From positions 1 through 33,360 of the forward strand of contig JAOXSH010000108.1 in NCBI GenBank assembly GCA_025800145.1: a stretch of 33,360 bases of DNA, given 5' to 3'. How positions within the stretch are numbered: the first letter of the stretch is position 1; each line of letters starts with the position of its first letter. A program made the translations under genes and the position numbers. The DNA is from Cohaesibacter sp. GTDB lineage: Bacteria > Pseudomonadota > Alphaproteobacteria > Rhizobiales > Cohaesibacteraceae. The notes beneath the pieces were generated by a model, which saw nothing but the letters and a program-made list of their open reading frames with translations, was not told the origin of the DNA and did no database searches. Shown here piece after piece: positions 1-33,360 of the stretch.

Positions 1-1365
1 GAGATTGCTTCTTATTCTGGTGAAAATGCAATCACCAATGCTCAGAACTTCCTGAAGGCAGTTACCACGACCGCAGCATCTTCCACTGCAGTCGCAAATG
101 CTGTTAAAGGTTTGGCTGATTCCAATACTGTCGGCAACACATTGACGATTGGTACTAATACTGAGGATAATATTGTTGTTGGTGCAAATACCAGTACCAA
201 TACGTCTGACAAGAACGATACCATTAATGCTACCACTGCCGCCAACGCAAACAACGTATCTGCAGATGACTCTTGGCTCTTTACCAAAGATAAAGTTGAC
301 GGTGGTTTCGGTAAAGATACTTTCAATGTAGCTGTCGATGCTTCTGTTGCTGTTGCTGATGATGGCCTGAAAAGCATTGAAGTTGTTAATGTAACATCCA
401 AAGGTGATGCAGCAGCTATCAATGTTGCCAAGGCAAAAGAGTTGACCGAAATCAACAACAAAGCATCTACCCACAATTTATCTGTTACCAATATTAAATT
501 GGGCACCACAGTTGGCGTCACTGGTGGAATCACAACTGGTAAGACAACTGATTTTGCTTTTGCAAGTGCTAGTGGCTCTTCCGATTCTGCTAAACTTGTT
601 CTGAATGCAGCTGTTGCAGATTCTGCTGTTACCATTGCTAATATTGAGACTGTTGAAGTGAATAACACAGGCACTTCTAACCTTACAGCTCTTAACCTGA
701 GCGGTGCGAAAACTGTTAACATTACTGGTGATGGCACACTGACTGTAACATCTACAGGCGGCAAAGCAGAAACCATTGATGCTTCTAAATTCGAAGGTGA
801 TCTGACTGCCGATGTTACTAAAGAAGATGCTCTGAAAACATTCACCGGTTCTGCAAAGAGCGATAAAGTAACGGTTGATACAGATGGTGCCAGTAACGAT
901 CTAACGGTTGATGGCGGTGCTGGTGCTGATGTGTTGACAGTTGCAGCGGGTGCGGCCGATAAAGCTTTGACTTTGACAGGTGGTGCTGGTGCTGACAAAT
1001 TTGCATTTGGTGATATTGGCAATATCAAATCTGCTGCAAAAGGGGACTTCGAAAAGTCTTTGGTTACTATCTCTGACTTTAATAAAGCCGAAGATGTTAT
1101 CGATGTAAAAGCTCTTGATGCGCGTACCACTTTGGATAACAACCAAAAAGGTCAGATTGCAAGTGCAGCCGATCTACATACGGCTGTAAGCTTGGCTGCC
1201 ACCTTTGCTGGTCAAGATAAATCTGCCGTATTTACCTATAAAGGTGATACCTATATCTTCGGCGATACCAATTCTAGTGGCGATTTTAGTGCTGGCGATA
1301 CCTTGATCAAGGTAACTGGTGTCTCTAATATTGCTGATCTGAAAGATGGTAACTTCTTGATCTAA
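1..1365 (+). CDS. RTX/S-layer-like secreted protein, 5' end outside window
   Basis: The frame is open from base 1, so this is the C-terminal 454 residues of a longer protein. It is rich in Ala, Thr, Val and Asp and has no cysteine, as in type I secreted surface proteins. Degenerate calcium-binding RTX motifs of the form GGxGxDx are visible: VDGGFGKDTF near base 298, VDGGAGADVLTV near base 907 and LTGGAGADKFAFGD near base 976. The C-terminus (GDTYIFGDTNSSGD, then DTLIKVTGV) resembles the secretion-signal end of RsaA-like S-layer proteins. Seen: composition, repeats and end. Inferred: export by the PrtD/HlyD pair at 10198-13287 and a role as surface-layer or adhesin protein. The gene ends in a strong terminator. 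Confidence 0.8.
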   Translation, partial: EIASYSGENAITNAQNFLKAVTTTAASSTAVANAVKGLADSNTVGNTLTIGTNTEDNIVVGANTSTNTSDKNDTINATTAANANNVSADDSWLFTKDKVDGGFGKDTFNVAVDASVAVADDGLKSIEVVNVTSKGDAAAINVAKAKELTEINNKASTHNLSVTNIKLGTTVGVTGGITTGKTTDFAFASASGSSDSAKLVLNAAVADSAVTIANIETVEVNNTGTSNLTALNLSGAKTVNITGDGTLTVTSTGGKAETIDASKFEGDLTADVTKEDALKTFTGSAKSDKVTVDTDGASNDLTVDGGAGADVLTVAAGAADKALTLTGGAGADKFAFGDIGNIKSAAKGDFEKSLVTISDFNKAEDVIDVKALDARTTLDNNQKGQIASAADLHTAVSLAATFAGQDKSAVFTYKGDTYIFGDTNSSGDFSAGDTLIKVTGVSNIADLKDGNFLI

Positions 1366-1390
1366 TCATCAGCTGATTGTTAGAAATATC

Positions 1391-1422
1391 GGAAGGCCCG
1401 CCATTTGGTGGGCCTTTCTTTT
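1391..1422 (+). terminator. Rho-independent terminator of the RTX/S-layer-like gene
   Basis: The stem pairs AAGGCCC (1393-1399) with GGGCCTT (1410-1416) and continues inwards through a G-T and two C-G pairs to an ATTT loop. A T-rich tail (TCTTTT) follows. It lies 26 bases after the stop codon. Confidence 0.85.
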
Positions 1423-1469
1423 AGAGCATTTTTCCGAAAACCGCACACACTTTTCGGAAAAATGCTCTA
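1422..1469. repeat. REP-like palindrome, perfect 19-bp arms
   Basis: TAGAGCATTTTTCCGAAAA (1422-1440) is the exact reverse complement of 1451-1469; the loop is CCGCACACAC. Versions of the same motif with a three-base bulge lie at 15793-15839 and in 22307-22366. Such palindromes are typical dispersed intergenic repeats of Rhizobiales-type genomes. Confidence 0.85.
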
Positions 1470-1610
1470 GGGCCCGATTTACAAGTCTCTGAGTGAGCTT
1501 TTAGGTTGCATATCTGACTCTCTCCTCCTCCCAGGCCGCCCCGTCATGGTGCCCTCATGGGCGGTCTGGGAGGGGGAGAGGGTTGGCTCAGGACTTTTAA
1601 ATCAGGCTCT
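1469..1610. repeat. Nested imperfect inverted repeat in the long intergenic space
   Basis: The outer arms, 1469-1493 and 1587-1610, match with three mismatches and one gap. The inner arms, 1520-1541 and 1559-1580, are 22 bp with two mismatches. The whole could fold into one long branched hairpin. No gene is visible in 1366-1706; this element, the REP before it and the core motif after it fill most of that gap. Confidence 0.75.
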
Positions 1611-1611
1611 T

Positions 1612-1626
1612 ATGCCGTTGATATAA
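1612..1626. repeat. Core repeat ATGCCGTTGATATAA
   Basis: A variant, with two differences, of the 15-bp end motif ATGCCGTTGGTATTA found at 15917-15931, 22443-22457 and 32253-32267, and with one difference at 14687-14701. It directly follows the nested palindrome and probably marks the end of that element. Confidence 0.6.
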
Positions 1627-1706
1627 ATGCGTGATAAAACAGCCTAACTTCTCGTAAATTCTCTCTTTATCGCTTTCTTAGCTCTTTACTATCGGGGATT
1701 TCCTTC

Positions 1707-3188
1707 ATGACAGGTGATCAGCAAGCTCTTTCCATTGAAGAAATTTTAGAGGCTGTGCGCGTTGAGGCGAAGGCCCAAGCGCCTGAAGCAGATCAGTTAG
1801 GAAAGAACAGACGATTACAAAATCTGAGTATAATACCTGTTCCCCAGCAACCTGACGATGGGGATGCTCTGCCCCTTAACAAGGCTGTTTATAGCATTGA
1901 AGAATTTTCTGCGCTGGATGATGGCGACTTTTTGAGCAATGCCTATCGTATTTTGTTGGGGCGAGAGGTTGATGCTGAAGGAAGCGGCCATTATTTACCA
2001 GCTCTTCAAAAGGGGCGTATGAGCCGAGTTCGAGTTCTCAGTGCTTTGAGCCGATCAGCAGAGGGACAGGAACGCGGCATTAAAATTGCCGGTTTATTGC
2101 CAGCCTCTATTCTCGATCGTCTGGCTGGATTGTCCGGCATCGGCAGAGTGTTTGAACCTTTCATGCAATTTTTGGTTCGCTCGACAACCAACCAGCGCCT
2201 TGCGATACTTTCCAAGCGCCATAATGATTTGATCATGGATATTGAGAGTGCATTATCAGCGATCCGCAAAAACCAAACAAGTCTGGATATGCGATTGACC
2301 ATGGCTGAAAAAGATGCAGATTTAGCGCAAGATCACGCAAGAATTGCCAACAATTATGCACAAACATCTTTATCTGAATTACAAGCAATTCGCCATGAAG
2401 TCTCTCAAGGTCGATCTGCCCTTGGTCGGTATCTGGAAGATGCGAAAGCTGCTTTGCCGAAGGAGAAAGCCGTTGCGCATAATGACAGCGTAACAGAGAT
2501 TGATGATCTCTCGCTGGATAGCTTTTATGTGGCCTTTGAAAATAAATTTCGAGGATCACAAAAAGAAATTACTGAACGCTCCAAGCGTTATTTGCCGCTT
2601 TTTCGGGAAAATCCTGTCATTGCTGAAGGCAATATTGTGTTGGATATTGGCTGCGGGCGGGGCGAGTTTCTCGCTTTGCTGCGTGATCACAACATCACCC
2701 CACGCGGGATTGATCTCAATTCCGCCATGGTAGAGCAGGCAAAATCCCTTGATCTGGATGTGCTGGAAGGCGATGCATTGTCTTATCTATCAGCACAGCC
2801 GGACAACAATTTGGGGGCCATTAGCGGTTTTCATATTGTCGAACATATTGATTTCAGGAATTTGGTGCGCCTGTTTGATGAGGCACTCAGAGTGTTGCAA
2901 CCCGGTGGTTTTGTGTTGTTTGAGACGCCTAATCCTGAAAATCTTGTGGTTGGAGCATGCACTTTCCATTATGACCCGACCCATATTAAACCCATTCCGC
3001 CAGATTATTTGCAATTTGTGGCACAGGCGCGCGGTTTTGGTGACACCCGCATCATACGCGCCGATCAGGATTGTGATTTGAGCAAAGAGGCCACGGCTTT
3101 TGAAGCAAATGAAGTCAATGACTGGTTCCGCCAACCTGCCGACTATGCCCTTTATGCGCAAAAGCCAACAACAGATGAGCCGGTTTGA
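1707..3188 (+). CDS. DUF4214-like/coiled-coil SAM methyltransferase, possible O-antigen chain terminator
   Basis: Product of 493 residues. Residues about 72-125 resemble a DUF4214 domain (SNAYRILLGREVDAEG). Residues about 165-250 form a predicted long helical or coiled-coil stretch with many Ala, Gln, Glu and Leu. The methyltransferase domain occupies about 300-450: SAM motif I is VLDIGCGRGEF (311-321), followed by GIDLN (334-338) and HIVEH (376-380), then ETPNPENL. The start ATG has GGGGAT upstream. It is the first gene of a coupled run (its stop overlaps the next ATG). In ABC-exported O-antigens a WbdD-type methyltransferase with a coiled coil caps the chain and sets its length; here the helical part precedes the catalytic domain, so function by analogy is inference. 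A plain sugar O-methyltransferase is the alternative. Confidence 0.8.
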   Translation: MTGDQQALSIEEILEAVRVEAKAQAPEADQLGKNRRLQNLSIIPVPQQPDDGDALPLNKAVYSIEEFSALDDGDFLSNAYRILLGREVDAEGSGHYLPALQKGRMSRVRVLSALSRSAEGQERGIKIAGLLPASILDRLAGLSGIGRVFEPFMQFLVRSTTNQRLAILSKRHNDLIMDIESALSAIRKNQTSLDMRLTMAEKDADLAQDHARIANNYAQTSLSELQAIRHEVSQGRSALGRYLEDAKAALPKEKAVAHNDSVTEIDDLSLDSFYVAFENKFRGSQKEITERSKRYLPLFRENPVIAEGNIVLDIGCGRGEFLALLRDHNITPRGIDLNSAMVEQAKSLDLDVLEGDALSYLSAQPDNNLGAISGFHIVEHIDFRNLVRLFDEALRVLQPGGFVLFETPNPENLVVGACTFHYDPTHIKPIPPDYLQFVAQARGFGDTRIIRADQDCDLSKEATAFEANEVNDWFRQPADYALYAQKPTTDEPV

Positions 3189-4282
3189 TGCGTGTTGGAA
3201 TAGCCACTGTTCACACGCCGGGCATCTATGGCGGGGCCGAATTTCTGGTTGACGGTCTGGCAAAGGCAGTGCGTGCAGCCGGGCATGAGCTGCATAAAAT
3301 CACAGTGCCTTTTTTCTTTGAACCTGTGACAGCGGCAGGTCAAACAATCGAGCAATGTCTGGCAACCAATTTTATGCCCTATGATGGCGGACAAATTGAC
3401 CGTCTATTGGGGTTGAAATTCCCCGCCTATATGATCCCGCATCCTGATAAGCGTCTATGGTTGCTGCATCAGCATCGATCAGCTTATGATCTTTATGGCA
3501 CCAAATATGGCTGGGTACCAGGTAAGCTCGAGACCGATGCTTTACGTGAGCGGATTATGCGCGAAGATGCCAACAGTATGGGGAGCGAAGATCCGGGATC
3601 TGCCAAAGCAATCTATACCATTGCCAATCGTGTCAGCGAACGGTTGCGTCATTATAATGGCATTGAATCCAAGGCCTTATATCATCCTCCAGCCAATGCG
3701 CAAGAGTTTTGCTGTGAAGAAGCCTTGCCTTATATTTTTGTGCCAAGCCGGTTGGAAAGCCTCAAACGGCAAGATCTGCTCTTAAAAGCTTTGGCCAAAT
3801 GTTCCCAACCGATCCAAGCCATCTTTGCAGGGTCTGGCGGTATGCTCACCCAATGGCAAGCCTTGGCCGCTGATCTGGGTTTGGAGGATCGGGTGCGGTT
3901 TGTCGGGGCGATTTCGCGTGAGCAAATGCTGTCCTATTATGCTTATGCCTCTGCTGTCTTTTTCGGGCCTTTGGATGAAGATTATGGCTATGTGACGCTG
4001 GAAGCCATGCTCTCGTCAAAGCCGGTCATTACGTGCACAGATTCAGGGGGACCGCTGGAATTTGTGCGTCATGGAGACACTGGACTGGTTATAGAGCCAG
4101 ATCCACAGGCCATTGCCATGGCTTTGGATGATTTGATGAGCAAACCAGCATTGATGCGGGACATGGGCGCCAATGGTCGCAGCCGCTATGAGGCTATGGA
4201 TATTACATGGGAGCATGTGGTTGAAACCCTGCTGGCAGATTTGCCGCCGCATCAGTCATCGGGAACGGATATACGGTCATGA
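3188..4282 (+). CDS. Glycosyltransferase family 4
   Basis: Product of 364 residues with GT-B fold. The N-terminal glycine-rich acceptor-side loop is visible (TVHTPGIYGGAEF) and the family-4 donor-site signature with paired glutamates is EDYGYVTLEAM. This is followed by SGGPLEFV and GDTGLVIEP, which contact the nucleotide sugar in the family. The ATG overlaps the preceding stop as TGATG, and its own stop overlaps the next ATG, so the three genes are translationally coupled. Probable role: a cytoplasmic membrane-associated retaining transferase adding a hexose or 6-deoxyhexose to the O-antigen. Linkage and donor cannot be read from sequence; GDP-D-rhamnose is a reasonable guess from the locus. 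Confidence 0.88.
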   Translation: MRVGIATVHTPGIYGGAEFLVDGLAKAVRAAGHELHKITVPFFFEPVTAAGQTIEQCLATNFMPYDGGQIDRLLGLKFPAYMIPHPDKRLWLLHQHRSAYDLYGTKYGWVPGKLETDALRERIMREDANSMGSEDPGSAKAIYTIANRVSERLRHYNGIESKALYHPPANAQEFCCEEALPYIFVPSRLESLKRQDLLLKALAKCSQPIQAIFAGSGGMLTQWQALAADLGLEDRVRFVGAISREQMLSYYAYASAVFFGPLDEDYGYVTLEAMLSSKPVITCTDSGGPLEFVRHGDTGLVIEPDPQAIAMALDDLMSKPALMRDMGANGRSRYEAMDITWEHVVETLLADLPPHQSSGTDIRS

Positions 4283-6678
4283 AGATTGCAATTGTGACGC
4301 CACAGGCTGTACCGCTTGTTCTTGGAGGGGCCGAAAATTTATGGTGGGGCTTGCAAGAGCATTTTAACACCCAGACCGAGCATGATTGCGATATTCTTTC
4401 AGTTCTCTCGCCCGAAGGCTCGTTTGAAGATCTGATCGCCTCTTATGAAACATTTTCAAAGCTGGATTTATCCGCCTATGATTGTGTGATCAGCGGAAAA
4501 TATCCGGCATGGATGGTCAACCATCCCAACCATATATGCTATATGTTGCATCGTTTGCGGGGGCTTTATGATACCTATCAGCCCGGGCCAAATGACGAGG
4601 CATTGCTAGACCATCCCAAATTGCAATCTTTGATCAATTGGATGGCGTTGGGGCCTGATCCAGATAATCCAGATCAGATAGAAGAACTGTTTGTGCGTTT
4701 AAAAGCCTTGATGGCATCAGATCTTCCAGACCATGCTCTTGCATTTCCCGGTCCCCTTAGTCGTGCTGTCATTCATTTTCTTGATGCTGTTGCATTATCT
4801 GCGCATCGCATCAAGCGCTATGCAGCCATTTCAGGAACAGTTGCCCGCAGAGCAGAGTATTTTCCCACTGGGGTCAATGTCGATATTCTCTATCCCCCTC
4901 CTCACCGGGCGGATTATTTTCAGGAAAAATCCGATTATTTCTTCACCACCAGTCGGTTAGATGGTCCCAAGCGCATTGATTTGTTGATTGAAGCCATGGA
5001 GCATGTCAGCGAAGATATTGAGCTTTTGATTGCAGGCACCGGCCCGCAAGAAGAGACGCTCAAAAATCTGGCAAAGGAAGACAAACGCATTCGCTTTCTT
5101 GGCTATGTTGGAGATGATGACATGGCCGCTCTTTATGCCAATGCCCGTGCAATCGCCTTTGTACCAGAAGATGAAGATTATGGGCTGGTGACCATTGAGG
5201 CGATGAAAAGCGCAAAAGCGGTGGTCACAGTCTCTGATTCTGGCGGACCAACAGAATTGGTTGAGGATGGAGAAACAGGTTATATCTGTGCCCCAACGCC
5301 CCCTTCTGTTGCAAAAGCTCTTTCGCAGCTTGCATCTAACAAAGAAAAAGCAAGAGAGATGGGCCAAAAAGCCTTTGATCATGCTCAAACCATCACATGG
5401 GATTATGTAGCAAAAGGGCTTTTGGCCAGACCAGAAGCACGCTCATCTATCAAACAAGCAAAGAAAAAAAAGCTGACCGTTGCAACGCTTTTCAAGGTTT
5501 ATCCGCCTATGAATGGCGGTCAGTCGCGTATTTATCATTTATATAAAGCATTCGCCCAAGATTTTGATATTGATATCATTTCCCTTGGCGAGGTTGATGA
5601 TAAATATAGCGAAACGGAAATTGCTCCGGGCGTGCTCGAAATTGTTGTTCCCAAAACAAATCGACAGGCTGAAAAGGAATATCAAATCTATCAAATGGTC
5701 GGGAATATTCCGATCAATGATATCACAGCCAATGCACTGCTTTCCCTCACGCCTGCTTATGCCGAGACCTTGGCAGCATCAGCTATAAACAGTCATGCTG
5801 TGATTGCCAGCCACCCTTATATGATTGATATCATTGAACAGACAAATTCGGACATACCAATATGGTATGAGGCGCATAATGTTGAATATACTCTCAAGGC
5901 TGATATCCTGGCCGGGATTGATCAAGCAGCGCCCTTATTGGAAGAAGTCAGGCAAGCAGAGAAAAAATGCTGGATAAAAGCGGAGCGTGTTTTTGCCTGT
6001 GCCCAGCGTGATCTGGAAGCCTTTAAAACGCTTTATGGAGCCAGTTGTGCACATTTGCATGAAGTGCCCAATGGTGTTGCCTTGGACACAATCGTCTTTA
6101 CAGATTTGGCGAAACGCAAAAGATTGCAAAAAAAGGCTGGCCTTTCAGACAAGCAAATCGCGCTCTTTTTGGGAAGTTGGCATGGGCCTAATCTGGAAGC
6201 TGTAGAACATATTCTCAATCTGGCTCCTCTGTGCCCTCAAACCCATTTCTATATTGCGGGCAGTGTTTGCAGACCTTTTTCAGATCGGACCATTCCTGAT
6301 AATGTTGAATTGTTGGATATGGTCAGTATGGAGGTGCGCAATTTGCTTTTCTCCATAGCAGATGTTGCGCTTAATCCCATGTATTCCGGCTCTGGCACCA
6401 ATTTGAAAATGCTGGATTATATGGCCTCCGGCATTCCTGTTCTCTCGACAGAATTTGGTATGCGCGGTCTTGCTCTTGTCCCTGATAAACATCTAAAATG
6501 CGCGAATAGTGAAGAAGACTTTCAAGGCGTTCTAGGCGATTTAGCAAGGATGGCGCCAGATCGTTTGGAAGAGATGGTTTTGGCGGCCAGAGAGGTTGTT
6601 CAAACTCAATATTCGTGGGATATCATCGCCAAAAAATTTGCCAAAGATCTAGCGGCAACACATTTTCAATGGCTGTGA
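4279..6678 (+). CDS. Bifunctional protein with two fused GT4-type glycosyltransferases
   Basis: At 799 residues it is twice the usual GT-B length. The first module (about 1-380) starts IAIVTPQAVPLVLGGAENLW and carries EDEDYGLVTIEAM near residue 296, then GGPTELVEDGETGY, closely resembling the preceding single-domain gene. A lysine-rich linker (about 381-396) leads to a second module (about 397-799) that starts KVYPPMNGGQSRIYHLY and ends with a donor-site segment SGSGTNLKMLDYMASG near residue 704. The start overlaps the preceding stop by ATGA. The two modules probably add sugars in sequence to the same chain. The second module lacks an obvious EDYG-type glutamate pair, so its donor or activity may differ. 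Confidence 0.88.
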   Translation: MKIAIVTPQAVPLVLGGAENLWWGLQEHFNTQTEHDCDILSVLSPEGSFEDLIASYETFSKLDLSAYDCVISGKYPAWMVNHPNHICYMLHRLRGLYDTYQPGPNDEALLDHPKLQSLINWMALGPDPDNPDQIEELFVRLKALMASDLPDHALAFPGPLSRAVIHFLDAVALSAHRIKRYAAISGTVARRAEYFPTGVNVDILYPPPHRADYFQEKSDYFFTTSRLDGPKRIDLLIEAMEHVSEDIELLIAGTGPQEETLKNLAKEDKRIRFLGYVGDDDMAALYANARAIAFVPEDEDYGLVTIEAMKSAKAVVTVSDSGGPTELVEDGETGYICAPTPPSVAKALSQLASNKEKAREMGQKAFDHAQTITWDYVAKGLLARPEARSSIKQAKKKKLTVATLFKVYPPMNGGQSRIYHLYKAFAQDFDIDIISLGEVDDKYSETEIAPGVLEIVVPKTNRQAEKEYQIYQMVGNIPINDITANALLSLTPAYAETLAASAINSHAVIASHPYMIDIIEQTNSDIPIWYEAHNVEYTLKADILAGIDQAAPLLEEVRQAEKKCWIKAERVFACAQRDLEAFKTLYGASCAHLHEVPNGVALDTIVFTDLAKRKRLQKKAGLSDKQIALFLGSWHGPNLEAVEHILNLAPLCPQTHFYIAGSVCRPFSDRTIPDNVELLDMVSMEVRNLLFSIADVALNPMYSGSGTNLKMLDYMASGIPVLSTEFGMRGLALVPDKHLKCANSEEDFQGVLGDLARMAPDRLEEMVLAAREVVQTQYSWDIIAKKFAKDLAATHFQWL

Positions 6679-6742
6679 CCCCAGTTTCCATAAACACATT
6701 CTCTCTTTGCAAGAGGGATTTATAAGGCAAATAACGCACAGT

Positions 6743-8701
6743 ATGTATGAGCTTATTACAAAGATACATTTTGTCTTCATCAACCTGACAAGGCAGAAAA
6801 AGCGCCTTTTGATGATGATGCTTGATGCTGTCTGTTTGCCTATTTGTTTATGGATGTCCTACGCCTTGCGCCTGTCTGATTATTGGCCATCCCTTTATAT
6901 GAATGCCCATTGGTGGCTTTTTCCGCTGATTGCAATATGCGGTATCTTTATCTTTAGCCAATTGCGGGTTTATCGCACTATTTTGCGCTATATTGGCTCT
7001 GATGCCATCATTCAGATCATCAAGGCAACCATTGCTCTGTCTCTGATCATTGTGATTGCTAGTTATTTTGCTATCAATCCAATAATTCCGCGCTCTATTC
7101 CTCTGATATTCCTTTTGGTTTCCATCATGTATGTTGGGGGAACACGGTTTTTCTATCGTCATTATTATCGATGGATTTTTCATAACCTGTTGCCCAATGA
7201 AGCCATTGCCATTTATGGAGCGGGCAAAGCAGGGGTACAAATTGTATCAAGTCTTGCAGACAATCGAGATTATCGCGCTGTTCTTTTTTTGGATGATGAC
7301 CCCCATCTCACAGGATCAGTTGTACAGGGATTACGGGTCTATTTGCCCAAGGATATCGCTTATTTAAAGCGAAAATATAATTTGAAGCGGGTTATCCTTG
7401 CGATGCCATCCGCCTCGCGAGATCAGCGCAAGGCAATCATTGAACGGCTCACAGCCAATCATATTCAGGCCCTAACCTTACCAGCGCTTTCAGAAGTTCT
7501 CACCGGCAGGGCCCATATCGATAGCTTCAGATCTGTTGAAATCGAAGATCTTTTGGGACGTGACCCTGTCCCACCGAAAAGTGAATTACTGGATGCCAGC
7601 ATTAAGGGCCAGAATATTCTGGTAACCGGTGCGGGAGGGTCTATTGGCTCTGAATTGTGTCGGCAAATTCTGATGGTGGGTCCAAAAACAATCATCCTGT
7701 TCGATAATAGCGAATTTAACCTCTATAAAATCTCGCAGGAATTAAGTGATCTTGCGGCTAAGACCCAGACACATACAGAAATTCATGCAATTCTTGGCTC
7801 GGTGACGGATAAGCTTTGTCTCTCCAGAACAGTTGCCAAATTCAAGATTGACGCCTTTTATCATGCCGCGGCCTACAAACATGTGCCAATCGTTGAGCAT
7901 AATATCTTTTCAGGCATACAAAATAATATCATTGGCACCCGTAATGCCTGTGACGTGGCCCGACATTTCAAGGTCAAACGCTTTGTTTTGATCTCGACAG
8001 ACAAGGCTGTACGCCCAACCAATATTATGGGCGCGACAAAGCGGATTGCTGAATTGATTATACAGGCAATGGCCGCGCAAAAGACCAAAACCCTTTTCTC
8101 TATGGTTAGATTTGGCAATGTGCTGGGGTCTTCTGGCTCTGTGGTCCCGCTCTTTCGCAAGCAAATTGATGAAGGTGGCCCCATCACGGTAACTCATAAA
8201 GACATCACACGCTATTTCATGACCATCAATGAAGCCGCTCTTTTGGTGCTGCAAGCTGGATCCATGGCCAAAGGCGGCGATGTTTTTGTGCTGGATATGG
8301 GCAAGGAAATCCGCATTTATGATATGGCGGTGCAAATGGTGCAGCTCAGTGGCCTAACCTTGCGCGATGAAAGCAATCCCGATGGCGATATAGAAATTAC
8401 CATTAGTGGGTTGCGACCCGCAGAAAAAATCAAGGAAGAACTCCTGATCGGCACAAATGTCAAGGAAACGGATCATCCTCGCATCATGCGCGCTTTTGAA
8501 GAAGAACGCCCACTGAGTGAGTTGGATCACAAAATTGCGCTCTTCCAAGCTGCCTATGAGCAAGACAACGAAGCCAAGGCCATTGATATTCTCACCTCTC
8601 TTGTGACGGGATATCAGCCTGACGAAGCATTCCATGCCACCCAATCAGCCCCTGCCCTCTCTTCTATTGATACACAGCCTAAAGAGGTCTCTCAGGCATG
8701 A
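6743..8701 (+). CDS. FlaA1/CapD-type UDP-N-acetylhexosamine 4,6-dehydratase (membrane)
   Basis: Product of 652 residues with the start at ATG 6743; an in-frame TTG at 6707 would add 12 residues. Four hydrophobic segments fill about residues 25-145. A first nucleotide-binding region follows (AIYGAGKAG), then the catalytic Rossmann domain with GAGGSIGSEL near residue 296. The active-site region NIMGATKR gives Met429 and Lys433, the S-M-K arrangement of WbpM-type dehydratases in place of the usual S-Y-K. Expected reaction: UDP-GlcNAc to its 4-keto-6-deoxy derivative. The next gene, a sugar-phosphate transferase, overlaps by ATGA and an NAD-dependent reductase follows. This matches the pattern for UDP-N-acetylquinovosamine or fucosamine formation; the exact sugar is inference. 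Confidence 0.9.
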   Translation: MYELITKIHFVFINLTRQKKRLLMMMLDAVCLPICLWMSYALRLSDYWPSLYMNAHWWLFPLIAICGIFIFSQLRVYRTILRYIGSDAIIQIIKATIALSLIIVIASYFAINPIIPRSIPLIFLLVSIMYVGGTRFFYRHYYRWIFHNLLPNEAIAIYGAGKAGVQIVSSLADNRDYRAVLFLDDDPHLTGSVVQGLRVYLPKDIAYLKRKYNLKRVILAMPSASRDQRKAIIERLTANHIQALTLPALSEVLTGRAHIDSFRSVEIEDLLGRDPVPPKSELLDASIKGQNILVTGAGGSIGSELCRQILMVGPKTIILFDNSEFNLYKISQELSDLAAKTQTHTEIHAILGSVTDKLCLSRTVAKFKIDAFYHAAAYKHVPIVEHNIFSGIQNNIIGTRNACDVARHFKVKRFVLISTDKAVRPTNIMGATKRIAELIIQAMAAQKTKTLFSMVRFGNVLGSSGSVVPLFRKQIDEGGPITVTHKDITRYFMTINEAALLVLQAGSMAKGGDVFVLDMGKEIRIYDMAVQMVQLSGLTLRDESNPDGDIEITISGLRPAEKIKEELLIGTNVKETDHPRIMRAFEEERPLSELDHKIALFQAAYEQDNEAKAIDILTSLVTGYQPDEAFHATQSAPALSSIDTQPKEVSQA

Positions 8702-9243
8702 AGCGTTTGTTTGATCTAGTCATAGCGGTGCCTGTTTTTCTGGTCAGTGCCCCTATCATCTTTCTGGTTGCCTGCCTTGTGCGCCTCGAGAGCAAAGGCA
8801 GTCCGATCTTTGTGCAAATCCGGGTGGGTCAAAATGGTCGTCTTTTCAAGATTTATAAAATTCGCTCCATGAGACAAGGCACCCCCAATCTGGCGACCCA
8901 TGATTCACAAAAATCAGACATTACCAAAGTTGGCCGCTTCATTCGTCTCAGCAAACTGGATGAACTTCCGCAATTGCTCAATGTCATTGCCGGTCATATG
9001 AGCCTTGTTGGCCCACGCCCCTGTCTTCCCACTCAAACAGCTTTGATTGAAGCGCGGCAAAAAACTCAAGTCGATGGTTTGTTGCCAGGTATTACCGGAA
9101 TCTCGCAAGTCCGCGGCATTGATATGTCAAATCCAGAGCGTCTGGCTTTATCAGATGCGGATTATCTGGGACGCTCATCCCTGTGGCTAGACATGAAATT
9201 ATGCTTCGCCACTGTCTTTGGCAAATCTCATTTCCAATTGTAA
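8698..9243 (+). CDS. Initiating polyprenyl-phosphate sugar-1-phosphate transferase
   Basis: Product of 181 residues, the size of the small monotopic PglC/WbaP-catalytic-domain family. An N-terminal membrane segment (FDLVIAVPVFLVSAPIIFLV) is followed by KIYKIRSMR, RFIRLSKLDELPQLLNVI and MSLVGPRP, all family signatures; the Asp-Glu of LDELPQ is the catalytic pair in this family. It moves a sugar-1-phosphate from a UDP-sugar to undecaprenyl phosphate on the cytoplasmic face, starting the repeat unit. ATGA overlap with the dehydratase upstream argues that the dehydratase product, or its reduced form, is the donor. Confidence 0.92.
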   Translation: MKRLFDLVIAVPVFLVSAPIIFLVACLVRLESKGSPIFVQIRVGQNGRLFKIYKIRSMRQGTPNLATHDSQKSDITKVGRFIRLSKLDELPQLLNVIAGHMSLVGPRPCLPTQTALIEARQKTQVDGLLPGITGISQVRGIDMSNPERLALSDADYLGRSSLWLDMKLCFATVFGKSHFQL

Positions 9244-9251
9244 GAGAGTGC

Positions 9252-10184
9252 ATGAAAATCTTTCTAACCGGAGCAAGCGGTTTCATCGGATCGCACGTCA
9301 TTAAAGAAGCAAAACAGTATGATAATCTGTCCTTGCGCTTATGCACGCGTCGCCCTTTCACCTCTTTGACCGAAGAAACCGACCAAATTGTTATTGAAGA
9401 TCTCAATCATTATAGCGATTGGGAAACAGGGCTAAAGGACTGCGATTGCATCCTTCATTTGGCCGGTTATGCAGGCAATCCTCGAAATAAAGAAGAAGAA
9501 AAGCAGCTTTTTGCCATCAATCGCGATGCCACTCTATCCCTTGCCAAAGCGGCTATAGAGCAAGGGATCAAGAAATTTATTTTTGTCAGCAGCATAAAGG
9601 TACATGGCAATCACTCAACAAAAGCGATTGAAGTTGATGATAACCCTATGCCAGTCGATTCATATGGGCGCTCCAAATGGGAAGCCGAACAAGCTTTACA
9701 TGCCTTGGTCGCAGACAGTGACATGGATCTTATTATCATAAGACCAGCTCTGGTTTTCGGGCGCAATGGTCACAACAATTTCAATTTACTGGTTTCATTG
9801 ATCGCCAAGGGCCTGCCACTTCCCTTTCAAGCGATCACAAATAAACGCAGCATGATTTTGGTCGATGATCTGGCCTATATTCTTATGACACTTGCCAGAA
9901 GTCCTGAGATCAAAAGCAAGACCTATTTGGCCGCTCATAGACAGACCCTCAGTCTTCAGAGCATCTTAGATGCAATCGCAATAGGTCTTGGTAAACAGGC
10001 TCGTCTGTTTAAATGCCCGCTCTTTCTTTTACAAATGATCGGAGCACTCACAGGCCAACAAGGGGCCATACAGAGTTTGACAGGCTCTCAATATGCCAAA
10101 GTGGACGCTTTATATGAAGATTTAAATCTTCATGAAAGCGACACACTCAACAATCAAATCAGCGCCAATGCCAAATTACCTTGA
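9252..10184 (+). CDS. NAD-dependent epimerase/4-keto reductase of nucleotide or lipid-linked sugars
   Basis: Product of 310 residues. I chose ATG 9252, preceded by GAGAG, because the Rossmann motif begins at once (KIFLTGASGFIGSHV). The catalytic Tyr138 and Lys142 are in YGRSK, and SSIKVHG supplies the usual serine region. It is an extended short-chain dehydrogenase like WbpV/WreQ, which reduce the 4-keto sugar made by WbpM/WreV dehydratases to N-acetylquinovosamine. Its place directly after the dehydratase and the sugar-phosphate transferase supports this. A C4 epimerase acting on UDP-GlcNAc is the alternative. It ends 13 bases before the convergent HlyD gene, with no clear terminator between. 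Confidence 0.85.
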   Translation: MKIFLTGASGFIGSHVIKEAKQYDNLSLRLCTRRPFTSLTEETDQIVIEDLNHYSDWETGLKDCDCILHLAGYAGNPRNKEEEKQLFAINRDATLSLAKAAIEQGIKKFIFVSSIKVHGNHSTKAIEVDDNPMPVDSYGRSKWEAEQALHALVADSDMDLIIIRPALVFGRNGHNNFNLLVSLIAKGLPLPFQAITNKRSMILVDDLAYILMTLARSPEIKSKTYLAAHRQTLSLQSILDAIAIGLGKQARLFKCPLFLLQMIGALTGQQGAIQSLTGSQYAKVDALYEDLNLHESDTLNNQISANAKLP

Positions 10185-10197
10185 TTGGTTCAGAGCC

Positions 10198-11511
10198 CTA
10201 TTTCTCTTTCATGCCTTTATAGAAAGAATCCAGAAGCGGCTTGATGAGATATTCAACAAGCGTACGATCACCGGTCGAAACCACAACATCGGCAGGCATG
10301 CCAGCAACCAAACGCCCCTTTAGCTCCTCAGGAATTTCTTCCTCGCTGACTTTGACCAATGCCAGATAATAAGGCTCATCATTGCCATTTTGAGATTCGA
10401 TCACGTCTTTACTCAAAACAGTAATTTTGCCCATAATCACAGGTGTGGTCTTATTTGAGAAGGCTGCGAAACGCACTTCAACATCTGCATCGGGGTGAAT
10501 GTTGTCAATGTCAATCGGACGCACACGGGAGTTGATGATCAGATCATCATCAGTGGGCACAATATCCATCAACGGATCCGCCGGGCGAATAACACCGCTT
10601 TGGGTATGGACTCGCAAGCTTTGAACCTTGCCCCTGATTGGTGCCCGCACAATCGTTCTTTTGAGCACATTTTGCGCAATACGGGTTTTTTCCTCAACTT
10701 CTCTCAGTTGATCACGCGTATCCTTATATTCAGAAACAGCTCGTTCAGAAAATTCCTGTTTGGTTTGCAAAATCTGCAAATGTGTTTCGGAAATGGTTTC
10801 TTTTGTCTTGGCAATGTCTGCTTCAACCTTGGCCCGATCGCTTTGCAATTCATAATAATCACGGGTCATGCGTGACAATTGGTTCGTCGCAACCACGCCA
10901 AGTTTACGGCCCTTTTTGAGACGGTCCAACTCTTCCTGCATGGAAACCGCCCGATCATTGAGCGCAATCATTTGATTGTTAAAGCCCTTCTCAACCCTAT
11001 TGAGCTGTCCGATACGCGCTTCCAGAATGGCAATCTGGCCATTTCTGGTTTTCAGACGATCCTGAAAGAGCTTTTCCTGCAACTTCATCATCGTTGCTAA
11101 TTCATCTGATGGATCTTCAAGCAATTCAGTAGGAAAATCGATCGTCTTGTTATTAGAGCTTTCAGATAACAAACGAGCTTCTTGCGCCTTCAAACTTAAA
11201 AATTTGGACTTCCAGACACTGTAATTGCCAAGAGCTTGGGTATCATCCAGTTCGAGCAAAGGCGCACCAATTTCAACAAAATCCCCTTCCTTAACGGCAA
11301 TTTTAGAAATGATCCCACCTTCCAGATGCTGCACTGTCTTTCTATTGCCTTCAATGGAAACAGTCCCTGAAGCAACCACACCACTGGCCAGAGGCGCAGT
11401 CATCGCCCATGTTCCAAATACCCCAAACACTAGAAAGACCGTTAGATAACCAACGACAATATAAGGATTGGGTGAAAAACTTTTGCTGGCATTTTCGTCT
11501 TTGTTGCTCAT
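10198..11511 (-). CDS. Type I secretion membrane-fusion protein, HlyD/PrtE family
   Basis: Product of 437 residues. One transmembrane segment lies near the N-terminus (YIVVGYLTVFLVFGVFGTW). Then come the lipoyl-like half EGGIISKIAVKEGDFVEIGAPLLELDD, a long helical hairpin of about 200 residues rich in Gln, Glu, Lys and Leu, and the second lipoyl half (TIVRAPIRGKVQSLRVHT). I chose the start at 11511 (MSNKDEN) because AAGAAG stands nine bases upstream; starts at 11520 and 11547 are also in frame. It bridges the inner-membrane ABC exporter and an outer-membrane TolC-like channel. No tolC gene is in the window. It follows the ATPase gene by about 50 bases and is surely in the same operon. Confidence 0.92.
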   Translation of the reverse strand: MSNKDENASKSFSPNPYIVVGYLTVFLVFGVFGTWAMTAPLASGVVASGTVSIEGNRKTVQHLEGGIISKIAVKEGDFVEIGAPLLELDDTQALGNYSVWKSKFLSLKAQEARLLSESSNNKTIDFPTELLEDPSDELATMMKLQEKLFQDRLKTRNGQIAILEARIGQLNRVEKGFNNQMIALNDRAVSMQEELDRLKKGRKLGVVATNQLSRMTRDYYELQSDRAKVEADIAKTKETISETHLQILQTKQEFSERAVSEYKDTRDQLREVEEKTRIAQNVLKRTIVRAPIRGKVQSLRVHTQSGVIRPADPLMDIVPTDDDLIINSRVRPIDIDNIHPDADVEVRFAAFSNKTTPVIMGKITVLSKDVIESQNGNDEPYYLALVKVSEEEIPEELKGRLVAGMPADVVVSTGDRTLVEYLIKPLLDSFYKGMKEK

Positions 11512-11562
11512 CCGGGTCATCTTCTTAAGATATATGTGTCTTATCAAGCGGTATAATCAGTT

Positions 11563-13287
11563 TTAAGATGCTGTTTTATTTTCATCAGCAGACTTTGCTT
11601 CTTCAACCTTTGGTGCTTGTGCCGCAGGTTTGGGCTGCAACAAATCCTGCGTTGCACCAAAACCGCTCATAGCTCCATCGCGAAGAATGAGAGCCTTATC
11701 AGACACGGCAATCAGGCTGATTTTATGGCTAACAAATAAAATTGTTTTGCCTCTGGCTTTGAGAGACAGAATAACCTTATTCAAAGCCTCCTCACCCTCA
11801 CTGTCCAAATTGGCATTAGGCTCATCCAACACCAATAAGGCTGGATTGCCAAATAAGGCCCGGGCAAGCCCTACGCGCTGTCTCTGACCGCCAGACAATT
11901 GCTGTCCACCCGGCCCAATCTGCGTGTCATAGCCTTTTTCCATGGATTGAATGAGGTCATGCACATTGGCTTGCTTGGCAGCATTGATAATCTCTTCCGA
12001 TGTTGCATCATCACGAAAGCGTGCAATATTTTCCGATATGGTGCCTTCGAATAATTCAACACTTTGCGGCAAATATCCAACATGCTGGCCTAACTTATCA
12101 GTCTCCCAGTGCTGCAATTCAGCCCCATCAAGACGCACACTGCCCGATGCAGGAGCCCAGATACCAACCAAAGCACGAACCAGACTTGATTTACCTGCAC
12201 CGCTGGGCCCAACAACTGCAACCGCTTCTCCGGGCTGGGCTTCAAAGGAAACGCCACGCACAAGAGGGGTTTGGGTTCCTGGCGCAAACAGGATCAGATT
12301 TTCAACGGAAAGCTTTCCTTCCGGTGTCGGTAAATCAATCTTGTCTTCCTCTTCCGGCACTTCGACAAACATTGTCTCAAGCCTGTCATAAGCCTGACGC
12401 GCTGCAATGAATTGCTTCCATTGTGCAACCACCTGATCAACGGGCTGCAAGGCACGCCCCATCATAATGGATGCTGCAATGATCGAGCCGGGAGAAATTT
12501 GCCCTTGTAAGGCCAGATAAGCCCCTGCCCCCAAAATAAGGGTTTGCAATCCCATACGAACAAATTTGGAAAAAGACTGTAAGGCTCCCGCTCGATCACT
12601 GGCTGTTGCTTGCTTCTCCAACATTGAACGATGCAGCCCAACCCAACGCTTACGCAGGCTGCTTTCCATCCCCAAAGCACGAATAACCTCAACATTGACC
12701 AAGGTGGAATTGGAAAAATGCATGGCCGCCTGACCAACATTGGTCGCTTCAGACAATTGGGTCTTGGTCATGAATTCATTGGCAATGGTGATTATAACAA
12801 TAACAATTGCACCACCTGTCGCAATCCAGCCAATCAATGGATGGAAAAAGAAACAAACAGCTAAAAAGACCGGCAGCCATGGCAAATCACACAGAGAGAT
12901 CAAACCTGATCCCGTTAAAAATTCGCGCAGACGGTCAATGTCCATCAAGGCAAATTTTGATTTCGATTGCGGATTTTTAATGGATGTATCTACAACGCGG
13001 GTAAAGACGCCATCAGAAATCATACGATCAAAGCGTAGACCTGCACGCACCAGAACACGGGATCTCAACCACTCCAAAATGCCATAGAGCGCCAACATTG
13101 CTACAGCAATGATAGTGAGCATTAACAGGGTCACTTCACTGCGGCTTTGCAAGACCCGATCATAGACTTGCAACATATAAAGTGGGCTCACAAACATCAA
13201 AATGTTGATAGCTGCACTGAAAACAATCGTTGCAGCAACAATTTGACGATATGTCGCAAGAGCCTGTTTAAACGGATTTTTGATCAT
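11563..13287 (-). CDS. Type I secretion ABC transporter, PrtD/RsaD family
   Basis: Product of 574 residues. The N-terminal half has about six membrane segments, starting at residues 18-40 and including SPLYMLQVYDRVL, a hallmark of PrtD-type exporters. The C-terminal ATPase has Walker A GPSGAGKSS, signature LSGGQRQRVGLARAL, Walker B ALLVLDEPNANLDSEG and the switch histidine in LFVSHK. There is no C39 peptidase domain, as expected for exporters of proteins with uncleaved C-terminal signals. It probably exports the RTX/S-layer-like protein at the window start, about 10 kb away. The C-terminal tail (about 25 residues of Ala, Lys, Glu and Pro) is low-complexity. Confidence 0.93.
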   Translation of the reverse strand: MIKNPFKQALATYRQIVAATIVFSAAINILMFVSPLYMLQVYDRVLQSRSEVTLLMLTIIAVAMLALYGILEWLRSRVLVRAGLRFDRMISDGVFTRVVDTSIKNPQSKSKFALMDIDRLREFLTGSGLISLCDLPWLPVFLAVCFFFHPLIGWIATGGAIVIVIITIANEFMTKTQLSEATNVGQAAMHFSNSTLVNVEVIRALGMESSLRKRWVGLHRSMLEKQATASDRAGALQSFSKFVRMGLQTLILGAGAYLALQGQISPGSIIAASIMMGRALQPVDQVVAQWKQFIAARQAYDRLETMFVEVPEEEDKIDLPTPEGKLSVENLILFAPGTQTPLVRGVSFEAQPGEAVAVVGPSGAGKSSLVRALVGIWAPASGSVRLDGAELQHWETDKLGQHVGYLPQSVELFEGTISENIARFRDDATSEEIINAAKQANVHDLIQSMEKGYDTQIGPGGQQLSGGQRQRVGLARALFGNPALLVLDEPNANLDSEGEEALNKVILSLKARGKTILFVSHKISLIAVSDKALILRDGAMSGFGATQDLLQPKPAAQAPKVEEAKSADENKTAS

Positions 13288-14625
<1,338 letters not shown>

Positions 14626-14686
14626 TCCTTTTGAGACAAAGCATATCAAACACGCTTATGACAGGGCCATAATGGTGATAGACTTT

Positions 14687-14701
14687 ATGCCGTTGATATT
14701 A
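14687..14701. repeat. Core repeat ATGCCGTTGATATTA between gmd and rmd
   Basis: One difference from the consensus ATGCCGTTGGTATTA. It lies alone in the 136-base gap between gmd and rmd, without a neighbouring REP palindrome. Confidence 0.55.
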
Positions 14702-14761
14702 TGGCCTTGTTGCTCTGATAAAAACCATTGCTTTTGATCGAGATTTGCAGAGATAGACGCC

Positions 14762-15700
14762 ATGGCAAACCATAAAATGATGATCACTGGCGCCACCGGC
14801 TTTGTTGGAACGCATTTGATTGCAAATGTGATGGCAAATTATGGCGATGAGATTGAGATCATTCCATTTCAGGATCTTGATACAGGCAGCAAACTTGATA
14901 TTTGTGACAAGAGCAAAGTTGAGCACTGCATTCAGTCCATCCAGCCTGATAGCGTCATTCATCTGGCAGCCATCGCCGCCCCGAAAGAAGCCCGACAAGA
15001 CCCTAGCAAAGCCTGGGCCGTTAATTTTCATGGAACCTTCACTATAGCTCAGGCCATTTTGGCTCATAGCCCTCATTGTCGCCTGATCTGGAGTGGCAGC
15101 GCAGAAGAATATGGGCAATCTTTCAATATCAATGCAGACCCTATTCTTGAAACAGCTCCTCTTGTGCCTTTAACAACCTATGGAGCGACAAAAGCGGCTT
15201 GTGACATCATGCTGCATCAAATGGCTCAAGACGGCTTACAAAGCATTCTTTTTCGGCCATTCAATCATACTGGTCCCGGACAAAGCCCCGACTATGTTGT
15301 AGCCGCCTTTGCCAGCCAGATTGCAAAGATAGAAAAAGGCCTTCAAGAGCCAGTTTTGAAAGTTGGCAATCTGGAAGCCAAAAGAGATTTTCTAGATGTG
15401 CGTGATGTTGTCAAAGCCTATATAGCCGCTGCATTGGCCCCAGAGATAAAACCTGGAAAACAATATAATCTCTCAACTGGCAATCCTGTTCAAATCAGGG
15501 AGCTGCTTGATCTCCTGATTGGCTTTTCTGATCACCCAATCAAGATCGAAATAGACAGCGACAGATATGCCCCCAACACAGTGGAACAAGCGTCAGGCAA
15601 TTATGACGCAGCTCACACAGACTTTGGCTGGTCTATCAATATTCCATTAGAACAAACGTTGAAAGACGTGCTTGATGACTTTCGCAATCAGACCAGTTGA
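14762..15700 (+). CDS. rmd: GDP-4-keto-6-deoxy-D-mannose reductase
   Basis: Product of 312 residues, an extended short-chain dehydrogenase. The N-terminal motif is MITGATGFVGTHL, the serine region WSGSAEEYG, and the catalytic Tyr140 and Lys144 are in YGATK; FRPFNHTGPGQSPDYV is typical of Rmd-type reductases. It reduces the Gmd product to GDP-D-rhamnose. Other reductases of the same fold (for example GDP-6-deoxy-talose formers) cannot be excluded by eye, but gmd directly upstream and the presence of wzm/wzt make a D-rhamnose polymer pathway, as in the Pseudomonas A-band locus, the best reading. Confidence 0.85.
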   Translation: MANHKMMITGATGFVGTHLIANVMANYGDEIEIIPFQDLDTGSKLDICDKSKVEHCIQSIQPDSVIHLAAIAAPKEARQDPSKAWAVNFHGTFTIAQAILAHSPHCRLIWSGSAEEYGQSFNINADPILETAPLVPLTTYGATKAACDIMLHQMAQDGLQSILFRPFNHTGPGQSPDYVVAAFASQIAKIEKGLQEPVLKVGNLEAKRDFLDVRDVVKAYIAAALAPEIKPGKQYNLSTGNPVQIRELLDLLIGFSDHPIKIEIDSDRYAPNTVEQASGNYDAAHTDFGWSINIPLEQTLKDVLDDFRNQTS

Positions 15701-15705
15701 AATGC

Positions 15706-15933
15706 AATAATACCAACGGCATGAAAGATTACCCCGCTAGAGCATTTTGAATGAACACGTCGTTATTCAAAATGCTCTCGTTTTTGTTTCTAAGCATATT
15801 TTTGTCCGAAAACCGCACACACTTTTCGAAAAATATGCTCTAATCTGCCCAAACAATATGGCGGAAGCCATGAGAGGCCTCCGCCATATCAGCAGACCAG
15901 AACATGACCATCTTTCATGCCGTTGGTATTATT
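15706..15933. mobile_element. MITE-like element with perfect 24-bp terminal inverted repeats
   Basis: Bases 15706-15729 are the exact reverse complement of 15910-15933. Inside are three further palindromes: AGAGCATTTTGAAT with its complement (15739-15752/15765-15778), the REP-type AGCATATTTTT...AAAAATATGCT (15793-15839), and ATATGGCGGA/TCCGCCATAT (15856-15865/15880-15889). No coding sequence is evident. It sits between the convergent genes rmd and tctA, and the right repeat supplies the tctA stop codon, so it may also act as a two-way terminator. A target-site duplication cannot be resolved because the ends read AATAAT...ATTATT. Confidence 0.85.
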
Positions 15934-17440
15934 CGTCATCCTTTGTTCGTGTGGCATTTTTTCGAGACATCCAAAAAGGTACCACTATGATCAAGGCCGC
16001 CAGACAATAGAGCACCTGGCTGTTTGGAGATATGATCAGGATCGACCAATCTCCATCCGAGATGGATAAAGCGCGTCTGAGATTATCTTCAAACAAATGC
16101 CCAAGAACAAAGCCAAGAATGATCGGTGCGAGAGAAAATTGCAGCTTTCGCAATATCCAGCCAAACAACCCAAAACCAATGATCATGTATAGATCAAACG
16201 GATTACCCACGACGGAATAAACACCGATAAAAGCTAACACCGCGATCAGTGGTGTCAAATATTGTTGCGGAATGGTCAGGAGCCGGGCAAACAGCCCCAC
16301 CATTGGCAAATTGATGATCAACAAGGCAATGTTGCCGATATACATGGAGGCAATGAGACCCCAGGCAATTTCCGGACGTTGCTCGAACATCAATGGGCCT
16401 GGCTGTACATTGAACAACATCAAGGCTCCCAGAAGAATTGCAGTCGTTCCAGATCCGGGAATCCCCAGCGTTAGCATAGGAACCATAGCACCGCCAGCAG
16501 CTCCATTGTTGCCTGCTTCAGGCGCAGCCAGGCCACGAGGATCACCCGTACCGAATTTATCACCATCGCTTCCAGCAAGGCGTTTTTCCGTCCCATAGGT
16601 GACAGCCGAAGCCACAGACGCCCCAGTGCCGGGCAAGACACCGATAAAAAAGCCGATCAACGAAGAGCGAAGGATTGTCCACCTGATCTGTATCAAATCC
16701 GCCATGGAAACAAAACTCTTGCCGATGGGTAGCAACTTAAGCTTGCCAGTCACCTGTTGTTCTACCAGATGGATCAACTCTGCCATACCGAAAAAGCCGA
16801 TGACCACAACAAGGAAATCAATACCGGCCAGAATGTCGGGAATGCCGAACGTATAGCGAGCAACACCGGTATTGGCATCAATGCCAATGGTGGCCAGCAT
16901 CAGACCGATTAGCGCACCAAGCAACGTCTTGACCGGGTTTTTGCCAACCAGAGAAGACAGGCTGGCAAAAGCAAAAACCATCAATGCAACATAATCAGAT
17001 GGAGTGAAGGTAAGCGCAAATTTGGCCAGAAACGGGCCGAACAGGGACATCAGAATAACGGCAATTGTTCCGCCTACAAAGGACGCGATAGCCGATAAGG
17101 AAAGAGCCCGACCGGCTTCTCCACGCTTGGCCATTGGATTGCCATCCAATGTCGTCATTACCGCTCCTGCATCACCAGGTACATTGAGCAGGATGGAGGA
17201 AATGCGCCCACCATATTCGGCGCCATAATAAATACCTGCCAACAGGATCAGCGCGGATTCTGCAGGCAAGCCAAGGCTGTAAGCAATCGGCAACAGAATG
17301 GCGACCCCATTGATGGGGCCTATGCCGGGCAAAGCCCCAATCAGGGTTCCGCAAAAGCAACCGATCAAGACCAGCATGAGATTGAATGGAGCAAGCGCAA
17401 CGCCAAAGCCATTGGCCAGACCAGTAAGAATATCTGCCAT
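15929..17440 (-). CDS. tctA: Tripartite tricarboxylate transporter large membrane subunit
   Basis: Product of 503 residues with about 11-12 membrane segments. I chose ATG 17440 (MADILTGLANGF), with GAGGG seven bases upstream; the frame runs open further. Family signatures are GALPGIGPINGVAILLP near the N-terminus, GRISSILLNVPGDAGAVMTTLDG, GVLPGTGASVASAVTYGTEK and GIPGSGTTAILLGAL. It is the main sodium- or proton-coupled permease of the TTT family for citrate-like carboxylates. It follows tctB by 10 bases. Its stop codon lies within the terminal repeat of the MITE at 15706-15933. Confidence 0.95.
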   Translation of the reverse strand: MADILTGLANGFGVALAPFNLMLVLIGCFCGTLIGALPGIGPINGVAILLPIAYSLGLPAESALILLAGIYYGAEYGGRISSILLNVPGDAGAVMTTLDGNPMAKRGEAGRALSLSAIASFVGGTIAVILMSLFGPFLAKFALTFTPSDYVALMVFAFASLSSLVGKNPVKTLLGALIGLMLATIGIDANTGVARYTFGIPDILAGIDFLVVVIGFFGMAELIHLVEQQVTGKLKLLPIGKSFVSMADLIQIRWTILRSSLIGFFIGVLPGTGASVASAVTYGTEKRLAGSDGDKFGTGDPRGLAAPEAGNNGAAGGAMVPMLTLGIPGSGTTAILLGALMLFNVQPGPLMFEQRPEIAWGLIASMYIGNIALLIINLPMVGLFARLLTIPQQYLTPLIAVLAFIGVYSVVGNPFDLYMIIGFGLFGWILRKLQFSLAPIILGFVLGHLFEDNLRRALSISDGDWSILIISPNSQVLYCLAALIIVVPFWMSRKNATRTKDDE

Positions 17441-17450
17441 GTTCAGGCCC

Positions 17451-17891
17451 TCAGAGAAATGCGTCCAATAGGCCGGACGGCAGGTTAAGTTCGAGAAGTT
17501 TGGCGCATAGGAAATATCCCGCAATACCGGTTACAAGGCTGAACAAAAGTGCTTTTTTCCATTCAGCTCCCAGGATGGAAGCAAAGATCGCACAAAACAA
17601 AATCGTTGAGATAATGAAGCCCAATCCCTCATAAAGCGCCGAATAGGCAGACAGAAGAACCAATACGATGCCGATGCGCAACAAGGTCTTTTTTGCAAGA
17701 GACAACTTGGCAACATCGGGTTTCCAGATCACTGCCAGACAACATAGGACAGCAACAACAGAGAGAATTTGCGGCCAGCTTTCCGGTCCCAATGGGTCAT
17801 ATTGAAACGGGGCCTTGATCACGGTGAAGGCGAGAAATCCATAAGCTCCGGCAATCACCAGTGCGAATATACTGTATATTCGATCAATCAT
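17451..17891 (-). CDS. tctB: Tripartite tricarboxylate transporter small membrane subunit
   Basis: Product of 146 residues with four hydrophobic segments, the size and layout of TctB (DUF1468). GPESWPQILSVVAVLCCLA is typical of the first loop and second helix. The start ATG has GGGAG seven bases upstream. It lies between tctC and tctA in the same operon, and forms the membrane complex with TctA. Confidence 0.92.
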   Translation of the reverse strand: MIDRIYSIFALVIAGAYGFLAFTVIKAPFQYDPLGPESWPQILSVVAVLCCLAVIWKPDVAKLSLAKKTLLRIGIVLVLLSAYSALYEGLGFIISTILFCAIFASILGAEWKKALLFSLVTGIAGYFLCAKLLELNLPSGLLDAFL

Positions 17892-17926
17892 CTTTTTCTC
17901 CCGATCCTTTCATCATGGAGAAATCC

Positions 17927-17949
17927 GGCCCGCACACTTGATGCGGACC
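17927..17949 (-). promoter_or_regulatory. Intercistronic hairpin between tctC and tctB
   Basis: On the minus-strand transcript an 8-bp stem (one G-U pair) closes a seven-base loop: GGTCCGCA pairs with TGCGGGCC. No T-run follows, so it is more likely a processing or 3'-end stabilising structure that lets tctC exceed tctBA than a full terminator. Confidence 0.5.
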
Positions 17950-17972
17950 AGACTCGATTTGGGAGAAATTAC

Positions 17973-18941
17973 TTATTTGATCAGGCCTGCCTCTTTGGCA
18001 ATCTGGCGCAGTTCGGCAATCCGCTCCTTCACGGAGTTATCAAGCTCTGACCCGGCAAGGTTGAGCGGCATCAGGCCCTTGTCTTTCTGGATCTGGGTAA
18101 ATTCGGCCGTCTTGTAGGCTTTCTCGAATGCATCCACCCATTGCTTATAAGCATTATCAGACACATTCTTACCCATATAGAAGCCACGCATAATGGTCCA
18201 TTCCGCGTCATAGCCCAACTCCTTCGCTGTTGGATAGCTATCGAACGGAGCAGGCAGGCGATCAGGAGACATGACAGCCAGAATACGCATGGAGCCCGTT
18301 TCCAGATGAGCAGTCATCTCGCCAACATCACCCATATAAACACCAATGGAGCCACCCAGCAGCCCGGCAATCGCATCACCACCGCCGTCATAGGCAACAT
18401 AACGCATCTTTTTTGGCTCTTTTGAAACAGCGCGAAGCAACAGGGCAGCTTTCATCCAATCCTGAGATCCAACGGACCCTCCGGCCCCCACAACCACTGA
18501 CTTCTCATCTTTCTTGAATTCGGCCATGAGATCATCAAGAGTTTTGAACTTGCTGTCTGCCTTGACGACCACCGCGCCGAAATCGGCCCCGGCTGTCGCC
18601 AGAAAGCGCACGTCATTCTCGGTCCATTTGCCATATTTTCCCACTGCAATATTAAGCAGCGAGCCAGACGAGAAGGCAACAATCGCATTGGGGTCTTGCG
18701 TGCGGGTCGTGTTAAACTGATTGATGGCAACGGCACCGACACCCCCTGGCATGAAGGTAACCTGCATCGGCTTGGCCAGCTGGTCCTGAACACCGGTTTG
18801 CGCTATACGGCAGGTCAGATCAAATCCGCCGCCAGGCTTGGCTGGCGCAATACATTCCGGTTTCTTGATCTCAGCAGACTGAGCAACACTGCTCATCAGA
18901 GCTGCAACAGCCATAGCGGATGCAATCATAAAGACTTTCAT
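17973..18941 (-). CDS. tctC: Tripartite tricarboxylate transporter periplasmic binding protein
   Basis: Product of 322 residues. A signal peptide covers about residues 1-22 (MKVFMIASAMAVAALM, cleavage after AQSA). The mature protein opens with ECIAPAKPGGGFDLTCR, the Bug/TctC carboxylate-binding loop, and has FMPGGVGAVAINQF and GAGGSVGSQDWMKAALL, which frame the ligand in this family. It has a strong ribosome site (GGGAGG). It captures a tricarboxylate or related dicarboxylate in the periplasm and delivers it to TctBA. It is divergent from tctD across 186 bases that hold the probable operator. Confidence 0.94.
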   Translation of the reverse strand: MKVFMIASAMAVAALMSSVAQSAEIKKPECIAPAKPGGGFDLTCRIAQTGVQDQLAKPMQVTFMPGGVGAVAINQFNTTRTQDPNAIVAFSSGSLLNIAVGKYGKWTENDVRFLATAGADFGAVVVKADSKFKTLDDLMAEFKKDEKSVVVGAGGSVGSQDWMKAALLLRAVSKEPKKMRYVAYDGGGDAIAGLLGGSIGVYMGDVGEMTAHLETGSMRILAVMSPDRLPAPFDSYPTAKELGYDAEWTIMRGFYMGKNVSDNAYKQWVDAFEKAYKTAEFTQIQKDKGLMPLNLAGSELDNSVKERIAELRQIAKEAGLIK

Positions 18942-19038
18942 ATTTTCCTCCCGATTGAGCCCCAGCCGGTTTCATCCGGCGCAAGTGAGCCATTTCTTCC
19001 TGATTTCATTCCATTAGGAGGCACCCTAGTGAGGCAAA

Positions 19039-19088
19039 CTGACAGCGCCTTGACCCGAGCCTGACAGGAAGCTGACATCGCTCCGACA
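19039..19088 (+). promoter_or_regulatory. Five hexamers at exact 11-bp period, probable TctD operator
   Basis: CTGACA (19039), TTGACC (19050), CTGACA (19061), CTGACA (19072) and CCGACA (19083) start exactly 11 bases apart. Direct repeats with 11-bp spacing are the usual binding pattern of OmpR/PhoB-family regulators, and TctD belongs to that family. The array lies between divergent tctC and tctD, 40 bases before the tctD start. Confidence 0.75.
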
Positions 19089-19127
19089 TAGCTGGTCAGG
19101 CCCGCATGCATTGGCTAAAGTGAGGAT

Positions 19128-19799
19128 ATGAGAGTGTTGCTTGTTGAGGACAATCAGGCGCTAGCCGAGACGGTTATCGAGCGCTTCAAGAAGGAAGGCC
19201 ACGTCATTGATCACGAAAGTGATGGAGACGAGGCCAATGATCTCTTGCGCCACAAGCATTTCGATCTGATCCTGCTCGACATCAATCTGCCGGGTAAAAA
19301 CGGATTCGAAGTGCTGCGCTCTCTGCGTGCCCGCAAACTTGATACGCCTGTGCTGGTTCTATCCGCCCGCTCCGAGATTGACGACAGGGTTGTGGGGCTG
19401 GATGCAGGGGCAGATGACTATCTCACCAAGCCATTTGATTTTCGCGAGTTGATCGCCCGCTGCCGGGTGCTTGCCCGGCGCAAATCCGGCCATGCCAGAA
19501 ACCTTTATGAAGTGGGCAATTTCTCCTTTGACTGGGGCGCGAAGCAAGCCAATGTGAATGGTATGGATATTCAGCTGCGCAACAAGGAGGTACAGCTGTT
19601 GGAAATGTTCTTGACCAATCTGGGCCGGGTGCTGACAAAAGAAGAAATAGCCGACAAGATCTACAGCTTCGAAGAGGCACCCAGTTTGAATGCAGTCGAG
19701 CAGATCATCGCGCGTCTACGAAGAAAAATGGATGGCTCCCCCTTCCTTCTCAAAACTGTGCGCGGCCTTGGATATATCGCCCAGATGGATGATGTATGA
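19128..19799 (+). CDS. tctD: OmpR-family response regulator of tricarboxylate transport
   Basis: Product of 223 residues. The receiver domain has the acidic pair in LLVEDNQ, phosphorylation site Asp51 in LILLDINLPG, and the conserved Lys in DDYLTKPFD. The C-terminal winged helix has NKEVQLLEMFLTN, VLTKEEIADKIY and ARLRRKM, with KTVRGLGYI at the end, all standard for OmpR/QseB-type regulators. GAGG precedes the start. It is coupled to the kinase gene by ATGA and lies next to tctCBA, so control of that operon and of its own is a strong inference. Confidence 0.93.
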   Translation: MRVLLVEDNQALAETVIERFKKEGHVIDHESDGDEANDLLRHKHFDLILLDINLPGKNGFEVLRSLRARKLDTPVLVLSARSEIDDRVVGLDAGADDYLTKPFDFRELIARCRVLARRKSGHARNLYEVGNFSFDWGAKQANVNGMDIQLRNKEVQLLEMFLTNLGRVLTKEEIADKIYSFEEAPSLNAVEQIIARLRRKMDGSPFLLKTVRGLGYIAQMDDV

Positions 19800-21244
19800 G
19801 CCCCCCTCATATACAAAAATCTCCACCACAGAAATCCATGCGTCAACGCCTGCTACTGGGCATGGCTGCTGGGTTTCTGCTCATTCTGGCGCTGCTGTCC
19901 ATCGGCTTCTGGAGCTATGCGCAACAAGCCGCCAATGCATCATATGACCGCCTGTTACGGGGAGCTGCTCTCTCCATTCTGGAACGCATCTATCTCAGTG
20001 GCGACAATGTGCGCGTAGACATTCCCTATTCTTCTCTGGAAACCCTTGGCCTTGCCAAGGATGATCGCATTTTCTATCGCATTTTCACCCAAGACAATGT
20101 CACCATCACCGCCTCTCACGCCCTTGTACCAGCAATCAACTATCAGCCCAAGGAAACACCGGTCTATTGGGAGGACTGGTTCAGTGGAGAGCCCGTTCGC
20201 TTCATGCAACAGGCCCGTTTGCTGACAGGCAATCGCAAATCAGTCTGGGTCATTGTGCAACTGGGTCAGACACGGATCGCCCGCAATGACATGATGCAGG
20301 ATTTCTTCTGGCGAGGCTTTATCGTTGCACTCTTCATCACCTGTGTCGGGCTGTTCTTCGTGTGGATCGGCATCAACCGCGCCCTGCATCCGCTCATTGA
20401 TATCGAACGGGATTTGCGCAAGCGTGATATTTCCGATTTCACGCCTCTCAAAGCCACCCCGCCGCGCGAAGTTGCCAGTCTGATCTCCTCCATCAACGGC
20501 TTCATCTTCCGACTGAAAAACAACCTCGACAATTCACAAATCTTCATCGCCGATGTTACTCATCAGATCAGAACCGCCTTGTCAGCTTTGCAAGGCCAAC
20601 TGGAGCTGGCAGGGGAGGAACTGGATCCTCAAAATCTACAAGACCGGTTGGAGAGAGCGAAGAAGCAGTCGAAACATACCATCCACCTGACCAATCAGTT
20701 GCTGTCCCATGCCATGGTCATCCATCGCGCCGACCATCAGGTGGTCTCGGACCTTCATCTGATTTCCGTGTTGAAAGGATCACTCGAACACATCATTCGC
20801 GATCAGGTGAAATCGGACATTGAATTCTCGCTATCCATCGATCCCAAACTGGAGAGAGACAAAGGGGTCGATCATGAGGCCGATCTCATTACCGGGGATG
20901 AAATTTCCATTCGTGAGGCCATCCGTAACATCATAGACAATGCCATAAAGCACGGCCCCAAAGACAACCAGATCGACATTTCCCTTTTCACCAGCAATGA
21001 TCAGATCGTCCTGAAGGTGGATGATGCTGGCCCCGGTATTCCTTGCGCAAAACGGGACAAGGCAATCGAGCGGTTCTATACCACAATGCCGGAAGGAGAA
21101 GGAACAGGCCTCGGGCTCAGCATCGTTCATCAAGTAGCCCTCAGCCACACAGCCAAATTGTCCCTGTCCTCTTCCCCCAATGGTGGACTTGGGGTGAGTT
21201 TGAGTTTCACAAGAAAGTCAGGGGAGCAAGATGCAGAAAACTAA
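19796..21244 (+). CDS. tctE: TctE-like sensor histidine kinase
   Basis: Product of 482 residues. Two membrane segments, about 20-41 and 174-194, bracket a periplasmic sensor domain of the 2CSK_N type. After a HAMP-like linker comes the H-box with His256 (VTHQIRTALSAL). The ATPase domain shows the N box IRNIIDNAIKHG, G1 DDAGPGIP and G2 GTGLGLSIVHQV. It would sense periplasmic tricarboxylate, directly or through a binding protein, and phosphorylate TctD. Its end overlaps the next gene by 14 bases. Confidence 0.92.
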   Translation: MSPPHIQKSPPQKSMRQRLLLGMAAGFLLILALLSIGFWSYAQQAANASYDRLLRGAALSILERIYLSGDNVRVDIPYSSLETLGLAKDDRIFYRIFTQDNVTITASHALVPAINYQPKETPVYWEDWFSGEPVRFMQQARLLTGNRKSVWVIVQLGQTRIARNDMMQDFFWRGFIVALFITCVGLFFVWIGINRALHPLIDIERDLRKRDISDFTPLKATPPREVASLISSINGFIFRLKNNLDNSQIFIADVTHQIRTALSALQGQLELAGEELDPQNLQDRLERAKKQSKHTIHLTNQLLSHAMVIHRADHQVVSDLHLISVLKGSLEHIIRDQVKSDIEFSLSIDPKLERDKGVDHEADLITGDEISIREAIRNIIDNAIKHGPKDNQIDISLFTSNDQIVLKVDDAGPGIPCAKRDKAIERFYTTMPEGEGTGLGLSIVHQVALSHTAKLSLSSSPNGGLGVSLSFTRKSGEQDAEN

Positions 21245-22304
21245 ATCAGGATCATCAACGCTCTGGCTGTTGTCACTACTCATGCTCATTTGTGTGCTCA
21301 CAAATCGGCCTGCCTCGGCGCAAACGAAATTGCACATCCATAGCGCAACCGACACGACTGCCATTCAAAATCTGATCGCCCGGTTTGAAGAGCTGAACCG
21401 GGATATTGACGTCATCTATCACGAATATAACACCAACCATCTGTTTGACACTCTTATGCGTGCCCCGCGTTCACCAGACGCAAAAATCGATCTTGTCATA
21501 AGCTCAGCCATGGATTTGCAGGTAAAATTGGTCAATGAAGGGCTAGCCAGTCCCTATCAATCAGATGCAACATCATCGGTTCCGGGTTGGGCCAGCTGGC
21601 GCGACGAGCTATATGGCTTTACCTATGAGCCTCTGGTGCTGGCCTATAACAGGCAGGCCTTTGAGAACAATGCCCTGAAGCTACCCTCCTCCCACTCGGA
21701 TCTTGCAGATTTGCTGGGCTCCAATACAGAGACCTTCTCGGGAAAGGTTGGCACTTATGATATCAATCGTGCTGGGTCCGGATATCTGTTCATCACACAG
21801 GACGCAATCCAGAGCGATCAGGTTTTTCGTTTGATGGAAGCTCTCAGTCGCAGTCAGACCCGCACCTATTGCTGTAGCTCGGATATTCTGGATCTGGTCA
21901 CGGAAGGAAAACTGATACTTGGTTATAACCTGATTGGCTCTTACGCCTTGGAAAAACAAAAGCAGGATGAAAGACTGGGCGTGTCGCTTTTTCAGGATTA
22001 TACCATCGTTCTGGCACGCACCGCCTTCATCTACAAGTTTGCCCCCAATCAGGCGGCAGCAGAACGCTTTTTGGAATTTCTACTCTCCCGCCAGGGACAA
22101 TCAGAAATAGCTAGCAATTCTGCACTCATTCCCATTGCACCGGAATTGCGTCAATCCAGCCTGCCAGAGAACTGGACCAGCGCCTATTTGCCCATCAAAC
22201 TTGGCATCGGCTTGCTCGCCTATCAGGACGGTATGAAGCGCAAGCACTTTCTTGATATCTGGAACAATGCACTCAGACTGCAAAATAAATACACTACACC
22301 CTAG
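21231..22304 (+). CDS. Periplasmic solute-binding protein (iron-ABC type) linked to TctDE
   Basis: Product of 357 residues with a signal peptide (LWLLSLLMLICVLTN, cleavage after PASA, then QTKLHIHSATD). The fold markers are those of extracellular solute-binding proteins: IDLVISSAMDLQVKLVNEG, GFTYEPLVLAYNRQAF and a helical C-terminus with AAERFLEFLLSRQGQ. It overlaps tctE by 14 bases with GGGGAG as ribosome site. No ABC permease or ATPase gene is adjacent. It therefore probably acts as a periplasmic ligand sensor for TctE and not as an uptake component. A Cys-Cys pair (TYCCSSD) is visible mid-protein. Confidence 0.85.
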   Translation: MQKTKSGSSTLWLLSLLMLICVLTNRPASAQTKLHIHSATDTTAIQNLIARFEELNRDIDVIYHEYNTNHLFDTLMRAPRSPDAKIDLVISSAMDLQVKLVNEGLASPYQSDATSSVPGWASWRDELYGFTYEPLVLAYNRQAFENNALKLPSSHSDLADLLGSNTETFSGKVGTYDINRAGSGYLFITQDAIQSDQVFRLMEALSRSQTRTYCCSSDILDLVTEGKLILGYNLIGSYALEKQKQDERLGVSLFQDYTIVLARTAFIYKFAPNQAAAERFLEFLLSRQGQSEIASNSALIPIAPELRQSSLPENWTSAYLPIKLGIGLLAYQDGMKRKHFLDIWNNALRLQNKYTTP

Positions 22305-22306
22305 CC

Positions 22307-22366
22307 TTTGTTTCTAAGTATATTTTTGTCCGAAAACCGCACACATTTTTCGAAAAATATGCTCTA
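22307..22366. repeat. Second copy of the MITE inner repeat
   Basis: The 60 bases match 15783-15842 with only two differences, in the same orientation. It contains the REP-type palindrome with loop CCGCACAC. It starts three bases after the stop of the solute-binding protein gene. Confidence 0.9.
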
Positions 22367-22367
22367 G

Positions 22368-22451
22368 GCTCATTGAATCCACCATATAACGCGTGGCTAT
22401 GCGGCGCCAATCCTTGAGACGCCCGAACATGGTCTCGATTTTATGCCGTTG
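22368..22451 (-). pseudogene. Remnant of an IS5-family transposase
   Basis: Read on the minus strand from 22451, the fragment encodes QRHKIET followed by MFGRLKDWRRIATRY. This is the conserved C-terminal region of IS5-family (IS427-like) DDE transposases, and the Glu of KIE is the third catalytic residue. The match stops after about 24 residues, where the REP-like repeat takes over, so no active enzyme is possible. Confidence 0.8.
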
Positions 22452-22457
22452 GTATTA
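22443..22457. repeat. Core repeat ATGCCGTTGGTATTA at the end of manC
   Basis: Identical to the right end of the MITE (15917-15931). It supplies the TAA stop of manC and on its other side is in frame with the transposase remnant, where CAACGGCAT encodes Gln-Arg-His. Confidence 0.8.
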
Positions 22458-23891
22458 ACTGCGCGCATATTCATCTTCATAGCGCACGATATCATCTTCT
22501 CCCAGATAACTGCCCGTTTGTACTTCAATCAGAACCATTGGGATTTTGCCGGGATTTTCCAGACGGTGTATTTCGCCAAGAGGTATATAAACAGACTGAT
22601 TTTCGGTCAGCAATTTGACGTCATCACCGATGGTAACTTTTGCGGTACCAGCAACAACAATCCAATGTTCAGAGCGATGGAAATGGCTTTGCAAGCTCAA
22701 AGAGCGGCCAGGTTTTACAACGATGCGTTTTACCTGAAAGCGATCATCCAACACCAGAGTTTCAAACCATCCCCAGGGGCGATGATCCATTGGAAAAGCA
22801 ACCGCTTGACGAGACTCTTTTGCTTTCAGACTGGAGACAGCTTTCTTCACATCTTGTGCGCGGCTCATATCGGCCACCAAGACGGCATCGGGCATGGCAA
22901 TGGCCATAACATTATCAAGACCAATGCCAACCACTTCCAGATTGGCATGTTCCGAACGCAATAAGGAATTTTTGCAATCGATCGAGGTTGAAGGGCCGCT
23001 CAAGGCCACATCATTTTCATCCTTTTTGCTTTCACGCCAAACAGCATCCCATCCCCCCAAATCAGACCAGCCGGCAGAGAAAGGCACAACCGACAGATTG
23101 TCAGCTTTTTCCATAACAGCATAATCAATGGAAATGGAATCTGCTTTCCCAAATGCTTCTGGCTCCAGACGCAGGAAACCCAGATCATGTTTGCCTTTGT
23201 CAACGGCGGCTTGGACCGTGTTGATCAAGCTTGGGCAATGGCTTTGAAATGCTTCAATGATGGTTTTAACCGAAAAAAGAAAAATGCCCGCATTCCAGAG
23301 ATAATTGCCAGAATCCAGCATGGTTTTTGCGTGTTCCAGATCTGGCTTTTCGACAAATCTTTTTAGATCCATGGCGCTGTTGCAAGTGCTATCAGGACTT
23401 TTCGTCAATTCCAGATAGCCATATCCTGTTTCTGGATAGGTTGGCTTGATGCCGAATGTCACCATATTACCGTTTTGAGCCGCTTCGACGGCTTGCTCTA
23501 CGGCTTTTTGAAAAGCAGCCCCATCAGGGATCATATGATCAGAAGGGCTCACGAGCATAAGAGCGTCAGGATTGTCTTTTTGCAGCCATAGAGCAGCCGC
23601 CAGAATAGCGGGGGCTGTGTTACGCCCTTCCGGCTCAATCAAAATAGCACAGGGATCAATGCCGATTTCATTCAATTGTTCTGTTACGATGAAGCGAAAA
23701 TCTGAATTGGTAAGGATGACAGGATCTGCAAATTTATGACCTGACAGCAAATTTGCAGAGGCCTGAAACATGGTCTTGTCACCCATAAGAGGCACAAATT
23801 GTTTTGGATAAGATTTGCGCGATAAAGGCCACAATCGTGTGCCTGAGCCGCCACAAAGAAGAATGGGAGTAATCGCAACAGAATGAGTCAT
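22455..23891 (-). CDS. manC: Mannose-1-phosphate guanylyltransferase / mannose-6-phosphate isomerase
   Basis: Product of 478 residues, the normal size for the two-domain enzyme. The start is ATG 23891 (MTHSVAITPILL), chosen because the nucleotidyltransferase signature LLCGGSGTRLWPLSRKSYPK begins at once; the ribosome site is weak. FVEKPD is the second GMP motif. The C-terminal cupin domain is visible as RPWGWFE, GRSLSLQSHFHRSEHW and IPLGEIHRLENPG, with the metal-binding His residues. It makes GDP-mannose, the substrate of Gmd 8 kb away. It stands alone between two unrelated blocks; its stop lies in a core repeat. Confidence 0.95.
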   Translation of the reverse strand: MTHSVAITPILLCGGSGTRLWPLSRKSYPKQFVPLMGDKTMFQASANLLSGHKFADPVILTNSDFRFIVTEQLNEIGIDPCAILIEPEGRNTAPAILAAALWLQKDNPDALMLVSPSDHMIPDGAAFQKAVEQAVEAAQNGNMVTFGIKPTYPETGYGYLELTKSPDSTCNSAMDLKRFVEKPDLEHAKTMLDSGNYLWNAGIFLFSVKTIIEAFQSHCPSLINTVQAAVDKGKHDLGFLRLEPEAFGKADSISIDYAVMEKADNLSVVPFSAGWSDLGGWDAVWRESKKDENDVALSGPSTSIDCKNSLLRSEHANLEVVGIGLDNVMAIAMPDAVLVADMSRAQDVKKAVSSLKAKESRQAVAFPMDHRPWGWFETLVLDDRFQVKRIVVKPGRSLSLQSHFHRSEHWIVVAGTAKVTIGDDVKLLTENQSVYIPLGEIHRLENPGKIPMVLIEVQTGSYLGEDDIVRYEDEYARS

Positions 23892-24278
23892 GGAGGGTAT
23901 ACCAAGATATTTGCAAAAGAGAGTGAAATGCACAAAGGGTTTATGCTCATATACGGCTAGGCAAAGCAACAGCAATTTGGCATTTCGGAGAGGATATGAG
24001 ATGCGAGCGTAATGATATTGCTCTGAAACCGCTCTATTATTTATGGAATTCAGACAGGTATTACAGATATAGTTGAGATATAGCGGATCGTTCCATCTGA
24101 TTTTGCCTTTGGTGTTCTTGAAAAATATAGACAAATATATATAGCTCTAACTTTAACGTTATAATTAATGTTATTGTTATATATAATGTTAATTATAACG
24201 CTATCTCTATCTTTTTGGTTATCGTTAATGGTATCTTTATCGTTAATGGGCATGATTATGAAAAACAGGAAATCAATC
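23892..24278. other. AT-rich intergenic region, manC / parA
   Basis: These 387 bases hold no convincing gene. The right half is strikingly AT-rich and contains the palindrome and direct repeats listed next. Promoters for divergent manC and parA must lie here. Confidence 0.5.
24157..24249 (+). promoter_or_regulatory. Palindrome and direct repeats before parA, possible centromere/operator
   Basis: CGTTATAATTAA (24157-24168) pairs exactly with TTAATTATAACG (24189-24200). Downstream, TTATCGTTAATGG occurs at 24219-24231 and again at 24237-24249, 18 bases apart. Repeats directly upstream of a ParA gene are typical of partition operators and centromeres; the function here is inferred. Confidence 0.5.
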
Positions 24279-25010
24279 ATGTATGTTATTACCTTTGCCA
24301 ATCCCAAAGGCGGAAGCGGAAAGACCACATCAGCTTTGTTGTTAGCAGAGCAGATTTTCCATGCAGGGGCCAAAGTGGCTATATTGGACTGTGATCCCAA
24401 TCAGAATATCGTCCAGTGGGGGGCGCTTCGTCAGGAGCAGGGCAGGCCTGTTCCTTTCCATATTGAACCAGTGCCATCTGAGGATATGGTTCTGGAAAAG
24501 ATTGAAGCCCTATCAAAAGATATGGATTATCTGATTGTTGATCTGGAAGGAACAGCGTCTCAGACGGTCACTTATGCAATCAGCCAGTCTGATCTGGTTC
24601 TGATCCCATTTGAGCCAACGCCAATGGAAGCAAGACAAGCTGCTCGAGCTGTTCAATTGGTGTGCAATGCCGGGCGCATGCTCAAACGCTCAATTCCCCA
24701 CGCTTTGTTATTCACTCGAGTGAATGCTGCTTTCCAAACCAATGACGAAAAGGATGTTCGTAAGGAAACAACAGATAGCGATATTGCTATCTTGGAAACT
24801 TCAATTGTCCGTCGATCTGCTTTTACGCGCATTTTCCGGGAAGGCATGTTCTTAAGCGAATTGCTGGAAGCCGCTCAAAAAGATGCACAAGGTAGAACAA
24901 AATCCCAGCAGGAGCGTTTGCTTAAACCATTTGAGAGCGCAACCCAGAATGCAAAACATTATGCGCAAGAAGTGGTCAGAGCGCTTCAAAGCGAGGAGGA
25001 AGCAGCATGA
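24279..25010 (+). CDS. ParA-family ATPase (ParF-like, no HTH)
   Basis: Product of 243 residues. The start is ATG 24279 with AGGAA eight bases upstream; an in-frame ATG at 24258 would add seven residues. The deviant Walker A is NPKGGSGKTTSALLLAE with both signature lysines. Walker A' is LDCDPNQNIVQW and Walker B YLIVDLEG. There is no N-terminal helix-turn-helix, so it is of the short ParF or VirC1 type. The next gene overlaps by ATGA. It has no link to polysaccharide synthesis that I can see. It could be a relic of a plasmid or an orphan ParA positioning cargo. Confidence 0.88.
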   Translation: MYVITFANPKGGSGKTTSALLLAEQIFHAGAKVAILDCDPNQNIVQWGALRQEQGRPVPFHIEPVPSEDMVLEKIEALSKDMDYLIVDLEGTASQTVTYAISQSDLVLIPFEPTPMEARQAARAVQLVCNAGRMLKRSIPHALLFTRVNAAFQTNDEKDVRKETTDSDIAILETSIVRRSAFTRIFREGMFLSELLEAAQKDAQGRTKSQQERLLKPFESATQNAKHYAQEVVRALQSEEEAA

Positions 25011-25321
25011 GCTATGGATTTAACAAGTCTGAGCACTCACCGGATCCAGCCATTACATTGCCAGCTCCCAAGAAAGAAAAACCCGATAGCAGACAGGCGG
25101 TCTCCAAAGCGCTCGATGCTGGAAAAAAATTGGGTTTTGTCTCACGGCAAACACAAACCAGACGAAAGCCAGGGCCAAGACGGACAGAAGCACAGGGCAA
25201 ATTGACCCTGACGGGTCCACAAAGAGTGATTGAACGTTTGCAGGCTTATGCAGACAGTCTGGGAGGCGTGCCTTATTGGCAAGCGGTTGAAAAATTGCTT
25301 GATGAGCAGGAGCGTCTTTAA
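25007..25321 (+). CDS. Small ribbon-helix-helix-like partner of ParA
   Basis: Product of 104 residues, coupled to parA by ATGA. The first 60 residues are polar and basic (QTQTRRKPGPRRTEAQ) and look disordered. The C-terminal part fits a ribbon-helix-helix: strand GKLTLTG, helix PQRVIERLQAYADSLGG, helix PYWQAVEKLLDEQER. Small RHH proteins with flexible N-termini (ParG, omega) are the DNA-binding partners of short ParA proteins. That role here is inferred from fold and gene order; I recognise no exact family. Confidence 0.7.
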   Translation: MSYGFNKSEHSPDPAITLPAPKKEKPDSRQAVSKALDAGKKLGFVSRQTQTRRKPGPRRTEAQGKLTLTGPQRVIERLQAYADSLGGVPYWQAVEKLLDEQERL

Positions 25322-25512
25322 ACGAATATTATCCGGCATTTGTCGTAGCGATATTCCTCAAACGATCAAGATATGTCATTTTTTGCGAGATTGGCAGAGC
25401 AATTTTGATCCTGTTGCCAAGCTTGAATGCAAAAGATATTGGCGATAAAGAGAGGGCGCTTATTATTCAAACCATGTGTCTTTGCTGGTTTGTCAAAACC
25501 AGAGGCGTTGAG

Positions 25513-26781
25513 ATGCAAACAAAGGCTGATCGCATGGATGCGATGATCAAACATCCATGGTTTGTAGCAATAGCCACACTTTTTCTTTTGGCAGGTCCTT
25601 TCATTGCGATGATTGGCAATGCTGCCTCTGATCTATGGCTATCTTTGATTGCGGTCTTTTTTCTGGCGCGCGCATTTTTTTATAAAGAGTGGCAGTGGGC
25701 GAAAGAGGGCTGGTTTTTACTGGCTCTGCTTTTCTGGTTTTGGATGATTATCGCATCAGCTCTCTCGCTTTGGCCTGAAGAGTCGTTTCGCCATGCATTG
25801 CCATGGATCCGTTTTCCGGTTTTTGCGATGGCCTTTGCCTATTTTGCCAAATATAGTCCGGCTATTCACCGTGCAACCTTGATCAGTTTTGTTGTTGCGA
25901 TTTGTATTATGAGTGTCGTGTTGGTGATTGAGCGCTATAACAATATGGATGCGCTCAAGCTTTATGGTACTTGGAAGCAGCATCTTAAAGCGGGTTGGTA
26001 TATGATTGGCTATGGATTGCCAATCTTATTATGGTGCATGGAAAAATTGGATGGTAAATCATCCATTATCACAGTCGTGGCGCTTTTGGTCATTGTCTCT
26101 GTCACAGCCAATACCGGCGACATTTACAATACACTTTTGATGATTTTTGCCTTGGGGCTTTTGTTCATTGCGCAAAATGCCAGAAACTGGTTGCGCATGG
26201 CCTTTGTTTTTGTCTCATCAGGGTGTCTTGCTGTGTTTGGTTTTTTCTTTCTGTTGGGAGAAACGCTACAAGAGAGATTTATACATGGCTTGATGGTTCG
26301 TCTGCCTTGGTTGCCGAGCAGTGATTACTATTCTGCTTGGATGGGCGGCATCCGGGTTGGTTTGCTGGAGCCTGTTTTGGGGGTCGGGGCTGATAATTTT
26401 GATCGCTATTGCAAGCAGGAAACAATTTTCGCTCATCTCGATATTCAGATGTGCCAATCTCATCCCCACAATCTCTATATTCAGACATTTGCCGAATTGG
26501 GGTTGGTTGGTCTGTGCCTTTTTGTGCTTATGGGCCTTGCTCTTTTTGTCAAAGTTTTACCGTTGCAAGACAGAGGCTTTTATAGAAAAGCCTATAGCTG
26601 GATGATGCTGCCGCAAAAAATTATGTCCAAGCAAGCCATTGTCCTGATTTTCGTTCTCTTCTGGCCCATTTCCAGCTATTCAGAAGCCTTTGGCCAGCAT
26701 AAGAACTTTTTTACCTGGTTGAATATCGGTTGGGCTTTGGCATTGGTCCAGCGCTATAAGATAGACTCTAGGCTAAATTAA
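25513..26781 (+). CDS. O-antigen ligase/polymerase (Wzy_C/WaaL family)
   Basis: Product of 422 residues from ATG 25513, which has AGAGG seven bases upstream; the frame is open further back but without a better start. About 11 hydrophobic segments are seen. The long periplasmic loop before the last segments carries HPHNLYIQTFAELGLVG (317-333), the conserved His motif of WaaL ligases. Since the chain is exported by Wzm/Wzt, no Wzy polymerase is needed, so a ligase joining O-antigen to lipid A-core is more likely than a polymerase. Confidence 0.82.
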   Translation: MQTKADRMDAMIKHPWFVAIATLFLLAGPFIAMIGNAASDLWLSLIAVFFLARAFFYKEWQWAKEGWFLLALLFWFWMIIASALSLWPEESFRHALPWIRFPVFAMAFAYFAKYSPAIHRATLISFVVAICIMSVVLVIERYNNMDALKLYGTWKQHLKAGWYMIGYGLPILLWCMEKLDGKSSIITVVALLVIVSVTANTGDIYNTLLMIFALGLLFIAQNARNWLRMAFVFVSSGCLAVFGFFFLLGETLQERFIHGLMVRLPWLPSSDYYSAWMGGIRVGLLEPVLGVGADNFDRYCKQETIFAHLDIQMCQSHPHNLYIQTFAELGLVGLCLFVLMGLALFVKVLPLQDRGFYRKAYSWMMLPQKIMSKQAIVLIFVLFWPISSYSEAFGQHKNFFTWLNIGWALALVQRYKIDSRLN

Positions 26782-27016
26782 TGAGTCCTGAGCCTAAGGA
26801 ATTGGTTTTAAAAAGCTCCGCCTAAATTCTTTATGATTGATTGCATGTTGGCGCAAATCTGCATAAGAGACATCATAAAAGCATAGACAAGTCATTGGCG
26901 GTGAAACTGGATCGCAATGATGACAGCGAAGGCTGAGAGAGTTAGAGCCTGTCCTAAGAAACACATATGCAATTTTCGGATCGAGTAGGCTCTAGGCAAA
27001 GAGGAATGGGTATTTC

Positions 27017-28795
27017 ATGGAATTTTGGAAGAAAATTTTTCCAACCCAATTGTCAGATGGCAATCGCTCTGTTGATTTGATCAAGCGTTTATTGTCGGAA
27101 AATTTCCGCCAATATGCCTCCCGATATGCGCTAGCCTTTGTTTTCATGGCTCTTGTGGCTGGTATGACATCTTTAAGCGCCTGGATCATGCGTGATGTTG
27201 TCAATGAGATCTTTGTTGACAAGGATCTGAGCAGAACAATCATGATCTCGCTTGCTGTCTTTGCAATTTTTGTGATCAAGGGAGTAGCCACCTATGGCCA
27301 GAATATTGTTCTTGGTCGTATTGGCAATGCAATCGTCGCCAGACATCAAAAATTGATGTATGCACGCATTTTGAAACAGGATGCCACCTTTTTTCAAAAA
27401 TATATCTCCAGCGATCTGATCACCCGTATTTCTCATAATGCGCAGGCAGCAAGAGATGTGCTGACAATGCTGGTTACCAGCATTGGCCGGGACTTGCTCT
27501 CTCTGATTGGCTTGATCATTGTTATGGTCGTTCAGGACCCGATCATGTCTTTCATTGCCTTTTTCATTGCACCACCCGCCATTTATGGCGTTGCGCGACT
27601 GGTGAAGCGGACCAAAAAAATTGCCAAAGCGGAATATCTGTCTTTGACAAAAATTGTTCTGGCGATGCAGGAAACTGCTCTTGGTTATCGCATTATCCGT
27701 ACATTTGGCTTGCAAGACATCATGCGCGAGCGCATGGAAGAGGCGGTGCATGGTGTTGAGCATAAGGCCAATAAAATCAACTCGATCAGCGCAAGAACCA
27801 GCCCTCTTATGGAAACCCTTGGCGGTGTTGCCTTTGCCTTGGTGATTTTATATAGCGGCTGGCAGACAATTGAAGCTGGCAAAAGCCCCGGTGAGTTTAT
27901 TTCCTTTCTGACTGCTCTTTTGCTGGCATATGAGCCGGCAAAACGTATCAGTCGTCTTCAGGTGCGATTGGAAGCGGGGCTTGTTGGCGTGGGCCTGATG
28001 TTTGAAATTCTGGATTCTCCATTGTCGGTTACAAATTCAGACAACACAAAAATGCTGGATTTGAAAGAAGGGGAGATTATTCTGGAAAATGTCTCCTTTG
28101 AATATATCAAGGAAAATCCGGCTTTGAATGATTTGTCTCTATCTATTCCTGGTGGCAAAATTACAGCCTTGGTGGGACCGTCCGGGTCTGGTAAATCCAC
28201 TTTGCTGAATTTGATCCAGCGTGAATATGATCCGGGGCAGGGGCGTTTGTTGCTTGACGGGCAGGATATTAGACAGGTTGGTCTTGAAGATCTCAACAGC
28301 TATATCTCCCTTGTCACCCAAGATACCGTTCTGTTTACCGGATCCATTAAAGACAATATCGCTTATGGTCGTCATGGGGCGAGTGATGATGAGATCATTC
28401 AGGCGGCTAAAGATGCTTATGCGCATGACTTCATTGAAGGTTTGCCAGATGGATATGACACCATTGTCGGAGAAAATGGGGCCTCTTTGTCAGGAGGGCA
28501 GAAGCAGCGTATTGCCATTGCCAGAGCCATCATCAAAAACGCTCCTATCATTTTGCTGGATGAGGCAACCTCTGCACTGGATAGTGAATCTGAGGCCAAA
28601 ATCCAAAAAGCGTTTGAGCGTTTGATGGAAGGAAAGACGACTGTCATCATTGCGCACCGCTTGGCCACCATTCAACATGCCCATTCTATTGCTGTTATCA
28701 AGGATGGAACTTTGATTGAGCAGGGAAGCCATGAGCATTTGATCGAAAAATCAGGGTTTTACGCGCATCTGGTACAGTTACAATTTGGATCTTGA
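27017..28795 (+). CDS. MsbA-like ABC exporter (fused permease and ATPase)
   Basis: Product of 592 residues. Six membrane helices lie within about 40-315, followed by an ATPase with Walker A GPSGSGKST (near 388), signature LSGGQKQRIAIARAI (near 490), Walker B IILLDEATSALDSES and the switch histidine in IIAHRLATI. Length and layout match MsbA-type homodimeric lipid flippases. GAGGAA lies upstream of the start. Its place between the ligase and a glycosyltransferase suggests a role with lipid-linked sugar or lipid A, but multidrug export cannot be excluded from sequence. Confidence 0.88.
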   Translation: MEFWKKIFPTQLSDGNRSVDLIKRLLSENFRQYASRYALAFVFMALVAGMTSLSAWIMRDVVNEIFVDKDLSRTIMISLAVFAIFVIKGVATYGQNIVLGRIGNAIVARHQKLMYARILKQDATFFQKYISSDLITRISHNAQAARDVLTMLVTSIGRDLLSLIGLIIVMVVQDPIMSFIAFFIAPPAIYGVARLVKRTKKIAKAEYLSLTKIVLAMQETALGYRIIRTFGLQDIMRERMEEAVHGVEHKANKINSISARTSPLMETLGGVAFALVILYSGWQTIEAGKSPGEFISFLTALLLAYEPAKRISRLQVRLEAGLVGVGLMFEILDSPLSVTNSDNTKMLDLKEGEIILENVSFEYIKENPALNDLSLSIPGGKITALVGPSGSGKSTLLNLIQREYDPGQGRLLLDGQDIRQVGLEDLNSYISLVTQDTVLFTGSIKDNIAYGRHGASDDEIIQAAKDAYAHDFIEGLPDGYDTIVGENGASLSGGQKQRIAIARAIIKNAPIILLDEATSALDSESEAKIQKAFERLMEGKTTVIIAHRLATIQHAHSIAVIKDGTLIEQGSHEHLIEKSGFYAHLVQLQFGS

Positions 28796-28808
28796 GCCGA
28801 CTGCTTAA

Positions 28809-28991
28809 ATGAATAAAGGCCCCAAGGCTGGATTTAAAAAGCCCGATTTGCTACAAGCTGCGATATGTGATCCTGTTTTGGTGAAAAATTTGTCAATCAT
28901 GATCCAATTCTTTGTTTTGTTTATCTTTTTGACTGGTTTGACATCAGCCATATCAGATATGCAGCACCATTTGTGGCATATATCAGAATGA
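28809..28991 (+). CDS. Possible 60-residue membrane peptide
   Basis: An open frame begins at ATG 28809 and ends by ATGA overlap with the next glycosyltransferase. One hydrophobic segment (MIQFFVLFIFLTGLTSAI) follows a basic N-terminus. I recognise no family and see no strong ribosome site, so it may be a chance frame. The overlap is the only positive sign. Confidence 0.25.
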   Translation: MNKGPKAGFKKPDLLQAAICDPVLVKNLSIMIQFFVLFIFLTGLTSAISDMQHHLWHISE

Positions 28992-30163
28992 AACTTATTT
29001 TCTCGGTCGACCCTGTGAAATTTCCGCTCACCGGAATTGGCAGATATACATATGAGCTGATCAAACATATAGAAAAATATGACGATATTTCTGATGTAAA
29101 ATATTACAAAAATAACCGGTTCATCGAAGATATTGAGAATAAAAATGATCTGAAGGAAGAGCAAAGCCCCAAGAAAAATCTGCTTCTGGACGTCAAAAAA
29201 TTTATCGCCAAAAGCCAGTTGGCCGTTGATATTTATCGGAAATTGAACGGGCGCGTCAGTACGGATGGTCTGGAGGATTTTGGTGATTATATCTTTCATG
29301 GCACAAATTTTTATTTGCCGAAAAATCACCGGCGATCCGTTGTCACCATTCATGATATTTCGGTCTTTACCATGCCGCATTATCACCCAAAAGAGCGGGT
29401 CAATTATCTTCAAAAAGAAATTTTGCAGTCCTTTGATGTGGCCACCAATATCATTACAGATTGTCATTATGTGAAAGAAGAACTGATTTCGCGTTTTGGC
29501 TTGCCTAAGGATAAGATTGGAACGGCTTATCTTGCATGTGAAGAGGCCTTCAGACCGCGGGATGAGCGGGAGATCAAAGACTGTCTTGATCGCTATCAGT
29601 TGGCCTATAAAGGGTTCTCTCTCTATACAGGCACCATTGAGCCGCGAAAAAACCTTGCCAATTTGCTCGATGCCTATAAAGCCTTGCCTGATCGTGTCAA
29701 ACAGGCCTTTCCTTTGGTTTTGGTCGGTTATAAAGGCTGGAACAATGCGCCCATTATGCAGCGTATCGCTGATGGAGAGCAGGAAGGGTGGGTGCGTTAT
29801 CTTGGATATGTGCCCGAAGGAGATTTGCCCTCTCTGTTTGCTGGGGCCAGATTGTTTACGTTCCCCTCTCATTATGAAGGCTTTGGCTTGCCGGTGTTGG
29901 AGGCGATGGCTTCGGGCACTCCGGTTGTCACCTCGGAGCGCTCTTCGTTGCCAGAAGTGGGGGGGGATGCGGTTGCCTATGTGGATCCTGATGATATCGG
30001 TGATATTGCCCAGAAAATTGAACTGGGTCTGATGGATGATGAATGGCAAAAGCAGGCTATTCTGTCAGGATTGCAGCAAGCGCAAAAATTTAGCTGGAAG
30101 CGTTGCGCGCAGGAAACGATGCAGATATATCGAAAGGCGCATCTTGCTCATGACAAGAGCTGA
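28988..30163 (+). CDS. Glycosyltransferase family 4 (WbpY/mannosyltransferase type)
   Basis: Product of 391 residues. I start it at ATG 28988 (MKLIFSVDPVKF). The acceptor-side loop is PLTGIGRYTYELI and the donor-site signature HYEGFGLPVLEAMASGTPVV with its glutamate pair. YTGTIEPRKNLANLLDAY is typical of GT4 enzymes that use GDP-mannose or GDP-rhamnose. VTIHDISVF is also conserved in this subgroup. With gmd, rmd and wzm/wzt in the locus, a D-rhamnosyl- or mannosyltransferase for the O-chain is likely. Confidence 0.9.
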   Translation: MKLIFSVDPVKFPLTGIGRYTYELIKHIEKYDDISDVKYYKNNRFIEDIENKNDLKEEQSPKKNLLLDVKKFIAKSQLAVDIYRKLNGRVSTDGLEDFGDYIFHGTNFYLPKNHRRSVVTIHDISVFTMPHYHPKERVNYLQKEILQSFDVATNIITDCHYVKEELISRFGLPKDKIGTAYLACEEAFRPRDEREIKDCLDRYQLAYKGFSLYTGTIEPRKNLANLLDAYKALPDRVKQAFPLVLVGYKGWNNAPIMQRIADGEQEGWVRYLGYVPEGDLPSLFAGARLFTFPSHYEGFGLPVLEAMASGTPVVTSERSSLPEVGGDAVAYVDPDDIGDIAQKIELGLMDDEWQKQAILSGLQQAQKFSWKRCAQETMQIYRKAHLAHDKS

Positions 30164-30201
30164 GATGCCCAATGACACCAAATTATCGACCATAGGGGTC
30201 C

Positions 30202-31005
30202 ATGATGCTTAGATCCATAATGCCAAGGGTAATTTGGGACTATCGCTATTTTATTTTTACATCTGTTTTGTCAGATTTTAAAAATCAGGTGGCTCGTAGC
30301 AAGCTAGGTTTTTTTTGGCTTGTGGCCGCGCCTTTGTCGCAAGTCTTGATCTATGCTTTCGTGCTGTCTTCGGTTATGAGCCAAAAATTACCCGGCATTG
30401 ATAGCGGCTTTTCCTATTCCATCTATTTGCTGGCCAGTTTTCAATTCTGGTTTCTGTTTGTTGAGATTTTTAATCGCTCACTCTCTGTGTTTATTGACAA
30501 TGCAAGCGTGATTAAAAAAATCTCTTTTCCAAGATTGGCTCTGCCCCTTGTGGTTGTCATTACAGCCTTGATCAACAATATGATTTTCTTGCTGGTGACA
30601 ACATGCGTTTATTACGTGATCGGCTTTTATTTTAGTCTGAGCATGATTTGGTTTCCGGTCATCTTGGCGATCAATATCGCTTTTGCTTGTGGTCTTGGTA
30701 TAACGCTTGGCGTTTTAAACGTCTTTATTCGGGATATTTCCCAGATTTCCAATATTGTCATTCAATTTCTTTTCTGGCTAACGCCTCTTGTTTATACCAT
30801 CGATATTTTGCCGCCCGCCTTTCAAACGATCATTAAATTCAATCCTCTTTATTGGCTCTCGCAGGCCTATCATGATGTGATTGTTTATGGGAATGGTCCG
30901 AATGTAGCGGCTCTTTCAATGATGGCCGTGGCATCAGTTTTTTTGGTTTGTTTGGGATATTTCCTTTTCAAAAAATCCAGCGCAGAAATGGTTGATGTTT
31001 TATGA
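30202..31005 (+). CDS. wzm: O-antigen ABC exporter, membrane subunit
   Basis: Product of 267 residues with six membrane segments, the normal size for ABC-2 type polysaccharide permeases. The N-terminal amphipathic part FKNQVARSKLGFFWLVAAPL is the typical entry, and FWLTPLVYTIDILP with FNPLYWLSQAYHDVI is the usual end. GGGG lies just upstream of two adjacent ATG codons (30202 and 30205). The stop overlaps the wzt start by ATGA. It moves the finished lipid-linked O-chain across the inner membrane. Confidence 0.92.
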   Translation: MMLRSIMPRVIWDYRYFIFTSVLSDFKNQVARSKLGFFWLVAAPLSQVLIYAFVLSSVMSQKLPGIDSGFSYSIYLLASFQFWFLFVEIFNRSLSVFIDNASVIKKISFPRLALPLVVVITALINNMIFLLVTTCVYYVIGFYFSLSMIWFPVILAINIAFACGLGITLGVLNVFIRDISQISNIVIQFLFWLTPLVYTIDILPPAFQTIIKFNPLYWLSQAYHDVIVYGNGPNVAALSMMAVASVFLVCLGYFLFKKSSAEMVDVL

Positions 31006-32237
31006 CGACCCCTATTTTGGCGATATCCGGCATTAGCAAGGTCTTTCAGACATTTCGTCATGAAATCTTTCGTGTTTTGAGATGGTTTCATATTTCCGCT
31101 CCGATTGAGAGCGAAAAATGGGTTTTGCGCGATATTTCCTTTCAGGTGCCCGCCGGGCAGGCTCTGGCCATTGTGGGAAGAAATGGCGCTGGCAAAAGTA
31201 CGTTGCTCAAACTCATTGTCGGAACGATGCGGCCAAGCACAGGCGCAGTTGAGATCAAGGGCCATATCGCGGCCATTTTAGAGCTTGGTATGGGCTTCAA
31301 TCCTGATTTTACCGGGCGACAGAATGTCTTTCATTCGTTGGGGCTGATGGGGCGCCAACATGCCGATATTTTGGCGGTTATTGATCAGATTGAAGAGTTT
31401 TCAGAGCTGGGTGATTATTTCGATCAGCCTTTGCGGGTCTATTCCAGCGGGATGCATATGCGCTTGGCTTTTTCGGTCGCAACCGCGTTTCGCCCAGACA
31501 TTTTAATTGTCGATGAGGCTTTGTCCGTTGGAGATAGCTATTTCCAGCATAAGAGCTTTGATAAAATCAAAGAATTCAGAGCCCTTGGGACCACACTCAT
31601 TTTGGTTTCTCACGATCGCATGGCATTATTGAGCTTGTGTGATCGCGCTATCTTGCTCAATGAAGGACAAATCGCGCTGGATGGCGACCCGGAAAGCGTT
31701 CTGGATTATTATAATGCGCTTCTAGGACAGCAGGGCGAAGAGGGTATTACAACCGAAACCCTTGAAGATGGTCGGATACGAACCTCTTCAGGATCAGGCA
31801 AAGCCACGATCAAAGCGATAAGCCTGCAAGCTCTTGATGGCAAAGTGATTGATCAGGTCGATGTTGGCGAGCGTGTTGTTTTATGTGTAGAGGCCCAAGC
31901 GCATGAAAATATAGAAAAGCTTGTTCTTGGTTATGCCATCAAGGATCGTTTTGGCCAGACGATAAATGGCACCAACACTTTCTATACAGATCAGGTGGTT
32001 GAGAATATCAAACAAGGCCAGATTTTCCGCTTTCGCGTCAAGCTGGATATCAATCTGGGCGAAGGCACTTATTCCTTTGCTGTGGCTTTGGCCAGTGGCG
32101 AAAATCATATTATCGGCGAAAATTACGAATGGCGGGATTTGGCCATCATGTTTGATGTGACCAATTTATCCAAACATGTTTTTGATGGCCGCGTTTATTT
32201 GCCAGCTGATATCCAGATTGAAGCGATTACAGAATAA
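31002..32237 (+). CDS. wzt: O-antigen ABC exporter, ATPase with C-terminal carbohydrate-binding domain
   Basis: Product of 411 residues. The ATPase domain (about 1-245) has Walker A GRNGAGKST (59-67), a signature of the form YSSGMHMRLAFSVA and Walker B ILIVDEALSVGD, all as in Wzt. A linker leads to a C-terminal beta-rich domain (about 262-408), VDVGERVVLCVEAQ to GRVYLPADIQIE, matching Wzt_C. In ABC O-antigen systems this domain binds the capped non-reducing end before export. Its presence implies a chain-end modification, which the methyltransferase at 1707-3188 could supply. It is the last gene of the locus; a core repeat follows 15 bases after the stop. Confidence 0.94.
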   Translation: MTTPILAISGISKVFQTFRHEIFRVLRWFHISAPIESEKWVLRDISFQVPAGQALAIVGRNGAGKSTLLKLIVGTMRPSTGAVEIKGHIAAILELGMGFNPDFTGRQNVFHSLGLMGRQHADILAVIDQIEEFSELGDYFDQPLRVYSSGMHMRLAFSVATAFRPDILIVDEALSVGDSYFQHKSFDKIKEFRALGTTLILVSHDRMALLSLCDRAILLNEGQIALDGDPESVLDYYNALLGQQGEEGITTETLEDGRIRTSSGSGKATIKAISLQALDGKVIDQVDVGERVVLCVEAQAHENIEKLVLGYAIKDRFGQTINGTNTFYTDQVVENIKQGQIFRFRVKLDINLGEGTYSFAVALASGENHIIGENYEWRDLAIMFDVTNLSKHVFDGRVYLPADIQIEAITE

Positions 32238-32252
32238 ACTGCTTGATGGGTT

Positions 32253-32267
32253 ATGCCGTTGGTATTA
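32253..32267. repeat. Core repeat ATGCCGTTGGTATTA after wzt
   Basis: Identical to the copies at 15917-15931 and 22443-22457 and in the same orientation. It lies at the right boundary of the polysaccharide locus; downstream sequence is richer in GC and encodes unrelated functions. Confidence 0.7.
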
Positions 32268-32368
32268 GGGGTCTGATGCCGGAGGGGGCAGGATAGTACG
32301 TTTTCATATGGTCTAAGCGGGATTTTGATTATTTTCGACGCGCTGCGTTTCCTGTTATGATTGACCAG

Positions 32369-32702
32369 ATGGAGATCGACACAGACCCGTATTGACGAGA
32401 TCGTGCTGGTGGTATTGTGGCTGACGCTGCACGATGAGTGCCGAGCCTGGAAAGGCCATGACTGGGATGTGCTGAACCGTTTGTTTGAGCAAGGCGTGAT
32501 CTACGATCCTGTGAACAAGGCCAAATCGATTGTCCTGACGGATGAGGGTCTGGCACAGGCTGAAGAGCTGTTTCGCACCGCCTTTGGTTTCGCTTTGCCT
32601 GACCATCCTTTCTGGAAAATCAGGGCTGATTTCCAGGTTAGGCCCCGTAGGCACCTGTGGTCACACCTACTTCACGGTGATTATTGTGCTGACTTGACCT
32701 GA
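32369..32702 (+). pseudogene. DUF6429 family gene, frameshifted near the start
   Basis: Starting at ATG 32369 the frame reads MEIDTDP, then hits a stop. Removing one C from the CCC run at 32386-32388 would give MEIDTDRIDEIVLVVLWLTL, joining the long downstream frame. That frame holds the family core HDECRAWKGHDWDVLNRL and KAKSIVLTDEGLAQAEELF. DUF6429 proteins are small, of unknown function and often near mobile elements. The last 30 residues look unlike the family and run into the convergent DUF2141 gene. Either a real one-base insertion or a sequencing error; the rest of 32238-32666 holds nothing I recognise. Confidence 0.65.
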
Positions 32703-33095
32703 GCCGATCGAAATCCGTGCCGCTTTGAAATCCGGGGGAGACATGGGACGGCGGGCGCCGTTAGAAAACCCATAGGGTTCTTTGGGTATGCCAACCAGGT
32801 TGGTATTGAGCACCCCGTCGCCATTTACGTCATGAAAGGCGGCAATGGCGTAATTTCCAGGTTGCAGGTTCGTGAATCGAACGGTCACTTGGCCTTCTCG
32901 GCCCGGCGTTCTTTTGCCGACAAGTCGCGTAGCCTGATCAGGAAAGCCTGACGGTCCGGCGAACAGTCCGACCTGGACCTGTCCTGAATTGGTTTTGAGC
33001 CCTGTGATGGTTACTTGCAAATCCGCGGCCTGAGAAGCCGAAGGGAGCGCGCTGACAGCAGCAATCAATGAAACTCTGTTCAAGAAATTTTTCAT
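32667..33095 (-). CDS. DUF2141 domain secreted protein
   Basis: Product of 142 residues. A signal peptide is evident (FLNRVSLIAAVSALPSASQA, cleavage before ADLQVT). The mature part follows the DUF2141 pattern: LQVTITGLKTNSGQVQVGLF, then LQPGNYAIAAFHDVNGDG and GIPKEPYGFSNGA. The HDxNxDGxLD-like stretch resembles a calcium-binding loop. GGAGG lies ideally before the ATG and follows directly on the stop codon of the reductase-like gene upstream, so the two are in one operon. The biochemical function of the family is not known to me. Confidence 0.9.
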   Translation of the reverse strand: MKNFLNRVSLIAAVSALPSASQAADLQVTITGLKTNSGQVQVGLFAGPSGFPDQATRLVGKRTPGREGQVTVRFTNLQPGNYAIAAFHDVNGDGVLNTNLVGIPKEPYGFSNGARRPMSPPDFKAARISIGSGQVSTIITVK

Positions 33096-33107
33096 GCTAA
33101 AACCTCC

Positions 33108-33360
33108 TTACCCGAAATCGTCTGCGATGATTTGATCTGAAGGAACATCAGCGCGTCCAAGAATGTCCATCATGGCATTCAGAAAGCCGCCTGTCCCAAC
33201 AACGAAGAAATGATAGTCGCACAGTCTCCCCAGTTTCGAAGCAAGCAACGCCTCGTTGAGCCGCTGTTCTGAGGCGGTGTTGATCAGGTGCAGGCTGAAC
33301 GGCTGGTCCTTAATCGCTTCGAACGCCTCAAGGTAAGCCATGCTATCCCGGTTTTTAGAT
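33108..33360 (-). CDS. C-terminal end of a ferredoxin/flavodoxin-reductase-like protein (5' end outside window)
   Basis: The frame is open to the window edge, so only about 83 residues are present. FFVVGTGGFLNAMMDIL followed by PSDQIIADDFG resembles the NAD(P)-binding C-terminus of ferredoxin reductase-type oxidoreductases (usual form: CGP/GxxxMxxAVxxxL, then V..IxxExF). The second cysteine or glycine-proline of the usual motif is not conserved. The N-terminal FAD region cannot be checked here. Confidence 0.55.
   Translation of the reverse strand, partial: SKNRDSMAYLEAFEAIKDQPFSLHLINTASEQRLNEALLASKLGRLCDYHFFVVGTGGFLNAMMDILGRADVPSDQIIADDFG

Follow-up and report, generated by a model that had tools for sequence, protein, structure and literature searches.

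The tctC-tctD locus and its repeats

The window, the whole stretch of 33,360 nucleotides of Cohaesibacter DNA that we analyzed, encodes a tripartite tricarboxylate transporter whose TctA, TctB, and TctC families all exceed their Pfam cut-offs. The gene for the solute-binding receptor, tctC (17,973–18,941, Pfam TctC), lies on the minus strand with tctB (17,451–17,891, Pfam TctB) and tctA (Pfam TctA). Since the tctA open reading frame as listed (15,929–17,524) overlaps tctB, its true start is probably internal. Divergent from tctC, on the plus strand, are genes for a TctD-like response regulator (19,128–19,799; Response_reg and Trans_reg_C above cut-off), a TctE-like sensor histidine kinase (19,796–21,244) that has all three domains of its type (2CSK_N, HisKA, and HATPase_c), and a periplasmic solute-binding protein recognized by Pfam (21,231–22,304), whose gene overlaps the end of tctE. 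This last protein may serve as a periplasmic co-sensor. A solute-binding protein is fused to the kinase in proteins of ∼800 amino acids in Salipiger (L071:7156-9564) and Palleronia (L072:7122-9536), as judged by Pfam, and a gene of similar length to the fusion is present in Sulfitobacter (L076). The initial annotation had called the regulator TctD. Context and homology agree with that name, but the protein scores 177.2 bits against the NCBIfam TctD equivalog NF012023, below the 337-bit cut-off. Elsewhere in the same genome, on contig 93, a second tct system (L207) has its own TctD-like regulator and carries TGACAG-N5-CGTCAG upstream of tctC, with no TA hexamer at +10.

The 186-bp gap between tctC and tctD was said in the initial annotation to hold five hexamers at an exact 11-bp period, and we recovered all five as described: CTGACA, TTGACC, CTGACA, CTGACA, and CCGACA, starting at 19,039, 19,050, 19,061, 19,072, and 19,083. 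Read on the tctC (minus) strand, the array is a run of NGTCAG-N5 repeats in a single orientation, toward tctC. Half-site 1 (TGTCAG, 19,039–19,044) is nearest the tctC promoter and lies 10 nt ahead of a tctC -10-like hexamer. It is followed by half-sites 2 (GGTCAA, 19,050–19,055), 3 (TGTCAG, 19,061–19,066), 4 (TGTCAG, 19,072–19,077), and 5 (TGTCGG, 19,083–19,088), the last being tctD-proximal and one core position off consensus. The spacers on this strand (AGCGA, CTTCC, GCTCG, and GGCGC) are mostly G+C rich. A further GGTCAG at 19,094–19,099 keeps the 11-bp register in the opposite orientation and overlaps the candidate tctD -35.

Pairwise comparison of the units showed that they share a mean of 4.8 of 6 half-site bases against 1.3 of 5 spacer bases, and Tandem Repeats Finder reported no repeat in the tctC-tctD gap. 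When the gap was shuffled 20,000 times with dinucleotides preserved, runs of more than three GTCA/GTCG words at any period from 5 to 30 on either strand never appeared and runs of three appeared nine times at these periods, with the words themselves picked post hoc, once the array was known. Across the 3,443,943-base assembly (161 contigs, about 90% complete), this gap was the only place with at least three exact TGAC words at 11-bp spacing. We rejected an RNA element because Rfam gave nothing at gathering score within 18,900–19,200.

Conservation of the array in the regulator's clade

To place the array among relatives, we gathered loci by similarity of the regulator (for the first plasmid matches, also of the tctC-tctD DNA) and never by the array itself. 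The genome searches spanned 1,393 genomes, repeats included; a contig scan supplied outgroups in the form of the best 80 loci among the matches listed, at 37–45% identity; and on plasmids, where 205 records had a TctD-like match and 39 matched at the DNA level, 21 loci were examined. The resulting survey covered 250 bp upstream of each of 147 TctD-like loci, comprising 15 with the array, 11 orthologues from the window's genus (75–80% identical) without it, and 121 others. The 15 array loci represent nine lineages, with seven of the loci being species of one genus. Several of the counts below include close relatives, and lineage-level tests take one locus per lineage.

In a tree of 63 of the 147 TctD-like sequences, 26 form a clade with support of 100/99 that includes the window's regulator. 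Every clade locus with a divergent tctC next door has the array (14/14, in eight lineages). Only one of the 12 clade loci that lack an adjacent tctC has it, and the 11 without it are those of the window's genus. The single exception, L014 (L032, G019), carries a four-site array upstream of tctD on a 10.4-kb contig from which tctC is absent, and the hexamer at +10 there is CAAGGT. Runs of at least three exact GTCA cores were found in 13 of the 14 tctC-adjacent array loci and in 14 of all 15, the remaining one (G387) having two inside six scored sites.

Outside this clade the picture was different, as the longest run of exact sites at any of the 121 other TctD-like loci is two. A divergent tctC, detected with a profile built in this analysis, adjoins 21 of them, and two exact sites occur at eight of these 21, with seven of the eight pairs in the opposite orientation. 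Since the distant tctC-adjacent loci have at most two exact sites and mostly reversed pairs, the layout is not shared by TctD loci at large. The extended array, present in the clade together with tctC and not in the 121 others, is thus particular to this clade and accompanies its tctC. Plasmids gave a similar view on a smaller scale: among six loci with the same divergent tctC/tctD layout, the array is found in Salipiger, Palleronia, Maritalea, and Sulfitobacter and is absent from Paracoccus (L074) and Pseudochrobactrum (L075), whose regulators are more distant (39–48%). The 11-bp periodicity on which the initial annotation had staked its proposal is therefore conserved in related tct loci. 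Its assignment of the hexamers to the adjacent OmpR/PhoB-type regulator is likewise supported, with the array in 14/14 tctC-adjacent clade loci against 0/121 other loci with more than two sites, which makes the five hexamers likely half-sites of that protein.

One part of the earlier description needs amending, namely that five sites make a long array. Relatives have three to six scored half-sites, so five is no extreme. Against five in the window, chains of four were scored in Maritalea, G361, and L014, and also in Palleronia and Sulfitobacter, each with one degenerate site. In Salipiger (L071) we scored three, or four with a degenerate site added by eye. Chains of six were scored in G387, where three are degenerate, and in each of the seven species of one genus. 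At two of the plasmid loci (L072 and L076), it is the site nearest tctC that is degenerate.

The period and the core were also compared across lineages. With one locus per lineage (nine of the 15 array loci, upstream gaps only, the intergenic lengths of four genome loci being estimates), 24 GTCA pairs lie at lag 11. In 1,000 shuffles the mean was 0.07 pairs, and the count never exceeded 3 at any lag. Alignment of 37 half-sites from eight lineages gives 1.3–2.0 bits for the GTCAG columns and at most 0.41 bits for the other columns shown. The second half-site from the tctC promoter closes with A or T, not G, in five of nine lineages (the window, G361, G530, Maritalea, and L014), and this ending occurs at no other tabulated position. 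We infer that the recurrent departure from G at half-site 2 is a built-in weak half of the dimer that contacts the promoter.

The regulators of this clade also share a feature in the recognition-helix region. At the positions of residues 188–193 of the window's TctD, all 26 members have NA[VI]EQ followed by a non-aromatic residue. The same NA[VI]EQ occurs in 8 of 37 other TctD-like proteins shown, mostly with Y next. The combination is a possible, though not exclusive, specificity marker.

Geometry toward the two predicted promoters

Upon analysis of the DNA between the array and tctC, we predict a tctC -10 element, TAGGGT, on the minus strand at 19,023–19,028, 10 nt past half-site 1, with the array in the place of a clear -35. 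Taken singly such hexamers are weak, and this one matches TATAAT at three of six positions. In eight loci, one per lineage, the hexamer that follows the last half-site by 10 nt has a mean of 3.0/6 TATAAT matches, the best of 25 offsets. None of 20,000 letter shuffles reached this score at +10 (P about 1e-4 when all 25 offsets are allowed for), the rule having been spotted by eye in these same loci ahead of testing. L014 was omitted because no tctC adjoins its array. When chain ends were instead taken from the scored search (L071 at three sites), +10 still ranked first of 32 offsets, with a mean of 2.88. A scan for conventional -35/-10 promoters with a promoter matrix found no consistent -35 for tctC among the loci scanned, and we rejected such a promoter for tctC on these grounds. 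As far as its letters tell, the spacing from the array end to the -10 is that of the Pho-box layout. Farther downstream, GGGAGG at 18,947–18,952 (minus strand) reads as a likely ribosome-binding site for tctC. Because the NGTCAG repeats point toward tctC and stop 10 nt short of a -10-like hexamer, the main target is probably tctCBA.

On the opposite side, a -10 for tctD is predicted at 19,116–19,121 (TAAAGT, plus strand), 12 nt before the ATG, with a weak candidate -35, TGGTCA, at 19,093–19,098 (plus strand), 17 nt before the -10, scored with the same matrix. A -10-like hexamer ∼12 nt ahead of the tctD ATG is seen in nine lineages, occupying the same place as in the window in L169, L170, L177, L071–L073, L076, and L014. 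The hexamer at -12/-13 has a mean best match of 3.44/6, versus 1.85 in the 121 others, a score found in 0/20,000 letter shuffles at that offset and at 1e-4 for any offset. In the seven same-genus loci looked at, the match was 2–3. Such a -10 so close to the ATG would put the transcript start at or next to the start codon, and a leaderless tctD mRNA is therefore predicted, in contrast to the window's tctC with its likely ribosome-binding site. The near end of the array lies 39–62 bp from the tctD start with its helical phase kept (R 0.88 at 11 bp, n = 8; approximate p 0.002), in a set that leaves out the off-phase L014. The initial annotation had proposed control of both tctCBA and tctDE. The geometry argues for the tctCBA part, and position and helical phase suggest the tctDE part, which makes joint control plausible.

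Within the window's genus, a shorter form of the operator-like sequence was found away from tctD. In 11 genomes, tctD lies 11–12 kb from a different tctC (39–41% identical), with citrate lyase genes in between; citC, citE, citF, citG, and citX were above NCBIfam cut-offs in the one genome G007. The tctD-tctE pairs of this genus (L033 and L203 in G007, and others) adjoin this citrate-lyase cluster, whose tctC promoter has two half-sites. No array was found upstream of any of the 11 tctD genes, so we rejected the idea that it had been kept there; it is the distant tctC that has the two-site form. A pair of half-sites at the 11-bp period, followed by N10 and TANNN[TA], is present at 13/13 same-genus tctC promoters (tctC 37–41% identical), comprising the 11 genomes with a distant tctD plus G008 and G012 (tctC 37–38%). 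A stricter half-site form matched 12 of the 13, and the pattern was composed after the promoters had been viewed. An exact-TGTC scan misses this form since one of its two half-sites is TGACAG. The strict pattern matched at none of the 15 array loci, as it demands two neighboring CAG-ending half-sites before TANNN[TA].

Searching 344,024 strand-bases of same-genus sequence with the two-site pattern gave six matches. Four were at the four tctC promoters in that sequence, and two were upstream of citC, at L203:3085 and L205:4660 (minus strand), at distances of 273 and 280 bp. The pattern was not found upstream of citC in L204 and L206 or at same-genus tctC genes of 28–29% identity (L067 and L070), and it matched at 2/16 other tctC loci. 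That the tctC promoters carry it and the tctD upstream regions do not indicates that the operator-like sequence stays with tctC in this genus. In G008 and G012 no TctD-like protein surpasses 42–43% identity, and another regulator may read the two-site operator there.

A probable operator for a TctD-like regulator

Several characterized systems resemble the array. Pho-box half-sites are TGTCA tracts with a 6-bp gap (PMC6194859), and in Escherichia coli the Pho box usually replaces the -35 (PMC4971064). As these sources describe the E. coli type, the array shares its GTCA core, its 11-bp direct repeat in one orientation, and its place at the -35 near the -10. It differs in having another regulator, a mostly G-ending half-site (NGTCAG), and three to six half-sites per operator. 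On geometry it has the TGTCA-like tract (with a variable first base), the 6-bp gap, and the -35 position, but the window's spacers are not A/T rich. The array would thus appear to work like a Pho box, although by spacer composition it is no Pho box. In cyanobacterial SphR Pho boxes, 8-bp repeats stand in tandem with 3-bp linkers between them, which amounts to the same 11-bp period, and SphR needs no fewer than three of them; these boxes differ from the array in sequence and genes (PMC1906773).

The closest functional parallels are other tct systems. In Pseudomonas aeruginosa, TctD is reported to act on tctD and opdH-tctCBA, with a TctD motif at both, and to activate opdH (PMC4513871). The gene set and the regulator family are related to ours, and the motif is described there as singular, unlike the array. 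According to a review, the regulator genes adjoin and are needed in both the BctDE-bctCBA system of Bordetella pertussis and the Salmonella tct system; Salmonella tctD is divergent from tctCBA, while bctDE runs in the same direction as bctCBA, unlike the divergent tctD/tctC here, and the relevant review passages describe no array in either system (PMC5812351).

Taken together, we consider it likely that the array serves the adjacent OmpR/PhoB-type TctD-like regulator as its operator, standing in place of the tctCBA -35. Its direct repeats of ∼11 bp share one orientation, and the neighboring regulator has receiver and winged-helix output domains. With all testable sequence features of that kind present, the array is, on sequence grounds, an OmpR/PhoB-family tandem operator. 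The same kind of row in eight other genera makes it very probably the docking site of this controller, which possibly tunes tctD from there too. In the mechanism we propose, substrate would signal through TctE to phosphorylate TctD, and phosphorylated TctD dimers would align head to tail along a single face of the helix. The dimer closest to tctC would substitute for a -35 and, in the manner of PhoB at Pho boxes, bring RNA polymerase to tctCBA, and additional dimers would strengthen occupancy through cooperativity. Because the predicted tctD promoter is situated downstream of the array's far end and in conserved helical phase with it, TctD on the array may additionally modulate tctDE.

A narrower version, overlapping with the operator reading, is that TctD binds but only the two half-sites nearest tctC count, with the others being leftovers or decoys. 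By layout, two half-sites suffice at the 13/13 same-genus tctC promoters, and the outer site in the window is off consensus. Half-sites 3 and 4, on the other hand, each keep GTCAG in eight of nine lineages (the exception being L169) while the spacers drift. We regard this version as possible but unlikely. A bolder version takes the array for a graded cooperative switch in which the steepness of induction would depend on how many dimers there are (two for most lineages, three for others, one at the citrate-lyase-linked promoter), the weak half-site 2 would delay assembly of the promoter-contacting dimer until last, and a single array would serve two unlike promoters, those of leadered tctCBA and leaderless tctDE. 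As a joint proposition this is speculative, and we doubt that all of its parts hold.

Two further alternatives give the array another reader or another target, and we find both quite improbable. In one, PhoB reads the array as a Pho box, either by itself or jointly with TctD, and tctCBA is thereby coupled to phosphate supply. The core, the period, and the -35 replacement all match a Pho box, and P. aeruginosa PhoB and TctD are reported to have common promoters, but in the same report the tctD and opdH-tctCBA promoters carried only the TctD motif (PMC4513871). The array moreover tracks one TctD clade and its tctC, and the mostly G+C-rich spacers of the window are not those of a Pho box; the uniqueness of the long array in the assembly has no bearing on ordinary two-site Pho boxes. 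In the other alternative, of equally low probability, the array mainly represses or autoregulates tctD and lines up with tctC only incidentally. The in-phase distance to the tctD start, the resemblance of the TGAC half-sites to -35 boxes in the tctD direction, and the L014 array beside tctD on a contig without tctC would fit this role. Yet the fixed 10-nt spacing is on the tctC side, and where a same-genus tctD has no tctC beside it, the array is missing there and the two-site form is found at the distant tctC. Lastly, we rejected chance or a neutral tandem duplication as having a negligible probability, given the shuffles, the uniqueness in the assembly, the unit comparison with its unshared spacers, the empty Tandem Repeats Finder result, the conservation, and the same-genus two-site form.

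In the open-licence literature we found no earlier report of this alphaproteobacterial array. Tandem arrays and TctD motifs are already known in the family, so the novelty is modest: an extended operator form of a known kind, with a clear rule and natural variants. The rule, NGTCAG at 11 bp with the last site 10 nt before the -10, predicts tct operons that a TctD-like regulator may control, and in the window's genus it also predicts citrate-transport and citrate-lyase clusters that may be under such control. The natural variants, with two to six half-sites, offer material on how the number of half-sites relates to the shape of a two-component response.
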